Source: Jannaschia faecimaris (lineage in GTDB: Bacteria > Pseudomonadota > Alphaproteobacteria > Rhodobacterales > Rhodobacteraceae). From it: a DNA stretch of 64,000 bases. The notes under the pieces were generated by a model, which was given only the letters and a program-made list of their open reading frames with translations, had not been told where the DNA came from and searched no databases. Every line of letters starts with the position of its first letter. Positions within the stretch are counted from its first letter, which is position 1. The DNA lies in the NCBI RefSeq assembly GCF_900107415.1, contig NZ_FNPX01000019.1:1-64000 (forward strand), in the 5' to 3' direction. The position numbers were made by a program, and so were the translations under genes. Positions 1 through 64,000 of the stretch are shown piece by piece.

Positions 1-81
1 CGCAAACATGTCAGAAACGGGATGCTGTCACCCGTCGACTTCGAAAACACACAGCGCAACGTGAACCAGGAAGGCGTCTAG
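1..81 (+). CDS. IS3-family transposase OrfB, C-terminal end (partial)
   Basis: Only the last 26 residues are present; they begin RKHVRNGMLSPVDFE and end at a TAG at 79-81. The LSP(V/A)xFE motif is the usual C-terminal signature of the DDE integrase-type OrfB of IS3-family elements, where it follows the conserved 'R.H..L...SP' segment. The catalytic DDE residues lie upstream of the window. The reading frame is intact as far as it can be seen, and it stops 18 bases before the IS terminus, as in complete elements. Confidence 0.8.
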   Translation, partial: RKHVRNGMLSPVDFENTQRNVNQEGV

Positions 82-99
82 GAAACTAGGGGCTATTCA
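1..99 (+). mobile_element. Right end of an IS3-family insertion sequence
   Basis: The window opens inside an insertion sequence. The last 26 transposase codons (to a TAG at 79-81) run straight into a terminal inverted repeat that ends at base 99. Read outward-in on the minus strand the terminus begins TGAATAGCCCCTAGTTTCCT, which has the TGA..CCCC..GTTTCCT pattern common at IS3-family ends. The element lies inside the integrase gene to its right. The left end and the target duplication are outside the window, so the exact IS cannot be named. Confidence 0.82.
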
Positions 100-1163
100 G
101 TCTTGCGTTGCGTAGTAGTGCCGCCAGCTATAAAGCGTGCGCTCTTTGCCGTCTGCACCCACCTTCAAATCCAGTTCGTCCAGCAGTGCATTAAATGCGC
201 GGTTCAAGCTGGCAATATTAGCAACTTGCCCCAGGCGTGTCGTAAACACATGCTCTTCGCTGCGCGCTGTCAGCAGCTCGTCTAAGCTGTCAGCGCTTAT
301 TGCTTTATTTAGCTTGCGCTGCCTATCCAAATACTTCTCAACCCTGTCTCGTGCCACTGCTGCGCGCTTCCGCGTTTTGCCGTCAACGTTCACCACCAAG
401 TAGCGCTCACCGTCTTTCTCTTGCCACTCAATGTTACGCCAGCGCAGCCCCAAGGCTTCAGTGCCGTGCCGGACGCCCGTGTTTGCTAAAAACAGCACGT
501 AGTTGCGTAGCACCTCACGCGTTGCAGCCGCCTTTTCGTTGTTCGTCTCTTTGTGCCAGCCACGCAGCACCGTATAAATTTGCGTATACTCTGCGTTCGT
601 AAAGCTGCCTCTGCTTTCGCTCTTCGTGCCTTTATTCAGCAACGTTGGACGCAAAGATTTTACCAGCCAGCCGTGCAGCTCAGCTTCGTCCAAAACCCTG
701 TTCAGCGCAGCGTTGTGGTTGTTAATGCCGCTCTGTGAGAACGGCTTTTTGTTCTGCTCTGTGCGCATGCGTCATACGCCGTCAGCGCAGCCAAATCTAT
801 CTTCGCTATGTCAATGTCGCCAAAGTATGGAACCAGCCATCGACGCAGCGCAGACACGTAGTCTTTGTACGCTTGCTTCCCTGTCCCACTAGCTAGCTCG
901 TCCTGCATCCGCCGAATGGCGAACTCTGCAACGTGTTTGAACTTACGGGTTTGGGCAGGAAGCTTGTTAGCAATGCGAGCTTGGGTCTCAAAGTAGAGCT
1001 TCAATGCGCGTTCGCGCGCCTCCTCCAAGTCGTCCGTCTTCGTGCTCTTCACTACGCGCTTGCCATTCTCCAGCGTCAGTCGCGCGTACCAGTTCTCGCT
1101 GCCGCGCCGCTTATCCAGCCTCAGTTTCTTGTGCACATTCACAGTGCTAATCCCGTAACTCAT
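97..1163 (-). pseudogene. Tyrosine recombinase/phage integrase, frameshifted and truncated by an IS
   Basis: Two overlapping frames make one integrase. The N-terminal part (702-1163, starting MSYGISTVNVHKKLRLDKRR) carries the arm-binding/SAM-like core-binding region and ends ..LAALTAYDA. The C-terminal part (97-768) continues RTEQNKKPFSQSGINNHNAAL and holds the catalytic domain with NTGVRHGTEALGLRW (catalytic Arg box) and YSWRHYYAT (HxxR-like region). The frame changes near 766-772, where the minus strand reads GACGCATGCGCAC; one missing G (GCATGG to GCATG) would restore YDAWRTEQ. The catalytic Tyr is missing because the gene stops at a TGA supplied by the inserted IS terminus at 97-99. The gene sits next to tRNA-Cys, as expected for a tRNA-targeting integrase. 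It is almost certainly inactive. Confidence 0.88.
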
Positions 1164-1270
1164 CGCGCGCCGGATTCATAAGTATCTGCTGCTGAACACT
1201 ATCCAGCAAAATGGGGCGACAATGCAGCAAAACTGCACGCGGACTGTGTGCGAGTTGTGTACAAAGCACA

Positions 1271-1302
1271 CCTCACAACATCTTGTGATAGATGCTGTGA
1301 GG
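1271..1302. repeat. Imperfect palindrome between integrase and tRNA-Cys
   Basis: CCTCACA at 1271-1277 is matched by TGTGAGG at 1296-1302, with a further ATC/GAT pair inside. The element lies just 3' of tRNA-Cys and upstream of the integrase start. It has no T-run on the minus strand, so it is not an obvious tRNA terminator. It may be an integrase/excisionase arm site or the integrase operator; this is inference. Confidence 0.45.
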
Positions 1303-1324
1303 GGCGCAAAATGTTGTGGAATTG

Positions 1325-1398
1325 TGGAGGCGAGTACCGGAATCGAACCGGTGTACACGGATTTGCAATCCGCTGCGTAACCACTCCGCCAACTCGCC
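1325..1398 (-). tRNA. tRNA-Cys (GCA)
   Basis: On the minus strand the gene starts GGCGAGT and its 3' acceptor strand ACTCGCC pairs over seven bases. The discriminator is U, as is usual for tRNA-Cys, followed by an encoded CCA. The anticodon loop reads TTGCAAA with anticodon GCA. The T-arm has GGTTCGATTCC. The nearby decayed integrase suggests that the 3' end of this gene served as an attachment site. Confidence 0.96.
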
Positions 1399-1538
1399 GC
1401 ATGGTGGTGATGCTCTAACGCCTCGGATCGAGGGCTGCAAGCACCTGTGTAGGCCCGCTTCGGTCCATTCATCGTTGCAGCGAAGCGCAAGACGTGCTTT
1501 CCTAAAAGTACTGTATTAAACGGATTGGTTTACTGGCA

Positions 1539-2192
1539 ATGGTTGAGTTTCAGACCCTTCGCACCATGATGGTGGACACTCAGGTCCGCCCGTCTGACGT
1601 GACGAAATTCCCGATTATATCCGCAATGCTCGATGTGCCGCGCGAAGATTTCGTGCCGCGGGCTGCGCAACCGGTCGCCTATATGGACGCCCCCCTTAAT
1701 CTCGGGTCAGGCCGTGAAATGATGGAGGCGCGCGTCCTTGCTAAGGTTCTGGACGCCTTGGACATTCAGCGCTCGGACCAAGTGCTGATCATCGGAGGCG
1801 GCCTTGGGTATTCTGCTGCGGTCCTTGGGCATATGGCCGAGTCGGTCGTCATGGTCGAGGAAGATGCAACGCTCGCGTCCGAAGCGGAGAGCAATCTGGC
1901 TCAGCATGAAATAGACAATGCCGTTGTCTTGCAGGCTCCTTTGATGGACGGGGCCGCCAAGGCCGCCCCCTTCGACGTCATCCTGATTGAGGGCGCGGTC
2001 GAGACCGTGCCCGAGGCTTTGACCGCGCAACTCGCAGAGGGCGGGCGCATCGCGGCTGTCTTCGCCGACGGCGCGCATGGCGAAGTCCGCATCGGGACCC
2101 TTATCGATGGCCATCTCGGATGGCGCACCTCTTTCAACGCAAGCGGGCCAGTCTTGCCCGGCTTTTCCAAATCGACGGGATTTGTTCTATGA
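1539..2192 (+). CDS. pcm: Protein-L-isoaspartate O-methyltransferase family protein
   Basis: This 217-residue protein has the fold and length of the Pcm (L-isoaspartyl methyltransferase) family, which uses S-adenosylmethionine to repair isomerised Asp/Asn residues. Visible signs are DVPREDFVP near residue 30, a GSGREM segment near 55 and the SAM-binding motif LIIGGGLGYSAAV near residue 84. The canonical catalytic TISQP..VA loop is replaced by a divergent APLNLGSG segment, a subgroup common in Alphaproteobacteria, so true repair activity is uncertain. Its stop overlaps the tolC start (ATGA), which implies translational coupling with the outer-membrane channel. Confidence 0.85.
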   Translation: MVEFQTLRTMMVDTQVRPSDVTKFPIISAMLDVPREDFVPRAAQPVAYMDAPLNLGSGREMMEARVLAKVLDALDIQRSDQVLIIGGGLGYSAAVLGHMAESVVMVEEDATLASEAESNLAQHEIDNAVVLQAPLMDGAAKAAPFDVILIEGAVETVPEALTAQLAEGGRIAAVFADGAHGEVRIGTLIDGHLGWRTSFNASGPVLPGFSKSTGFVL

Positions 2193-3583
2193 TCCGCCGT
2201 ACAATCGAACGCGGTGCCGCCGCGACCGCTCTTGCCTTGCTTATGTCCGTGCCTGCGATGGCCGAGAGCCTGAGCGATGCGTTCATCCAAGCCTATCGAA
2301 GCTCTCCCTCGCTTGAGCAGCAGCGTTTCCTGTTGCGCACCACCGACGAGGATGTGGCGATTTCCGTGTCGGCGTTGCGGCCGACTGTCAATTTCGAAGC
2401 CACCTACAGCAAGGCGACCGCCTTCGAGGATTTCAGCAACCAGACCACGACGACCAACGGGGCTCTTTCACTGGTGCTGGATTACACGCTGGCAGACGGC
2501 GGGCAGCGCCATCTTCGGATCGGGGCAGCCAAGGAAGCGGTTCTTGCCGCACGGTTCCGCCTGGTCCAATTCGAGCAGGGCGTTTTGCTGGATGCCGTTA
2601 CCGCGTACCTCGACCTGCGCCTTGCGGCGCGTACTGTTGATGTTCGCGAGAGCAACGTTGGTTTGATTAATCAGCAGCTGCGCGCCGCGCAGGACCGGTT
2701 CGAAGTCGGCGAAGTGACGAGAACCGATGTTGCACTTGCACAATCCCGCTTGGCGGCTGCGCAGTCCGCGCTCGCGGCTGCTCGCGGCCAAGTCGATGTC
2801 CAGCGTGAGTTGTACCGGCTGGCAGTCGGTCGCCTGCCGACCGGACCTCTGCAAGATCCGCCGAGTCCGCCCGATCTCCCGCCCTCGGTTGACCGTGCAC
2901 AGCAATTGGCGCTTCAAATTCATCCGCTGATTGACGCAGGTCAGCACGATATCAGCGCCTTCACTCTTCTTGCGGATGCGCGCGCCGCCGATCGTCTTCC
3001 GACCGTATCTCTGCGCGGGCAGATTTCTCGCACCAGGCCCGAGACGGACACCGCCTCAATCGGCCTGACCGGTCGGATTCCTCTTTACACGGGTGGTCGC
3101 CTCCCCGCGCTGCAACGACAAGCAATTGCCCAGACCCACGCGGCCCGGTCCGGGCTTGGCCAAACCACCCGTGAAATTGTCGAAGGCGTGGGACGCGCCT
3201 GGGCATTACTTGAAGTTTCGCGCGCTCAAATTAGCGCGACACGTCAAGGGGTCCGCGCCGCACAGCTGGCTTTTGATGGTTTCCGTGAAGAGGCCCTGCT
3301 GGGCGCACGCACAACGCTCGACGTGCTTGATGCGGAACAAGACCTTCTGAATTCGCGAACCGACCTTTTGCAGGCCGAAAGCGATGCTCAGCTGGCGGTC
3401 TATGGCGTTCTGGCATCCATCGGCTTGCTCACGACAGAGCATCTGGGCCTCTCGGTTCAACGCTACGACGTGTCAGCCTATTACAATGCCGTCTCAAACG
3501 CGCCGCAGGCGATTTCCCCCGCTGAGCCCTCAGCGCAGAGTAACCGTCTCGACTCCGTTATGCGGCGTTTCGGTCGCAACTGA
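2189..3583 (+). CDS. tolC: TolC family outer membrane channel protein
   Basis: The protein is 464 residues from the ATG at 2189, which overlaps the pcm stop and is followed at once by a signal peptide ending AMA-ES. It has the TolC organisation of two homologous repeats: long coiled-coil segments (for example around RAAQDRFEVGEVTRTDVALAQ and FREEALLGARTTLDVLDAEQDLL) that build the periplasmic alpha-barrel. The G(E/A)xTxxDVLxAE signature is clear. It should form the trimeric exit duct for type I secretion and tripartite efflux. An upstream in-frame ATG exists at 2120 but would bury the signal peptide, so I rejected it. Confidence 0.93.
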   Translation: MIRRTIERGAAATALALLMSVPAMAESLSDAFIQAYRSSPSLEQQRFLLRTTDEDVAISVSALRPTVNFEATYSKATAFEDFSNQTTTTNGALSLVLDYTLADGGQRHLRIGAAKEAVLAARFRLVQFEQGVLLDAVTAYLDLRLAARTVDVRESNVGLINQQLRAAQDRFEVGEVTRTDVALAQSRLAAAQSALAAARGQVDVQRELYRLAVGRLPTGPLQDPPSPPDLPPSVDRAQQLALQIHPLIDAGQHDISAFTLLADARAADRLPTVSLRGQISRTRPETDTASIGLTGRIPLYTGGRLPALQRQAIAQTHAARSGLGQTTREIVEGVGRAWALLEVSRAQISATRQGVRAAQLAFDGFREEALLGARTTLDVLDAEQDLLNSRTDLLQAESDAQLAVYGVLASIGLLTTEHLGLSVQRYDVSAYYNAVSNAPQAISPAEPSAQSNRLDSVMRRFGRN

Positions 3584-3702
3584 GACCGGATAAAAAAGGC
3601 TTCGCCACGGCCCAAGTGGACGCGGCGAGGTAACCTCGTGCTATGATCACCCGAAGGCGGCATCAGATCGCCCGTGGTCACACGTCAAGACAGGATCGGG
3701 CA

Positions 3703-4623
3703 ATGGCACAGACACATGATATCGAGGACGTCCTTTCGTCCATTCGCAGACTTGTCGCGAACGAAAGTGGGCAAACTGCTAAGCCGAAGGTCATGGACGG
3801 ACCGATGCTTGTTCTCGAAGACAGTCATCGGATAACGGAGCCAGAAGACCCCTTCCAAATGATCCGCGCCTTGGCGCAGGAGGAGCGTGACGGACGCGAT
3901 GCCGAACACCTCACGAACGCCCTGCCCGCTGACTTGGCCGCGATCACTACAGATCTGGAAGAAGGTTCGGAAGCCGTGGCTTGGGACGCGGACGAGGATC
4001 AGCCGCTCAAGTCGGCGGATGAAATGAGGAAAGCCCTTGGGAACCGTGACACGCCCTTGCGATCGGGCGCTCCCGATCGGACCGTTGACGTGCCTTCGGA
4101 CTACACCGAAGACACCGACTACGAGGCCGAGACGGAGGACGCGGCACAGGAGCGCGCACCTGAGCCCGAACCCGTCATTCAGGCAGAGACCGATGCCACG
4201 CGACGGGACGTGATGCACGATGAATTTCAGTACCACCATCATGAGCGTGCGCCTGAAGCGGACAACCGCGCGACGGAGGAGGTTGTCGGCGCAGCCGAGC
4301 CGGACGGCGGCGCAGCAGATAACAATGGCAACGGTATCCACCAGACCAATCCCAATCCCAATCCCCATGGCGAGCCTGACCCGCGCCCGGCCGAGCCGGA
4401 AATTGGCTCGGCCGGGCCGAAATCCTTGCAAGAAGAAATGGGACGCGCCGGACTGGCCGATCTGTCGTCATCTTTGGGCGGCGATGATGCACTCCGGGAC
4501 CTGATTGCCGAGATCGTGCGCCAAGAGCTGTCCGGCGAGCTTGGCGAACGGATCACTCGCAATGTTCGCAAGCTGGTGCGCCGCGAGATTCGTCAAATTC
4601 TCGCCTCGGACGAAATCGACTGA
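3703..4623 (+). CDS. Acidic PopZ-like (DUF2497-type) protein
   Basis: This 306-residue protein starts MAQTHDIEDVLSSIRRLVAN, which resembles the N-terminal helix of the PopZ/DUF2497 family (xxMEEILASIRRxI). It ends with a helical segment (around GDDALRDLIAEIVRQELSGE to IRQILASDEID) like the family's C-terminal oligomerisation helix. The middle 200 residues are very acidic and Glu/Asp/Pro-rich, with an HHHHE run and an Asn-Pro repeat (NPNPNP), and look disordered. PopZ organises the cell pole in Caulobacter; a polar-organising role here is inference from architecture. An in-frame ATG at 3643 is less likely than the ATG at 3703. A strong terminator follows. Confidence 0.6.
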   Translation: MAQTHDIEDVLSSIRRLVANESGQTAKPKVMDGPMLVLEDSHRITEPEDPFQMIRALAQEERDGRDAEHLTNALPADLAAITTDLEEGSEAVAWDADEDQPLKSADEMRKALGNRDTPLRSGAPDRTVDVPSDYTEDTDYEAETEDAAQERAPEPEPVIQAETDATRRDVMHDEFQYHHHERAPEADNRATEEVVGAAEPDGGAADNNGNGIHQTNPNPNPHGEPDPRPAEPEIGSAGPKSLQEEMGRAGLADLSSSLGGDDALRDLIAEIVRQELSGELGERITRNVRKLVRREIRQILASDEID

Positions 4624-4652
4624 ACGGCGATCCCCTGACGCCCGGAGACGAA

Positions 4653-4684
4653 AAAAGGCGTTGCAGTTTCCTGCAACGCCTTTT
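4653..4684. terminator. Bidirectional intrinsic terminator
   Basis: A perfect 14-bp stem (AAAAGGCGTTGCAG / CTGCAACGCCTTTT) closes a TTTC loop at 4667-4670. It has a T-run on the plus strand and an A-run on the other side that gives a T-run on the minus strand. It can end both the PopZ-like gene and the converging gene at 4701-5030. Confidence 0.92.
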
Positions 4685-4700
4685 CCTGTTTCCCAGTCGC

Positions 4701-5030
4701 TCAAGCGGCTTCGGCGGCCTCGGCCAATTCGGCGGCCTGGCGGCGCTCGCTTTCCTCGCGCGAAAGCGCAACGGAGGTCCGAACACCACGGCTCACAAAT
4801 TCCATCAGACCTGACACGACCCGCTCGTTTGGGTCGATCCCGGCGCATGACAAGACTTCGCGGCCATCGCGGGAGCGTGCCCAACGGGCAATCTGCTCGG
4901 GGCCGTTTCCGAATTTCTTGTCGTCCGAGATGGCATCGTCCAGCGCGGCCAGCACAACGGCAGCAAATAGCTTACGCGCTCGCTGCCCCTGCTCAAAATT
5001 GAACGCCGTCGCATCAACGAAGTTTGTCAT
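4701..5030 (-). CDS. Conserved hypothetical protein (possibly DUF6280)
   Basis: This 109-residue soluble protein starts MTNFVDATAFNFEQGQRARK and is preceded by a GAGAG Shine-Dalgarno-like stretch. It has no signal peptide or membrane segment. It contains helical stretches (LFAAVVLAALDDAIS), a conserved-looking segment ARSRDGREVLSCAGIDPNE, and an acidic/alanine C-terminus. I recall proteins of this type from Rhodobacterales, where they are uncharacterised; the DUF6280 label is from memory and tentative. A longer in-frame start at 5084 exists but lacks a ribosome binding site. Confidence 0.7.
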   Translation of the reverse strand: MTNFVDATAFNFEQGQRARKLFAAVVLAALDDAISDDKKFGNGPEQIARWARSRDGREVLSCAGIDPNERVVSGLMEFVSRGVRTSVALSREESERRQAAELAEAAEAA

Positions 5031-5510
5031 CCCGCTCTCTCCACTAATTGTTCTTGCATCTTCCCCGGTGCACTGACCTAACACAGCGATCTGATTCTAG
5101 CTATGCGTATTTCGAATACCTTGCCTGCAAAAACCGCATACGTATAGGCGGAAAATTGCAGATTTGGTTCCAGAACCATTCAACTAGGTACAACATATGG
5201 AGTTCGGCCAACTGCAATCAAGTTTTTGTCACAATTTGGCCGTATTTCAAAACCGTGCCTGCGGTTGCAACTCCGTACGATCTCTGAACCGTCAACTCCG
5301 ACCGCGTGGCCTGCCAAGGGGCGCTGTGCACCAACATGGAATCGCGGCAGAAGATGCCGTCGTTGCGGCGCATCCGTGGCATTTTCGTTTCTGATATGGC
5401 TTCAATCGGCTAATTTTTAAAGCTCTGACCACAGAATCGGTTGCTTGTCTGGGCTTGGACCCCGCGATACAGACGGCCTTAACATCAGGTCCAATCGAAA
5501 GTTCTCCGAA
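5031..5510. other. 480-bp intergenic region upstream of efp
   Basis: The stretch is more AT-rich than its neighbours. It must hold the divergent promoters of the 4701-5030 gene and efp. A short plus-strand frame (ATG at 5336, about 25 codons) ends at a TAA just before 5416, but it has no convincing ribosome binding site. I see no tRNA and no clear terminator. A leader RNA or small RNA is possible but unproven. Confidence 0.4.
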
Positions 5511-6074
5511 ATGCCCAAGATCAACGGCAACGAAATCCGCCCCGGCAACATCCTCGAACACGAAGGACACCTCTGGTCTGCAGTCAAGGTCGACCATGTG
5601 AAGCCCGGCAAGGGTGGTGCCTTCGCACAGGTTGAAATGCGTAACCTGCGCAACGGCTCCAAGCTGAACGAAAGATTCCGGAGCGCGGACAAGGTGGAGC
5701 GGGTCCGTCTGGAGCAGAAGGATCAGCAATTCCTGTACGAAACCGACGGCAAACTGGTGTTCATGGATCTCGAAACCTACGACCAGATCGAGATAGATGC
5801 GGACCTTCTCGGAGAGCGCCGTGCCTTCCTTCAGGATGGTATGATGGTAAAAATCGAGTACCACGAGGAGGAGGCGCTCAACGCGACCGTTCCCCAGAAG
5901 GTCACCTGCAAGATCGTGGAGACCGAGCCGGTGGTCAAAGGTCAGACTGCGGCCAACAGCTTCAAACCTGCCGTGCTCGACAATGGCATCCGCGTGATGG
6001 TGCCGCCTTTCGTGGGCCAAGACGAAGATATCATCGTAAACACCGAAACGATGGAATACGCCGAACGCGCCTGA
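5511..6074 (+). CDS. efp: Translation elongation factor P
   Basis: EF-P binds the ribosome between the P and E sites and relieves stalling at polyproline stretches. This 187-residue protein has the three beta-barrel domains of the family: KOW-like N-domain, OB domain 2 and C-terminal OB domain. The modification loop reads KPGKGGAF near residue 30, with the Lys that PoxA/EpmA-type enzymes modify in other bacteria. The family C-terminal signature [17 protein letters not shown] is present. I chose the ATG at 5511 because [13 protein letters not shown] is the family N-terminus; upstream in-frame codons add an unrelated extension. Confidence 0.97.
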
Positions 6075-6091
6075 ACGCGTCAGGTCAGGGG

Positions 6092-6694
6092 TCAGACCGC
6101 TACGGTTTGCACCCCGACCATGCCCAGTGCCATTCGGGCGTAGACATCCTCGACGGCGGCGCGATCCAGCCGTCCGCCGTCGCGGTACCAGGTGTTCACG
6201 CCGGTCAACATCGCGATCAACGCCATACTACCAAGTTTCACGTCCGTGACCTGCATCACTCCGGACTGCAATCCATCAAGCAGGATGGCTTCGGGAACGG
6301 CCTCGTACTGTTTGCGAAGCGCCTCGATTTCGGCGAAGGTCTCCGGCTCCAGCGACCGCAACTCCATATAGGCGATGAAGACCGCATCGGGTCGATCCAG
6401 GTGAAATCGAATGTGGAAGCGTGCGAACGCGTCCAGCCGCGCGACGGCCTCGCCACCTGGATCCGCTTGGGCCCAAGCCGAAAGTAGATCATCCAGATGG
6501 CTGCGCATCATGTCGCGCAGCAATGCCTGTTTATCCGGAGTGTAGTGATAGAGCGCGCCAGCCCCGATTCCGACTTCGGCCGCGATCTGGCGCATCGAGA
6601 CGGCTGCATAGCCGTGGCGCGCAAACAAACGTTCCGCCGCCGCGCGCACGCGCGGGCCCGTCACGCCTGCATCTGATCCGCTTGGTCTGGCCAT
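6092..6694 (-). CDS. TetR/AcrR family transcriptional regulator
   Basis: This 200-residue protein starts MARPSGSDAGV and has a TetR N-terminal helix-turn-helix (RLFARHGYAAVSMRQIAAEVG..GALYHYTPDKQALL, residues about 20-65), then an all-helical ligand domain. The sequence does not show its ligand. A GAACG-N2-CGTTC palindrome lies 16 bases upstream of the start, the usual arrangement for autorepression in this family. It converges on efp (17-bp gap) and diverges from the small lipoprotein gene at 6796, which may be its target. Confidence 0.9.
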   Translation of the reverse strand: MARPSGSDAGVTGPRVRAAAERLFARHGYAAVSMRQIAAEVGIGAGALYHYTPDKQALLRDMMRSHLDDLLSAWAQADPGGEAVARLDAFARFHIRFHLDRPDAVFIAYMELRSLEPETFAEIEALRKQYEAVPEAILLDGLQSGVMQVTDVKLGSMALIAMLTGVNTWYRDGGRLDRAAVEDVYARMALGMVGVQTVAV

Positions 6695-6709
6695 ACCTTC
6701 AATTAAACC

Positions 6710-6721
6710 GAACGACCGTTC
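6710..6721. promoter_or_regulatory. Probable TetR operator
   Basis: GAACGaccGTTC forms an inverted repeat (GAACG-N2-CGTTC), flanked by an outer AA/TT pair. It lies between the TetR gene and the divergent lipoprotein gene. GAACG-N2-CGTTC half-sites are typical of AcrR-type regulators. Assignment to the adjacent regulator is inference. Confidence 0.55.
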
Positions 6722-6795
6722 AATTCCAAGGGCATTCAGGTCCGGGCGCGTTCCCCGTCTTGCCGCCAACTGCCGCCCCGCCTAGGGTTGCGCGC

Positions 6796-7095
6796 ATGAG
6801 ATTTGTGTTTCCCATCCTGTTGTTGTTACCGGCCTGCGACCCGGGGCTTCCGCCCGCGAAGACTGCAATGAGCGCGACGGCGCAGGCGCAACCGTTTCCG
6901 CAGCTATTACCGCTCGATATGCTGTTGGCCGAAGGAAGCCGCCCCTCACGCGCAGCCGCGGCGCAACAGGAGCTTCAGGGCCGCGCCGCGCGACTGACCG
7001 GTGCGCGCATCACTCCCCCTGTTACCGGAGGGCTGGAGGCGCGGGGCCAACGCCTTCGCGAACGCGCAGCGCAGTTGCGCGCAGTCGACATCTGA
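6796..7095 (+). CDS. Small predicted lipoprotein
   Basis: A 99-residue protein starting MRFVFPILLLLPACDPG. The hydrophobic N-terminus followed by LPAC is a lipobox, so Cys14 should be lipidated. The mature part is Ala/Arg/Gln-rich and helical (SRAAAAQQELQGRAARL), with a possible short coiled coil. No known domain is visible. It diverges from the TetR gene and lies upstream of hom. Function unknown; envelope location is inferred from the lipobox. Confidence 0.72.
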   Translation: MRFVFPILLLLPACDPGLPPAKTAMSATAQAQPFPQLLPLDMLLAEGSRPSRAAAAQQELQGRAARLTGARITPPVTGGLEARGQRLRERAAQLRAVDI

Positions 7096-7165
7096 TCTCG
7101 TTGCACCCCGCAGGCGCAGCCGCTAACCCGTTGCTGACCCTTTATCGATCCCGGAGCATACCGTC

Positions 7166-8452
7166 ATGACCACACCCCTTCGCCTTGGTATCGCAGGTCT
7201 TGGAACGGTCGGAGCCGGTGTGCTCAAGATCGTGGCAGAGCACGCCGCGCTACTGAAAGCGCGCACAGGGCGCGACATCTCGATCTCCGCCGTCTCGGCC
7301 AGGTCGCGGACCAAGGAACGGGGCGTGGACCTGACGCCTTTCGCATGGGAAGACGATCCGGTCGCCCTGGCCAAGCGCGACGATGTGGACCTGTTCATCG
7401 AACTGATGGGCGGCTCCGACGGCCCGGCCAAAGCAGCGACCGAAGCGGCGCTCGCCTTGGGAAAGCCGGTGGTCACGGCGAACAAGGCCATGCTTGCGCT
7501 GCATGGTCAGGCCCTCGCCGAACTGGCTGAGGCAAACGACGCAGCTCTGCGCTTCGAGGCCGCCGTCGCAGGCGGTATTCCCTGTGTGAAAGCCCTGACC
7601 GAGGGGTTGGCCGGCAACGCGATCACGCGCGTCTCGGGTGTCATGAATGGCACCTGCAACTACATCCTGACCCGAATGGAGTCGTCCGGCCTGCCCTATG
7701 ACGAGGTCTTCAAGGAGGCTGACGCGCTTGGCTACCTTGAGGCAGACCCGACCCTGGACGTTGGCGGCATCGACGCAGGGCACAAGCTGGCGATCCTGTC
7801 GGCCATCGCTTTCGGCACGCAAGTCGATTTCGATGGCGTACAATTGCAGGGCATCGAACGGGTTTCGATCGACGATATCCACCGGGCCCGCGACATGGGT
7901 TACCGCATCAAATTGCTGGGCGAAGCCCGCCGCACCAGCGCGGGGATAGAACAGTCGATGCGCCCCACCCTCGTCCCCGCCGACAGCCCGCTGGGACAGC
8001 TGGAGGGCGGCACCAACATGGTCGTCATCGAAGGCGACGCCGTGGGCCAGATCGTGATGCGCGGCGCGGGCGCGGGCGAAGGCCCCACCGCCAGCGCCGT
8101 GATGGCCGACGTCTGCGACATCGCACGCGGGCTGAACATCGCGCCTTTTGGCCAGCCCGCCGCGACGCTGACCCCGGCAATGCGCGCCAACGCGGCCACG
8201 CATTGCGCCTATTACATCCGCATGTCACTGCGCGATGAACCCGGTGCCATGGCCAAGGTCGCGACCGAACTTGGCCGATCCGGCATCTCCATCGACCGAA
8301 TGCGCCAGTACGATCATCCTGGCGACGATGCCCCGGTCCTGATCGTGACGCACCCCTGCGCGCCGATGGACATGATAGACGCGCTGAAAGGCGTCGTGGC
8401 CACCGGTGTCGTCAACGGCGACCCGGTCGCGCTTCAGATCCAGACACCCTGA
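7166..8452 (+). CDS. hom: Homoserine dehydrogenase
   Basis: It reduces aspartate semialdehyde to homoserine with NAD(P)H, the branch point to threonine and methionine. The 428-residue length matches the monofunctional enzyme with a regulatory tail. The Rossmann motif GIAGLGTVGAGV is near residue 8. The substrate-binding segment with MNGTCNYILTRME and the EADPTLDVGGIDAGHKLAI catalytic signature lie in the middle. A C-terminal ACT domain (RMSLRDEPGAMAKVATELGR onward) suggests threonine feedback. It heads a plus-strand run with an aldo/keto reductase, glpX and recJ. Confidence 0.97.
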   Translation: MTTPLRLGIAGLGTVGAGVLKIVAEHAALLKARTGRDISISAVSARSRTKERGVDLTPFAWEDDPVALAKRDDVDLFIELMGGSDGPAKAATEAALALGKPVVTANKAMLALHGQALAELAEANDAALRFEAAVAGGIPCVKALTEGLAGNAITRVSGVMNGTCNYILTRMESSGLPYDEVFKEADALGYLEADPTLDVGGIDAGHKLAILSAIAFGTQVDFDGVQLQGIERVSIDDIHRARDMGYRIKLLGEARRTSAGIEQSMRPTLVPADSPLGQLEGGTNMVVIEGDAVGQIVMRGAGAGEGPTASAVMADVCDIARGLNIAPFGQPAATLTPAMRANAATHCAYYIRMSLRDEPGAMAKVATELGRSGISIDRMRQYDHPGDDAPVLIVTHPCAPMDMIDALKGVVATGVVNGDPVALQIQTP

Positions 8453-8473
8453 CCCACCCGGAAGAGACCCAAC

Positions 8474-9529
8474 ATGGCACGCAAACCCAAAGTCTTCGAG
8501 CCCGCCTACCGCGCCGCATCCCACCGCTACGAGGTGATGGAATACCGGCGCTGCGGACGCTCCGGTCTGAAGTTGCCGGCGATATCGCTCGGTCTGTGGC
8601 ACAACTTCGGCGACGACACGCCGCACCAGCTCAAGCGCGACATCTGTACGACCGCCTTTGACCATGGGATCACCCACTTCGACCTTGCCAACAACTACGG
8701 CCCCAAGCCGGGTTCCGCCGAACTGGCTTTCGGCCAGATGATGCGCGAGGAGTTCGCCCCCTACCGCGATGAGATGATCATCTCCTCCAAAGCGGGCTAT
8801 GACATGTGGCCGGGCCCTTACGGCGAATGGGGCAGCCGCAAGTACCTGATTGCGTCCTGTGATCAGTCGCTCAAGCGGATGGGACTGGATTACGTCGACA
8901 TCTTCTACAGTCACCGTTTCGACCCCGAGACACCGCTGGAGGAAACCATGGGCGCGCTGGACCACATCGTCCGGTCGGGCCGGGCGCTGTATGCCGGTAT
9001 CTCCAGCTACAACACGGAACGCACGCGCCAAGCGGCCACGATCCTTCGTGAACTCGGCACGCCCTGCCTGATCCACCAGCCCAGCTACAACATGCTCAAC
9101 CGCTGGGTGGAGCGCGACGGCCTGCTCGACACGCTCGACGCCGAAGGGATCGGCTCGATCGCTTTCACGCCGTTGGCGCAGGGCCTTCTGACGCGCAAAT
9201 ACCTCAACGGTGTTCCCGAAGGCAGCCGCGCAACCCAAGGCAAATCCCTCGACCCGGACGCGGTGACGCCGGACATGATCAAGGCACTGAACGGGTTGAA
9301 CGACATCGCCCAGGCGCGCGGCCAGACGCTGGCCCAGATGGCATTGGCATGGGTTCTGCGGGCGGGAGTCACGACCGCGCTGATCGGCGCGTCCAAACCT
9401 TCGCAGGTGGTCGATTGCGCCGGTGCCGTGTCCAACCTGACCTTCACCGAGGATGAAATTTCGCAGATCGATGCGCTCTCCGGCGAGAAAGGTCTGAACC
9501 TCTGGGCGGCTTCGTCCGAAGACGTCTGA
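8474..9529 (+). CDS. Aldo/keto reductase (YghZ/GpR-like)
   Basis: This 351-residue NADPH-dependent TIM-barrel oxidoreductase resembles the YghZ / L-glyceraldehyde-3-phosphate reductase subgroup. The catalytic tetrad residues are visible: Asp and Tyr in HFDLANNYGP, Lys in IISSKAGYDMWPGPYG, and His in DIFYSHRFDP. The C-terminal LIGASKPSQV loop is the cofactor-binding end. It lies 21 bp after hom and 80 bp before glpX. By family it could detoxify small aldehydes such as methylglyoxal; the substrate here is inferred. Confidence 0.9.
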   Translation: MARKPKVFEPAYRAASHRYEVMEYRRCGRSGLKLPAISLGLWHNFGDDTPHQLKRDICTTAFDHGITHFDLANNYGPKPGSAELAFGQMMREEFAPYRDEMIISSKAGYDMWPGPYGEWGSRKYLIASCDQSLKRMGLDYVDIFYSHRFDPETPLEETMGALDHIVRSGRALYAGISSYNTERTRQAATILRELGTPCLIHQPSYNMLNRWVERDGLLDTLDAEGIGSIAFTPLAQGLLTRKYLNGVPEGSRATQGKSLDPDAVTPDMIKALNGLNDIAQARGQTLAQMALAWVLRAGVTTALIGASKPSQVVDCAGAVSNLTFTEDEISQIDALSGEKGLNLWAASSEDV

Positions 9530-9609
9530 CCCTCTGGTAGCGCAATCGCGTTTGTGTCGTCCCCCGCAGCCCGCTAACAGGGCTGCTATACTCTTCGAGG
9601 ACCAGTTCC

Positions 9610-10569
9610 ATGACCAAGATCGATTTCAACGACCGCATGCTGTCCCTGGGCTTGGCCCGCGTGTCCGAGGCCGCCGCCCTCGCCTCCGCCAAGCTGATCG
9701 GGCGCGGCAATGAGAAGGCCGCCGACCAGGCCGCCGTGAACGCCATGCGCGATCAGTTGAACCGCCTGGACATCAAAGGCACCGTTGTCATCGGAGAGGG
9801 CGAGCGCGACGAGGCTCCCATGCTCTACATCGGGGAGGAAGTCGGCACCGGCAATGGCCCCGAGGTCGACATCGCGCTGGACCCGCTGGAAGGCACGACT
9901 TTGACAGCCAAGGATATGCCGAACGCCCTGACGGTCATTGCCATGGGGCCGCGCGGCTCGATGCTCCATGCGCCCGACGTCTATATGGACAAGCTGGCCA
10001 TTGGCCCCGGATTTCGGAACGGCGTTGTCACGATGGACATGTCGTCCGCCGAACGCGTGAACGCTCTGGCGGCGGCCAAGGGCTGCTCGACCGATGATAT
10101 TACGGTCTGCGTCCTCGAACGCCCCCGCCACCAGGAGTTGATTGACGAGTTGCGGTCCACCGGCTGTGCCATCCGTCTCATAACCGATGGTGACGTGGCG
10201 GGCGTCATCCATTGCGCCGAGGCTGCCGTGACCGGTATCGACATGTATATGGGCTCCGGCGGCGCGCCGGAGGGTGTGTTGGCTGCCGCGGCGCTGAAAT
10301 GTATGGGCGGGCAGATGTTCGGTCGCCTGACCTTTCGCAACGACGACGAACGGGGACGCGCTGCCAAGGCCGGGATCACCAACCTCGACCGCGTCTATAC
10401 ACGCGACGACATGGTGACCGAGGACGTGATCTTTGCGGCCACGGGCGTCACCGACGGCTCCATCCTGGCCGGCATCCGGCGCGAGCCGGGGTATCTCACG
10501 ACCGAGACGATCCTGATGCGGTCAAAGACCGGGTCCGTCCGGCGTATGACCTATCGCAACCCGACCTGA
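9610..10569 (+). CDS. glpX: Class II fructose-1,6-bisphosphatase
   Basis: It hydrolyses fructose-1,6-bisphosphate in gluconeogenesis and, in some relatives, in the Calvin cycle. The 319-residue protein shows the GlpX metal and phosphate motifs: GEGERDEAPMLYIGEEVG, the DPLEGTTL signature (Asp-Pro-Leu-Glu-Gly-Thr) and MGSGGAPEGVLAAAAL. The start at 9610 follows a GAGGA ribosome binding site. The stop lies one base before the GTG start of recJ, so the two are probably co-translated. Confidence 0.96.
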   Translation: MTKIDFNDRMLSLGLARVSEAAALASAKLIGRGNEKAADQAAVNAMRDQLNRLDIKGTVVIGEGERDEAPMLYIGEEVGTGNGPEVDIALDPLEGTTLTAKDMPNALTVIAMGPRGSMLHAPDVYMDKLAIGPGFRNGVVTMDMSSAERVNALAAAKGCSTDDITVCVLERPRHQELIDELRSTGCAIRLITDGDVAGVIHCAEAAVTGIDMYMGSGGAPEGVLAAAALKCMGGQMFGRLTFRNDDERGRAAKAGITNLDRVYTRDDMVTEDVIFAATGVTDGSILAGIRREPGYLTTETILMRSKTGSVRRMTYRNPT

Positions 10570-10570
10570 G

Positions 10571-12331
10571 GTGATCTGCCTCGGCGTCACGCAATCCGCC
10601 ACCGGACGACGCTGGGTCAGCCTCGACCCCGCGCAGGAGCGGCTGGCCGAGGCTATCGCACAGACGGGCCCCCCCCTGCCCCTCGCGCGACACTTGGCGC
10701 GGCGCGGCGTTCTGCCGGAAGATGCCGCAGGATTTCTAGATCCCAAGCTGCGGGACTTGCTGCCCGATCCGTTGACATTGCGTGACATGGGGGTTGCTGC
10801 CGCCCGCTTGCTGTCGGCCGCCCGAGATGGACATCGCATCGCTATCTTCGCGGATTACGATGTGGATGGCGGCACCTCTGCCGCGCTCCTGGTGTGGTGG
10901 CTCCGTACTTTAGGCCGTGTTGCAACGATCTATGTGCCCGACCGCATTGACGAGGGCTATGGCCCCAATGCGCCTGCAATCGGGGCGTTGGCCCGCGACC
11001 ATGACCTGATCGTCTGCGTCGATTGCGGCACCCTGTCCCACGACGCGCTGGCCGCCGCCGAGGGGCAGGCAGACGTCATCGTTCTGGATCACCACCTGGG
11101 CGGAGATACCCTGCCGCCCGCGCTGGCGGTAGTGAACCCGAACCGGCAGGACGAGGACGGCGCACTCGCCCATCTTTGCGCCGCTGCCGTCGTGTTCCTT
11201 TGCCTTGTCGAAGCCAACCGACTGCTGCGTAAGGACGGCGAAACCGGCCCCGACCTGATGGCGATGCTGGACCTCGTGGGACTTGCCACGGTCGCAGACG
11301 TCGCACCTCTTCTGGGCGTGAACCGCGCACTGGTGCAGCAGGGCCTTAAGGTATTGCGCGATCGCCGCCGACCGGGTTTGCGCGCCTTGGCGGATGTTGC
11401 GCGAATGGATGGGCCGCCGACGGCCTATCATCTCGGCTACCTACTGGGTCCGCGGATCAACGCGGGCGGTCGCATCGGGGCCGCCGATCTGGGCGCGCGC
11501 CTGCTTTCGACCGACGACGAATCCGAGGCATCCGCACTGGCCGAGCGCCTGGACGTGCTCAACACCGAACGGCGTGCCATCGAGGCGCGCGTGACCGAAA
11601 CCGCGCTTGCAGCGGGCGAGGCCTGCATCGCCGCCGGATCCGCTCTGGCATGGGCCGCGGGCGAAGGCTGGCATCCTGGCGTGGTCGGCATCGTCGCCAG
11701 CCGACTGAAAGAGGCCCTGAACCGTCCCTCTGTCGTCATCGGCATCCGAGAGGATGGCTTGGGTCAAGGATCTGCCCGATCGATCACGGGCGTCGATATC
11801 GGTGCGTCGGTTCAGCGGCTGGCGGCCGAAGGGTTGTTGGTTAAGGGCGGCGGGCACCGAATGGCGGCGGGCTTGACTGTTGAAGTCGGTAAGATCGAGT
11901 CCGCAATGGCGCGCCTGTCAGAGCTTGTGGCCCGCCAAGGCGCGGACCGCGACGGTCCGCGCGATCTAAAAATCGACGCAACTCTTATGCCTCGTGCCGC
12001 CACGCGTGACCTGGTTGGGCTCTTGGAGCAGGCTGGCCCCTTCGGTCAAGGCGCATCCGCTCCGCGCTTCGCCTTTCCAGAATTGCGCGTCGCCCATGCC
12101 CGTCCCGTGGGCGATGGACACCTGAAGATCACCTTCACCGGCGGTGGCCCCGGACGCCTGGACGCGATCGCCTTCCGAGCCACGAGCAGTGGTATCGCCG
12201 ACGCCGTGACCCGTGCCGCCGGCGCGCCGATGCATGTCGTGGGCCGGCTTGAACTAAACCGGTGGCAAGGACGCGAGGACGTACAACTCAAGCTGGAGGA
12301 CGTGGCGATCATGTCGGAAACGGATGTCTGA
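10571..12331 (+). CDS. recJ: Single-stranded-DNA-specific exonuclease RecJ
   Basis: RecJ degrades single-stranded DNA 5' to 3' in recombination and mismatch repair. The 586-residue protein carries the DHH-family motifs: FADYDVDGGTSAALL (motif I), VDCGTLSHDAL and VLDHHLGGDTLPP (the DHH box), then the DHHA1 domain with GKGGGHRMAAG (seen as KGGGHRMAAGL) and a C-terminal OB-like region. The start is a GTG at 10571, one base after the glpX stop, supported by the MICLGVTQSATGRRW N-terminus. Functional pairing with glpX is positional only. Confidence 0.95.
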   Translation: MICLGVTQSATGRRWVSLDPAQERLAEAIAQTGPPLPLARHLARRGVLPEDAAGFLDPKLRDLLPDPLTLRDMGVAAARLLSAARDGHRIAIFADYDVDGGTSAALLVWWLRTLGRVATIYVPDRIDEGYGPNAPAIGALARDHDLIVCVDCGTLSHDALAAAEGQADVIVLDHHLGGDTLPPALAVVNPNRQDEDGALAHLCAAAVVFLCLVEANRLLRKDGETGPDLMAMLDLVGLATVADVAPLLGVNRALVQQGLKVLRDRRRPGLRALADVARMDGPPTAYHLGYLLGPRINAGGRIGAADLGARLLSTDDESEASALAERLDVLNTERRAIEARVTETALAAGEACIAAGSALAWAAGEGWHPGVVGIVASRLKEALNRPSVVIGIREDGLGQGSARSITGVDIGASVQRLAAEGLLVKGGGHRMAAGLTVEVGKIESAMARLSELVARQGADRDGPRDLKIDATLMPRAATRDLVGLLEQAGPFGQGASAPRFAFPELRVAHARPVGDGHLKITFTGGGPGRLDAIAFRATSSGIADAVTRAAGAPMHVVGRLELNRWQGREDVQLKLEDVAIMSETDV

Positions 12332-12430
12332 CACCCGCTCTCCAGCCATGCAAAAAAGCGCGGCATTCGTTGCGAAAACCGCTTGCAGGCCTTTGGGTCG
12401 TCGCCTAAACAGCGCTCACGTCAGCGAGCT

Positions 12431-12505
12431 GGCCCGTTCGTCTATCGGTTAGGACGCCAGGTTTTCAACCTGGAAAGAGGGGTTCGATTCCCCTACGGGC
12501 TGCCA
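12431..12505 (+). tRNA. tRNA-Glu (TTC)
   Basis: The acceptor stem GGCCCGT pairs with ACGGGCT, followed by discriminator G and an encoded CCA. The anticodon loop has TTTTCAA with anticodon TTC, and the T-arm is GGGGTTCGATTCCCC. It borders the metal-resistance island, and such tRNA 3' ends are common integration targets. The bases just downstream change to AT-rich, island-like sequence. Confidence 0.96.
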
Positions 12506-12912
12506 CTGAATTTCCACAAAATATTGATTAAAATGAGAAATAAAGTTCTCGCGTAGATCGTATCCCCCGCTACATCCCCCACAATGACGGCGACTGCCTC
12601 TAGGCACAGAAGGTTTTTGCGGTCACTGAATACGGTAGTGCGGACGGCTCTTTCCAAAGCACGCCCCTAATGCAGAGCAGCGCTTAGGAGCCGGCGTGGT
12701 CGTGGCGCTCCCCGTGACGAACTTGTCCCATAATGCTTCCTTCCATCCCCGAGAAAGGATCGCACCATCAAACCGTGGGATCAAAAACCTAGGGTCAGGA
12801 CTCATGAACGGTAGGTTGCCGAATGCAAGGAAAGCGGACCTTGGTGCACAGAACAGCGAATGACCGCTCCGAGCCCATAACTACCACGATCCTGCGACGC
12901 GGCGAATGCCCG
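12506..12912. other. Gene-poor left border of the metal island
   Basis: This 407-bp stretch begins AT-rich right after tRNA-Glu and has a tandem-like TATCCCCC..ACATCCCCC motif at about 12559-12580. A 60-codon minus-strand frame (12623-12805) and a short plus-strand frame from 12583 resemble nothing I recognise. It may be scar sequence from past integrations. No functional gene can be supported. Confidence 0.4.
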
Positions 12913-13443
12913 CTAAAGCCGCCTCCGCGCCAGCTCTCGATAGAGCGCGGGCGGCGAGACGCCTATCTGGTCAGCGACGATGATCCATTCGCCCTTCGGC
13001 GGTTCCCCGTGAAAATCGAGCCAGGCGTCAAGACGGTCAGAGACCCGTCGCAAGCGCAGTATCTCGATCCGCGCCCGCTGCGCCTGAACGGCTCTTGCGT
13101 GGGTCTCGATCATACTCATTGCGGCATCGGGCCACTGGCGAAGTTCAGCGGCAAAATTGCTTCGTGACAAGACCGCGACAGAGGCGTTTGATCGCGCGAC
13201 CGCATCGCAGTGATACGTCTCGGCGAACAGCGATGCTTCTGCCAGTGCAGCCCCCGCACCTGCGACGTGCAAGGTTAAATGCCCGCCATCTGTCAGCGGG
13301 CGTTCAAGCGCGACCGCGCCTGTGCTGACCAAATACATCGACCGCACCGGATCATCCCGGCGAAACAGAATATCACCCTTTGTAAAAACCCGCACCGGGG
13401 CATCATCGAAAATTTGCATCCACTCCGATATGATAGAAATCAT
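12913..13443 (-). CDS. Crp/Fnr family transcriptional regulator
   Basis: This 176-residue protein starts MISIISEWMQIFDDAPVRVF. It has a cyclic-nucleotide-binding-like beta barrel (FTKGDILFRRDDPVRSMYLVSTGAVAL, residues about 20-110) and a shortened C-terminal winged helix (WIIVADQIGVSPPALYRELARR). There is no Cys cluster for an iron-sulfur centre and no clear cAMP-binding RxS loop, so the signal is unknown. It diverges from the His/Met-rich secreted protein gene at 13497 and probably controls that side of the metal island. An upstream start at 13479 is possible, but it would overlap the neighbour's promoter. Confidence 0.85.
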   Translation of the reverse strand: MISIISEWMQIFDDAPVRVFTKGDILFRRDDPVRSMYLVSTGAVALERPLTDGGHLTLHVAGAGAALAEASLFAETYHCDAVARSNASVAVLSRSNFAAELRQWPDAAMSMIETHARAVQAQRARIEILRLRRVSDRLDAWLDFHGEPPKGEWIIVADQIGVSPPALYRELARRRL

Positions 13444-13496
13444 ACAATAGATGTCGGGATTTCGATAGGGTCGTGGCAACAGGAAAGGATACAGAC

Positions 13497-14084
13497 ATGC
13501 GACTTGGTATCGGTATTGGCGTCCTCGCGCTGGTCAGCGCAGGGGAAATCGCGATTGCTCAAACGGATCATTCAGGACATGGCGATGGAATGGATCATAC
13601 CATGCACGGCCAGACGGAAGCGGCGGGCGCATCTGTGTTGCTTGAGCCGGGGCAAGGGGCCTTTGCCGCGCTTTCCGAAGTCGTGCGTGTTCTGGAAGCT
13701 GACCCGAACACCGACTGGGGCCGTGTCGATCTCGTCGGTCTCAGGGCACACTTGGTTGATATGGACAGGCTTATCTCGGATGCGGTCGTTAAAGAAACCA
13801 GTCTGCCAAATGGCATCAGCATCTTGGCCAGCGGTGACGCGGAAACTGTCGCCACCCTTCGGCGCATGGTGCCGGCCCATTCAGCCCAACTCGCCCGTGA
13901 TAACCGCTGGACGGTCGCGGCGTTGGAAACAGAAGACGATGTGGAATTGCGCGCGACCAGCGACAATCCGGCCGTCATCGCCCGCATACGGGGTCTTGGA
14001 TTCTTTGGCCTGATGGCAAGTCAGGATCATCATCGCGAACACCATCTGATGATGGCACGGGGCGAGGATGCCCACCGGCATTGA
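13497..14084 (+). CDS. Secreted His/Met-rich protein of unknown function
   Basis: A 195-residue protein with a signal peptide (MRLGIGIGVLALVSAGEIAIAQ). The mature N-terminus is rich in possible metal ligands (TDHSGHGDGMDHTMHGQ) and the C-terminus has another cluster (DHHREHHLMMARGEDAHRH). The central part (GAFAALSEVVRVLEADPNTDW, then LRAHLVDMDRLI) looks helical. I do not recognise a named family. Its place in a copper cluster and its ligand-rich ends suggest periplasmic copper binding; that is inference. AGGAAAGGA sits 8 bases upstream of the chosen ATG. Confidence 0.78.
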   Translation: MRLGIGIGVLALVSAGEIAIAQTDHSGHGDGMDHTMHGQTEAAGASVLLEPGQGAFAALSEVVRVLEADPNTDWGRVDLVGLRAHLVDMDRLISDAVVKETSLPNGISILASGDAETVATLRRMVPAHSAQLARDNRWTVAALETEDDVELRATSDNPAVIARIRGLGFFGLMASQDHHREHHLMMARGEDAHRH

Positions 14085-14128
14085 ACCTGCGCCACAGGAT
14101 GTAGCTGCCTGATCGCTTGCAAATCCGC

Positions 14129-14149
14129 ATATACCCCATATAGGTATAT
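14129..14149. promoter_or_regulatory. Predicted CsoR operator upstream of 14153
   Basis: ATATACCCCATATAGGTATAT is an inverted repeat that differs at one base from the perfect palindrome upstream of the csoR-like gene (18907-18927). It ends three bases before the ATG at 14153, so a bound repressor would block transcription start or leader escape. CsoR operators typically have C-rich/G-rich half-sites in an AT frame like this one. Confidence 0.75.
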
Positions 14150-14152
14150 TTC

Positions 14153-14467
14153 ATGGTATTGATGCGCGCTATGCTAATCGTCCTTGCGACGTTTTCCGCC
14201 TCGATCTCCGGGGCGATGGATGCGGGTCATGTGGTGAGCTCCGAACACGAACATGTCGCTGTCGAAAGCATGGCTGACCATGGACCGGTGTGCTGCCATG
14301 ACAGCTCTGAGCGTGGACAAAGCTGTCGTGTCCTTCCAGCACTGCTTGCAGATGGCGGTGGCGACATGGCTGGACCATCGACTTCCGAGGCCGCGCTCAC
14401 CATGTTCCGTCTTCTGCTGACCGGCATTGAACCATCCGGTCCTCTCGATCCTCCGCGCCTCGTGTGA
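14153..14467 (+). CDS. Small secreted Cys/His-containing protein
   Basis: A 104-residue protein with an N-terminal hydrophobic segment (MRAMLIVLATFSASISGAMDA) and a mature region with His (SSEHEHVAVESMADHG) and a Cys cluster (VCCHDSSERGQSC). No named domain is apparent; it resembles small periplasmic proteins found in copper and mercury clusters. The predicted CsoR operator immediately upstream supports metal-induced expression. It is followed 100 bp later by the DUF411 gene and probably leads that operon. Confidence 0.68.
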   Translation: MVLMRAMLIVLATFSASISGAMDAGHVVSSEHEHVAVESMADHGPVCCHDSSERGQSCRVLPALLADGGGDMAGPSTSEAALTMFRLLLTGIEPSGPLDPPRLV

Positions 14468-14567
14468 TGCACTCTGCGCTCTGCGCAGATTCAATCGAAA
14501 ATCACCGTCATGCGGGCTTTGCCCGCTGCCCTGATAATGGGGCGCATTCTTATCGAGAGGAAAACTC

Positions 14568-15062
14568 ATGAAACCAATCAAGACTGTTATTGCCGTCACT
14601 CCTGCCGCCGCTCTCGCGCTTGGCCTCGCCTCCTTCGGAATGACTGGCATGGCCCATGCGGACAGCCATTCCGACATGGCCGATCACGGCACCATGCACG
14701 TCACCAAAACCCCGACCTGCGGGTGTTGCGGCGCGTGGGTCGCGCTGGCCCGCGAGGAAGGCTACGAGGTCGAAGTCACAGATACCCGCGATGTGACAAC
14801 CGTGAAGCTGGATGCCGATATTCCCGGCGAAATGTGGGCCTGCCATACCGCGATGATTGACGGCTATGTGGTCGAAGGCCATATGCCTTTCGAGGCGCTG
14901 TCCAAACTGCTGGAAGACCGGCCCGACATAACCGGAATTGCCGTGCCCGGAATGCCCGGTGGATCGCCCGGCATGGGGAATGATCCATCTGCCCGCTATG
15001 ATGTGATTGCCTTTGGCGGTGAAGCCGGTGAGGGCGAGTTCTTCTATCAGGCGGGGTTGTGA
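14568..15062 (+). CDS. DUF411 domain-containing metal-binding protein
   Basis: A 164-residue exported protein (signal peptide ending near AHADS). The mature part opens with a short His/Met/Asp stretch, then the DUF411 hallmark VTKTPTCGCCGAWV with a CGCC motif, followed by MWACHTAMIDGYVVEGHMP. DUF411 proteins are recurrent members of copper and silver resistance clusters and are thought to bind metal in the periplasm. Its stop overlaps the next start (GTGA at 15059-15062), showing translational coupling with the cytochrome. Confidence 0.9.
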   Translation: MKPIKTVIAVTPAAALALGLASFGMTGMAHADSHSDMADHGTMHVTKTPTCGCCGAWVALAREEGYEVEVTDTRDVTTVKLDADIPGEMWACHTAMIDGYVVEGHMPFEALSKLLEDRPDITGIAVPGMPGGSPGMGNDPSARYDVIAFGGEAGEGEFFYQAGL

Positions 15063-15523
15063 ACCGCCTCCTCTGGATTTCGGCTGGCGGTGTGGCTCTG
15101 ATCGGAGCCGCCCTGTTCGTCAGCGCGCAAAGTTCTGCCGAAAATGATCGGGTTTTCCTTATGGACAAGGACCCGGACGTAGTGACGCTCGGCGCAGCTC
15201 TCTATCAGGAAAACTGTGCGTCATGCCACGGGGCCAAGCTCGAAGGTCAGCCGAATTGGCGGTCCCCCGGCGATGACGGGCGGCTTCCGGCCCCACCACA
15301 CGACGAAACCGGTCATACGTGGCACCATGACGTTGACACGCTGTTCCGGCTGACCAAATACGGAACCGGCGCGCTGATCGGTGATTCAGGCTACGCCTCG
15401 AACATGCCGATCTATGAGGGCGTCCTGAGCGACGACGAGATCATCGCCGTCCTCAGCTACATCAAATCGACCTGGCCGGAGGAAATTCGCGCCCGTCACG
15501 ACGAAATGGAAAACAGACAATGA
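15059..15523 (+). CDS. Class I cytochrome c family protein
   Basis: A 154-residue c-type cytochrome anchored or exported by an N-terminal hydrophobic segment (LLWISAGGVALIGAALFVSA). The haem-attachment motif is CASCHG near residue 53, and a likely axial Met lies in NMPIYEGVLSDDEI. The start is GTG, overlapping the DUF411 stop. In similar copper clusters such cytochromes sit beside a multicopper oxidase and may pass electrons or act in envelope redox balance; the partner here is inferred. The end overlaps copC by four bases (ATGA). Confidence 0.9.
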   Translation: MNRLLWISAGGVALIGAALFVSAQSSAENDRVFLMDKDPDVVTLGAALYQENCASCHGAKLEGQPNWRSPGDDGRLPAPPHDETGHTWHHDVDTLFRLTKYGTGALIGDSGYASNMPIYEGVLSDDEIIAVLSYIKSTWPEEIRARHDEMENRQ

Positions 15524-15864
15524 AACAGAATATTCTTGCCGGGTTAATGATGGCCACGCTGGCGACGGGCGCGCTTGCACATTCGAAAGCCGAAGACACC
15601 ACCCCGGTCCATGAATCGACGGCCACAACCGTCGAAGCCATCGAAATGCGTTTCGATGATCCCATGCGCGTGACCGCGATCACGCTGACAGGGCCGGAAG
15701 GCGATGTGGAGATTGAACGAGAAACCGGTATGGACGCTGTGACGGAGTTTCGCGCACTGCCATCCGTCGATCTGCCCGAGGGCAACTACACTGTCGATTG
15801 GCGCGGGTTGTCGTTGGACGGCCACCCGATGCAAGGCACCTTCGGCTTCACAGTTGCCAACTGA
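15520..15864 (+). CDS. copC: Copper resistance protein CopC
   Basis: CopC is a periplasmic copper chaperone with an immunoglobulin-like beta barrel. This 114-residue protein has a signal peptide ending ALA-HSKAED, so the mature protein begins with His, the expected Cu(II) ligand. The C-terminal DGHPMQGTFGFTV segment carries the other usual Asp/His ligands. The Met-rich Cu(I) loop of some homologues is not obvious, which suggests the Cu(II)-only class. It overlaps the cytochrome gene and sits three bases before copD. Confidence 0.92.
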   Translation: MKQNILAGLMMATLATGALAHSKAEDTTPVHESTATTVEAIEMRFDDPMRVTAITLTGPEGDVEIERETGMDAVTEFRALPSVDLPEGNYTVDWRGLSLDGHPMQGTFGFTVAN

Positions 15865-15867
15865 TCC

Positions 15868-16746
15868 GTGGAAGGTTTGGCACCAATAGACGCTTGGGCC
15901 GTTGCGGCGATCATCGTGAAAGCCGCCGGTTACGGTGCCGCGCTTCTCGCCATGGGCGGGCCGCTCTTTCTGGTGGCCTTCCCTGACGCAAATGATGATG
16001 TGCGCCGTCTGGCCCGGAAAATCGCAGCCACAGCGGCACTGTTCGGTCTTGTCGTGCTGGCCCTGCGCTTCGGCATTCGCGCCGCCCGCATATCGGGGAT
16101 GGGCCTGCCGGGCGCTGTCGATCTGATGATGCTCAGCTTCGTTTGGGACAGCCCGCTCGGGACGGCCGCGATCTGGCGTGGTGCGGGTGAGGTGCTGGTC
16201 GTCGCGATGCTCATTGGCGGCGCAGTTGGTCTTGGAGCCGGTCTGGTCGGGGCGCTATTGATCAGCATATCCTACACCTTCGTCGGTCACGCGCTCGGCG
16301 ATCCTCGATGGCTGCTTGCGGCACTGCTGACGGTGCATCTGCTGGCGGCGGCTTTCTGGGTCGGCGCACTCGCCCCTCTACAACGCGCTGCCCACCTGCC
16401 GGAGGGCGCGACGCTCCTTCATCGTTTCGGAAACATCGCGAGCGCAACTGTTGCGCTGCTGATCCTCGTTGGCCTCGTCTTCGCATGGCTGATGACGGGA
16501 TCGGTGTCGGCGCTGCTCACCACGGCCTATGGCTGGACCTTGCTTGCCAAGCTCGGCGTGGTCACGGGCTTGATGGCCCTCGCCGCGCTCAACAAATGGC
16601 GGCTCGTTCCGGCACTCGCCTCAGGCGCTCCTGCCGCCACAACCCATCTTCGTCGCTTAATCCATTTCGAGGCTCTGGCCGTCATGCTGATCTTGATCGC
16701 GACTGCCACACTGACCTCGATAACCACGCCACCGGTGAACCTGTGA
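15868..16746 (+). CDS. copD: Copper resistance membrane protein CopD
   Basis: A 292-residue integral membrane protein with about eight hydrophobic segments, matching the CopD/PcoD family. It is thought to move copper across the inner membrane in partnership with CopC. A candidate ligand is His in SYTFVGHALGDP, and HLLAAAFWVGALAPL is a family-like segment. The start is a GTG three bases after the copC stop, with no other good start nearby. It is followed by an AGGAGG site and the multicopper oxidase gene. Confidence 0.9.
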   Translation: MEGLAPIDAWAVAAIIVKAAGYGAALLAMGGPLFLVAFPDANDDVRRLARKIAATAALFGLVVLALRFGIRAARISGMGLPGAVDLMMLSFVWDSPLGTAAIWRGAGEVLVVAMLIGGAVGLGAGLVGALLISISYTFVGHALGDPRWLLAALLTVHLLAAAFWVGALAPLQRAAHLPEGATLLHRFGNIASATVALLILVGLVFAWLMTGSVSALLTTAYGWTLLAKLGVVTGLMALAALNKWRLVPALASGAPAATTHLRRLIHFEALAVMLILIATATLTSITTPPVNL

Positions 16747-16760
16747 ACAGGAGGCTTCCC

Positions 16761-18177
16761 ATGAATCCGGTTTCCCGACGATCTTTCCTGAAAGCGACTG
16801 CGGCCCTCGGTGGCACGGCCCTGATGGCTAAACCTTCCTTTGCCGATACCGATCTGTCCGTTTTGCGGGCGGCTCCCGCATCGGCGCAGCTCGCACCGGC
16901 TGGATACCCGGCAACGCCGGTCTGGGCTTATGCGTCTGAAGGTCTTGGCACCGTTCCCGGCCCGGAAATTCGCGTCACTGCCGGGGATCGCATCCAAAAG
17001 CGGTTCATCAACGATTTGCCGCAACCCACTGCCGTTCATTGGCACGGTATTCGCATCGAAAATGCGATGGATGGCGCGGTACCGCTGACGCAAGCGCCAG
17101 TGCCTGTCGGTGAGACTTTCGACTACGATTTCGTGGCTCCCGATCCCGGCACCTACTGGTATCACGCCCACAATCGGAGCACGGAACAGGTTGCGCGCGG
17201 TCTCGCGGGTCCGCTGATTGTCGAGGACCGCGAACCCTGGCTCGGACAGCCTGGTGCGGCCACGCGCGAGCTGGTGCTGGTTCTCGATGACTGGCTGCTC
17301 GATGGTGAGGCCGCAATTGTCGAGGACAGGTGGGACGACCTGCATGCCGCCGCGCATGACGGCCGGATTGGCAACACCGTCACCGTGAATGGCAGCGCTT
17401 ATCCGGTTCTGACTGTTCAGCCGGGCGAGCGGCTGCGTCTCAGGATCATCAACACCGCTACGGCACGGATCATGCCTCTGGCATTGCCCGACCTGGCTGA
17501 TCGCGCTCGACGGGCACCCGGTCGCGCCACGCGATATGGGAACGCTTCTCCTCGGACCCGCGCAGCGCGCCGACGGGGTAATCGACGTGCCCGGTGACGG
17601 GTCGGCTGCAAGTCTTCTGATCGACCCCGGCAACGGGGAATGGGTCGAGCTGGCTCGTTTTGAGGCCGAAGCGGACTCCCTACCGGTGCAGAGCGGTGAC
17701 GTGAGGCCCCTGCCTGCCTGGGGAACGCTCGCGACCCCGAATTTGGAAGATGCGCAGCGCGAGACGTTGCTGATGGAAGGCGGCGCGATGCGCGGGATGC
17801 GTGAAGCCCGCTATGAAGGCGAAACCATGGCTTTCCGCGAGCTGGCCGACAACGGCATGGTCTGGGCCTTCAATGGCGTGGCAAACGGGATGGACGCGCC
17901 GATGTTCCGCGCCGCGCAGGGCCGGACGGTTCATATGGAAATGACCAACCGCTCGATGTTTCCGCACGCGATCCATTTGCACGGCCACCATTTCGAGGTT
18001 CTGGCCCGGAGCGGCGCGCTGAATATGGCGGGCGATGTCCGTGACACGGTTCTGGTCGGAGCCGATGAAACCGTGGAGATCGCCTTTGTCGCGGATAATC
18101 CCGGCGCGTGGATGCTGCACTGTCACATGCTCTCGCATCAAAAGTCGGGCATGACTGGCTGGTTCGAGGTGGTCTGA
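16761..18177 (+). pseudogene. TAT-exported multicopper oxidase (CopA-like), frameshifted
   Basis: The start ATG follows AGGAGG and a twin-arginine signal (SRRSFLKATAALGG). The first frame carries two copper motifs, AVHWHGIRIENA near residue 93 and TYWYHAHNRSTEQ near residue 134. The second frame (open from before 17500 to 18177) carries HAIHLHGHHFEV and MLHCHMLSHQKSGM, the last with the type 1 Met. Frame 1 reads ..MPLALPDL and frame 2 resumes ..WLIALDGHPVAPRD, so a +1 shift falls at about 17481-17500. All four copper motifs exist but are split between frames. The gene is inactive unless this is a sequencing error or the ribosome shifts frame. Such oxidases convert Cu(I) to less toxic Cu(II) in the periplasm. 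Confidence 0.85.
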
Positions 18178-18582
18178 ATGCTGTTCTGGGCACCATTTCT
18201 GGCCGGGATCGGTCTCGGCGGCGTCACCGTTGCGCTTATAGCAATCGGCGGCGTCATGCGTCAGCGCGGCACATGGGCCACGACGATGGTGGCGATTGCT
18301 TAGTTCTACGTGGTCTTTGCGATCCAGACCGGCGACACCTCCGAGATCGTGATCCATACGCTTCTTGCAGCCGGCTTTGCGATCCTCGCCATCATGGGAG
18401 CGCGCGCCTCGGCATGGATACTGGCCGCTGCACTACTCGGGCACGGGATATTCGACATATCGGTCGGATGAGTGCTGGCAAACCCAGCGCCGGGATGGTG
18501 GGGGCCGTTCTGTCTTGGCATCGACGCGGTACTGGCGATAGCTTTGGCGGTCATGCTCTGGCGCGGCGAAAAACTGGACTGA
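18178..18582 (+). pseudogene. Small integral membrane protein gene with two in-frame stops
   Basis: Starting at the ATG directly after the oxidase stop, one frame runs 135 codons to a TGA at 18580. It encodes a membrane protein with about four hydrophobic segments (LAGIGLGGVTVALIAIGGV; TLLAAGFAILAIMGARA; AWILAAALLGHGIFD; DAVLAIALAVMLW). It is broken by TAG at 18301-18303 and TGA at 18469-18471, with no frameshift. TGA for TGG (Trp) and TAG for CAG or TGG would be single-base changes. The family is unknown to me; its place suggests a role with the oxidase. Confidence 0.75.
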
Positions 18583-18587
18583 AACTG

Positions 18588-18860
18588 TTACTTCGATGCT
18601 TTCTGCAAAAGCCCGATCAGCTCGTCGAACTTGGCACGCTGTTCCTCTGGATCACCGCTCCGGATCGCGGTTTCGACGCAATGCTCAGCATGGTTCTCAA
18701 GCACAAGTTTCTCGACGCCCAGGATCGCAGACCTGATGGCTGCTGTCTGGGCAAGGATGTCCATGCAGTAGCGGCCCGTCTCGACCATCTTGGCAACACC
18801 GCGCACCTGCCCTTCCAGTCGTGACAGGCGGTCCAGTGTCTTGTCCTTGTTCGCTTTCAT
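18588..18860 (-). CDS. csoR: CsoR-family copper-sensing repressor
   Basis: A 90-residue all-helical DUF156/CsoR-type repressor. The residues Cys32, His57 and Cys61 (RYCMD.., NHAEHC) reproduce the C-H-C spacing of the Cu(I) site of CsoR, which separates it from the nickel/cobalt RcnR and the persulfide-sensing CstR types. The start MKANKDKTLDRLSRLEGQVRG is the family N-terminus. A perfect palindrome lies 46 bases upstream, between this gene and the divergent DUF305 gene. It should release DNA when it binds Cu(I), inducing the island genes. Confidence 0.92.
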   Translation of the reverse strand: MKANKDKTLDRLSRLEGQVRGVAKMVETGRYCMDILAQTAAIRSAILGVEKLVLENHAEHCVETAIRSGDPEEQRAKFDELIGLLQKASK

Positions 18861-18906
18861 AAGCTGAATATCCCTCTTTGTGGAACCATGGGCTGACAAT
18901 CTGGCT

Positions 18907-18927
18907 ATATACCCCATATGGGTATAT
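18907..18927. promoter_or_regulatory. Predicted CsoR operator, divergent promoter
   Basis: ATATACCC-CATAT-GGGTATAT is a perfect inverted repeat with 8-bp arms. It lies between csoR and the DUF305 gene and matches the site at 14129-14149 in 20 of 21 bases. The position allows autoregulation of csoR and control of the DUF305 gene. Confidence 0.82.
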
Positions 18928-18965
18928 CGGAGAGACAGACAATGGCACGTCATTGAGACACTACA

Positions 18966-19637
18966 ATGGATTCAAGGAATACACATCACGATAGCCACGC
19001 GGGAAAATCCGGAGGCTATGGCCGGTTCTTCGCCATGATCGGCACCTCGACGGTCGTGATGTATGGCCTGATGTATCTCAACACCTACGCGCTGGATCAT
19101 GTCTTCTTCTCGCAGACGCGCATGTGGATGGCCCTCTACATGGGCGGGATGATGGCGATCATCATGCTGGCTTTCATGCTCGGCATGTATTCCAACCGGA
19201 AAACCAACATCGCGATCTTCGCGGGCGCTGTTATCGCCTTTGCGGCTGGCGTCTATCTGGTGCGGTCACAGGACACTGTAGGTGACGTGGCCTGGATGAG
19301 GGCGATGATCCCCCACCATTCCATCGCGATCCTGACAAGCGAACGCGCCAATATTTCCGATCCCCGCGTGCGCGAGCTGGCGGATGCGATCATCGAGGCG
19401 CAGCGCGGCGAGATTGCGGAACTGCAGCGATATATCGCGGACATCGAAGCCAATGGGAATGCGGCACCCCGCATCCGCGCTGCAGCGCCTGTCAGACTGA
19501 GCACCGGGTCGCATCTGGTGCGGGAGTGGAATGGGCGCAGCTATCAGGTCGAGGTTGCCGGAGATGGTTTCCGGATGGACGGACGCAGCTGGCCCTCGCT
19601 CTCGGCCATCGCGAAGCACATTACCGGGACGACCTAG
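18966..19637 (+). CDS. DUF305 membrane protein fused to a DUF2924 tail
   Basis: A 223-residue chimera. Residues 1-160 form a DUF305 protein: a His-rich start, about three membrane segments, then the PHHSIAILTSERA motif typical of DUF305, common in copper and silver clusters. Residues from about 165 (RIRAAAPVRLSTGSHLVREW to AIAKHITGTT) match the C-terminus of DUF2924 proteins, which normally precede serine recombinases. The fusion is in frame. The frame meets a TAG at 19635-19637 where the DUF2924 motif would have Trp (GTT-W-SGPRFFGL); the remaining SGPRFFGLTGRDGA then reads on to a TGA that overlaps the recombinase start. DUF305 function is probably intact; the tail is a recombination scar. 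Confidence 0.85.
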   Translation: MDSRNTHHDSHAGKSGGYGRFFAMIGTSTVVMYGLMYLNTYALDHVFFSQTRMWMALYMGGMMAIIMLAFMLGMYSNRKTNIAIFAGAVIAFAAGVYLVRSQDTVGDVAWMRAMIPHHSIAILTSERANISDPRVRELADAIIEAQRGEIAELQRYIADIEANGNAAPRIRAAAPVRLSTGSHLVREWNGRSYQVEVAGDGFRMDGRSWPSLSAIAKHITGTT

Positions 19638-19678
19638 TCGGGGCCCCGGTTCTTCGGCCTGACGGGAAGGGACGGCGC

Positions 19679-21319
19679 ATGAAGAAGATTCGCTGTGCCA
19701 TTTACACTCGCAAGAGCTCCGATGACGGGCTGGAGCAGGAGTTGAACTCGCTGCACGCCCAGCGGGAAGCCTGTGCGGCCTATGTCGCCAGCCAGAAGCA
19801 CGAGGGCTGGGTGCTGTTGCCGGATGCTTATGACGACGGCGGGTTGTCAGGTGGCAGTCTGGAGCGGCCCGCGCTCAGGCAGCTGCTGGACGATGTCCGG
19901 CAGGGCAGAGTGGATCAGATCATCCTCTACAAGATCGACCGACTGACCCGGTCACTGGCGGACTTCTCGAAGATCGTGGACATCCTCGATGCGGCGGAGG
20001 CGTCTTTCGTGTCCGTGACCCAGTCGTTCAACACGGCCACGAGCATGGGCCGGCTGACCCTGAACATGTTGCTGAGCTTTGCTCAGTTCGAGCGCGAAGT
20101 GACCGCCGAGCGCATCCGAGACAAGATCGCGGCCTCCAAGCGCAAGGGGCTGTGGATGGGGGGCAATGTCCCGCTTGGCTATGATCCGGATGGTCGGACG
20201 CTGCGGATCAACGAGGGCGAGGCAAAGACCGTCCGGACGCTCTATGACCTCTACGACCAGCACGGCACCGTTCGCGCCGTCAGGGAGCGGGCAGACGGAC
20301 TGGGCCTCCGGAGCCGCCGCCGAACCTCAGCGAATGGCACGACGACCGGCGACCGCCCGTTCGACCGGGGGCACATCCATCACATTCTGACCAACCCGAT
20401 CTACGCCGGGCGCATCCGGCACCGGGACAAGGTGTTTGAGGGTCAGCACCCGGCGATCATTAAGCCGGAGACGTGGGAGGCCGCCCAGGCGCAGCTTCAG
20501 GATGGCGCGGCGAAAAGCCGTTCAAAGACGACGGTCACCCGCCGCTCCCCTCTCTGCGGCAAGCTCTTTGATGAGACCGGCGACCGGCTGACGCCGTCGC
20601 ATTCAAAGACGAAGCAGGGCGTCCGCCTTCGCTACTACATCTCGCACCGGCTGGTCGCGAAGAGCGGCGAGGCGCAGCAGAACGCCTGGTGCCTGCCCGC
20701 GGCTGAATTTGAGAGTAGGATGATCGATCTGCTCCGCAAGTTGCTACCGGCATCGGGCTTCGCGACAAAGCTTCTGCCGCATGCAACGGCGGATCAGATC
20801 GGTAAGGCCGCGTCGGCGCTTGCAAAGGTCGGTGACAAGGCCGAACCTGATACGCTCTTCAGTCTGATCACCCGCATCGACATTGCGCCCGGCAGGCCGG
20901 ACCTGCACCTGAGGGCCGATGCAGTCGCCGAAGCCATTGGCGCAGACAGTTGCAGTGTCGCAGAAGACGCGCTCTTCGCGACCTTCCCGTTCCGGCTGCG
21001 AAAGCGTGGCGTCGAAACGAAGATCATCCTCGCCGAGGCACCGGCAGGTATCGACGAGGCACTCATCCGCAACATCGCCAGAGCGAATCTCTGGTTCGAG
21101 CAGATCAAAACGGGCAGAACTCTTTCGGAGATCGCAGAGGCCGAGCGCACCACGAACGGCAGGATCCATAAGCTGATTGATCTGGCCTTCCTCGCTCCTG
21201 ACATCATCCGCGATGTCCTCGACGGCAAACAACCTCTGGGATTCACGTCCGACTGGTGCGTACGGCACGCTCTGCCGGGCGACTGGCAAGACCAGCGCGC
21301 TCTGATCGCGACTCTCTGA
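19679..21319 (+). CDS. Large serine recombinase
   Basis: A 546-residue site-specific recombinase. The N-terminal resolvase domain has the catalytic serine region AIYTRKSSDDGLEQELNSL and the YKIDRLTRSLADF signature with essential Arg residues. It is followed by a Recombinase domain (GNVPLGYDPDG.., ILTNPIYAGRI) and a long C-terminal DNA-binding part. The start ATG overlaps the ancestral DUF2924 stop (ATGA). Such enzymes catalyse integration and excision of genomic islands; this one lies at the island edge, 173 bp from tRNA-Gln. The gene appears intact and may be able to mobilise the island. Confidence 0.93.
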   Translation: MKKIRCAIYTRKSSDDGLEQELNSLHAQREACAAYVASQKHEGWVLLPDAYDDGGLSGGSLERPALRQLLDDVRQGRVDQIILYKIDRLTRSLADFSKIVDILDAAEASFVSVTQSFNTATSMGRLTLNMLLSFAQFEREVTAERIRDKIAASKRKGLWMGGNVPLGYDPDGRTLRINEGEAKTVRTLYDLYDQHGTVRAVRERADGLGLRSRRRTSANGTTTGDRPFDRGHIHHILTNPIYAGRIRHRDKVFEGQHPAIIKPETWEAAQAQLQDGAAKSRSKTTVTRRSPLCGKLFDETGDRLTPSHSKTKQGVRLRYYISHRLVAKSGEAQQNAWCLPAAEFESRMIDLLRKLLPASGFATKLLPHATADQIGKAASALAKVGDKAEPDTLFSLITRIDIAPGRPDLHLRADAVAEAIGADSCSVAEDALFATFPFRLRKRGVETKIILAEAPAGIDEALIRNIARANLWFEQIKTGRTLSEIAEAERTTNGRIHKLIDLAFLAPDIIRDVLDGKQPLGFTSDWCVRHALPGDWQDQRALIATL

Positions 21320-21492
21320 ACACAACTCCACGGACACTCGTATCGCGCAAAGCCCGACCTCAGACTTCGGTTAAGACTGGGGCATATCTGCGGCGCACGA
21401 GCGGTCTGCGTTGAGCCGCTATAGCTGTAACCTGCTGAAATACCGACGCTACCTGGAGCGACAGTCGTACGGTCTGCTTTTGAAGAAGTGTC

Positions 21493-21567
21493 TGGCTGGG
21501 ATGGTAGGATTCGAACCTACGACCTGCGGTACCAAAAACCGTTGCGCTACCACTGCGCCACATCCCA
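21493..21567 (-). tRNA. tRNA-Gln (TTG)
   Basis: On the minus strand the acceptor TGGGATG pairs with CATCCCA, then discriminator G and encoded CCA. The anticodon loop is TTTTGGT, giving anticodon TTG, and the T-arm is GTAGGTTCGAATCCTAC. The D-arm GCGC-AGTGGTA-GCGC is intact. It marks the right edge of the metal island. Confidence 0.92.
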
Positions 21568-21638
21568 ACCGTGCGGCGGAAATAGTAGAGGCCGGGTCGG
21601 GCCGCAAGGGAAAAATCCTCCCCTTGCGGCCAGTATCC

Positions 21639-23774
21639 TCAGTCGCGTGCCGCGCGGATCAGCTTGAGTATATCCGCCGCGGCGGCGGGAATGTTCGTCC
21701 CCGGCCCAAAGATCGCGGCAACACCGGCATTCTTGAGGAAATCATAGTCCTGCTGCGGGATAACACCTCCACAGATAACGATGATCTCCCCAGCCCCAGC
21801 CTCGTTCAGCGCGGCGATCAGCTTGGGGGCCAGTGTCTTGTGGCCCGCCGCCTGGCTGGAGATACCGACGACGTGGACGTCGTTGTCAATGGCATCCTGC
21901 GCGGCTTCCTCCGGCGTTTGAAACAACGGACCGACGTCCACGTCGAATCCGATGTCGGCAAAGGCCGTGGCGATGACTTTGGCTCCACGGTCGTGCCCGT
22001 CCTGCCCCATCTTGACGACCAGCATCCGTGGGCGACGGCCTTCGTTTTCAGCAAAATCCTCCACGTCCTTCTGGATCGCGGCAAAGCCTGCATCGCCTTC
22101 ATAGGCGGCACCGTAAACCCCGGCGAGCGTCTTGACCTCGGCCCGGTGTCGACCGAATACGTTTTCCATGGCCATGCTGATCTCCCCAACGCTTGCCCTG
22201 TGCCGGGCGGCCTCAACTGCCGCTTCCAGCAGGTTGCCGCCGTCGCGCGCGCGGCGCTCCAATTCGGCCAGGGCCGCATCGCAGGCGGCCTGATCTCGGC
22301 TGTCCCGAATGCGTTTCAGCCGCGCGACCTGGCTCTCGCGCACGGCGTCATTGTCGATGTTCAGGATATCGATCTCGTCCTCCGTCTCCCGGCGGTACTT
22401 GTTGACGCCAACGATCACCTCTTCGCCCTTGTCGATCATGGCCTGGCGGGTGGCAGCCGATTCCTCGATCCGCAATTTGGGCATTCCGCTCGCGACGGCC
22501 TTGGTCATGCCGCCCAGTTCCTCGACCTCTTCGATCAACTTCCACGCGGCCTCGGCCATATCGTGAGTCAGTTTTTCAACGTAATAGCTGCCCGCAAGCG
22601 GATCGACGACATTGGTCACGCCCGTCTCCTCCTGAAGGATAAGTTGCGTGTTTCGGGCGATCCGCGAGGACCGCTCGGACGGCAGCGCCATCGCTTCGTC
22701 AAACGAGTTGGTATGCAGCGATTGCGTCCCGCCCAGAACGGCGGCCATCGCTTCGTAAGCGGTGCGCACGACGTTGTTGTAGGGGTCCTGCTCCTGCAAG
22801 CTGACGCCGGACGTCTGGCAATGCGTGCGCAACATGGACGATTTGGGGTTCTTGGGCTCGAACTCCGCCATGATGCGGTGCCAAAGCAGGCGGGCGGCGC
22901 GCAGCTTGGCCGCCTCCATGAAGAAATTCATCCCGATGGCGAAGAAGAACGAAAGCCGCCCCGCGAAACGGTCCACGTCCATACCGCGCGCGATAGCGGT
23001 CCGCACGTATTCGCGCCCGTCGGCCAGGGTGAAGGCCAACTCCTGCACCAGGTTCGCGCCCGCCTCCTGCATGTGGTAGCCGGAGATGGATATGGAGTTG
23101 AACTTCGGCATCTCGTCGGCGGTGTATTCGATGATGTCCGCGATGATCCGCATCGAGGGTTCGGGCGGATAGACATAGGTGTTCCGCACCATGAATTCCT
23201 TGAGGATGTCGTTCTGGATGGTGCCCGAAAGCGCCGACCGCGCGACCCCCTGCTCTTCGCCGGCGACGATGAAATTCGCCAGGATCGGGATGACGGCACC
23301 GTTCATGGTCATCGAAACCGAAACCTTGTCCAGCGGTATGTCGTCGAACAGGATCTTCATGTCTTCGACGCTGTCGATGGCGACACCCGCCTTGCCGACA
23401 TCACCCACCACGCGGGGATGGTCGCTGTCGTATCCGCGGTGGGTGGCGAGGTCGAAGGCAACCGATACGCCCTGTTGCCCGCCCGCCAATGCGCGACGGT
23501 AGAAGGCGTTGCTCTCCTCGGCAGTCGAAAATCCGGCGTACTGCCGAATGGTCCACGGGCGCCCGGCATACATCGTGGACTTGACGCCGCGCGTATAGGG
23601 GGCCTCCCCCGGCATGGGACCGGTGTGGGTCACGCCGTCCAGATCCGACGGGGCATAGACCGGGGCAACGTCGATGCCCTCCAGCGTCTTCCATGTCAGA
23701 TCGTCCAGCGTCCGACCGCGCAGCTCCGCTTCAGCCAGCTTCCTCCATCTGTTCTTGTCGTCAGTGTTGGCCAT
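21639..23774 (-). CDS. mcm: Methylmalonyl-CoA mutase
   Basis: It interconverts (R)-methylmalonyl-CoA and succinyl-CoA using adenosylcobalamin, the last step of propionyl-CoA assimilation. The 711-residue protein is the single-chain type: an N-terminal TIM barrel with [19 protein letters not shown] and [14 protein letters not shown], and a C-terminal B12-binding domain with [13 protein letters not shown] (the DxHxxG histidine ligand). The start [10 protein letters not shown] was chosen because it carries a ribosome binding site and fits the family; it overlaps the upstream sulfotransferase-like gene by 14 bases. pccA and pccB in this window make its substrate. Confidence 0.97.
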
Positions 23775-24699
23775 GTCTCGGTCTCCTGTCGCGGAAAGGC
23801 CCCTCTGAAGGGGATGTCTTGTCATATGTGTCCCGGTCGATCAGCCCGTCCGCGCCCTCCCGAAGCCAGGACAGGTCCGCGTCGTAGCGGTCGCGCAGTT
23901 GCGCGCGTTCATCCGGGGTGAAAGGTGCATAGTGCCCCGCCACCTGCGGCAGGGCCGTGATCCAGCCCTCGTCCAGCAGGCGCGCCTGAAGGGCGGCGCA
24001 GCTTGGGGATTCGTTCAGACGGGGCACGTATCTGCATTGAGGCATTTCGCCCGTCAGTTCCCGCAGGGCGACTTCGGGCCGCGAGGCCATGTCCTCGTGA
24101 ATCCAGACGGTCAGCCGGGCATCGGGCAGAACGCCCGCAACGTCGCCGATGACGTCCCGCCAGGATCGCCGCACGCGCATAATGGTGTCGAGCGTTGCGC
24201 GGTCCGGGGGGGCAAAGCCTCGCATCATCTGGCAGGCGAAGACACTGGTCCACCAGGCATCTGGGCTGCGGATCGACAGAACGACGTGGTCGATGCCAGG
24301 CAGCGCTGCCGCCGCACGTTCCACCCGCGCGGACACCGTGGGGTAGAGCCGCCCGAGCAACAGGTTCTCTCGCAGACCGCCCAGAATGTTCTCTTCGCTG
24401 ATCACCAGCCTGCGCACCCCCGCGTGAGACAACTCCGAGCTGAGCATCGCGACGCGTCCAGCCGTCCGATGGGCCTTGACGTTACGTCGCGCGTCCACCC
24501 GGCCCGGATCGCCAAGTACACCGGTCAGAAGCCCGTCGCGCGTGCGCTTCGGTACCCAGACCGCGATGCGCCGCGTGGCCAGATAGTCGGCGTTCCGCGA
24601 CAGCAGGCGCTGCAACCCGGTCGTGCCTGTCCGATGTGCCCCAAGGTGAAGGGTGATCGGTGGATTCTGTGTCAGGTGAGCGAGGTCCGGTCTTTTCAT
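23761..24699 (-). CDS. Sulfotransferase-like P-loop protein
   Basis: A 312-residue protein whose N-terminal [16 protein letters not shown] segment is the 5'-phosphosulfate (PAPS) binding loop of bacterial sulfotransferase-like proteins. Further conserved elements are [14 protein letters not shown] and the [11 protein letters not shown] segment near the C-terminus. No signal peptide is seen. Its acceptor is unknown; related genes act on polysaccharides or lipids. The stop overlaps the mcm start by 14 bases, so the two are co-transcribed though their chemistry has no obvious link. Confidence 0.75.
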
Positions 24700-24834
24700 G
24701 AAGCCACCCCCCGGGGCTGACGATCGCCTGCGACCCGGTTAAGCACACCGATCGCGGCAAATTGGCTCGATCGTGCTGCGCAAACCTTCGCCAATCGCTT
24801 GCCTATGCCTATATAAGAGCAAACAATACGGACG

Positions 24835-25296
24835 ATGAACATGCGCCCCACACTGATTGCCGCACTGGCGGCCCTGACCTTGGCCTGGCCCGCAATGGCC
24901 GCCGACGTCCCCTCGCTTGAGGAGCGTTGGCGTGAGGATCCGGGACAGATCTTTGAGGCGGGCGATATCGACCTCGCCGATTTGAAGTGGGTCGCACGAC
25001 CCGTCGTCATTTTTGCAAACTCGCCGCGCGACCCGTCCTTCGTGGAACAGATGGAAGAAATTAGGGCCGATATGCCGCGACTGATCACGCGCGATGTCAT
25101 CGTGATCACCGACACGAACCCGGACGAGCCGTCGGACCTGCGCAACAGGCTGCGGCCCCGCGGTTTCATGCTGGTCCTGATCGGCAAGGACGGTAGGATC
25201 GAGCTGCGCAAGCCCCTGCCGTGGACCGTGCGGGAATTGTCGCGCTCCATCGACAAGATGCCGATGCGCCGACAGGAAATGGGGCGCGACCGATAG
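24835..25296 (+). CDS. DUF4174 domain-containing exported protein
   Basis: A 153-residue protein with a signal peptide (MRPTLIAALAALTLAWPAMA-ADV). The mature part has a thioredoxin-like layout of the DUF4174 type: WVARPVVIFANSPRDPSF, then ITRDVIVITDTNPDEPS, then RGFMLVLIGKDGRIELRKPLPWTV. It lacks the CxxC redox motif, as is usual in DUF4174. It is the only plus-strand gene between mcm and pccA. Function unknown; a periplasmic location is likely. Confidence 0.85.
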   Translation: MNMRPTLIAALAALTLAWPAMAADVPSLEERWREDPGQIFEAGDIDLADLKWVARPVVIFANSPRDPSFVEQMEEIRADMPRLITRDVIVITDTNPDEPSDLRNRLRPRGFMLVLIGKDGRIELRKPLPWTVRELSRSIDKMPMRRQEMGRDR

Positions 25297-25356
25297 GTCG
25301 ACCGCATCCGGTATTCCGACGCTTCGGCGTTTATGGCGCGTGCCGGGGCCAATGGG

Positions 25357-27375
25357 TCACTCGAACTCCAGGATGATGTCGTCGACCGCCAGGCTGTCGC
25401 CCGGTCCGGCGTTGATCTTGATGACAATGCCCCTCTTCTCCGCGCGCAGGATGTTCTCCATCTTCATCGCTTCCACGACGGCCAGCGCCTGGCCCTCCTG
25501 AACTACGTCACCCTCGACCACTTCCACCCGGACGATCAGGCCGGGCATGGGGCAGAGCAGCAGCTTCGAGGTATCAGGCGGCAGTTTCTCGGGCATCAGC
25601 GCGGCCAGCTCCGCCTGACGCGGGGTGCGCACCTTGACCTGCAGGTCAGCCCCCCGCGTGCGGATCCGGAAGCCTTGGGTGATCTTGCCAACCTTCAGGA
25701 CGATCACCTCGCCCGAGACAGCAATCCTTGCGAGTTGATCGCCGGGTGTCCATGCGCTTTCACAGCGCAGGATTTCCCCATCGATGGTTACGTCCGCGCC
25801 GTCACGGTCCGCGACGATCGATGTTTCGAACCGGTGTTCGCCCATCGTGACGACCCAGTCCGTCCCGACCACACGCTCGTGATTGTCCATCCGGCCCGAC
25901 ACGCGGGTACGGCGGATCTCGGCGATGCGGTGCATGGCGGCGCAGGCTGCGGCAATCCGCTTGAGATGCAGTTCGGGCAGTGCGACGCCGTTGAAACCGT
26001 CCGGGAACTCCTCGGCGATAAAGGCCGTGGTCATCTCCCCGGCGATGAATTTGGGATGGTCCATCACGGCCGACAGGAATGGCAGGTTGTGTCCGATTCC
26101 TTCCACCTCGAACCCGTCAAGCGCGTCGCGCATCCCCTGAATCGCATCGCCCCGCGTCGGAGCCCAGGTGCACAACTTGGCGATCATCGGATCGTAATAC
26201 ATGCTGATCTCGCCGCCTTCAAAGACGCCGGTGTCGTTGCGCACGACCGGAGCCGAAGGTGTGACGCCCGGCTGGTACTCCGGCGTTTCCAACGGCGGGC
26301 GATACCGGGTCAGACGCCCGATCGAGGGCAGGAACCCGCGGTACGGGTCCTCAGCATAAAGTCGGCTTTCCATCGCCCAACCGTTCAGTTTCACGTCGTC
26401 CTGTCCGAACGACAGCGTTTCACCGTAGGCGACGCGGATCATGTGCTCGACCAGGTCGACACCGGTAATCAGCTCGGTCACCGGGTGTTCCACCTGAAGA
26501 CGGGTGTTCATTTCCAGGAAGTAGAAATTGCGGTCCCCATCCACGATGAACTCGACCGTACCCGCGCTGGCATAGCCGACGGCATGCGCGAGGGCCAAAG
26601 ACTGTTCTCCCATCGACTTTCGGGTCGCCTCATCAAGGAACGGCGACGGGGCCTCTTCCACGACTTTCTGGTTGCGGCGCTGGATCGAGCATTCCCGCTC
26701 TCCCAGGTACACACCGTTGCCGTGCTGGTCGCACAGGATCTGAATTTCGATATGGCGGGGCTGCGTGACGAATTTCTCGATGAACATGCGGTCATCACCG
26801 AAACTGCTGGCGGCTTCGTTCTTAGACGCCTGGAAGCCCTCGCGGACCTCGCTCTCGTCCCAGGCGATGCGCATCCCCTTACCGCCCCCCCCGGCGGATG
26901 CCTTCAGCATGACCGGATAGCCGATCTGCCCCGATATCTTGATCGCCTCGTCCGCATCCTCAATCAGACCCATGTGCCCAGGCACGGTCGACACGCCCGC
27001 CTCCTGCGCGATCTTCTTGGAGGTGATCTTGTCGCCCATCGCCTCAATCGCGCCCTTGGGCGGACCAATGAAAGCGACGCCCGCGGCCTTAAGCGCCTCG
27101 GCGAACTTGGGATTCTCGGACAAGAACCCGTACCCCGGATGCACGGCCTCCGCCCCGGTCTGCCTGACGGCGTCCATGATCCTGTCGATCACGATATAAG
27201 ACTGGTTTGCCTGCGGCGGGCCGATATGCACCGCCTCATCCGCCATGTTGACGTGCAGAGCGTTGCGATCCGCGTCAGAGTAAACGGCAACCGTCTTGAT
27301 GCCCATCCGCTGGGCTGTCTTGATGACCCGGCAAGCAATCTCGCCCCGGTTCGCGATCAGGATTTTCTTGAACAT
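25357..27375 (-). CDS. pccA: Propionyl-CoA carboxylase alpha subunit (biotin carboxylase/BCCP)
   Basis: It carboxylates biotin using ATP and bicarbonate and passes the carboxyl group to PccB. The 672-residue protein starts MFKKILIANRGEIACRVIK (the biotin carboxylase N-terminus). The ATP-grasp loop ASAGGGGKGMR is in the middle, and a C-terminal biotinyl domain ends with VVEAMKMENILRAE (biotinylated Lys in AMKME). Its partner pccB lies 3.6 kb upstream on the same strand, separated by small genes. mcm and a PccR-like regulator share the locus. Confidence 0.96.
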   Translation of the reverse strand: MFKKILIANRGEIACRVIKTAQRMGIKTVAVYSDADRNALHVNMADEAVHIGPPQANQSYIVIDRIMDAVRQTGAEAVHPGYGFLSENPKFAEALKAAGVAFIGPPKGAIEAMGDKITSKKIAQEAGVSTVPGHMGLIEDADEAIKISGQIGYPVMLKASAGGGGKGMRIAWDESEVREGFQASKNEAASSFGDDRMFIEKFVTQPRHIEIQILCDQHGNGVYLGERECSIQRRNQKVVEEAPSPFLDEATRKSMGEQSLALAHAVGYASAGTVEFIVDGDRNFYFLEMNTRLQVEHPVTELITGVDLVEHMIRVAYGETLSFGQDDVKLNGWAMESRLYAEDPYRGFLPSIGRLTRYRPPLETPEYQPGVTPSAPVVRNDTGVFEGGEISMYYDPMIAKLCTWAPTRGDAIQGMRDALDGFEVEGIGHNLPFLSAVMDHPKFIAGEMTTAFIAEEFPDGFNGVALPELHLKRIAAACAAMHRIAEIRRTRVSGRMDNHERVVGTDWVVTMGEHRFETSIVADRDGADVTIDGEILRCESAWTPGDQLARIAVSGEVIVLKVGKITQGFRIRTRGADLQVKVRTPRQAELAALMPEKLPPDTSKLLLCPMPGLIVRVEVVEGDVVQEGQALAVVEAMKMENILRAEKRGIVIKINAGPGDSLAVDDIILEFE

Positions 27376-27440
27376 GGTTCCTCCCCCTCCGGTCTGATGC
27401 CGGATCCGCAAAAGTCCGCCGGACGTCTGCCATTAGAGCA

Positions 27441-27477
27441 AAAGAAAGGGCCGCCCGGTCGAAAGACCGGACAGCCC
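27441..27477 (-). terminator. Intrinsic terminator after the small lipoprotein gene
   Basis: On the minus strand the sequence GGGCTGTCCGGTC-TTTC-GACCGGGCGGCCC forms a bulged stem, followed by TTTCTTTT. It would end the lipoprotein gene at 27514-27708 and separate it from pccA, so pccA probably needs its own promoter or readthrough. Confidence 0.75.
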
Positions 27478-27513
27478 AGAATGATCGTACGACGCCCCTG
27501 ACGGGGCTGCGTA

Positions 27514-27708
27514 TCAGAAGTCGTTGGACAGCGCACCGCCAGCGGCACCGATCGCGGCACCGGTAACGCATTTGCCGTCATCGATGATTTCGCCGACGGC
27601 ACAGCCGATGGCACCCCCAATGGCAGCACGCTCAAGGTCGGAGCCGGTGTTGCAGGCCGACAGGCCAGCGACGAGCACGAGGGCGGGGATGATAAGTTTG
27701 CGGTGCAT
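27514..27708 (-). CDS. Small glycine-zipper-like lipoprotein
   Basis: A 64-residue protein starting MHRKLIIPALVLVAGLSACNTG; LSAC is a lipobox, so Cys19 should be lipidated. The mature part has a repeated G-rich motif (AAIGGAIGCAVGEI and AAIGAAGGALSND), like glycine-zipper outer-membrane proteins, with a second Cys pair that might form a disulfide. Function is unknown. It lies between pccA and the other small genes upstream and has its own terminator downstream. Confidence 0.82.
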   Translation of the reverse strand: MHRKLIIPALVLVAGLSACNTGSDLERAAIGGAIGCAVGEIIDDGKCVTGAAIGAAGGALSNDF

Positions 27709-28162
27709 TGGTTCTCTCCGAAGGTATTAACGAAAGTAAACGCGCCTGGACCACTTTGGGTTCCAAGAAAACGTCGGGTTGTGTGAATCGACCAAACGTC
27801 GGTCAGGTCCTCGGACCAGGGGCAAGCGGGGCAAGTGTACGGTATTGTCCCGCTGGACGGTAGGGAATTAGAATTGGCTCCTGCTCGGTCTCTTCTTGCT
27901 TTTTTGGCCGTTGCCCCCCCGTGCTGACTGCGCTCTGCGCAAGAAAGTCCGGCCAATGAGACAGCCCAAGGGCCAGCCCACCGACCGGTTAAGGAGGGGG
28001 TACGTTTCCACTCACGATCAGACGAACGCACATTTTGAACACTCGCGGAAGACCGCACGCGAACGTTGCGCCCAGACGCACCCCCGGCAAAGCGCGAAAT
28101 CGAGAGCGACGTGCGTTCGGCGTGGGTTCGCGCAAGAGGGAATGCAATCGGCGGGAACATGC
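27709..28162. other. 454-bp non-coding gap between pccA and upstream small genes
   Basis: It must contain the promoter of the lipoprotein gene. A potential structured segment runs from 27904 to 27956: TTGGCCG pairs with CGGCCAA at its ends and it has an inner TGCGC/GCGCA hairpin. Frames through the stretch on either strand have no credible start or domain. I see no tRNA, SRP RNA or RNase P signature. Confidence 0.4.
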
Positions 28163-28546
28163 TCAGTCGTCACCCCATTCGTCGTCTTCGGCCGCCTCAG
28201 GCTGGGCAAAAATTTCGGGGAAGTTTGCCTCTGCCACCTTCAGGTCGATGCGCAAAAGCGCCTCGTAATCGGCGGGATCGAAAGGATCTTCGGCAGGAAG
28301 TACCTCGCGCCCGAACAACCACGAAAGACGCCCGGCATCTAGGTTGCCCCGCTCGAACGGGTCGCCCCCGAAATGTTCGATAAGCGCTTTGAGAAAAGCA
28401 GTATCGGCCTGCCGGTCGACCGACTTACGGTCGCGATAGCGTTCACGCCGGGTGATCGGCGTCACGCCCTTGGGATTGCCCCGACGTATCGTGAACTGGA
28501 AATCCGATCCGGTCAGACGACCGGGAAAGCCACGGTGCTTCAGCAT
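28163..28546 (-). CDS. Conserved hypothetical protein
   Basis: A 127-residue soluble, acidic protein starting MLKHRGFPGRLTGSDFQFTIR. I chose this ATG because AGGAGG lies seven bases upstream; a GTG two codons earlier is too close to that site. It has no signal peptide. The C-terminus is Asp/Glu-rich (EAAEDDEWGDD). I do not recognise a domain. It lies in the minus-strand run between pccB and pccA, an arrangement I associate with Rhodobacterales propionate loci, so a linked role is possible but unproven. Confidence 0.75.
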   Translation of the reverse strand: MLKHRGFPGRLTGSDFQFTIRRGNPKGVTPITRRERYRDRKSVDRQADTAFLKALIEHFGGDPFERGNLDAGRLSWLFGREVLPAEDPFDPADYEALLRIDLKVAEANFPEIFAQPEAAEDDEWGDD

Positions 28547-28624
28547 GTCCACACCTCCTGAGATGTGCGGTTGCGATGCGGGTGGAAGGTCAGGGCGAGG
28601 TTTGTCCCCCGCCCTGAGTTCTTT

Positions 28625-28768
28625 TCAGTACTTGCCGGTAACGGGTTCGACCACGACGGGGGCCGGCTCGATGATGACAATCTCTTCCGGTTGGGGGTTC
28701 GAGAGGAAGCAACCCGAAAGGGCGGAAAGCGCGGCGACAGCCACAGAGAATTTGACGATGCTCGACAT
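28625..28768 (-). CDS. Tiny lipoprotein A (47 aa)
   Basis: This 47-residue gene begins MSSIVKFSVAVAALSALSGC; LSGC is a lipobox with Cys20 lipidated. The mature 28 residues are acidic and Pro/Val-rich (SNPQPEEIVIIEPAPVVVEP) and end VTGKY. It shares layout and C-terminal EPV-x-x-KY with the 42-residue lipoprotein at 29105-29233, so the two look like diverged duplicates. A GGAG site precedes the start. Function unknown. Confidence 0.8.
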   Translation of the reverse strand: MSSIVKFSVAVAALSALSGCFLSNPQPEEIVIIEPAPVVVEPVTGKY

Positions 28769-29104
28769 CTGGGTCTCCTGACGTTGACGGGCGATGCCGG
28801 GGTTTCAATCCCGGCATCGCCCGTGATGACAGCCGCTTGGACGCGGCCTGTAATCTGCATACCAGAAGTGAAATGCCCCCGATATGGCTGCCCCAGAAAT
28901 GCCCCAGTTGCCCCAGAGGCTTGTGTCACAGCCGCACCAATCGGGCCATGCCCCGCGACTGTGCCCTTCAACAGGACAGTCTCGGCGAAACTCCGCCCTT
29001 CAGCCTTGGCACGAAAAACGGCCAGAGCCACGCCTGCGCGCGGGTCTGGCCGTTGGGTGTCCGCAGTCCGACCGGGGCAGGCCCGGTCAGAGCCTGAGGC
29101 CGGA
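28769..29104. other. Hairpin-rich gap between the two tiny lipoproteins
   Basis: This 336-bp gap contains a perfect 14-bp hairpin (28788-28801 with 28810-28823, eight-base loop) just upstream of tiny lipoprotein A, and a second GACCGGG..CCCCGGTC hairpin near 29077-29097 downstream of lipoprotein B. Neither is followed by a clear T-run. Minus-strand codons here resemble protein in places but have no start. I call no gene. Confidence 0.45.
28788..28823. repeat. Perfect 14-bp hairpin in the leader of tiny lipoprotein A
   Basis: CGGGCGATGCCGGG pairs with CCCGGCATCGCCCG around an 8-nt loop. It sits 20 bases upstream of the lipoprotein A start codon on the minus strand and would fold in its mRNA leader. 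Without a T-run it is more likely an RNA stabiliser, attenuator or cruciform than a terminator; inference only. Confidence 0.6.
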
Positions 29105-29233
29105 TCAGTACTTGGTCGAAACGGGCTCGGGCTGGACGGGAACGATGACGACTTCTTCTTCAGCCGGGGCACCACAGGCGACCAGCGTGGCAGTGACGCC
29201 CAGAACGGCGAAGGCTTTGACAAACTTTTGCAT
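29105..29233 (-). CDS. Tiny lipoprotein B (42 aa)
   Basis: The gene begins MQKFVKAFAVLGVTATLVAC; LVAC is a lipobox with Cys20 lipidated. The mature part is acidic and Val/Pro-rich (GAPAEEEVVIVPVQPEPVST) and ends STKY. It matches lipoprotein A (28625-28768) in Cys position, acidic E(E)xVxI segment and the final EPV..KY. A GGAGAAT site precedes the ATG. It lies downstream of the DUF6497-like gene on the same strand. Function unknown. Confidence 0.8.
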   Translation of the reverse strand: MQKFVKAFAVLGVTATLVACGAPAEEEVVIVPVQPEPVSTKY

Positions 29234-29348
29234 GTTATTCTCCAATTTAACGGGGACGTGTGGCGGAATCGATGATCGCCCCGTGCGTTACAACGAATGG
29301 CGTCCCATTTCGGTTCCCGCAAGGGAATCATGTAGAAAACCGCACTCA

Positions 29349-29870
29349 TCAGAAGTCAGACGGCGAACATTCGCCGTTTTCTATGGTATAAATGCCAAAA
29401 TACTGCGTCGCCTCGGGGTCGGTCTCACCGCGAGGGACGGGCCGGTCCATCAGGGTGATGACAACCGTATCCCCATGCGACGCGGGCAGGCTGGCAATTG
29501 GAACGGCATGTGTCGCGCAAAGCCAGTCCAGATCGGCAAAGGCTGCGTCGACGTCCACTGTTCCCACCTCGCGCGCGATGCCGGGCGCGATAAAACGGAG
29601 AATTGCCTGCGTGCCGGTGCTATCCACCCGCTCCCAGACCACTTCCCACAAAACGATGGCCTGACCGGACGGCAGCCCGCTCTGCGCCGCAGATGGACCG
29701 GCACACGCAGCAAGCAAAGCAGCGGCCAAGGTCAGGTTGCGCCATGCAAGCAGAACTGCCGACCAGTGGTATCGCCCCCGATGAAGGAACCGCGGTTTCG
29801 GAGGAAACACCGCCTCTGTCGGAAAAAGAGAGGGCCGGGTCGTCGCCCGGCTTGCAGGGCACAAGGTCAT
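29349..29870 (-). CDS. Exported hypothetical protein (possibly DUF6497)
   Basis: A 173-residue protein. The ATG at 29870 overlaps the stop of the upstream methyltransferase (ATGA), with AGGAGG four bases upstream, so this start is well supported. The signal-like hydrophobic stretch (LTLAAALLAACAGPSAAQ) begins only near residue 46, after a basic leader, an unusually long n-region. The mature part (GQAIVLWEVVWERVDSTG.., ILRFIAPGI, VVITLMDRPVPRGE) has paired Cys residues. The DUF6497 label is tentative, from memory. Confidence 0.7.
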   Translation of the reverse strand: MTLCPASRATTRPSLFPTEAVFPPKPRFLHRGRYHWSAVLLAWRNLTLAAALLAACAGPSAAQSGLPSGQAIVLWEVVWERVDSTGTQAILRFIAPGIAREVGTVDVDAAFADLDWLCATHAVPIASLPASHGDTVVITLMDRPVPRGETDPEATQYFGIYTIENGECSPSDF

Positions 29871-30637
29871 GCGGCCTCCTTTCGGGCGAGAAGGCGAAGG
29901 TGCGACGCGCCGCGCCCGATTTCCTCGACCGTTCCGATGGCTTCCAACGTCGCGCGCTCCTGCGTGGCCTTACGCCCGCGCACGTCCAGAATGACGGCCC
30001 CGCCGGGGGCCACGCCGTACGCATAGAAGTCTGCATACGTCGCCGCAGGGTAATGGAACCCACAAGACAGCATGGAGATCGCAAGGTCCACGGGGGCCTG
30101 CGCCGACAGGTCCTGTGATTGCGGGTTCACAGTCTCGATGGCATCCCCCGGTACGCCATTCGCCTCTAGGAACGCGCGCGCCCGTTCCAGCGACGTATAG
30201 GCAGAGCCGTTCTCGGCAAAGCCGAAATGACGCACATCCCCGTCCTCGATATCGATCAGCAGGAGCCGCGCGCCCAAATCACGATGCGCGAACAGGTCCG
30301 CCATCGCATAACCGCAGCCGATATCGGCAACCGATACGGGCTTTTGGCGCACAAGTGCATAGAGCATGTCGCGCCACTCCAGCCAGGCCACCGCCGCCGC
30401 ACGCCGGGCAATCTCGTCGCCGCGCCGCTGCGCGATTTCCGTCAGGGGCCCCGCATCACCCCCGGTCCAGGCGCGAATTGCACGACCCGGTCGCGCCTCG
30501 TCCCACAGGATTTCAGAGCGTTGCAGGATCAGATTCACGTGATCACGGGTGTCGAACATCGAAACGTTCAGGTCCGCGATCTCGGCGGTGGCACAGGCGG
30601 CCTTGACCCTCTCAGGAGTGGCGGCGTCGGACGTCAT
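29867..30637 (-). CDS. Putative SAM-dependent methyltransferase-like protein
   Basis: A 256-residue protein starting MTSDAATPERVKAACATAEI. A Rossmann-type SAM motif is visible in VSVADIGCGYAMADLFA, followed by RLLLIDIEDGD and a later DLAISMLSCGFHYPAATY, as in class I methyltransferases. The substrate is not evident. It overlaps the DUF6497-like gene by four bases and follows the 30651-31010 gene by 13 bases, so it belongs to the pccB operon. An upstream in-frame start at 30685 is less likely because it lies inside the neighbour. Confidence 0.72.
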   Translation of the reverse strand: MTSDAATPERVKAACATAEIADLNVSMFDTRDHVNLILQRSEILWDEARPGRAIRAWTGGDAGPLTEIAQRRGDEIARRAAAVAWLEWRDMLYALVRQKPVSVADIGCGYAMADLFAHRDLGARLLLIDIEDGDVRHFGFAENGSAYTSLERARAFLEANGVPGDAIETVNPQSQDLSAQAPVDLAISMLSCGFHYPAATYADFYAYGVAPGGAVILDVRGRKATQERATLEAIGTVEEIGRGASHLRLLARKEAA

Positions 30638-30650
30638 GCGCGGCATCCCA

Positions 30651-31010
30651 TCATCTGTGTCGCGCCGTTCGCGCCCACGCGGCACGCTTGACCGGGTCGT
30701 TCAACAGCGCCGCAACCTGTTCCTGTGCGTTCCGCGGGATCCGCCCGGCGACGGAACCGCCCGCCCGCAGAGACAGTCCCTGCCCGTCCCGCGTCACCGT
30801 CACGACCGGCGCGAAGCCCCGCAACCGTTGCAAAATGCGCCACAAGTCCTGCCGCACAGCATGGGCCAACCTGCGCCGCCCCATATCCGGCAGGCGGGTT
30901 TGCGCGCTGATATCCCATTGAACCGGCAGCCGCCGCGCAACCGCGTAAGTCGCGCCGTCGTCCGCGAAATGCCAGCCGCGCCTGTCCCAGGACCATGCCT
31001 CCTGCCTCAA
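30651..31010 (-). CDS. Conserved hypothetical protein downstream of pccB
   Basis: A 119-residue basic protein. The start is a TTG at 31010 that overlaps the pccB stop (TTGA), which implies translational coupling. The sequence ([25 protein letters not shown].., [21 protein letters not shown]) is rich in Trp and Arg and has no signal peptide. I associate proteins like this with pccB in Rhodobacterales, but I cannot assign a domain or function. An overlapping frame starting MVLGQ has a better ribosome site but poorer codon character, so I rejected it. Confidence 0.72.
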
Positions 31011-32539
31011 AGCGGAATGGTATCATGTTTGCGCCAAGGGCGGTCCTGCCGCTTGCTGCGCAGACTCGCAAAGGCGCGGGCGATGCGCTTTCGGCTGGCC
31101 GAGGGGAAGATCACCTCGTCGATGAAGCCCTTCTCGGCGGCCACGAACGGGTTGGCGAAACGATCCTCGTAATCCTTCGTCCGCTCGGCAATCTTGGCTG
31201 AGTCGTCCAGCTCGGATCGGTACAGGATTTCCACCGCACCCTTGGCCCCCATCACCGCGATCTCCGCCGTTGGCCAAGCATAGTTGAAATCACCCTTGAG
31301 ATGCTTTGACGCCATCACGTCATAGGCCCCTCCATACGCCTTGCGCGTTATCAACGTGACCTTCGGCACCGTCGCCTCGCCATAGGCAAACAGCAGCTTC
31401 GCACCATGCTTGATAACGCCGCCATATTCCTGGCTCGTCCCCGGCAGGAAACCCGGCACGTCCACCAGCGTCAGCAGCGGTATTTCAAAGGCGTCGCAGA
31501 ACCGCACGAACTTGGCGGCCTTACGCGAGGAGTCGATATCCAGGCACCCGGCCAGAACCATCGGCTGGTTGGCGACGACGCCCACAGTGCGCCCTTCTAT
31601 CCGGATGAACCCGGTCAGGATGTTCTTGGCAAAGTCTGGCTGAATTTCGAAGAAATCGCCTTCGTCCGCCAGTTTTCCGATCAGCTCCTTCATGTCGTAC
31701 GGAGAGTTCGGATTGTCCGGGATCAACGTGTCAAGGCTCTCCTCGATACGGTCGGGGCTGTCGAAGAAGGGCCGGACGGGCGGCTTCTCGCGGTTGGACA
31801 ACGGCAGGAAGTCGATCAGGCGGCGCGTCTCGGCCAGCGCCTCCACGTCATTTTCAAAGGCGCAATCGGCCACGCCGGATTTGCGCGTGTGCGTCGTGGC
31901 CCCGCCCAGTTCTTCGGCCGTGACGACTTCGTTGGTAACGGTCTTCACCACGTCGGGGCCTGTGACGAACATGTAGGACGTGTCGCGGACCATGAAGATG
32001 AAGTCAGTCATCGCAGGCGAATAGACCGCACCACCCGCGCAGGGGCCCATTATGACGCTGATCTGCGGAATGACGCCCGACGCGTCGATGTTGCGCTGAA
32101 ACACCTCGGCATAGCCCGCAAGCGAGGCAACGCCTTCCTGAATGCGCGCGCCACCGGAATCGTTCAACCCGATCACGGGCGCGCCATTCTGAACCGCCAT
32201 ATCCTGAATTTTGCAGATTTTCTGCGCGTGGGTCTCGGACAGCGATCCGCCGAAGACCGTGAAGTCCTGACTGAAAACATATACGAGACGCCCGTTCACA
32301 GTGCCCCAGCCCGTGACCACGCCGTCGCCCGCCGGACGCTCCTTTTCCATGCCGAAGTCAGTGGCGCGATGCGCGACGAAGGTGTCGAACTCCTCGAAGG
32401 AGCCCGCATCCAGCAAAAGCTCGACCCGCTCCCGTGCGGTCAGCTTGCCCTTGGCGTGCTGCGCGGAGATCCGGCGTTCGCCGCCGCCCATGCGGGCCTG
32501 CTCGCGGCGGTTCTCAAGCTCTTCCAGAATGTCCTTCAT
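31007..32539 (-). CDS. pccB: Propionyl-CoA carboxylase beta subunit
   Basis: PccB is the carboxyltransferase subunit; it moves carboxylate from carboxybiotin (PccA) to propionyl-CoA, giving methylmalonyl-CoA. The 510-residue protein is full length with two crotonase-like domains. Visible motifs include [15 protein letters not shown] (acyl-CoA oxyanion region), [16 protein letters not shown] and [20 protein letters not shown]. It starts a minus-strand run (pccB, 30651, 29867, 29349) with overlapping or near-overlapping ends. TTTGCAAA sites lie 68-117 bases upstream of its start. Confidence 0.97.
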
Positions 32540-32606
32540 GGCGCGTCCTCCCTGTTGCAGACAGGTCTAGACGCTGCGCTGCGGTGCGGAAAGGGCGTTC
32601 TAGAAT

Positions 32607-32656
32607 ATTTGCAAATCATTGCTCGCCAAACTTCGTTATATTGCAAATTTGCAAAT
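32607..32656. promoter_or_regulatory. Predicted PccR (ScfR) binding sites upstream of pccB
   Basis: TTTGCAAA occurs at 32608-32615 and again, in direct contact with an ATTGCAAA copy, at 32640-32655 (ATTGCAAATTTGCAAA). In Rhodobacter sphaeroides the short-chain acyl-CoA regulator PccR is known to bind paired TTTGCAAA motifs upstream of pccB and of its own gene. Here the close pair abuts, with no spacer. Given a pccR-like gene with the same motif at its own start, activation or autoregulation by propionyl-CoA status is a strong inference. Confidence 0.78.
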
Positions 32657-32774
32657 ACGGCGTCCGATGTGGTCTTGGCGATCGATCGCCCCAATTCCCC
32701 GGTCATCGGAATGCACATATGTTTGTGCGAACCGGGGTACTGACATAAGAAACCCAAAGGCGTACCTGGCTACA

Positions 32775-33989
32775 ATGGCAATACTCACAGACCCACAGGC
32801 GCACGCAACACGCACGCCACCGCACATTCTGACGCTGGTCGCACTGGTCGGTGTCTCGACCTTGGCGATGAACGTCTTTCTGCCTTCCCTGCCGACCATG
32901 GCCACGTACTTTTCCGCCGATTACAGCCTAATCCAGTTGTCGGTCGGCCTTTACCTGGGTGTGAACGCGGTTCTGCAGCTTTTCGTCGGTCCGATCTCCG
33001 ATCGCTATGGCCGACGGCCCGTGATCCTGTCCGGAATCGTGTTGTTCATGCTGGCCACAATCGGTTGCCTGATGGCCACCAGCATCGAAGTCTTTCTCTT
33101 CTTCCGGATGTCACAAGCCGCAATAGTCGTCGCCATGGTGCTCAGCCGCGCTGTCGTTCGCGATCTCTACCCGCAGGACAAAGCCGCCTCGATGCTGGGC
33201 TATGTGACAATGGGGATGTCCATAGTCCCCATGGTCGGCCCGGCCGTCGGTGGCGTGCTGGAGGCCCAGTTCGGCTGGCAGTCGACCTTCTGGCTATTGC
33301 TCGGCGCGGGCGCATTTTTGTGGGTCCTGACCTATACCGACTTGGGGGAGACCGCCCCCAAGAGCGAGGGCACCTTCCGCGACCAGGTGCGACAGTACCC
33401 CGAATTGCTGACATCCCGACGGTTCTGGGGCTACAGCATCGCGTCTGCCCTCGCGAGCGGGTCGTTCTTCGCCTATCTGGGCGGCGCGCCCTATGTCGGG
33501 ACCCAGGTTTTTGGCATGGATCCTGCCACGCTGGGCATCTACTTCGGTGCGCCTGCCGTCGGCTACCTGATCGGCAACGGAATTTCCGGTCGCTTCTCAC
33601 AGCAAATGGGTATCGACCGCATGATCTTGATCGGTGCCGTTGGACTGGCCGCGGGCCTGACGGTTCTGGGCGGGCTGACAATCTTCGGCTTCACCTCGCA
33701 CCTCGTCTTTTTCGGCTTCATGACCTTCGTGGGACTGGGCAACGGCCTTGTAATCCCGAATGCGACCGCCGGGATGTTGTCGGTCAAGCCGCACCTTGCG
33801 GGCACTGCATCCGGGCTGGGTGGCGCGTTGATGATCGGCGGCGGCGCGGCACTTTCGGCGGTCGCTGGGTGGCTTCTGGCCTTTGGTGGCGGCGCGATGC
33901 CATTGATTGCGCTGATGATCGCATCGGCCATTTGTTCCGTTGTCGCCATCGGTCTGACCATTCGCCGGAATCGGCAGCTGGCGGGCTGA
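32775..33989 (+). CDS. Bcr/CflA-type MFS multidrug exporter
   Basis: A 404-residue transporter with 12 hydrophobic segments. The family loop between helices 2 and 3 is visible (GPISDRYGRRPVILSG), and the start (HILTLVALVGVSTLAMNVFLPSLPTMA) resembles the Bcr/CflA drug:H+ antiporters. Substrates are likely small toxic compounds; not proved. It diverges from pccB, so the TTTGCAAA sites between them may affect it too. It ends 57 bp before the PccR-like gene. Confidence 0.9.
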   Translation: MAILTDPQAHATRTPPHILTLVALVGVSTLAMNVFLPSLPTMATYFSADYSLIQLSVGLYLGVNAVLQLFVGPISDRYGRRPVILSGIVLFMLATIGCLMATSIEVFLFFRMSQAAIVVAMVLSRAVVRDLYPQDKAASMLGYVTMGMSIVPMVGPAVGGVLEAQFGWQSTFWLLLGAGAFLWVLTYTDLGETAPKSEGTFRDQVRQYPELLTSRRFWGYSIASALASGSFFAYLGGAPYVGTQVFGMDPATLGIYFGAPAVGYLIGNGISGRFSQQMGIDRMILIGAVGLAAGLTVLGGLTIFGFTSHLVFFGFMTFVGLGNGLVIPNATAGMLSVKPHLAGTASGLGGALMIGGGAALSAVAGWLLAFGGGAMPLIALMIASAICSVVAIGLTIRRNRQLAG

Positions 33990-34024
33990 AGACGGGCTGA
34001 CACCACCCTGCAAAGCCTGCTAAT

Positions 34025-34040
34025 CCCCTTTGCAAAGGGG
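34025..34040. promoter_or_regulatory. PccR-type palindrome overlapping the regulator's Shine-Dalgarno
   Basis: CCCCTTTGCAAAGGGG is a perfect 16-bp palindrome centred on TTTGCAAA (34029-34036), with a degenerate partner CTGCAAAG at 34008-34015. The right arm AAAGGGG is also the only Shine-Dalgarno-like sequence, 6 bases before the ATG at 34047. Binding there could block both transcription and translation. Confidence 0.72.
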
Positions 34041-34046
34041 ATGCGG

Positions 34047-35426
34047 ATGGCGGCTCGAAAACTCTATGCCGGGGCAAAACTGCGCGAAGTGCGGACGCGT
34101 ATCGGCCTGACCCAGACCGATTTCGCCGCCCGTTTGGGCATTTCGCTGCCCTATCTCAACCAGATGGAAAACAACAATCGTCCGATCTCGACGTCGGTTG
34201 TTCTGGCCCTCGCGCGGGAGTTCGGGTTCGATGTGACCGAGTTGGGCGCGGGCGATGACGAACGCCTCGTCTCCGATATGCGTGAAGCGCTGGCCGATCC
34301 TGTTATTTCCGACGCCGTGCCGATGGCCGACCTGCGTCTGACGGCGGCAAATGCCCCGGCCTTGGCCCGAGCCTTCCTAACCCTGCATCGCGCCTATCGC
34401 GACGGGGCGGAGCGGCTTGCGTCGCTGGATGCGGCCCTTGGCGTCTCCGGAACATTGACCCCCTCACCTTGGGAGGAGGTCCGGGACTTCTTCCATTACT
34501 GCGACAATTACATCGACTCCGTCGATCGCGCCGCCGAGACTTTCGCGGCGCAGATCGGCCGCGACCTCGACGCGGGTCTGGCCCGCTGGTGGGCCGATCG
34601 CAATGTCGTCGTCACCCAATACGAGGCTCCGCGCCTGCGCCATTTCGATCGCGGGGCGCGCCGCCTGACCCTTTCGACCCGGTCCAGCGCCGCAACCAAC
34701 CGGTTTCAACAACTGCACCAGGTCGCGCTCAATGCTCAGGCCAAACTACTGGATGCCACGTTGGACCTGGCCAGGTTCAGCAGCGACGACGCCCGCGCCA
34801 TCGCCCGTACCGGGCTTGCAAACTACTTCGCCGGGGCCGCGCTTATGCCATACGAGGCATTCCGCGCTGCCGCCGAAGACACGCGGCATGATCTGGAGCG
34901 GCTAGCCCGGCAATTTGGCGCATCGCTGGAGCAGGTGGCCCATCGCCTGTCCACGCTGCAACGCACTGGTGCCAAGGGCGTGCCTTTCTTCTTTGTTCGC
35001 GTCGATCAGGCCGGGCAGATCACCAAGCGCCACTCGGCCACCCGCCTGCAATTCGCGCGCTTCGGCGGGGCCTGCCCGCTTTGGAACGTGCACGCGGCCT
35101 TCGCCACCCCAGGTCGTTTCCTGCGACAGATGGCTGAAACACCCGACGGGGTCCGATATTTCTGCCTTGCGCGCGATGTTTCCACGTCCGGCGGTGCCTT
35201 CGGCACGCCGACACGTCGCCACGCGATCGCCCTTGGCTGCGAAGTGCGCCATGCGCCACGCATCACCTATGCCGATGGCCTGGACCTGTCCGCCACGTTC
35301 GAGCCCATCGGGATCAGTTGCCGCATCTGCGAGCGCGTCGCCTGTCATCAACGCGCTGTTCCGCCCTTGGAACGGCCGCTGAAGATCGATCCTGATGATC
35401 GTGGTTTGCTGCCTTACGACTTGTGA
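34047..35426 (+). CDS. pccR: PccR-like short-chain fatty acyl regulator (XRE family)
   Basis: A 459-residue regulator of the ScfR group (PccR, RamB, IbcR-like). The N-terminal XRE helix-turn-helix (REVRTRIGLTQTDFAARLGIS..NQMENNNRPIS, about residues 10-50) binds DNA; a long C-terminal region with an IrrE/ImmA-like fold (NYFAGAALMPYEAFRAAAED) ends in a Cys-containing segment (GISCRICERVACHQRA). It should sense short-chain acyl-CoA and control pccB. The ATG at 34047 was preferred over 34041 because AAAGGGG then sits at correct spacing. Confidence 0.9.
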   Translation: MAARKLYAGAKLREVRTRIGLTQTDFAARLGISLPYLNQMENNNRPISTSVVLALAREFGFDVTELGAGDDERLVSDMREALADPVISDAVPMADLRLTAANAPALARAFLTLHRAYRDGAERLASLDAALGVSGTLTPSPWEEVRDFFHYCDNYIDSVDRAAETFAAQIGRDLDAGLARWWADRNVVVTQYEAPRLRHFDRGARRLTLSTRSSAATNRFQQLHQVALNAQAKLLDATLDLARFSSDDARAIARTGLANYFAGAALMPYEAFRAAAEDTRHDLERLARQFGASLEQVAHRLSTLQRTGAKGVPFFFVRVDQAGQITKRHSATRLQFARFGGACPLWNVHAAFATPGRFLRQMAETPDGVRYFCLARDVSTSGGAFGTPTRRHAIALGCEVRHAPRITYADGLDLSATFEPIGISCRICERVACHQRAVPPLERPLKIDPDDRGLLPYDL

Positions 35427-35471
35427 ACGATGCGCTGATCTGAGCAGATTGCGCCAACCTTGGAGGACATT

Positions 35472-35930
35472 ATGGAACTGACCGGAACCCGCACGATTGC
35501 CGCCTCTCGCGAAGTGGTCTGGGCCAAGCTGAACGATGCCGAGACGCTCAAAGCCTGCATTCCGGGCTGCGAGGAACTGACCGGTTCGCCCGAGGAAGGG
35601 TTCGAGGCCGTGGTGAAGCAGAAGGTCGGGCCCGTAAAAGCGACCTTCAAGGGGGCCGTGACCCTATCGGATGTTGTAGCACCCGAAAGCTACCGCATCG
35701 CGGGCGAAGGCAAGGGCGGCGTCGCGGGCTTTGCCAAGGGCGGGGCCGACGTGAAGCTGACCGAGGTCCCCGAGGGCACCGAGCTGACCTATGCGGTCGA
35801 CGCGAAGGTGGGCGGCAAGATCGCTCAACTCGGCTCTCGCCTGATCGACAGCTTCGCGGCCAAGATGGCGGATGCATTCTTCGAAAACTTCAAGAACGAA
35901 GTCGAAGGCCCAGCCGAGCCGGAGGCGTAG
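35472..35930 (+). CDS. CoxG-like SRPBCC protein
   Basis: A 152-residue protein with the START/SRPBCC fold of CoxG (carbon monoxide dehydrogenase subunit G family). Conserved signs are MELTGTRTIAASREVVWAKLNDAE, CIPGCEELT and GGKIAQLGSRLIDSFAAKMA. GGAGG precedes the start by five bases. No CO dehydrogenase subunit genes are nearby, so the name does not prove the function; isolated CoxG-type proteins often bind small lipophilic ligands. It converges with phaC. Confidence 0.88.
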   Translation: MELTGTRTIAASREVVWAKLNDAETLKACIPGCEELTGSPEEGFEAVVKQKVGPVKATFKGAVTLSDVVAPESYRIAGEGKGGVAGFAKGGADVKLTEVPEGTELTYAVDAKVGGKIAQLGSRLIDSFAAKMADAFFENFKNEVEGPAEPEA

Positions 35931-36021
35931 TCGACATCGATGCCTTGGATGCCCTGCTCGCGGCCACCGCGTTAACGCAGGCATCACCGGCAACAAGCGA
36001 ACCTCGACATACCGGCGCGCT

Positions 36022-37857
36022 TCAGGCCACGTCGGACTTGCCCGGCAGAACGTAACTGCCCGGCGCAGCCTCGAGCACGGGGTGATCCGGCCCACCCACT
36101 TCCCGTGCAGCGATTTTCTTGCCGGAATGTCCGCGCAACCATTTCTCCCATCGCGGCCACCAAGACCCTTCGTGAAACGTTGCCGCCTCCAGCCAGTCTT
36201 CGGGCGTGGACGCATCATCGGCATCGTTCACGTAGTGGCCGTACTTGACCTTGCTGGGCGGGTTTACGATGCCCGCGATATGCCCAGACTGCGACAGGAT
36301 GAACGTCTTGTCCTTCGACCCAAATTGACGCGCCGTCTGCCAGGCCCCACGCCAGTGGGCGATGTGGTCCGTCTCGCAGGCGATATCGCAGAGCGGAACG
36401 TCCACGTCACCGAGGCTCAGGTTCCTTTCGCCCAGCAATTCGAATTCGCCTCTGGCGAGCTGGTTGCCCAAGCAGAGCTTCTTCAGGTATTCCGTCACCA
36501 TCGGGCCTGGCAGGTTCGTACCGTCCCCGTTCCAGTACAGAAGATCGAAAGCCGGCGGTGCCTCCCCAAGCATGTAGGATTTGATCGCCGGGCCATAGAC
36601 GAGGTCGTTGGACCGCAGGTAGGTGAAGGTACGGCCCATGAAGAACTTGTCGAGATAGCCCTTCGCCCTGCCTTCCCGCTCGATTCCGTCGATGAAGTCC
36701 TCGTCAAGGAAGACACCCATCTCACCCGGATCCTCAAAATCGGCCAGCGTTGTAAAGAAAGTCGCCGACTTGATTGACTTGTCTTTGCGGCGCGACATCA
36801 GTGCCAGCGTGGCCGCCAGTGTGGTACCCGCGATGCAGTAGCCGATGGCATTGACCTGCTCTTCGCCGGTGATTTCCTTGACAACGTCGATGGCCGTGAG
36901 GAACCCCTCGTCCACATAATCAGCATAGCCGGTGTCGGCGTAGCTTGCATCCGGGTTCACCCAGCTGACCACGAACAGCGTGTAGCCCTGATCGACGATC
37001 CATTTGATGAGAGAATTTTTTTCCTTCAGATCGAGAATATAGAACTTGTTGATCCAGGGCGGGAACAGGATCAGCGGAGTCTTTTGCACCTTCTCGGTGG
37101 TGGCCTTGTATTGGATCAACTCGAACATGCGGTTGCGAAAGACGACGCTTCCTTCGGTCGTGGCGATGTTGCCGCCGACCTGAAACGCTTCCGGATCGGC
37201 CAGTGTGACCAACCAGTCGCCTTTGTTTGCCTCGATATCGCGCACCAGGTTTTCCAGTCCCTTTACAAGGCTGTCGCCCTCGGTCTCGACCGCGCGCTGC
37301 ATCGCTTCGGGGTTTGTTGCCAGGAAGTTCGTGGGGGCGAACAGGTCGATGATCTGCTGGCTAAAGAATTCGACCCGCCGCTTGTCATTGCGGTCCAAAC
37401 CTTCGATGCCCTTGACGGTGTCGCGGATCGCGTTCGCGCTGATCTGATATTGCTGCTTAAGGAAGTTGTAATAGGGATGCTCATCCCAGATTGGATTGGC
37501 GAACCGGCGGTCCTTCGGCTGCGTGTCTGGCGCGGGTTGTGGCGTGCCCTTGGTCAGCGCCGTCTGTGCTTCGACTGCATGCTTGAGGGCCTGGCCCCAA
37601 TATCCGACCTGATGTTCGATCATCTTGCCGGGGTTGGACGCCATTTCGGCCCAATAAGCCGCCATCGCCTTGGCATAAAGATCGGGTCCTGGCCCTTGCA
37701 GCCCGTGATCCGAACTACGCTTCGACCCCAGGGCACCGACCAGACGCTTGGTCAGTTCGTCCATGCGGACAAGGTTCGCATTCAACCGTTCTGTCGCAGC
37801 GCGGCCCGTCTCATCATCGTCACGGTTGGCCCCATTCGCGTGATCGCCATCCGACAT
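36022..37857 (-). CDS. phaC: Class I poly(3-hydroxyalkanoate) synthase
   Basis: PhaC polymerises 3-hydroxyacyl-CoA into PHB granules. The 611-residue protein has the synthase N-terminal domain and an alpha/beta-hydrolase core with the lipase-like box IGYCIAGTTLAA (catalytic Cys), the Asp region in the C-terminal third, and SGHIAGIVNP holding the catalytic His. It is divergent from phaZ across 125 bp. Neither phaA/phaB nor phaP/phaR is in the window, which differs from the common roseobacter order phaZ-C-P-R. Confidence 0.96.
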   Translation of the reverse strand: MSDGDHANGANRDDDETGRAATERLNANLVRMDELTKRLVGALGSKRSSDHGLQGPGPDLYAKAMAAYWAEMASNPGKMIEHQVGYWGQALKHAVEAQTALTKGTPQPAPDTQPKDRRFANPIWDEHPYYNFLKQQYQISANAIRDTVKGIEGLDRNDKRRVEFFSQQIIDLFAPTNFLATNPEAMQRAVETEGDSLVKGLENLVRDIEANKGDWLVTLADPEAFQVGGNIATTEGSVVFRNRMFELIQYKATTEKVQKTPLILFPPWINKFYILDLKEKNSLIKWIVDQGYTLFVVSWVNPDASYADTGYADYVDEGFLTAIDVVKEITGEEQVNAIGYCIAGTTLAATLALMSRRKDKSIKSATFFTTLADFEDPGEMGVFLDEDFIDGIEREGRAKGYLDKFFMGRTFTYLRSNDLVYGPAIKSYMLGEAPPAFDLLYWNGDGTNLPGPMVTEYLKKLCLGNQLARGEFELLGERNLSLGDVDVPLCDIACETDHIAHWRGAWQTARQFGSKDKTFILSQSGHIAGIVNPPSKVKYGHYVNDADDASTPEDWLEAATFHEGSWWPRWEKWLRGHSGKKIAAREVGGPDHPVLEAAPGSYVLPGKSDVA

Positions 37858-37871
37858 TTCTTGCCTTCCCG

Positions 37872-37889
37872 TCGCAATGCTGCAACTGC
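37872..37889. promoter_or_regulatory. Possible PhaR-type TGC-rich site between phaC and phaZ
   Basis: The spacer contains TCGCAATGCTGCAACTGC, close to the start of phaC. PhaR regulators of alphaproteobacterial PHB genes are known to bind TGC-rich repeats such as CTGC-N3-GCAG and a TGC(A/G)ATGC-like sequence. The match is partial and no phaR gene is in the window, so this is a weak call. Confidence 0.35.
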
Positions 37890-37982
37890 TAAGTAACTTG
37901 GGGACGTTTCTACACCGAACGAACCCGTTTATACAGGGGGCACAACATATGCTTCCCTGACCGCCGGAAGGGACTTTCGCTT

Positions 37983-39308
37983 ATGCGCTTCATGTTAGCC
38001 TATGATATGATGGAAACCATGCGAAATGCGAGCGCGTGGTTCGGAGCAACCGCCCGCACGATGGGGAGCTTTCCGGCCACCGCGATGGCACCGCACCCTG
38101 CTTTCAAGATGTTGGCCGCCTGGGGCGAGGTCACCGAGCGCAGTTTCGGGCGCATGAATACCAAGCCCGACTGGAACATCGCCCCGGTGGCCGGCGTCGA
38201 CCAACGCGACCACATCGTCGAGGTCGAGACCGTGGTCGAGAAAGCCTTCGGCGACCTTATCCATTTCAACGTGCACGGCCGTCGCCCGATGGAGCGGCGC
38301 GTCCTGCTCGTAGCGCCGATGTCCGGCCACTACGCCACGCTGCTCCGCAGCACGGTCGTTTCGCTCCTCCCGGACGCAGACGTCTGGATTACCGACTGGC
38401 ACAACGCCCGCGACATTCCAGTATCCGAAGGCAAGTTCGACGTGGAGGACTATACCCTCTATCTCGTCGATTTCATGAAAGAGCTGGGGCCGGACATCAA
38501 TGTGATCGCCGTCTGCCAGCCCGCGCCGCTGACGCTGGCGGCCACTGCCCTTCTGGCAGAGCAGGACCCGAAGGCCCAGCCCGCAACGCTGACGCTGATC
38601 GGCGGACCGATCGACCCGGATGCCGCCGCAACGGACGTGACCGATTTCGGTCGCCGTGTCACGATGGGCCAGCTTGAGCAGTCGATGATCCAGCGTGTCG
38701 GATTCATGTACAAGGGCGTTGGCCGGATGGTCTATCCCGGCCTGCTGCAACTGTCGTCCTTTATCTCGATGAACGCGGAAAAGCACGGCGAGGCGATGTG
38801 GAACCAGATCGTGTCCGTCGCGAATGGCAATGCCTCCGACCATGACAAGCACAACAAATTCTATGACGAATATTTGTCGGTTATGGACATGCCAGCCGAA
38901 TTCTACCTTTCGACCGTGGAGCGGATCTTCAAGGGTCTCGAAATCGCGAAGAACGAATTCATCGTAGACGGGCATATGGTCGATATCGGCAAGATCACGG
39001 ACGTTGCCGTCAAGACAGTAGAGGGCGGCAAAGACGATATCTCGGCACCCGGACAATGCGTCGCGGCTTTGGCGCTATTGACCGGTCTCTCCGATGATAA
39101 AAAGGCAAGCTACATAGAACCCGAAGCAGGCCACTACGGCATCTTTGCCGGCGGAAGTTGGCGCAAAAATATCCGCCCCTTGGTGTTGGACTTCATAGAC
39201 GCCAACGCCGGTCGCAAGCCTCATGCCAAGGCCAGAAAACCCGCTCTTCGCGCGGTCGAAAGCGACCCCCCTGACACGGCCGGCGATTCAGGACGGGTCG
39301 CCGTCTGA
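37983..39308 (+). CDS. phaZ: Intracellular poly(3-hydroxybutyrate) depolymerase
   Basis: PhaZ mobilises stored PHB. The 441-residue protein belongs to the intracellular depolymerase family with a Cys nucleophile instead of Ser, seen in VIAVCQPAPLTLAATALL. Other family elements are MLAYDMMETMRNASAW at the start, ITDWHNARDIP, and EPEAGHYGIFAGGSWR with the catalytic His near the end. It is divergent from phaC and overlaps the next gene (TGATG at 39306-39310). Confidence 0.93.
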   Translation: MRFMLAYDMMETMRNASAWFGATARTMGSFPATAMAPHPAFKMLAAWGEVTERSFGRMNTKPDWNIAPVAGVDQRDHIVEVETVVEKAFGDLIHFNVHGRRPMERRVLLVAPMSGHYATLLRSTVVSLLPDADVWITDWHNARDIPVSEGKFDVEDYTLYLVDFMKELGPDINVIAVCQPAPLTLAATALLAEQDPKAQPATLTLIGGPIDPDAAATDVTDFGRRVTMGQLEQSMIQRVGFMYKGVGRMVYPGLLQLSSFISMNAEKHGEAMWNQIVSVANGNASDHDKHNKFYDEYLSVMDMPAEFYLSTVERIFKGLEIAKNEFIVDGHMVDIGKITDVAVKTVEGGKDDISAPGQCVAALALLTGLSDDKKASYIEPEAGHYGIFAGGSWRKNIRPLVLDFIDANAGRKPHAKARKPALRAVESDPPDTAGDSGRVAV

Positions 39309-39889
39309 TGGCGGCAGGCGAAACCCTCGGGTTCGCCTGCAAGTGCGGCAAACTTCGCGGAGAGATCCGCGATGTTTCCCCCGCCGCCTGCACCAAGATC
39401 GTGTGCCACTGCAAAGACTGCCGGTCGGCCTATACGCACCTTGGTCTGGCCGATCCGGAAAAAGTCGGCATCCTTCAGACCACCCAAGACCGTATCACAA
39501 TCACCGAAGGCGGCGAAAATTTGCGCGTGTTCCGGCACACCCCAAAGGGGGCACTGCGTTGGTTCGCGACCTGCTGCAACACGCCCCTGTTCTATACGCC
39601 CCTGAAAGCGCGCCTTGTACATGTCGGAGTGAACGCGGATCGGCTGAGTAACCCCGAAGCCGGTGGCAAGGTCCTGGCGGAGGCGTTCATTCCCAAGCCC
39701 GGCGGCGGACAGGCCCACAAGGGAGTCGGTCGTATGGCCGCGCGGATGGTCGGGCGCATGGTCGCGAAAAATATCAGTGGGGAATGGCGCGACTCGCCGC
39801 TTTTTGCTTCGGATGGTTCCCCGACGCGGGACCCCCAAATTCTCAGCCGAGAAGAACGCGCCGCTGCACTCATGGGCGTTCACGGCTGA
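39308..39889 (+). CDS. Cys-rich DUF6151 / GFA-like zinc protein
   Basis: A 193-residue protein that overlaps the phaZ stop by one base. It has paired Cys motifs of the type in glutathione-dependent formaldehyde-activating (GFA)-like zinc enzymes: GFACKCGKLRGEI, IVCHCKDCRSAY and FATCCNTPLFYT. The C-terminal half (NADRLSNPEAGGK to the end) has no known motif. A zinc-bound fold is likely; the substrate is unknown. The overlap suggests co-expression with PHB degradation. Confidence 0.78.
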   Translation: MAAGETLGFACKCGKLRGEIRDVSPAACTKIVCHCKDCRSAYTHLGLADPEKVGILQTTQDRITITEGGENLRVFRHTPKGALRWFATCCNTPLFYTPLKARLVHVGVNADRLSNPEAGGKVLAEAFIPKPGGGQAHKGVGRMAARMVGRMVAKNISGEWRDSPLFASDGSPTRDPQILSREERAAALMGVHG

Positions 39890-40188
39890 TCCCGGCGGAA
39901 TACGCTGCATTCGGGCGAACGATCTTGCCAAGACCGCGCTTGCCATCATCGGCCACCAAAAATCCAATCGCAATCAGCACGCGACAGATTGCACCGCCGT
40001 AAGAACGGCAACCTTCGCTGGCAGTCCATCACTGTGATCACGGACTATCCGCGATTCAGGGCGATCATCGCCCCACTGGATGGCTCAGACAATTGGCTGG
40101 GTCTGAATGAAGAACGCCCCGGCATCACTGCCGGGGCGTTCGTAATACGCGCTTCACGCGGGACTTCGCGCGCAAATTCGCCCGGGCC
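39890..40188. other. Intergenic stretch between the GFA-like gene and aapP
   Basis: This 299-bp stretch separates convergent genes. It contains a perfect 13-bp hairpin (see terminator at 40112-40141) and no plausible gene. Confidence 0.6.
40112..40141. terminator. Intrinsic terminator-like hairpin after aapP
   Basis: GAACGCCCCGGCA pairs with TGCCGGGGCGTTC around a TCAC loop. On the minus strand the stem is followed by TTCATTC, only weakly T-rich. It could end both the aap operon and the phaZ transcript. Confidence 0.7.
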
Positions 40189-40968
40189 TCAGTGACCCAG
40201 AATCTGGCTCAGGAACAGCTTGGTGCGTTCATTTTGCGGGTCGGTAAAAAACGGCTCGGGAGCGTTCTGTTCAACGATCTGACCGGCGTCCATGAAGATC
40301 ACCCGGTTCGCCACCTGACGGGCAAAGCCCATCTCGTGCGTCACGCAGAGCATTGTCATCCCTTCCTCAGCGAGCTGAATCATGGTGTCCAGCACCTCCT
40401 TGATCATCTCAGGGTCGAGCGCCGACGTCGGTTCGTCAAACAGCATGATCCGGGGCCGCATGCACAGCGAACGCGCAATCGCCACACGCTGCTGCTGACC
40501 GCCCGAAAGCTGACCCGGATACTTGTCCGCCTGCTCGGGGATCTTCACCTTTTCAAGGAAGTGCATCGCCGTCTCTTCCGCTTCCTTCTTGGGGATCTTG
40601 CGAACCCAGATCGGAGCCAGCGTACAATTCTCCATGATCGTCAGATGCGGAAAGAGGTTGAAGTGCTGGAAGCACATGCCGACCTCGGACCGGATCTTGT
40701 CGATATTCTTGAGATCCGACGACAGCGGAACGCCGTCAACGACGATAGACCCCTGTTGATGTTCCTCCAGCGCATTGATGCAACGGATCAGCGTCGACTT
40801 CCCCGAACCCGAAGGCCCACAGATGACGATCCGCTCACCGCGTTGCACCGTCAGGTCGATGTCGCGCAAAACGTGGAACTGTCCGTACCACTTGTTCATG
40901 TTCTTGATTTCGATGGCCACCTCGTCGGAGACGGTCATGCCCTGTGTATTGGTGTCAGCCATAGCCAT
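40189..40968 (-). CDS. aapP: General L-amino acid ABC transporter, ATP-binding subunit
   Basis: A 259-residue ATPase for a polar amino acid importer. All ABC signatures are visible: Walker [11 protein letters not shown]-loop [27 protein letters not shown], Walker [14 protein letters not shown] and the H-loop [10 protein letters not shown]. The start has a GGAGG site upstream. It ends the aapJ-aapQ-aapM-aapP operon, the usual gene order, and follows aapM by 12 bases. Confidence 0.97.
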
Positions 40969-40980
40969 GGTCAGGCCTCC

Positions 40981-42276
40981 TTAACGATGGTCAGTCCGCA
41001 GTTGGCGTTCGAGCCACTGCGAGTATTGCGAAATGCCGTAACAAACGGTGAAGAAAAGGACGCAGGCTGCGGCCCAAAGCTCCCAGTAGACGCCCGTCCA
41101 GGCAGTAGACGAAAGGATCGGTCCACGGATCATGCCCACGAGGTCGAACATCGAGATGACCGACACGAGAGTGGTATCCTTGAACAGGCCCACTGCCACG
41201 TTGACGATGCCCGGAATGGAGATCTTCAACGCCTGCGGCAGGATGATCAGCCGCATGGCCTGAGCATAGTCGAGACCCAGGCTGTCGCCCGCCTCGTACT
41301 GGCCCTTTGGAAGCGCGGCCAGACCGCCACGGATCACCTCTGCGATATAGGCAGAGGAGAACATGGTGATCATGATGATCACTCGGACGATCAGGTCGAA
41401 GTTGCTGTCCGGCGGCAGGAAGTACGCCAAAACCACGTTCGCCACGAAGAGCAAGGTGATCAGAGGCACGCCACGTACGAACTCGATAAAGACCACGCAG
41501 AAGCCCTTGACAACGGGCAGGCGCGATTGCCGACCCAGCGCAAGTACAATGCCAAGCGGCACCGACAGCGATACGCAGACCACGCCCAGGATCATGTTGA
41601 GCATGAAGCCACCCAATTCACGCGAGGGGACCGCCTCGATCGCCAGCAGCTCGGGTGCCGACGCCGTGACAAAGCCACCGATCCACAGGATGACGGCCGC
41701 GGTGATCACACCAGCCGTGAGGCCGAGGACAAAGCCATACCGCTCCGCACGCGTGAACGCGACGTAGCCGAACGCGACCGCCAAGAGGGAAAAGATCGGT
41801 GCCATCAAGGTGCCGCCCCAGATCAGCCAGTAGGCCAAGAAGGGGTAAAGGGCCGTGAATATCAGCATCCAGCGGGGAAGCTTGAAGAAAAGAACCGGCG
41901 GAACGGCCAGAAACAGCAGAACGAAGGCAACGGTCGGACGCCAGCGCAGGTGGTCCGGGTACTGGAACCCGAACAGGAGCTGAGGCCAACGTTCGGCCAG
42001 AACGGCGAAGCAGCCGCCACCACTGTCGCCAAGGACTTCCCTGCAGTCACGGATTGATGACCCTTCCCAAGTCCCGTTCAGGATCCATGGGATCAGACCG
42101 GACAACAGGTAGATCACGACGATAACGCCAATGACGGTCATGACGGTGTTCGCGATGCCCGAAAAAAGGTTCTCGCGCATCCATTTCACGGCACCAGTCT
42201 CGGTGACCGGGGGCGGAGCCGGCGGAATCTCCGTCTCGCGGACGAAGGCGACGGATTCGGCGTGCATATCGCTCAT
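40981..42276 (-). CDS. aapM: General L-amino acid ABC transporter, permease AapM
   Basis: A 431-residue permease of the His/Glu/Gln (HEQRo) type. It has a long N-terminal extension with several membrane segments, typical of AapM, before the binding-protein-dependent transport domain; the EAA loop is visible as EAGDSLGLDYAQAMRLIILPQA. It pairs with AapQ to form the channel. Only one base separates it from the aapQ stop. Confidence 0.95.
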   Translation of the reverse strand: MSDMHAESVAFVRETEIPPAPPPVTETGAVKWMRENLFSGIANTVMTVIGVIVVIYLLSGLIPWILNGTWEGSSIRDCREVLGDSGGGCFAVLAERWPQLLFGFQYPDHLRWRPTVAFVLLFLAVPPVLFFKLPRWMLIFTALYPFLAYWLIWGGTLMAPIFSLLAVAFGYVAFTRAERYGFVLGLTAGVITAAVILWIGGFVTASAPELLAIEAVPSRELGGFMLNMILGVVCVSLSVPLGIVLALGRQSRLPVVKGFCVVFIEFVRGVPLITLLFVANVVLAYFLPPDSNFDLIVRVIIMITMFSSAYIAEVIRGGLAALPKGQYEAGDSLGLDYAQAMRLIILPQALKISIPGIVNVAVGLFKDTTLVSVISMFDLVGMIRGPILSSTAWTGVYWELWAAACVLFFTVCYGISQYSQWLERQLRTDHR

Positions 42277-42277
42277 C

Positions 42278-43507
42278 TCAGCGCTCCTTCAACTTAACGG
42301 AGTTGTTGTAGACGTTCATAATCGCTGAGATCGCCAGGCTGATCGTCAGGTAGAAGGCCATCAGTAACAGGATGCATTCAAGCGCCCGACCGGTCTGGTT
42401 CAAAGTGATGCCGCCCAGCGTACCCGTCAGATCCATGTATCCGACCGCAATCGCCAGCGACGAGTTCTTGGTGATGTTCAGGTACTGCGAAATCAGCGGT
42501 GGGATGATGACGCGCAGTGCCTGCGGCAGAACGACCAGTCCCATGATCCGGCGCGGACGCAGACCCAGAGCCGCCGCGGCTTCCGTTTGTCCCTTGGACA
42601 CGGCCAAGATGCCGGCTCGTACGTTCTCGGCGATGAAAGCACCCGTATAGATCGACAAAGCGAACCACAGCGCGATCAGGGAGGGGCGCAACAGGAACCC
42701 GCCATCAAAGCTGAAACGAGCCATCTCGGGGTATTCCAGCCCGAGCGGACTTCCGAGTATCAGTTGCATCAGGACAGCGGGCACGATCAGAACTGCAATC
42801 GACGGCCAGAGGATCGGAATGAGCTTGCCTTCGGCATATAGTTTCTGGCGCGCATAGCGGCGAAGCCCGAAGACACCGGCGATCGATGCGAGGAAGGTCA
42901 GGATCACGATCCAGCCCGTCTCACCCATCGTCAGCCGCGGAACGTAGACCCCTTGGTTGGTTGCTGCGAACATCCCAAAGAGCAGGGTCCGTTCGGGCTC
43001 TGAGCCGTCACGAGGCAGTCGGAATTCAGACATCGGCGGAAAGACGTTCGCCGCCACGGTGAAAATGATCAGGATCCAGATCAGCACGGGAACGTTCCGG
43101 AACATCTCCACGTAGATGGCCATCAGCTTTGAGATGATCCAATTGTTCGAGAGCCGCAGCACACCGGCGATGACACCGAAGACCGTCGCCGTCACGCAAC
43201 CGAGGAAGGCCACGATCAAAGTGTTGATCGCCCCGATCACGGCAGCGCGCATGTGCGAAGATTGGCTGGTGTATTCTATCGGCTGCTGATTGATGTCGTA
43301 CCCGGCAGGGTCCTGCAAGAAGCCGAAGTCAATCCCAGCCTCTTGAAGCACCGGATTGTTGATCGCGTTGTTTATCAGCCATCCAAAGCCGAAAACCAGG
43401 GCCGCCAATGCGAAGAACTGGAACGTATAGCTCCGGTACCGCTTGTCGCTGATCAACTGCCCGATCCGAAATCCATCCGCGTTAGGCGGGTCGGTCATCG
43501 TGGTCAT
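42278..43507 (-). CDS. aapQ: General L-amino acid ABC transporter, permease AapQ
   Basis: A 409-residue permease paralogous to AapM. The hydrophobic segments and the EAA motif (TEAAAALGLRPRRIMGLVVLPQALR) support an HEQRo-type ABC permease. AapQ subunits are longer than usual permeases because of an extra insert, as seen here. It lies 156 bp after aapJ, with a strong hairpin in that gap. Confidence 0.95.
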   Translation of the reverse strand: MTTMTDPPNADGFRIGQLISDKRYRSYTFQFFALAALVFGFGWLINNAINNPVLQEAGIDFGFLQDPAGYDINQQPIEYTSQSSHMRAAVIGAINTLIVAFLGCVTATVFGVIAGVLRLSNNWIISKLMAIYVEMFRNVPVLIWILIIFTVAANVFPPMSEFRLPRDGSEPERTLLFGMFAATNQGVYVPRLTMGETGWIVILTFLASIAGVFGLRRYARQKLYAEGKLIPILWPSIAVLIVPAVLMQLILGSPLGLEYPEMARFSFDGGFLLRPSLIALWFALSIYTGAFIAENVRAGILAVSKGQTEAAAALGLRPRRIMGLVVLPQALRVIIPPLISQYLNITKNSSLAIAVGYMDLTGTLGGITLNQTGRALECILLLMAFYLTISLAISAIMNVYNNSVKLKER

Positions 43508-43625
43508 TTATATTTCCCCGTTGTCCCTCGGGTACTCCGGATACGGGCCGTCTCGGCCCCTGCATCCGCGGGGTCATTGTTCGCCCCGCCCTACTCCCGA
43601 GGGATTATCGATTGTCTGTATGTAA

Positions 43626-43653
43626 GAAGGGCGCGGCCTGCGCCGCGCCCTTC
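43626..43653 (-). terminator. Hairpin between aapJ and aapQ (partial terminator)
   Basis: GAAGGGCGCGGC pairs perfectly with GCCGCGCCCTTC around a CTGC loop. On the minus strand it follows the aapJ stop by 10 bases and is trailed by TTACATAC, not a strong T-run. Such hairpins after binding-protein genes often protect the upstream mRNA and lower permease expression. Confidence 0.7.
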
Positions 43654-43663
43654 CGTTTGGTTC

Positions 43664-44683
43664 TTAGCGGAACGGAGGCGAGTACAGCAGGCCGCCCTCC
43701 GTGTATTGCGCGTTCAACCCTCGGGCCAGGCCGATCGCAGTCGACTCACCGATGTTGGCGTCAAACACTTCACCGTAGTTTCCGACGGCGGCGATGGCAT
43801 TCTTGGCCCAGGACGAGTCGAGACCCATCATCGCGCCCAATTCACCTTCGGTGCCCAGCAGACGGTTGATCTCGGGGTTGTCGCCCGGTGCCGCCGCCAG
43901 TTCCTCGACGTTGGCCTGAGTCACGCCATACTCCTCGGCAGCGATCATCGCGTTCAGCGTCCATTTGACGATATCGAACCACTCCGAGTCGCCATGACGA
44001 ACCAGCGGGCCCAGCGGCTCCTTGGAGACAACCTCGGGCAGGATCACGCTGCTGGACGGGTCGGCAAAGCCGGCACGTTGCGCGGCGAGAGCCGAACGGT
44101 CGGTTGTGTACACGTCACAGGCACCAGCGGTATACTGCTGAACAGCCTCGGCACCGGTTTCGATCGGAACGGGCTCATACGACATGTTGTTGACCCGGAA
44201 GTAGTCCGCAAGGTTCAACTCGGTCGTGGTACCGGTCTGAATACAGACGGTTGCGCCGTCCAGTTCAAGTGCCGAGGACACGCCAAGCGAGGCGGGTACC
44301 ATAAAGCCCTGACCGTCGTAGTAGTTGACGCCGGTGAAGTCGAACTTCAGATCGGTGTCGCGCGAGAACGTCCAGGTCGTATTCCGGGCCAGCACGTCGA
44401 TCTCGCCCGAAGCCAACGCGGTGAAACGCGTTTTGCCTGTTGTCGGTACGAAAGTCACAGCGTCACCGTCGCCCAGAACGGCGGCAGCGACGGCACGGCA
44501 CACGGCCACATCGAAGCCCTGCCACACGCCATTGGCGTCAGGCTCGGCAAAGCCGGGTACGCCGGTAGTCACGCCACAGTTCAGCGTGCCACGTGCGGTC
44601 ACGTCGTCCAGCGTGGCGGCGGATGCGCCGGCAGCGGCCAGACCGGCGAACGCCAGGCTACCGAAAAGTACGAAATTCTTCAT
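43664..44683 (-). CDS. aapJ: General L-amino acid ABC transporter, periplasmic binding protein
   Basis: A 339-residue periplasmic amino-acid-binding protein with a signal peptide (VLFGSLAFAGLAAAGASAATL). The mature start LDDVTARGTLNCGVTTGVPGFAEPD and the later RFTALASGEIDVLARNTTWTF motif are typical of AapJ. A paired Cys arrangement (CGVTT.. and CRAVA / VCIQTG) is conserved in this family. It heads the operon; the promoter lies in the 225-bp gap before 44909. Confidence 0.96.
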   Translation of the reverse strand: MKNFVLFGSLAFAGLAAAGASAATLDDVTARGTLNCGVTTGVPGFAEPDANGVWQGFDVAVCRAVAAAVLGDGDAVTFVPTTGKTRFTALASGEIDVLARNTTWTFSRDTDLKFDFTGVNYYDGQGFMVPASLGVSSALELDGATVCIQTGTTTELNLADYFRVNNMSYEPVPIETGAEAVQQYTAGACDVYTTDRSALAAQRAGFADPSSSVILPEVVSKEPLGPLVRHGDSEWFDIVKWTLNAMIAAEEYGVTQANVEELAAAPGDNPEINRLLGTEGELGAMMGLDSSWAKNAIAAVGNYGEVFDANIGESTAIGLARGLNAQYTEGGLLYSPPFR

Positions 44684-44908
44684 TTACTTACCTCTTCCTA
44701 TTGAATCGCACAGCCGACATAGGCTCTGCGTCACCGCCCCATTTTTGGGTGCAGTTCGTTTTGAATGTGAGGGTACACCCCGACATTAGCGCAAAAGAGA
44801 CTAGAATGGCTCTGGAACGTCAAGGGATGATGCCGCCAAAGCGTGCAGATGACTAAGTTTTGAACAGCAGGGAGGGGGGTATTGCGCGTCTAGCAGGCTA
44901 AACTGGTC
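44684..44908. promoter_or_regulatory. Promoter region of the aap operon
   Basis: The 225-bp gap between aapJ and the ATP12-like gene must contain the aap promoter. It has TTTTTGGGTGCAGTTCGTTT-like AT-rich segments near 44751, but I cannot assign a specific regulator site such as an NtrC box. Confidence 0.3.
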
Positions 44909-45619
44909 TCAGTCGCCACGCAGAAGCATCAGATATCGATGGGCTTGTGTGAAGGCACCCCTTTTGAGTCCGATGCGACCAGCCTCCTCCTCGTCGGCCC
45001 CCCACTGCTCTGCCTGCCAATCCTCATCGATCCGGCTCAGGGGCCACAGATCGTCGGGATGATGCCCGTCCATCGCTGCCAGCCCGAGAATCAGACTGCC
45101 GGTCAGGGTCACGAATTCCGACAGCGCAGTCAGCTCCCAGGGGGTCTTGGCGTGCACACGGGCACGCAATGCCTCCAGAGCGTTTGCGGGCTGCGCGACA
45201 TGCATGACGCCTTGGGTCACGTTCAGGCGGGCACCCAGGTTGGCGTCAGCCCAGTCCAGCATCGGGTCCCAGGCCGCCACCTGCCGTTCAAGCAGAGCGA
45301 CCGGACCCGCAGCGCGATAGCACAGAAGATCGGTGCCGCCATACTCGGCCAGATTTGCAGCCACCTCGGCCTGTTGAGGCACGACCTTGTCGAGTGTGGC
45401 GTTCACAGCGCGCGTCAGGGGCATGATCATCGGGTTGATCACTTGCTCCTGCGCGTCCCATTCGGCAGCTACACCTTCGGCCAGCGCCCGCGTGGGCATG
45501 GCGATCACTGTCTTCAGCGGTGTGCGGACCGGGCGGCCGTCAAGTCGCACACCATAGCCTTGTTCCAGTGTCTCGACGGTCGCTTGGGTCCAGAACCGCT
45601 TGGCCTTCCACTCGCTCAT
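44909..45619 (-). CDS. ATP12-family F1-ATPase assembly chaperone
   Basis: A 236-residue protein of the ATP12 family, which in mitochondria helps assemble the F1 alpha subunit; the bacterial members are found in Alphaproteobacteria. Family segments visible are YGVRLDGRPVRTPLKT, MPLTRAVNATLDKV and TDLLCYRA. The ATG at 45619 overlaps the HAD gene stop by four bases. No ATP synthase genes are in the window, so the role is by homology. Confidence 0.9.
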   Translation of the reverse strand: MSEWKAKRFWTQATVETLEQGYGVRLDGRPVRTPLKTVIAMPTRALAEGVAAEWDAQEQVINPMIMPLTRAVNATLDKVVPQQAEVAANLAEYGGTDLLCYRAAGPVALLERQVAAWDPMLDWADANLGARLNVTQGVMHVAQPANALEALRARVHAKTPWELTALSEFVTLTGSLILGLAAMDGHHPDDLWPLSRIDEDWQAEQWGADEEEAGRIGLKRGAFTQAHRYLMLLRGD

Positions 45620-46278
45620 TGCGCCATCCTCTCGATTTCCGCGACCAGTGTGCCGAAATTCGGCAGCACAGACCTTGCGCCCGCCGCCAGAAGGTCCTCC
45701 GCCGCGTGGTAACCCCATGCCACACCCAACGTCGCGACGCCGCCACCGGCCCCCATTTCCATGTCAAACGTCGTGTCGCCGATCATCACCGCGCGCCCGG
45801 CCTCAGTCGCCGTTTCCAGCAGCGCCCGGTCGACCATCGACCGATGCGGTTTCGACGGATGATGGTCCGCGCATTGCAGCGTGGCGAACATGTTGCCCCA
45901 CCCCTGTCCCGCGACCAGTCTGTCCAGTCCCTTTTGCGATTTGCCCGTGGCCACGCCCAGCGTGATGCCCTTCTGCTTAAGGCGCGCAAGACCTTCCCCG
46001 ACCCCTGGGTAAAGCCGCGCTTCGCTGTCGTTGGCGATGTGTTCAGTATAGATCCGGCGGTAATTCTCGGTTACCCGCTGCTGCATCGCCGCAGTCTGAT
46101 CCGGCAGAAGCATCGCGATCAACTGCGGCAGGGAAATCCCCACAAGAGCAAGAGTCTGTGCCCGCGTCGGCGGCTCCAACCCGGCATCGACAAAGGCGCG
46201 TGCCATCGTCGCCGTGATAATGGCCTGACTGTCGACCAGTGTGCCGTCGACATCGAAAATCGCCAGAAAGTCAGTCAA
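45616..46278 (-). CDS. HAD-superfamily phosphatase (Gph-like)
   Basis: A 220-residue HAD-IA hydrolase. The nucleophile motif IFDVDGTLVDS is at the N-terminus, with VATGKSQKG (motif II), and the final acidic motif MIGDTTFDMEMG. The cap domain size fits phosphoglycolate-phosphatase-like enzymes, but the substrate cannot be told from sequence. It overlaps ATP12 by four bases and the pseudouridine synthase by eight. Confidence 0.9.
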   Translation of the reverse strand: MTDFLAIFDVDGTLVDSQAIITATMARAFVDAGLEPPTRAQTLALVGISLPQLIAMLLPDQTAAMQQRVTENYRRIYTEHIANDSEARLYPGVGEGLARLKQKGITLGVATGKSQKGLDRLVAGQGWGNMFATLQCADHHPSKPHRSMVDRALLETATEAGRAVMIGDTTFDMEMGAGGGVATLGVAWGYHAAEDLLAAGARSVLPNFGTLVAEIERMAQ

Positions 46279-47314
46279 TCTCGTCCTCCGCGAACGGGTC
46301 GACGGGCACGTCCAAGTTGTCCCAGCCCATCATTTTCCAGGTGCGCTCCATATGTTCGGGCAAAGGTGCAGTCAGGTGCAGCCGTGCGCCCGTCATAGGG
46401 TGCGTCAGCGAAAGCGATCGGGCGTGAAGGTGCAGCTTGCGGCTGATCTCTCCGCCGAAAGACGCACCCCAGCCGTCTCCTTGGTTTTCTTGCCCCGAGC
46501 CGCCATATTTGCCGTCGCCCACAATGGGGTGCCCGATCTCTGCCATGTGCACGCGCAGCTGGTGCGTGCGACCCGTGACGGGCACCAGCGCAACCCAGGC
46601 CCCGCGTGAGCCCAGCGTGTCAAGGACGGCGTAATCCGACGTCGCACGCTTTGCCCCCTTTACCTCGTCGATCTCATCGGGATGAACGGTGCGCATCTTC
46701 TCACCACCGTCACCACCGCCCCCGGACTTGACCAGACCGTACCGGATTGTGCCCATGCGCGGATGGGGTGTGCCCGCGACCGCGGCCCAATAGATCTTGC
46801 GCGTATCGTGATCGCGAAACGCTTCGGACAATTGCACGGCCGTCAGGCGATTGCGCGCCATCAGCATGATGCCGGACGTGTCCTTGTCCAGACGGTGCAC
46901 CAGCCGGGGTTGCTCGTCGCTGTCGAACCGGAGGGCATCGCCCAGGCCATCGACGTGCCGTGTCTGGCCGGAACCGCCCTGACTGGCCAGGCCCGGCGGC
47001 TTGTTCAGTGCAATCAGATGCTCATCGCGATAGATGACGCAGGATCGGATCATCTCCGCGTCAGCCTGACTCACCTTGTCGCGACGGGCAGCGGCGGGAG
47101 CACGGTCCTCGGGCAGTGGCGGGATGCGAACCTCCTGTCCCGCCTGTACGCGCGTATTGGCCTTGACCCGCCCGCCATCGACGCGGATCTCGCCCTTTCG
47201 ACAGGCCTTCTCGACGTTGCCCTGGTTGAGTTGTGGGAACTTGCGCTTAAGCCAACGGTCCAGGCGCTGATCGCCCTCCCCGTCAGCCACGATGATGGTC
47301 TGGACGCCGCTCAT
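46271..47314 (-). CDS. rluC: RluA-family 23S rRNA pseudouridine synthase
   Basis: A 347-residue enzyme with an S4-like RNA-binding N-terminus (RLDRWLKRKFPQLNQ..) and a catalytic domain carrying VHRLDKDTSGIML, where the Asp is catalytic. It isomerises uridine in 23S rRNA; RluC is the closest match by layout, but RluD-like alternatives cannot be excluded. It overlaps crcB by four bases (ATGA) and the HAD gene by eight. Confidence 0.9.
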   Translation of the reverse strand: MSGVQTIIVADGEGDQRLDRWLKRKFPQLNQGNVEKACRKGEIRVDGGRVKANTRVQAGQEVRIPPLPEDRAPAAARRDKVSQADAEMIRSCVIYRDEHLIALNKPPGLASQGGSGQTRHVDGLGDALRFDSDEQPRLVHRLDKDTSGIMLMARNRLTAVQLSEAFRDHDTRKIYWAAVAGTPHPRMGTIRYGLVKSGGGGDGGEKMRTVHPDEIDEVKGAKRATSDYAVLDTLGSRGAWVALVPVTGRTHQLRVHMAEIGHPIVGDGKYGGSGQENQGDGWGASFGGEISRKLHLHARSLSLTHPMTGARLHLTAPLPEHMERTWKMMGWDNLDVPVDPFAEDEID

Positions 47315-47676
47315 ATGAGGCTCCTTGCGAATGTGACGCCGACGGCGAGCGCCAGCAAAGACAGGCCGATCGACAGTGCCACATAAAGCCCCGCCGACCC
47401 AAACTGCCCCCGTTCAATCAGGGTGATCGTTTCCAGCGAAAAAGCCGAGAAGGTGGTGAACCCGCCCAGAACCCCGGCCATCAGGAAAGGCTGCCAATGC
47501 GGCAGGCCAGCGCGATTCAGCGCCACAGTGGCGACGCCCATCAACAGGCTTCCAACCACGTTCACCGTCAGGATCGCCACGGGAAACCCGTCGCGCATGA
47601 GGGCCATGGCCATGAGAAAGCGCAGCGATGCGCCAATGGCACCGCCAAGCGCCACGGAGATCAGGGAAAAGGTCAT
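47311..47676 (-). CDS. crcB: Fluoride channel CrcB/Fluc
   Basis: A 121-residue membrane protein with four hydrophobic segments. It carries the Fluc signatures GGAIGASLRFL, NVVGSLLMG and GGFTTFSAFSLET. Fluc dimers export fluoride. Usually it is controlled by a fluoride riboswitch; none is visible here, as the gene is inside a minus-strand run behind rarA. Start MTFSLISVALGG chosen for the family N-terminus; a longer in-frame start lies upstream at 47787. Confidence 0.93.
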   Translation of the reverse strand: MTFSLISVALGGAIGASLRFLMAMALMRDGFPVAILTVNVVGSLLMGVATVALNRAGLPHWQPFLMAGVLGGFTTFSAFSLETITLIERGQFGSAGLYVALSIGLSLLALAVGVTFARSLI

Positions 47677-47707
47677 CGCGGTCCTGTCTGCCCCATCGCC
47701 GCCACTG

Positions 47708-49030
47708 TCAACCTTTGCCCCGCTTGGCACGTTGATCGACCAGCCAGTCCACACGTCGCCCCAACTCCCGTTCGAACCCGCGATCAACTGGGACGTAATA
47801 GACCGGGCGCTTCATGTCGTCGGGGAAGTAGTTCTGCCCGGAAAATCCATCGGCCTGATCGTGGTCGTATTGGTACCCTGTCCCGTAGCCCTGATCCTTC
47901 ATCATTTGCGTCGGCGCGTTCAGGATGTGCTTGGGCGGCGGCTCGGAACCGGTCTCGCCTGCCTGCTTCATCGCAGCCTTGAAGGCAGTGTAGCTGGCAT
48001 TCGATTTCGGGGCGAGCGCGAGGTAGACAACCGCGTTGCCAAGGCTCTGCTCGCCCTCGGGGCTGCCAAGCCGTTCGTAGGTCTCCCACGCTTGCAGGCA
48101 AAACGCCTGCGCTTGCGGGTCGGCCAGGCCGATGTCCTCAACCGCCATGCGGGTAATCCGCCGCATCAGATAGCGAGGGTCCTCCCCGCCCCTGAGCATC
48201 CGTCCCAACCAATAGAGCGCCGCATCCGGGTCGGACCCACGCACCGATTTGTGCAGCGCCGATATCAGGTTGTAGTGCGCATCGCCCGACTTGTCGTATT
48301 GCGCCGCGCGTCGTTGCAGGCGCTTGGAGAGGGTGTCGCGGTCGATCGTGTCCGTCGCCCCCCATGCGGCGACCTGCTCCGTCAGGTTCAGCAGCGCCCG
48401 TCCGTCGCCGTCGGCCATCTCCTGCAGGGCCTCGCGCGCGTCGCCGCTCAGCGGCAGCTTGATGCCCAGCTCCTTTTCCGCGCGCTGCATCATCAGCTCC
48501 ATGTCGCGCAAGGTAAGCCGTTCCAGCGTCAGGACCTGCGCGCGGCTCATCACAGCGGCGTTCAGCTCGAACGAGGGGTTTTCGGTGGTCGCCCCGACCA
48601 GCGTGATCGTCCCGTCTTCCATGTGCGGCAAAAAGCTGTCCTGCTGCGCCTTGTTGAAACGGTGAATCTCGTCAACGAAGAGAAGCGTGCCTGTACCATT
48701 GACGCGGCGGTTGCGCGCAATTTCAAAGACCTTCCGCAGGTCGGCCACGCCGGTAAAGATCGCACTGATCTGCACGAAATGCAGATCCGCCTGCGCCGCA
48801 AGAAGCCGCGCGATAGTCGTCTTGCCCACACCGGGCGGCCCCCAGAGGATCAGGCTGGGCATCTGACCGTGTAGCATGACAGTCAGCGCACCGTCGGTGC
48901 CCAACAAGTGCCTCTGCCCGATCACATCCTGCAACGTCGCCGGTCGCAGTCGATCGGCCAGCGGGCCGGGGCGCGCGACCGCTGCGTCGCTGGGGGATAC
49001 GGAATTTCCGCTGTCAAAAAGATCTGCCAT
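47708..49030 (-). CDS. rarA: Replication-associated recombination protein A
   Basis: A 440-residue AAA+ ATPase (MgsA/RarA) that acts at stalled replication forks. The Walker A GPPGVGKTT and Walker B LLFVDEIHRFNKAQQD are visible, with the AAA sensor region TENPSFELNAAVMSRAQV. The C-terminal RarA domain (RMLRGGEDPRYLMRRI) is complete. It starts the minus-strand run that continues with crcB, 31 bases downstream. Confidence 0.95.
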   Translation of the reverse strand: MADLFDSGNSVSPSDAAVARPGPLADRLRPATLQDVIGQRHLLGTDGALTVMLHGQMPSLILWGPPGVGKTTIARLLAAQADLHFVQISAIFTGVADLRKVFEIARNRRVNGTGTLLFVDEIHRFNKAQQDSFLPHMEDGTITLVGATTENPSFELNAAVMSRAQVLTLERLTLRDMELMMQRAEKELGIKLPLSGDAREALQEMADGDGRALLNLTEQVAAWGATDTIDRDTLSKRLQRRAAQYDKSGDAHYNLISALHKSVRGSDPDAALYWLGRMLRGGEDPRYLMRRITRMAVEDIGLADPQAQAFCLQAWETYERLGSPEGEQSLGNAVVYLALAPKSNASYTAFKAAMKQAGETGSEPPPKHILNAPTQMMKDQGYGTGYQYDHDQADGFSGQNYFPDDMKRPVYYVPVDRGFERELGRRVDWLVDQRAKRGKG

Positions 49031-49111
49031 GCGGTGGATGTAATGCCGAAGGGGCGGCGGATAAAGCCGCCCTTTGCGACGTCGCCATTGACGACGCCGG
49101 GATCAGCGCCG

Positions 49112-49699
49112 TCAGTGCATCTTCGTCGCCATCGAAATGTTGACACAGACGGACGCTGAGCCGCCAATGTCGAGCACAGGGCCCGCCGCCACGCAATCAA
49201 GCCCGACACGCCGGGCCAAACGCGGCGAATTGGCTGGAATCAATCCAAGAACGGCCGTGGCCCCGACCTCGCGCCCGGCGCGGACCATTTCGGCGATCAG
49301 TCGCATCTGTACACGCATCCGAAGGTTGGCTGGGACATCGTCGCAGACGAAGACTCGGCTCGATTCCCAAACATGGGCAGCCACCGGTGCCTGCTCATAA
49401 AGTAGGGTCGTGGGGATCGTCTCTAGCAAGCCCTTCTGAGCATCGCGGATCATGTACGAATAGATCCCGCAACGATGGGTCGTAGGCGTCAGCCGCACGC
49501 CCGCAAGGATGCGTCCGTAATCGTGCACGGCCACCCAGCGACTGGCCGGCGTGTCGTATTGGTCGAACTCCATCCCATCGGCCTGTGGCAGGTCCCATTG
49601 GGCCTGCTCGATGAACGTCCGATGACGGGCGCGTAGAAGATCGGCGAAGAGCGGGCCGTGAGTGTGGATATTCTGGAACGAAAGAGTCGCTACTTGCAT
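49112..49699 (-). CDS. luxI: Acyl-homoserine lactone synthase (LuxI type)
   Basis: A 195-residue GNAT-fold enzyme that makes acyl-homoserine lactone signals from SAM and acyl-ACP. The invariant residues align: Arg25, Phe29, Trp35, Asp46, Asp49, Arg69, Glu112 and Arg115. The ATG is followed by MQVATLSFQNIH and preceded by GGAAGAA. The acyl chain cannot be predicted. It lies 77 bp downstream of a luxR gene on the same strand, an arrangement usual for an autoinducer circuit. Confidence 0.9.
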   Translation of the reverse strand: MQVATLSFQNIHTHGPLFADLLRARHRTFIEQAQWDLPQADGMEFDQYDTPASRWVAVHDYGRILAGVRLTPTTHRCGIYSYMIRDAQKGLLETIPTTLLYEQAPVAAHVWESSRVFVCDDVPANLRMRVQMRLIAEMVRAGREVGATAVLGLIPANSPRLARRVGLDCVAAGPVLDIGGSASVCVNISMATKMH

Positions 49700-49722
49700 G
49701 GGAGAATTCTTCCTCTGCCGGT

Positions 49723-49733
49723 TGTCATTGACA
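49723..49733. promoter_or_regulatory. Short palindrome between luxR and luxI
   Basis: TGTCA-T-TGACA is a perfect inverted repeat with a one-base centre, 24 bases before the luxI start. It is not a canonical 20-bp lux box, and I see none in the 77-bp gap. It may be a site for another regulator or part of a degenerate lux box. Confidence 0.35.
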
Positions 49734-49776
49734 CCAGGGGACCTTGGATACTCGCAATGTGGGATGAGGACCGGGA

Positions 49777-50391
49777 TTAAATCAGCCTGAACTCTCTCGC
49801 CATTCTTAGTGCCTCGGCCGTGGTCTGTGCTCCCAGGCGATCCCGGGCGGACGAAAGGCGCGCCTTGAATGCGCTTTCCGAAATTCCAAGTTCAGCCGCG
49901 GCAGCCGCATGCCGAAACCCCTCCCCGACCAGACGCAGCGCCTCAATCATGGCGGGAGTCAGGTCCGTGGGCGGTTCCGTCACTTCGTGGAGCGCGTCCG
50001 CAATCGCAGCAACTCCCCGCATCTCGCTGTCGGTGAATTCACGATCGTCACGAGATACCCCGACGATTGTACGCGAGGTGATCTTGCCGCAAGACGCGAC
50101 CGCTCCATAAATCAAGCCATGCTTTGCCGCCTTGATCATGACGCCGAAGGGATCGGGCAGATTGATGTCGCTCCAACGGATCACACCGGTCTTGCTGATT
50201 CCCCAAAACACCAGCGGATCGCGCAGCGCATAGTTGTTGGTTGAGTACAGATCCTGCCATGCCTGCGGATAGGTGCTGCGCATGTACATCGGCGAAGCGA
50301 AGCGAATGTGAACGCCCACGGTGTAACCCACCGGGGCAAACTCTTCCAGGTTCTGCAAATACCTGACCATGAGGCGTCTTCTTTCAGACAT
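49777..50391 (-). CDS. luxR: LuxR-family autoinducer-responsive regulator
   Basis: A 204-residue regulator. The N-terminal autoinducer-binding domain has Trp45, Tyr49, Asp58, Pro59 and Trp73 in the expected context (WQDLYSTNNYALRDPLVFW). The C-terminal LuxR helix-turn-helix (MIEALRLVGEGFRHAAAAAEL..SESAFKARLSSARDRLG) is slightly divergent from the consensus. It most likely senses the product of the adjacent luxI. Confidence 0.9.
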   Translation of the reverse strand: MSERRRLMVRYLQNLEEFAPVGYTVGVHIRFASPMYMRSTYPQAWQDLYSTNNYALRDPLVFWGISKTGVIRWSDINLPDPFGVMIKAAKHGLIYGAVASCGKITSRTIVGVSRDDREFTDSEMRGVAAIADALHEVTEPPTDLTPAMIEALRLVGEGFRHAAAAAELGISESAFKARLSSARDRLGAQTTAEALRMAREFRLI

Positions 50392-50707
50392 GTCTTTTTA
50401 GACAGGGAGCGAAAAATCGCGTCAACCGCGTTCATTGCCACTAAGTCGCCATAAAGGTTAACAAGCTGTAAAGATTACGCCAATAAATTGCTTCGAACAG
50501 CGAGCAACACTTCCGGCTCTTCGGGCTCAAGGGCAGGTTTGTTGCTATATTTTACTGATGAATTAACTGTCTGCCGGCATCGTCTTTGATGGACGCGCCT
50601 CCGCGACAAGTCGCGCAACGGAGGCCCCTGATTACCTTACGTCAGGACAAAAAAGGGCCCCGCCAGCAATCTGGCGGGGCCCCTTTAGAAAGGTGGGCGT
50701 CGGAGGA
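50392..50707. other. Intergenic stretch between luxR and rplQ
   Basis: This 316-bp stretch holds the luxR promoter, an imperfect hairpin with GCCTCCG/CGGAGGC arms (50597-50625) and the terminator of the alpha operon. A short AT-rich part (about 50451-50490, 50540-50570) fits a promoter. No gene is seen. Confidence 0.5.
50648..50684 (-). terminator. Intrinsic terminator of the alpha operon
   Basis: On the minus strand a 12-bp GC-rich stem (GGGCCCCGCCAG / CTGGCGGGGCCC) with an ATTG loop is followed by TTTTTTGTCC. It lies 26 bases after the rplQ stop and is the likely end of the rpsM-rpsK-rpoA-rplQ transcript. Confidence 0.92.
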
Positions 50708-51127
50708 TCAGGCCTCAGCGGCGTCTTCCGCTTCGAGGCGCGCGCGATCGGCAGCCCCTTTGGCGTCTACGTCACGCTCGACAAACTCGATGATAGCCAT
50801 GGGTGCCATGTCGCCATAGCGGAAACCGGCTTTCATGATGCGAACGTAGCCGCCGGAACGGTCGGCATAGCGCGGCGCAAGGACGTCGATCAGCTTCTGA
50901 ACGGCCGCTTCATCGTGCAAGCGCGAGGCCAGCAGGCGACGGGCATGCAGGTCGCCGCGACGGGCCAGCGTAACCATCTTTTCGACGATAGGACGCAGTT
51001 CCTTAGCTTTCGGCACGGTCGTCTTGATCTGCTCGTGTTCGATCAACGAGGCAGCCATGTTCTTGAACAGTGACTTGCGGTGTTCGTGGGTGCGATTCAG
51101 GCGGCGGTATCCGCGGGCGTGGCGCAT
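50708..51127 (-). CDS. rplQ: 50S ribosomal protein L17
   Basis: L17 is 139 residues here and is full length. It has the family start [19 protein letters not shown] and the core [20 protein letters not shown]. It is the last gene of the alpha operon and is separated from rpoA by 139 bp that contain a strong hairpin (51237-51260). The strong terminator follows. Confidence 0.97.
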
Positions 51128-51236
51128 GGGTCTTCTCCGTTATGTTTTACTTTGTCCGGGGTTCCATGCGTGGCGGAACCCTCACCTTGGGGCAGATGCC
51201 CATATCGTCCCCGCCAAATGCGGGCATTTTTCGCGG

Positions 51237-51260
51237 CACCCCGGCCCAAAGGCCGGGGTG
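51237..51260. other. Strong hairpin between rpoA and rplQ
   Basis: CACCCCGGCC pairs perfectly with GGCCGGGGTG around a CAAA loop, six bases after the rpoA stop. No clear T-run follows on the minus strand. It probably stabilises the rpoA mRNA or causes partial termination before rplQ. Confidence 0.65.
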
Positions 51261-51266
51261 ATCAAC

Positions 51267-52283
51267 TCAGAATTCGTTTTCGAACTTCTTGGCCAGGTCT
51301 TCGATGTTTTCTGGCGGCCAGTCGACAATGTCCATGCCCAGGTGCAGGCCCATGCCCGACAGCACTTCCTTGATCTCATTCAAGGACTTACGGCCGAAGT
51401 TCGGCGTGCGCAGCATCTCGGCTTCGGTTTTCTGGATCAGATCGCCGATGTACACGATATTGTCGTTCTTCAGACAGTTGGCGGACCGGACCGAAAGCTC
51501 AAGTTCGTCGACCTTCTTGAGGAGAAGCGGATTGAACTCCAGGTCATCGGCGGCCTCTGCACCGCGGGCGGCTTCGGGCTCATCGAAGTTGACGAAGATC
51601 TGCAACTGATCCTGAAGAATGCGAGCGGCATAGGCCACCGCATCATCGGGTGCCAGCGACCCGTCCGTATCGAGCTTGAGCGTCAGCTTGTCATAGTCCA
51701 GCACCTGCCCTTCGCGGGTGGGCTGGACTTCGTAGGACACCTTTTTGACCGGCGAATAGATCGCATCGATCGGGATCAGACCGATAGGAGCGTCCTCCGG
51801 CTTGTTCTTGTCGGCCGATACATAGCCCTTGCCGGTGTTCACGGTGAGTTCCATGTACAGATCGGCACCGTCGTCCAGATGACAGATCACGTGGTCGCGG
51901 TTCAGAACCTCGATGCCGTTCGTTTCGGAAATGTCGCCGGCTGTGACGACCATCGGGCCCTTGGCAGAGATCGAGACACGCTTGGGTCCCTCGACTTCCA
52001 TCTTCAGGCTGATGCCCTTGAGGTTCAGCACGATGTCGGTCACGTCTTCACGCACCCCAGACACGGATGAAAACTCGTGCAGAACGTTGTCGATCTGGAC
52101 CGACGTCACGGCCGCGCCTTGCAGCGACGACATCAGGACGCGGCGCAAAGCGTTGCCCAAGGTCAGACCGAAGCCACGCTCCAGCGGTTCGGCGACAACA
52201 GTGGCCTGACGGGCCGGATTGTTGCCGGGGCGTACATCAAGCTGCGACGGCTTGATCAGCTCTTGCCAATTCTTATTGATCAT
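51267..52283 (-). CDS. rpoA: DNA-directed RNA polymerase subunit alpha
   Basis: The 338-residue alpha subunit starts [20 protein letters not shown]. The N-terminal assembly domain includes [20 protein letters not shown]; the C-terminal domain ([36 protein letters not shown]) binds UP elements and activators. An upstream in-frame ATG at 52334 would add an unrelated extension, so I rejected it. It lies 119 bp after rpsK. Confidence 0.97.
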
Positions 52284-52402
52284 TTGCCCTGTCCCTCCAT
52301 TCTCGTCTTGCGCCGGGGCGGGTGGCGCAGACACTCGAGGTGATTAAACGGCTTAGGCAGGGGCCACCGAAACGGCCCCTGCCAAGTAAGAAATTCTTCA
52401 GG

Positions 52403-52795
52403 TCAGACCCTGCGGCGCTTCGGCGGGCGAACACCGTTGTGCGCAATGGGCGTCACGTCCCGGATTGCGGTGATCTGCAATCCGACCGCAGCCAGCGCGC
52501 GCAGGGCGGATTCACGTCCACCACCAGGGCCCTGCACTTCGACCTCTAGTGTCTTCATGCCGTGCTCCTGCGCCTTCTTGCCCGCGTCTTCGGCGGCCAT
52601 CTGTGCGGCGTAGGGCGTCGACTTGCGCGAGCCCTTGAAACCGCAGGTGCCGGCCGAAGACCAGCTGATGGCGTTGCCCTGAACGTCGGAAATCAGGATC
52701 TTGGTGTTGTTGAACGAAGAGTTCACATGCGCAACACCAGCGGCGATGTTCTTGCGTTCCTTGCGCTTAGGAGCGCGACGGGTTTCACGTGCCAT
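52403..52795 (-). CDS. rpsK: 30S ribosomal protein S11
   Basis: S11 is 130 residues and complete. The family core [25 protein letters not shown] and the C-terminal [20 protein letters not shown] are intact. It lies 15 bases after rpsM and before rpoA, the usual alpha-operon order. Confidence 0.97.
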
Positions 52796-52810
52796 GTCTA
52801 ATGCCCTCCC

Positions 52811-53179
52811 TTACTTCTTCTTGCCAGCGATGGCCTTTGCGGGGCCCTTGCGCGTACGTGCGTTGGTGTGGGTCCGCTGACCGCGAACCGGCAGGTTCCG
52901 GCGGTGGCGAAGACCGCGGTAGCAGCCCAGATCCATTAGCCGCTTCACGTTCATCTGACGCTCGCGGCGCAGGTCGCCTTCGACCGTCACGTTCGCGTCG
53001 ATGAACTCGCGGATCGACAGAACTTCGGCGTCCGACAATTCATTGATACGGCGTTTTTCATCGATGCCGACGGCCTCGATGATCTCTTTCGCCTTAGACG
53101 GGCCGATACCCGTGATGTACGTCAGCGCGATGGGAACGCGCTTCCCCGTGGGGATGTTTACGCCAGCAATGCGTGCCAA
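52811..53179 (-). CDS. rpsM: 30S ribosomal protein S13
   Basis: S13 is 122 residues and starts with [20 protein letters not shown]. The codon before that is TTG, with AAGGAA at normal spacing, so the start is an unusual TTG for a ribosomal protein gene. Further upstream in-frame codons (to 53302) have no ribosome site. The C-terminal basic tail [12 protein letters not shown] is complete. It heads the alpha operon. Confidence 0.95.
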
Positions 53180-53359
53180 GTGGTATTCCTTCTTCGTTGC
53201 GGTTCCGTAGTTCCAGAACCTTTTTTCACAACGGCCGCGCGTGGATCGCAGGGCCAAAATGACGCTGCCGGAAATCGTCGATTCCCAGCAGAGACTGCGC
53301 ATTAGGGGGTCTTGACAGCCGCGTCAAGCGAAGTGCCCCGGCCTGTCAAGAACTTTCTC

Positions 53360-54007
53360 TCAGGTCGCGTCAAGAACGGCAGACATTTCGGCGGCAACAG
53401 CGTCGATCTCGCCCAGGCCATCGACCGAATACAGGTCGCCCTTGGCATAATAGTATCCGATCAGCGGCGAGGTCTTCTTGTAGTATTCCATCAATCGAGT
53501 GCGAAGGCTTTCGGCGTTGTCGTCTGCGCGACGCGAAAAGCTTGTTCCACCACAGTTGGTGCACTTGCCGTCTGCGGGAATCGGTTTGGTGTGATCGTTA
53601 TAGACCTCACCGCAATCCGCACAGGTGGACCGCGCCGTGATCCGGTCGACCAGGGCCTCGTCATCCACGCGCATCTCTATGACCGCATCGAGCTTGGAGC
53701 CGTGCTTTTCAAGCAAAGCCCCGAGCGCGTCGGCCTGCGGCAGCGTGCGTGGGAACCCGTCGAAGATGAAGCCACCCTTGTGGCCACTCTCCAACTTCTC
53801 TTCGATCAGGCCGATTACGATGTCGTCGGTAACCAACTGACCTGCGTCCATGATCGCGGCAACCTTGTTGCCCATCGCAGTTCCCGACGACTTTGCCTCG
53901 CGCAGCATATCACCAGTCGAGAGCTGCACCATGCCTCGGTTGATTTCCAACCTTCGAGCCTGTGTTCCCTTGCCCGCTCCCGGCGGCCCCAGAAGGACTA
54001 TGTTCAT
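53360..54007 (-). CDS. adk: Adenylate kinase, zinc-type lid
   Basis: Adk converts ATP and AMP to two ADP. The 215-residue protein has the P-loop [10 protein letters not shown], the AMP-binding [12 protein letters not shown] and the long lid. The lid carries two CxxC pairs ([12 protein letters not shown] and GKCTNCGG), a zinc site also known in Paracoccus Adk. It overlaps secY by four bases (ATGA). Confidence 0.96.
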
Positions 54008-55362
54008 CGACGTGCAACTCCCTTTTTCCGGCCGCGCTTCTTGCCGCGCAACTGGCTTTTCTCGATCAGCCCCTCGTACTGGTGGGCCAGCAGATGTGAT
54101 TGGATCTGCTGGATGAAGTCCATGCCGACCGAAACAATGATAAGGATCGAGGTGCCGCCGAAGTAGGCCGTGATGGCCAGTTCCTGTCGCACGATCTCCG
54201 GAATGAGGCAGACCAAGGCAAGATAGCCCGCACCGAGGACCAGTACGCGGTTAACCACGTATTCGAGGTATTCCGCCGTGCGTTGACCGGGCCGAATTCC
54301 GGGAATGAAGCCGTTTTGATTCTTCAGATTGTCGGCCACATCTTCGGTCTTGAAAGCAACGTTATGGGTGTAGAAGTACGCGAAGAAGACGATCATCCCG
54401 GTGAAGAACAGGAGATAAAGCGGCTGTCCTGGGCCGAAGTAGGCCGTAATCGTCGCCAGGATCGGATTCGTCTGCTGGCCGGAGAATGTCGATATCGTAG
54501 TCGGCAACAGCAGCAGCGAAGACGCGAAAATAGCAGGAATGACGCCAGCCGGGTTCACCTTGATCGGCAGATGGCTCGACCCGCCGTCATATACTTTCAT
54601 GCCGACTTGGCGGCGCGGATACTGGATGTGGATTTTGCGCAAGGAGCGCTCCATGAACACCACGAAAACCAGCGTGGCCAGCAACATCACGATCACGCCC
54701 AGGATCACGGGTGTGGATATCGCGCCGGATTGACCAGAGGCAAAGAACTGGGCCATCGCGGCGGGCAGTTCGGCGACGATGCCGACGAAAATGATCAACG
54801 AGATGCCGTTGCCGATGCCGCGCGCGGTGATCTGCTCACCAAGCCACATCAGGAACATCGTGCCCCCGACCAGCGTGATCACGCAGGACGCGATAAAGAA
54901 CCACCCCGGCGTATGCACAAGGTTACCCGACTGAAGCGACACGGCGAGGCCGTAGCCCTGCAACGTCGCCAGCGCGACGGTGCCATAGCGTGTGTACTGG
55001 TTTATCTTCTTGCGTCCCGGCTCGCCCTCTTTCTTAAGCTGTTCGAGTTGGGGAACCATTGCCGTCATCAGCTGGACGATGATCGAAGCGGAAATATAGG
55101 GCATGATGCCCAGGGCAAAGATGCCCATACGCCCGATCGCGCCACCGGTGAACATGTTCAACACGCCGCCCAGGCCTTGCTGTGCCTGTTCGACGAATTG
55201 GCGCAACTGCTCGGCATCAATGCCGGGAACCGGAATATACGTTCCAACGCGATAGATGATCAGCAGACCGATCGTGAACAGGATGCGTTGGCGAAGCTCT
55301 TTGGCTTTGCCGAACGCGCCCCAGCTCATGTTGGCGGCCATTTGCTCTGCGGCTGAAGCCAT
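54004..55362 (-). CDS. secY: Preprotein translocase subunit SecY
   Basis: SecY is the main channel of the Sec translocon. The 452-residue protein has about ten membrane segments and the family signatures [22 protein letters not shown] and [19 protein letters not shown]. The C-terminal cytoplasmic [12 protein letters not shown] tail is unusually basic. It lies between rplO and adk in the order of the spc operon, with a 118-bp gap after rplO that includes a hairpin (55386-55420). Confidence 0.97.
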
Positions 55363-55385
55363 GCGAGCCCCTCTTTATATCGACA

Positions 55386-55420
55386 AACGCCGCCCAACGG
55401 GCTTCCCCGCAGGCGGCGTT
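55386..55420 (-). other. Hairpin between rplO and secY
   Basis: AACGCCGCC (55386-55394) pairs with GGCGGCGTT (55412-55420) around a 17-nt loop. On the minus strand the stem is followed by TGTCG, not a T-run. It may lower or fine-tune readthrough between rplO and secY. Confidence 0.5.
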
Positions 55421-55480
55421 CTGGGAAAACTTAAGATCATGTAAGCGGAGCCGTGCCCGCCTACAACCGATCCCCCCTGA

Positions 55481-55948
55481 TCACTCGGCGGCGGGTGCCG
55501 CGACCGTGACCGAACCGCCAGCCTTTTCGACCGCCTCGACCGCGCCCTTGGAGGCACCGGTCACGGTGATCGTGGCCTTCGCAGTCAATTCGCCTTTGCC
55601 CAGCAGACGGATGCCGTCCAGCTTGCGGCGGACCACACCCGACGCGACCAGCGTCTCTTCGTTGATGTTCGCGGCATCCAGCTTGCCGTTGTCGATGAAT
55701 TCCTGCAGCTTGGTCAGGTTGACGACGGCAAACTCCTTGCGGTTCGGCTTGTTGAAGCCACGCTTGGGCAGACGCTGGTAGAGCGGCATCTGGCCACCCT
55801 CGTAGCCATTGATCGCCACGCCGGAGCGGGCCTTCTGGCCCTTGATGCCGCGACCGGCCATCTTGCCCTTGCCCGAACCGGGGCCACGGGCCTTGCGCTT
55901 CTGCTTCTGGGCCGCGCCCGGATTGTCACGCAATTCGTTGAGTTTCAT
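55481..55948 (-). CDS. rplO: 50S ribosomal protein L15
   Basis: L15 is 155 residues, starting [20 protein letters not shown]. The glycine-rich RNA-binding stretch [20 protein letters not shown] is intact. A frame extending to 55999 adds an unrelated leader, so I chose 55948, which has AGGAGAA upstream. It is separated from rpmD by three unrelated genes, so it needs its own promoter in the 55949-56094 gap. Confidence 0.96.
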
Positions 55949-56094
55949 ATCGCTTCTCCTCTTGCCGGAAGCACCCCCGAAGCGATGTGGGGTGAACACG
56001 GCGTTTCATGATTCTTCGTGCAGGATCACCCGCACCGCGTCGCCTTACATGCCACCTGCGACCGGTTCAAGACCCCCGCCGTGTCGCGCAGGCA

Positions 56095-56733
56095 TCACCC
56101 GACCGGTGGGTTGCGCCACGCCGGTGGGGCAAACGGCTCCCGCAAGGCCCGCGCAACCAGCTCCAGCCGGTCCTGCCCATAGAACGTGTCACCATCGACG
56201 ATATAGGTCGGCGACCCCATGACCCCGATGTTCCGCGCCACTTCCATGTTCGCCTGATAGCGCGCCGCAACCTCTGCCGATCCGGCACGCGTCATCAACG
56301 CCTCTGCGTCATGGCCCAACGCCTGTGCCAACCGCAGCACCGTCTCCACGTCCGACAGATCGGCATCATGACGCCAATGCGCCTCCAGAACCGCATGGGC
56401 CATGGCGTCCACCTTTGGCCCGCGGTCTCCGAGTGCCATGATCATCCGCGCAGCCATATCGTAGGGTGCGTCATGGTGTGTGGGCCGATACCCGATGACA
56501 GGGACGTCCCGGAATTCCGCCCACCGCTCGATTTCCCTGCCGAAAAAGTAATCCACATGCGCCTGTGTGCGATCGGCGAACGCCAGGCTGCCCTGGGCCT
56601 CCACCACGGGGGACAGCGGGATTGGGCGATGCACAAGGGTCGCATCATGCCGTGCGCAGATCTCCATCAGGCGGGCAGAGCCAAGGTAGGCAAAGGCGGA
56701 ATGCGCGGAGTAGTAGTAATCAATCTGAACCAT
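56095..56733 (-). CDS. 2-hydroxychromene-2-carboxylate isomerase family protein
   Basis: A 212-residue thioredoxin-fold protein of the DsbA/HCCA isomerase (kappa-GST-like) group. It starts MVQIDYYYSAHSAFAYLGS and has the family motif GVMGSPTYIVDGDTFYGQDRL near the C-terminus (cis-Pro loop). It lacks a CxxC motif, so a glutathione-dependent isomerase role is more likely than a disulfide role. The in vivo substrate is unknown. It is inserted between rplO and rpmD. Confidence 0.88.
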   Translation of the reverse strand: MVQIDYYYSAHSAFAYLGSARLMEICARHDATLVHRPIPLSPVVEAQGSLAFADRTQAHVDYFFGREIERWAEFRDVPVIGYRPTHHDAPYDMAARMIMALGDRGPKVDAMAHAVLEAHWRHDADLSDVETVLRLAQALGHDAEALMTRAGSAEVAARYQANMEVARNIGVMGSPTYIVDGDTFYGQDRLELVARALREPFAPPAWRNPPVG

Positions 56734-56786
56734 GGTTCTGGCTATCGCGCCTTGCTTGACGGTGCCACACCTGAGACGCTCATTTG

Positions 56787-57500
56787 ATGAAGTCGCTCGC
56801 CCTCGCCCTCACCTGCGCTCTTGCCCTGCCCGCCGCAGCCCAAGGTCCCTGCGCCACCGACGCAATGATCGTCTTTGACGGCTCCGCGTCCATGGCCGAG
56901 ATCGGGTTCGATACAGGCGAAACGAACCGCATCACCGACGCACGCGCCGCCATGGCACGCGTCATGCCCGAGGTGGAGCACTCCCGCCGCATCGGGCTGA
57001 TCACGTACGGACCGGGTGCCAAGGACGCCTGCGAGGGGATCAGCCTGCGCTTCCCCCCCATTGAGGCGGCGGCCAAGTTGATGATTGCCGAACTCGACGC
57101 GCTCGAGCCCGCGGGGCTGACTCCGCTGGTGGCGGCGGTGCAGCGCGCCGCCGACGTTCTCGATTATCGCCTGAATCCGGGCATAATCGTGCTGGTGACG
57201 GACGGGAACGAAACATGCGGCGGTCGGCCCTGCGCGCTTGGCCGCGCGCTCACCGCAACTGCGGCCGACCTCACGGTCCACGTCATCGGATACAAGGCGT
57301 CGCATGACTTCTTCGGCTGGAACAATCCCGAAGGCGGTGCCCCCGGCACCGACGTGGTCGCCCGCTGCCTCGCGGACACAACCGGGGGACGCTACATCGG
57401 CACTCACTCGGAATACGAGTTGGTGGAGGCGCTATGGTCGATGCTGGGGTGCGAGTTCGTCGCGGGCAGTCAACCAGTCGGGCACCCATCCAAAATGTAA
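56787..57500 (+). CDS. Secreted von Willebrand factor type A domain protein
   Basis: A 237-residue protein with a signal peptide (MKSLALALTCALALPAAAQG). It has a VWA domain with a MIDAS site: MIVFDGSASM, the Thr in AGLTPLVAAV, and VLVTDGNETCGG with the distal Asp. Several Cys residues suggest disulfides. VWA domains mediate metal-dependent protein contacts; the partner is unknown. It is on the opposite strand from the surrounding ribosomal genes and 53 bp from the isomerase start. The ATG at 56787 was preferred to an adjacent TTG. Confidence 0.86.
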   Translation: MKSLALALTCALALPAAAQGPCATDAMIVFDGSASMAEIGFDTGETNRITDARAAMARVMPEVEHSRRIGLITYGPGAKDACEGISLRFPPIEAAAKLMIAELDALEPAGLTPLVAAVQRAADVLDYRLNPGIIVLVTDGNETCGGRPCALGRALTATAADLTVHVIGYKASHDFFGWNNPEGGAPGTDVVARCLADTTGGRYIGTHSEYELVEALWSMLGCEFVAGSQPVGHPSKM

Positions 57501-57567
57501 TCAAGATTGGCCGACTCCTGGTTGCAAGCTATAAACCTCGCCGAATTACGAGCACCGCGAAAATGGG

Positions 57568-58140
57568 TTATCTCGAACAGAAAGGCCATTCCGGATTGAA
57601 TGCCAGACAAGAAGTCACGGTATCCAGATGGAAGGAATGCAGCAGTCCCCTTTGCGGAAAGGTTCCACCTCTCGGAAATTGGCTCACTATCCTCGAACTT
57701 ATAGCGAACACGGACTCGATCCCTACCCCTACCCCTCCAATATATCCATCTGCCACAATAAAGATTTCAAAGTCGCCACTGTCTCTACAGCGTAATACGA
57801 TCATAGATGGTGCATCTTCACCGCGCCAAGTGGCTCGGTCGCTTACCAAATAAACGTAGGAGTTATCTTCATCAGAAAACTCATCCCTACTTTCAACAAG
57901 GATCCACAAATCATTAGGACCGGATCCTGAACGCTCAGATCCCTTGGAAGGTTCTTCTTGAATGACAGTATCTCGCGGCTGTGCGTCCGCAAAAACGGTA
58001 CCAGAACAACTCAACCGCCCAATATCATCTTCTAGCGAAACGCATATTCCAGAAATCTCAACTAGAGTGTCGCGAAGCACCGATGAAGTTGATTCATTTG
58101 AGATCGCTGAGGAAGTCCAGATAAGAAAAACGGCGGCCAC
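57568..58140 (-). CDS. Secreted hypothetical protein with atypical base composition
   Basis: A 190-residue frame starting MAAVFLIWTSSAISNEST, with a probable signal peptide. It contains Ser, Asp and Glu-rich stretches, paired Cys (ICVSLED, LSCSGT, VLRCRDS) and a repeated Gly-Val motif (GYIGGVGVGIE). No known domain is visible. The gene and its flanks (57501-58230) are more AT-rich than neighbouring genes, which suggests recent acquisition. It lies between the VWA gene and the rpmD terminator. Confidence 0.6.
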   Translation of the reverse strand: MAAVFLIWTSSAISNESTSSVLRDTLVEISGICVSLEDDIGRLSCSGTVFADAQPRDTVIQEEPSKGSERSGSGPNDLWILVESRDEFSDEDNSYVYLVSDRATWRGEDAPSMIVLRCRDSGDFEIFIVADGYIGGVGVGIESVFAISSRIVSQFPRGGTFPQRGLLHSFHLDTVTSCLAFNPEWPFCSR

Positions 58141-58221
58141 GGTAGAAAATTATTGTAGCAAGAGGACGCTCCAGAAGATGGCAGTTACTCTGAATTATTT
58201 GCGTATGATTCAAAATCTGTA

Positions 58222-58257
58222 AACAATAAAACGCCCCGGCCATTTCTGATCGGGGCG
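58222..58257 (-). terminator. Intrinsic terminator after rpmD
   Basis: On the minus strand CGCCCCG pairs with CGGGGCG around a 12-base loop, followed by TTTTATTGTT. It lies 41 bases after the rpmD stop, so it ends the first part of the spc operon here and not after secY or rplQ. Confidence 0.85.
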
Positions 58258-58297
58258 CTCAATTCTTTCAAGACAGCAGGGGTCCCCCTGCCCGGCC

Positions 58298-58486
58298 TTA
58301 GCCCCGCTCTTCGATGATCTTCACCATGTGCGGGATCTTGTTGACCATGCCGCGCACGGAGGGGGTATCCTCCAATTCGCGGGTCTTGTGCATCTTGTTC
58401 AGGCCCAAGCCCACCAGCGTCGCGCGCTGATCGGCGGGGCGGCGGATCGGGGAGCCGATCTGCTTGACGACAATCGTTTTAGCCAT
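58298..58486 (-). CDS. rpmD: 50S ribosomal protein L30
   Basis: L30 is 62 residues, starting [20 protein letters not shown] and including the family [15 protein letters not shown] motif. It lies three bases after rpsE, as in the usual order, but the genes that should follow (rplO, secY) are 2.3 kb away. A terminator follows rpmD directly. Confidence 0.96.
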
Positions 58487-58489
58487 GGA

Positions 58490-59068
58490 TCAGGCCTCCT
58501 CGGTCTCGGTTGTGGCCGGAGCCTCATCACCCTTGCGCAGGATATCGGCAACCTTCTTGCCGCGACGCTGCGCGACAGAACGGGGCGACGATTCTTTCTG
58601 CAACCCGTCGAGGGTGGCCCGAATCATGTTGTAAGGGTTCTGCGAGCCGATCGACTTGGAAACGACGTCGTTGATGCCCAGCATCTCGAACACGGCGCGC
58701 ATCGGGCCACCGGCGATGATGCCGGTACCTTCGGGCGCGGAACGCATGACTACGCGTCCAGCGCCGTGGCGACCTTCCATGTCGTGGTGCAGCGTCCGAC
58801 CGTCCTTAAGGGCGACGCGGATCATCTGACGCTTGGCCTGCTCGGTTGCCTTGCGGATAGCTTCGGGGACCTCTTTGGCCTTACCCTTGCCAAAGCCGAC
58901 GCGGCCCTTCTGATCGCCAACGACGACGAGCGCGGCGAAACCAAAGCGCTTACCACCCTTGACGGTCTTGGAGACGCGGTTGATCGCGACCAGGCGGTCG
59001 GCGAATTCCGGAGTTTCTTCGCGGCCACGGCCACGACCGCCCCCACGATTGTTGTCACGTTCTGCCAT
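58490..59068 (-). CDS. rpsE: 30S ribosomal protein S5
   Basis: S5 is 192 residues. The N-terminal [19 protein letters not shown] extension is Gly/Arg-rich, and the family core [20 protein letters not shown] and [21 protein letters not shown] is intact. It lies 109 bp after rplR and 3 bp before rpmD. Confidence 0.97.
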
Positions 59069-59177
59069 GAGGCATCCTTTCCGTGCAGGGCGCGCTGGCC
59101 CGAATAAACTCGATCCAAGTGGGAAGATTCCCCCGGATCATCGAGGGGGCCACGCGGACGCAGCCCCCTTCAAGTCA

Positions 59178-59537
59178 TTAGAACTTAAGGCCACCTTCAC
59201 GGGCGGCGTCGGCCAGGGCCTTGACCTTCCCATGGAACAGGAAGCCACCACGATCGAAGTAGCACTCTTCGACGCCGGCCTTCTTGGCCCGCTCGGCAAT
59301 TGCCGCGCCGACCTTCGTGGCCGCCTCGACGTTGTTCTTGCCGACCACGCCCAGCGACTTCTCGAGGGTCGAGGCTGACGCAAGCGTCTTGCCCTGAACG
59401 TCGTCGATCAACTGAACCATGATGTTCTTGTTGGAGCGATGCACTGAAAGGCGCGCACGCCCCGCGGCCATCTTGCGAAGCTTGTTCCGGACGCGCAGGC
59501 GGCGCTTGAGGAACAGATCCCGTTTGCTGTTTGCCAT
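59178..59537 (-). CDS. rplR: 50S ribosomal protein L18
   Basis: L18 is 119 residues, starting [20 protein letters not shown]. The 5S rRNA-binding core [18 protein letters not shown] and the C-terminal [20 protein letters not shown] are complete. It follows rplF by 11 bases. Confidence 0.97.
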
Positions 59538-59548
59538 CTGACTGGTCC

Positions 59549-60082
59549 TTACTTCTTCTTACCTTCCTTGCGGAAGATATACTCGCCCTTGTAGCGGATT
59601 CCCTTGCCCTTATAGGGCTCGGGCGCACGCCACTCGCGAATGTTTGCTGCAACCTGACCGACCAACTGCTGGTCGATCCCTTCGACGGCGATTTCGGTGG
59701 GCTTGGCGGCGGTCACGGTGACCCCCTCCGGCACATCGAAGTTCACGTCATGCGAATAGCCGAGCGACAGCTTCAAGGTGTTGCCCTGCATCTGCGCGCG
59801 GTAACCCACGCCCGAGATTTCAAGCTCTTTCTTGAAGCCGGTCGTCACGCCGGTCACCAGGTTTTCAACCATGGTGCGCGACATGCCCCACTGCTGGCGA
59901 GCGCGTTTGGACTTGCCACGCGGCTCCACCGACACGGCTCCGTCGTTGACCTTCAGGTCTACGTCGTCGGTGGCGGTGAAGGTGCGGGTGCCCTTCGGAC
60001 CCTTGACCGAGATGGTCTGGCCAGAAACCGAGGCTTCCACACCCGAAGGCAGGTCGACGGGTCGTTTGCCGATACGAGACAT
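59549..60082 (-). CDS. rplF: 50S ribosomal protein L6
   Basis: L6 is 177 residues, starting [19 protein letters not shown]. The C-terminal signature [21 protein letters not shown] is complete. A frame extending upstream to 60445 would overlap rpsH, so I chose 60082. It follows rpsH by 10 bases. Confidence 0.97.
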
Positions 60083-60092
60083 TATACCCTCC

Positions 60093-60485
60093 TCAGAATA
60101 CGGTGCAGAGCACTTCGCCACCAACGTTGGCAGCACGTGCATTTGCATCGGACATGACACCACGCGAAGTGGAGACGATGGAGACGCCCAAGCCCTGACG
60201 GACCGAGGGGACGTCCTTGACACCCAGGTACACGCGGCGGCCAGGCTTGGACACCCGCTTGACCTCACGGATGACCGGAACGCCCTCGTAATACTTGAGG
60301 GAGATTTCGATCGTCGGGTGGCCCTGACGGTCGGAGGACGCTTCGTAGCCGCGGATGTAGCCTTCGTCGGCCAGAACATCCAGGACACGGGCGCGCATCT
60401 TCGACGCAGGGGTGGTGACGGTGGACTTGCCACGCATCTGCGCATTGCGGATGCGGGTCAGCATATCGCCGATGGGATCATTCAT
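60093..60485 (-). CDS. rpsH: 30S ribosomal protein S8
   Basis: S8 is 130 residues. The start [20 protein letters not shown] and the C-terminal [20 protein letters not shown] motif, needed for 16S rRNA binding, are intact. It lies 12 bases after rpsN. Confidence 0.97.
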
Positions 60486-60497
60486 CTTCTGATCTCC

Positions 60498-60803
60498 TTA
60501 CCAGCTCGACTTGACCATGCCGGGGATTTTTCCCTGGCTGGCCAAATCGCGCAACATGATGCGGGACAGCTTCAGCTTCCGGTAGTATGCCCGAGGGCGA
60601 CCGGTCAGCTGGCAGCGGTTGTTAAGACGAACGGCCGAGGAGTTGCGGGGCAACTCCGACAACTTCAGAGTCGCCTTGAAGCGCTCCTCCATCGGCTTGG
60701 ATTCGTCGCGAACGATCTCTTTCAGAGCAGCGCGCTTGGTGGCGTACTTCTTCACCAGCCGCTCGCGCTTCTTCTGGCGTTCGATCATGGATACTTTTGC
60801 CAT
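60498..60803 (-). CDS. rpsN: 30S ribosomal protein S14 (non-zinc type)
   Basis: S14 is 101 residues, starting [20 protein letters not shown]. It has a single Cys ([20 protein letters not shown]) and not the four-Cys zinc site of the short form, so it is the long zinc-free type. An upstream extension to 60866 has no support. It lies 10 bases after rplE. Confidence 0.97.
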
Positions 60804-60813
60804 GTCTAATTCC

Positions 60814-61377
60814 TCAGCTGTTGAACGGCATGTTGAAGGCCTTGAGCAGCGCCTTCGCCTCTGCATCCGTCTTGGACGTCGTGCAGATGATGATGTCCAT
60901 GCCCCAGACTTCGTCGACCTTGTCGAAGTTGATCTCGGGGAAGACGATATGCTCTTTCAGGCCCATGGCGTAGTTGCCACGGCCGTCAAAGCTCTTGCCG
61001 GACACGCCGCGGAAGTCGCGGATGCGCGGCATCGCCACGGTGATCAGGCGGTCCAGGAATTCATACATCCGTGCACCGCGCAGCGTCACCTTGGTACCAA
61101 GAGGCATGCCTTCGCGAACACGGAAGCCGGCGATCGACTTCTTGGCGTTCGTGACGACGGCCTTCTGACCAGCGATTGTCGACAGGTCGTCCTGTGCCGA
61201 CTTGGCCTTCTTACTGTCACGGACAGCTTCGGCACCGCACCCGATGTTCAGGACGATCTTGTCAAGACGCGGGATCATCATCTCGTTCTTGTAGCCGAAT
61301 TCTTCCTTCATCGCGGCGCGGACGCTGTCGCGATAGACGGAGAGAAGACGGGGTGTGTAGCTTGCTTGGTCGAGCAT
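60814..61377 (-). CDS. rplE: 50S ribosomal protein L5
   Basis: L5 is 187 residues with the family core [18 protein letters not shown] and the RRIGVRDF-like [20 protein letters not shown] region seen as [18 protein letters not shown]. It overlaps the rplX stop by one base, so the two are translationally coupled. It binds 5S rRNA near L18. Confidence 0.97.
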
Positions 61378-61682
61378 CAGATCACGTCTCCCGTGGTCTT
61401 GGCGAAGCGCACCTTCTTGTCGTCTTCCATGCGGAAGCCGACGCGTGTCGCTTTGCCGTTGGCGTCAACGACGGCGAGGTTCGAAAGGTCGATCGGCAGA
61501 GCTTTTGGAATGCGACCGCCTTGGTTGGCCTGGCTCTGGCGCGTGTGGCGGATGGCCATGTTCACACCTTCGACGATGGCCTTGCCGGCCTTCGGATCAA
61601 CGGAAGTGATTTCGCCTTCCTTGCCCTTGTCACGACCGGACAGGACAATGACCTTGTCACCTTTGCGGAGTTTGGCAGCCAT
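61377..61682 (-). CDS. rplX: 50S ribosomal protein L24
   Basis: L24 is 101 residues with a KOW motif near the start ([20 protein letters not shown]) and the conserved [11 protein letters not shown] segment. Its start overlaps the rplN stop by one base and its end overlaps the rplE start, a tight assembly block. Confidence 0.97.
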
Positions 61683-62050
61683 TACAGCACCTCCGGGGCG
61701 AGCGAGATGATCTTCATGAAGTTCTTCGCGCGCAGCTCACGAACAACCGGTCCGAAGATACGGGTGCCGATCGGCTCGTTGTTGTTGTTGAGAATAACGG
61801 CCGCGTTGCGGTCGAAGCGGATGGCGGTACCGTCATCGCGACGGACTTCCTTGGCGGTGCGAACGACGACGGCCTTGCGGACGTCCCCCTTCTTCACCTT
61901 GCCCCGCGGAATGGCTTCCTTCACCGACACCACGATGATGTCGCCGACAGAGGCATACTTCCGCTTGGACCCGCCCAGGACCTTGATGCACTGAACACGG
62001 CGAGCGCCGCTGTTGTCAGCAACATCCAGGTTGGTTTGCATCTGGATCAT
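61682..62050 (-). CDS. rplN: 50S ribosomal protein L14
   Basis: L14 is 122 residues, starting [20 protein letters not shown]. The core [20 protein letters not shown] and the ending [13 protein letters not shown] are complete. It lies 104 bp after rpsQ, a larger gap than between most genes here. Confidence 0.97.
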
Positions 62051-62154
62051 TGGTTTCTCCCGACCTTTGGGGGGCCGATGCGTGGCCGTATCCCCAGGGT
62101 TTCGCTAATATGCGGATGGCGAAATCGCCGTCCGATCGCCTGGTCGTGCGCCGA

Positions 62155-62385
62155 TTACTCGGCGATCACTTCCCACCGCTTCGTCTTGGACTTGGGCGGG
62201 CATTCCTGGATGCGCACGGTATCACCGACGTTGAACGTGTTGTTCTCGTCGTGGGCGCGATATTTCTTGGATTTCCGAACAGTCTTCTGCAGCAACGGGT
62301 GCTTAAAGCGACGCTCAATGCTGACGGTGACGGTCTGGGCGTTCTGGTTCGACGTGACGACGCCGGTCAGGATGCGTTTGGGCAT
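62155..62385 (-). CDS. rpsQ: 30S ribosomal protein S17
   Basis: S17 is 76 residues, starting [20 protein letters not shown]. The family segment [19 protein letters not shown] is intact. It is three bases from rpmC. Confidence 0.97.
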
Positions 62386-62388
62386 TGC

Positions 62389-62595
62389 TTATGCCTCCGC
62401 TTCGGCGCCGCGCGCCTTTTCGTTCAGGATGGTATTCACACGGGCAATCGACCGCTTGACGGAGCGGACACGCGCGGTGTTCTCCAGCTGGCTGGTTGCC
62501 GCCTGGAAGCGCAGATTAAACGCCTCCTTCTTCAGGTTTGTCAGCTCCGTGCGGAGCTCATCAGGGGTCTTGCCCCGGAGGTCGCTGGCATCCAT
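62389..62595 (-). CDS. rpmC: 50S ribosomal protein L29
   Basis: L29 is 68 residues, starting [20 protein letters not shown]. The helical core [21 protein letters not shown] is complete. The expected upstream neighbour rplP is absent; a 625-bp gap follows instead. The chosen ATG has AAAAGGAAAA upstream. A frame beginning at 62631 would add an unrelated leader. Confidence 0.96.
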
Positions 62596-63220
62596 GCCAT
62601 TTTCCTTTTCAACATCACCGGGCCGCCCCACCGCGCATTCGGCGGGTCACGACTGATTCCGGTGGAGTTCAGTGGTAGAGTGCGCCCTCTAGACGACGTT
62701 GGGTGAGGGCGCAAGGGGCAGCTTGCACTCACGGTCCAATTGCACGCCCTCCGCATGATTGACAGAAGCCAAGGCTGCTGCGGTCGAGGGTAGGAGGATG
62801 CCGACGCAGGGCCGGATGCCCGATGCCATGCTTATACAGATACCACTCGCCGCCTTGGCCCTTCCGCTTTTCGACTACGTATGCGCGGACCAGACGTAGA
62901 TCGCCTTGGAGCAAAGGATGACGACGGAGACTACACTTCTAGAACCTGCCCGTTACGCCGTGCGCTCGTGGGAAACGGCCCTGTCCGTGGCTTGAGTGGC
63001 CTAACGTGCCGCCCTACCCACCGCGCGATGCGGGAACCCAAGTTTACGGGCCGAAGCCAAGGTCCGTGATCTTATATTTGCCAGGAATAGCGGACTGCGC
63101 CTTGGAGCGCGGCACCGAAGAGATGTCGAGGCGTTGCGTCACAGATGGCGCGCGTTTGGTGGAGACACTGGTGCCGCGAAAAACTCCTGTCGCGCATTCA
63201 ACACATTAGCCGCCGGTACC
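62596..63220. other. 625-bp gap upstream of rpmC, with a 9-bp hairpin
   Basis: This gap replaces rplP and should hold the promoter of the rpmC-rpmD block. At 62681-62713 the stem TGCGCCCTC/GAGGGCGCA (9 bp) closes a 15-nt loop, about 90 bases before the rpmC start on the minus strand, a place where ribosomal leader elements occur. A 61-codon minus-strand frame (62729-62914) has no known match and weak coding character. Nothing else is supportable. Confidence 0.45.
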
Positions 63221-63841
63221 CTACCCCCACCGATAATTGAAACTCACCGAAATGCGGTTCTCTTCCGAGTTGTTCATCGGAACCTCGTGCCGCAGCCAGC
63301 TTTCCCACAGCAGGACCTCCCCCACCTCAGGCGCGACGTAAGCGAAGGTCTTCAGTTTCGCGCGCGCCTCTTTCCGTCGGGGTGGGGCCGCCATCATCAT
63401 CGGCAGGCGGGGATCCTCGAACTTGATCGCGCTCGTCCCCTCGGGCATCGACACGTAGGTCGTCCCCGAGATCACCGAGTGCGGATGCAGGTGGCCCGAG
63501 TGGGTGCCGCCCTCAGGCAGAATGTTGATCCAGATATCCTCAAGCTTCAACTTCTTGTCACCCAGATCGAACTCCAGGTCCTCAGCGAAATCCGCAACGT
63601 GACGGTCCAGCGCCTTGACGAGCGCCTTGAACACCGGAAACCGCCACGGCAGGTCGGTCAGCGAAGCATAACTGGTGTAGCCAGGATAGGCGTTTTCTTC
63701 GCACCAGTCGTGGCCCGCGTCGTCGTCACCCGCGACCGAAAGGCACGTCGCCTCCAGTTCCGAGTGGTCGACGGCGGGCGCATGCTCCGAAAGGGCTGCG
63801 CGGTAAAGGCGGGTCACAAAGAGAGAGGATATTTTTGACAT
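63221..63841 (-). CDS. TIGR02466-type putative 2OG-Fe(II) oxygenase
   Basis: A 206-residue protein of the TIGR02466 group. The iron-binding region is visible as GGTHSGHLHPHSVISGTTYV, with the distal His in LLWESWLRHEVPMNNSEENR, whose Arg (ENRISVSFNYRW) could bind 2-oxoglutarate. These enzymes hydroxylate small molecules or proteins; the substrate is unknown. The ATG at 63841 is followed by MSKISSLFVTRLYRA. It diverges from the YdcH gene. Confidence 0.85.
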   Translation of the reverse strand: MSKISSLFVTRLYRAALSEHAPAVDHSELEATCLSVAGDDDAGHDWCEENAYPGYTSYASLTDLPWRFPVFKALVKALDRHVADFAEDLEFDLGDKKLKLEDIWINILPEGGTHSGHLHPHSVISGTTYVSMPEGTSAIKFEDPRLPMMMAAPPRRKEARAKLKTFAYVAPEVGEVLLWESWLRHEVPMNNSEENRISVSFNYRWG

Positions 63842-63960
63842 ATCGGCCTGATACCCGACTGCCGAGGCGGTGGCGAGAGGGCTGCTGTCCGCTTGATCTT
63901 GGTCAAGGAGGTGCCGGGCCTGCTACGGTTAGGACGGTCAGGCAAACAGGAGAGACAGAT

Positions 63961-64000
63961 GTCCCACACCCCCCACGAACTGTCAGAAGAATTCCCCGAA
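63961..64000 (+). CDS. YdcH/DUF465 family protein (partial, N-terminus)
   Basis: Only 13 codons are present: MSHTPHELSEEFP.. This N-terminus matches small DUF465/YdcH proteins (about 60-80 residues). An AGGAGAGACAG site precedes the start. The rest lies outside the window. Function unknown. Confidence 0.72.

Follow-up and report, generated by a model that had tools for sequence, protein, structure and literature searches.

The closest described systems to the locus presented here are the following: (i) CopM and other DUF305 copper-binding proteins, which share with it the DUF305 domain and a copper cassette context, CopM being described in passages of PMC4335983 as acting in copper resistance; (ii) the Wolbachia phage WO where, according to passages of PMC10299305 and PMC11376236, a DUF2924 gene also lies beside a (large serine) recombinase; and (iii) the RAMA domain (MPND-DNA, 7ydw), treated further below. 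For integrative mobilizable elements, in the relevant passages of PMC5704250, tRNA 3' ends are the sites of single tyrosine recombinases and serine types disrupt dispensable genes. DUF2924 itself is seldom named in the literature searched.

The DNA analysed, hereafter the window, is a stretch of 64,000 nucleotides, namely positions 1 to 64,000 (forward strand) of contig NZ_FNPX01000019.1 of Jannaschia faecimaris (GCF_900107415.1). It contains a chimeric gene whose product would be taken for an ordinary DUF305 protein, although the last quarter of it is the remnant of an integration module. The gene and the recombinase behind it are laid out as follows:

18966-19637, plus strand: chimeric open reading frame (ORF), DUF305 with a DUF2924 tail, 223 amino acids, by translation and Pfam
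19284-19442, plus strand: DUF305 (PF03713) match, residues 107-159
19471-19482, plus strand: joint interval, cargo homology reaching ~19480 and module homology starting at ~19474
19483-19634, plus strand: remnant of the DUF2924 C-terminal domain within the chimeric ORF, profile positions 79-124
19635-19637, plus strand: TAG where most relatives have Trp, by translation and tail comparison
19638-19682, plus strand: rest of the DUF2924 C-terminus beyond the TAG, closed by a TGA overlapping the recombinase ATG
19679-21319, plus strand: serine recombinase, 546 amino acids, with Resolvase and Recombinase domains

The first ~168 residues of the chimeric ORF are DUF305 and the last ~50 are DUF2924. 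With Pfam, DUF305 scores 38.6 bits at residues 107-159 (PF03713 cut-off 27) and DUF2924 62.5 bits at residues 136-222 (cut-off 31.2), the part of the latter match before about residue 170 being an over-extension into a DUF305 helix, because DUF305 relatives align to residue 168. Taken in isolation, the tail (19482-19634) gives 60 bits to DUF2924 positions 79-124/135, above the PF11149 cut-off of 31.2; the PF11149 match in the own genome has an E of 5.4e-23, and the tail is up to 78% identical to intact relatives of other genera. At the level of sequence, a chance likeness of the tail to DUF2924 is excluded. The sequence-only reading, which had assigned the C-terminal 55-60 residues to DUF2924, was right as to identity and slightly generous as to length, the matching part covering about 47-53 residues.

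Beyond the TAG, the frame reads on as SGPRFFGLTGRDGA up to the TGA at 19680-19682, which overlaps the recombinase ATG (19679-19681); this continuation had been reported before and is confirmed by translation of 18966-19682. The old coupling of DUF2924 and recombinase is, as claimed, still readable in the sequence, but the stop-start overlap is now a fossil only, because translation stops at the TAG, 41 nt short of the ATG. The TAG removes the final 14 residues encoded in the DUF2924 frame, including the conserved WSGPRFFGL. At its position, 89 of 93 distinct DUF2924 tails (a convenience set taken from the fetched loci and not selected for Trp) have Trp, one each has Gln, Val and Arg, and the window alone has a stop. 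Such a TAG in a remnant would fit relaxed selection. A full DUF2924, with both its helical N-domain and its C-domain, is not found here, the N-terminal half being absent from the 420 nt upstream in the three same-strand frames. It had been proposed that this half be looked for elsewhere: the genome holds a single DUF2924 match and no second one and, since the genome consists of 48 contigs, the missing half could sit in a gap. A search of the own genome for DUF3489 also gave no match, but the same search was silent in control genomes, so this is a weak absence.

The tail is foreign to the DUF305 relatives compared. A scan of species genomes yielded at least 590 DUF305-encoding stretches; among the best 80 of these at least 590, all of which end within their contigs, none has the tail motif, and their fetched flanks contain no recombinase relative at E up to 1e-4. 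The counter-example named beforehand, i.e. a DUF305 protein carrying such a tail away from any recombinase, was thus sought in the same 80 and not encountered. The CopM model (NF049983) gives the chimeric ORF 42.9 bits, below its curated cut-off of 90. Among plasmids, 236 records match 18900-19700, none of them covering 80% of the query, and the 25 of the 236 that were listed all stop at or before 19480.

The position of the joint can be read from both sides. DNA homology to cargo relatives reaches 19476-19480 in the best cases, and a DUF2924 relative from another genome (G114) aligns without gaps from ~19474, which places the switch at about 19471-19482. At the joint, no long repeat is reported. 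The joint separates the cargo from the integration module inside the island, whose outer limits are elsewhere. Hence, of the island junction that had been announced at this place, the fusion seam stands, while the island is bounded by tRNA-Gln on the right and by an IS481 stub with tRNA-Glu on the left. The left part comprises the following features:

12431-12505, plus strand: tRNA-Glu, left limit of the native chromosome, adjoining recJ
12694-12792, no strand assigned: truncated IS481-type end, 99 nt, 94% to a plasmid copy
12919-19480, no strand assigned: plasmid-type copper cassette of 11 genes, by plasmid homology and Pfam

The order of the cassette is Crp/Fnr (minus strand), two hypotheticals, DUF411, cytochrome c, CopC, CopD, multicopper oxidase, hypothetical, CsoR-type regulator (minus strand) and DUF305. 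All 11 of the 11 genes tested from a plasmid of Sulfitobacter S190 have counterparts in the window, in the same order and with 58-89% protein identity; the next gene on that plasmid (MauE/DoxX-like) is missing from the window. The multicopper oxidase (16761-18171), a single gene on the Sulfitobacter plasmid, is in contrast split in the window, with the N-terminal match running to 17534 and the C-terminal one starting at 17497 in another frame. Two near-identical palindromes, ATATACCCCATATRGGTATAT, occur at 14129-14149 and 18907-18927, one ahead of a cassette gene and the other between the regulator of CsoR type and DUF305, and are presumably operators. About 190 nt of unassigned DNA separate tRNA-Glu from the IS481 stub. 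IS481-related stretches were also seen near tRNA-Gln in a genus genome (G001). As cause of the joint, IS481 was rejected: the sole stub seen belongs to the left edge, 6.7 kb from the joint.

In relatives, the usual gene order is DUF3489, DUF2924 and serine recombinase, in agreement with the earlier statement that DUF2924 normally sits just before such recombinases, and DUF3489 upstream of DUF2924 was confirmed by profile in the three loci tested (L094, L095 and L100). Of this module the window retains the tail, the recombinase and the conserved end at tRNA-Gln:

21482-21498, plus strand: conserved element end GAAGAAGTGT(C/T)TGGCTG, against the tRNA-Gln 3' end, presumed att core
21493-21567, minus strand: tRNA-Gln (TTG), presumed attachment site

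The recombinase (Resolvase 122.8 bits, Recombinase 60.1 bits, no internal stops) would be a large serine recombinase by the domain criterion, and it is the one recombinase match in its own genome. Among 17 loci fetched with wide flanks (the window, L126-L132, L247-L254 and L154), nine have a tRNA gene 3' of the recombinase, namely tRNA-Gln in the window, L128, L247, L248, L252 and L254, and tRNA-Ser in L130, L131 and L132. There is none in the other eight (L126, L127, L129, L249, L250, L251, L253 and L154), among which L126 has a 17-nt piece of a tRNA-Gln end and L250 a tRNA-Ser upstream only. A tRNA-Arg in L129 was rejected as target, since it overlaps the DUF2924 gene, upstream of the recombinase. 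DUF2924-linked serine recombinases thus adjoin tRNA-Gln and tRNA-Ser genes on their 3' side. Set against the cited passages of PMC5704250, serine recombinases located at tRNA 3' ends are of some note.

The spacing is similar among several of these loci. The last recombinase codon and tRNA-Gln are 176 nt apart in the window (173 nt from the recombinase stop to the tRNA-Gln 3' end), 175 in G633 (L247), 169 in G414 (L248) and 174 in G114 (L254); the range is 169-177 nt when L252 is included, where the recombinase match is limited to the last 107 residues, and the distance is ~217 nt in L128. The end sequence GAAGAAGTGT(C/T)TGGCTG is common to the window and both module copies of genome G032, and is found in part in G633. 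These G032 copies (L127 and L128), with closely similar recombinase modules, lie ~97 kb apart, one at tRNA-Gln and the other with only the TGGCTG core in common.

On the left, an 18-nt tRNA-Gln end (up to 2 mismatches) was searched for and occurs once in the genome, as the right-hand copy only; the presumed 6-nt core TGGCTG is absent from both strands between 12506 and 14270, from tRNA-Glu onward. The left limit of the element is undefined because no second att site was found. For the same reason the island, although its recombinase frame is intact, is probably stuck.

The flanks are also informative. Both recJ-tRNA-Glu and tRNA-Gln-mutase are on one contig in 9 of 19 other genus genomes, always with 37 kb or more between them, and on separate contigs in the remaining 10. 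What comes after tRNA-Glu in a relative is located here at the end of contig C34, with a GGDEF gene and then an IS4/5-type transposase at the contig end. This native neighbour of tRNA-Glu (C34:197880-198837, L156), with the transposase at its end, marks a rearrangement breakpoint. Given that the tRNA flanks lie apart in relatives and that C34 ends in this way, the island sits at a chromosomal rearrangement.

It had also been proposed to look for other islands with cargo joined to DUF2924 before recombinases, and a few comparable loci were seen. A DUF2924 survey of 345 family genomes gave 205 matches in 117 genomes (of which the rows of 21 hand-chosen genomes with weak best matches were listed in full), and a scan for the N-terminal half covered 125 tail places in 124 fetched loci, a redundant and non-random set. 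The N-terminal half is lacking in the window, L154, G633, G136, G310 and G587. Five loci besides the window show unrelated DNA joined to an N-truncated DUF2924 before a related recombinase, one of them (G587) weak, its contig reaching only ~100 nt beyond the matched stretch on the upstream side. On the viral contig of L154 (3258-4190), a JAB-ThiF gene is cut within ThiF, whose match is limited to positions 2-46 of 238 before the joint, and is followed, across the joint, by a DUF2924 tail and then a recombinase that is 66% identical. In G633, at tRNA-Gln, the joint adjoins a hydantoinase gene (recombinase 69% identical), and in G310 a phage head-tail attachment gene. G121, which begins at a contig edge, and the degenerate G617 were excluded; in one G032 copy the N-terminal half looks frameshifted. 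In-frame fusion selected as a rule was rejected, the cargo frame differing from the DUF2924 frame in L154 and the neighbour genes lying on the opposite strand in G633 and G310.

Taken together, the chimeric gene is very probably an accidental fusion at the seam of two modules in an integrated, decayed and rearranged element. One would be a DUF3489-DUF2924-serine recombinase integration module of the kind found at the tRNA-Gln 3' end, and the other a plasmid-type copper cassette with DUF305 last. At ~19471-19482, DUF305 lost its own end and DUF2924 lost everything upstream of its inter-domain linker; the event may have been non-homologous. The earlier claim that the copper cluster must have been joined into a DUF2924 gene agrees with the switch of homology at the joint, but its "must" does not hold: insertion of the cassette and loss of DUF3489 together with the 5' half of DUF2924, by an internal deletion within a cassette-bearing element, fit equally well.

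An alternative that is rather improbable makes the DUF2924 linker a preferred, possibly selected exchange point, at which upstream cargo is swapped while C-domain, recombinase and att end remain one unit. In its favour, four of six breaks are in the linker (window, L154, G633 and G587), two within the C-domain (G136 and G310) and none in the N-domain; but these six truncations are a small, post hoc count that includes G587 with only ~100 nt upstream on its contig, joints in the unconserved linker can be located only roughly, the C-domain itself is cut in two of the cases and interrupted in the window, and weaker matches starting at profile 25-35 (G024, G272 and G175) lie outside the six joints. 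Mis-assembly of two unrelated contigs is very unlikely: the genome is a draft of 48 contigs and the outer flanks are far apart in all nine genus genomes with both on one contig, but no long repeat is reported at the joint and similar joints occur at five loci from independent assemblies, one of them weak. That the tail was kept as a new function of the copper protein is scarcely credible since, although it is in frame, open over ~50 residues and modelled (with low confidence) as a discrete domain, the stop deletes its last 14 residues with WSGPRFFGL, it occurs in 0 of the best 80 of at least 590 other DUF305 relatives, and a domain of DNA-binding type has no evident periplasmic role.

Under an accidental fusion, chance in-frame joining would give DUF305 a disordered linker and a small domain of four strands and one helix. 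The model of the chimera has low confidence (pLDDT 61.8), and its single tail relative (L154 row, alignment A3) is misplaced. Helices 17-42, 49-74 and 78-101 were taken as membrane-spanning, with DUF305 outside; from these predicted positions, the tail domain would be periplasmic and of no use to a DNA enzyme. If the fused protein still has an activity, this most likely comes from its DUF305 part. Once recognised, seams of this kind help in drawing the limits of islands and in reading their history.

As regards DUF2924, its C-domain appears to resemble in fold and profile the DNA-binding domain RAMA (PF18755; L186 433-852, alignment A6), and this likeness suggests a fold for the family. Neither the window tail nor the modelled member matches RAMA at E up to 10, and sequence searches of the PDB, whether by DUF2924 profile or by the tail, returned nothing useful. 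Tentatively, and with considerable doubt, DUF2924 may be a two-domain DNA-binding partner of tRNA-directed serine recombinases (helical N-domain and RAMA-like C-domain), with the linker as a recurrent cargo-exchange seam and with the RAMA-like domain, recombinase and att end staying together as a unit.

The comparison with known systems can be summarised in three points: (i) with respect to RAMA (MPND-DNA, 7ydw), DUF2924 has an extra helical N-domain, and the fold likeness of its C-domain is not proof of DNA or 6mA binding; (ii) with respect to the CopM/DUF305 proteins, only the window gene bears a foreign C-terminal tail in this comparison; and (iii) while in the passages on Wolbachia phage WO DUF2924 is named as a separate protein, the window keeps only its C-terminal part, fused to a copper gene.
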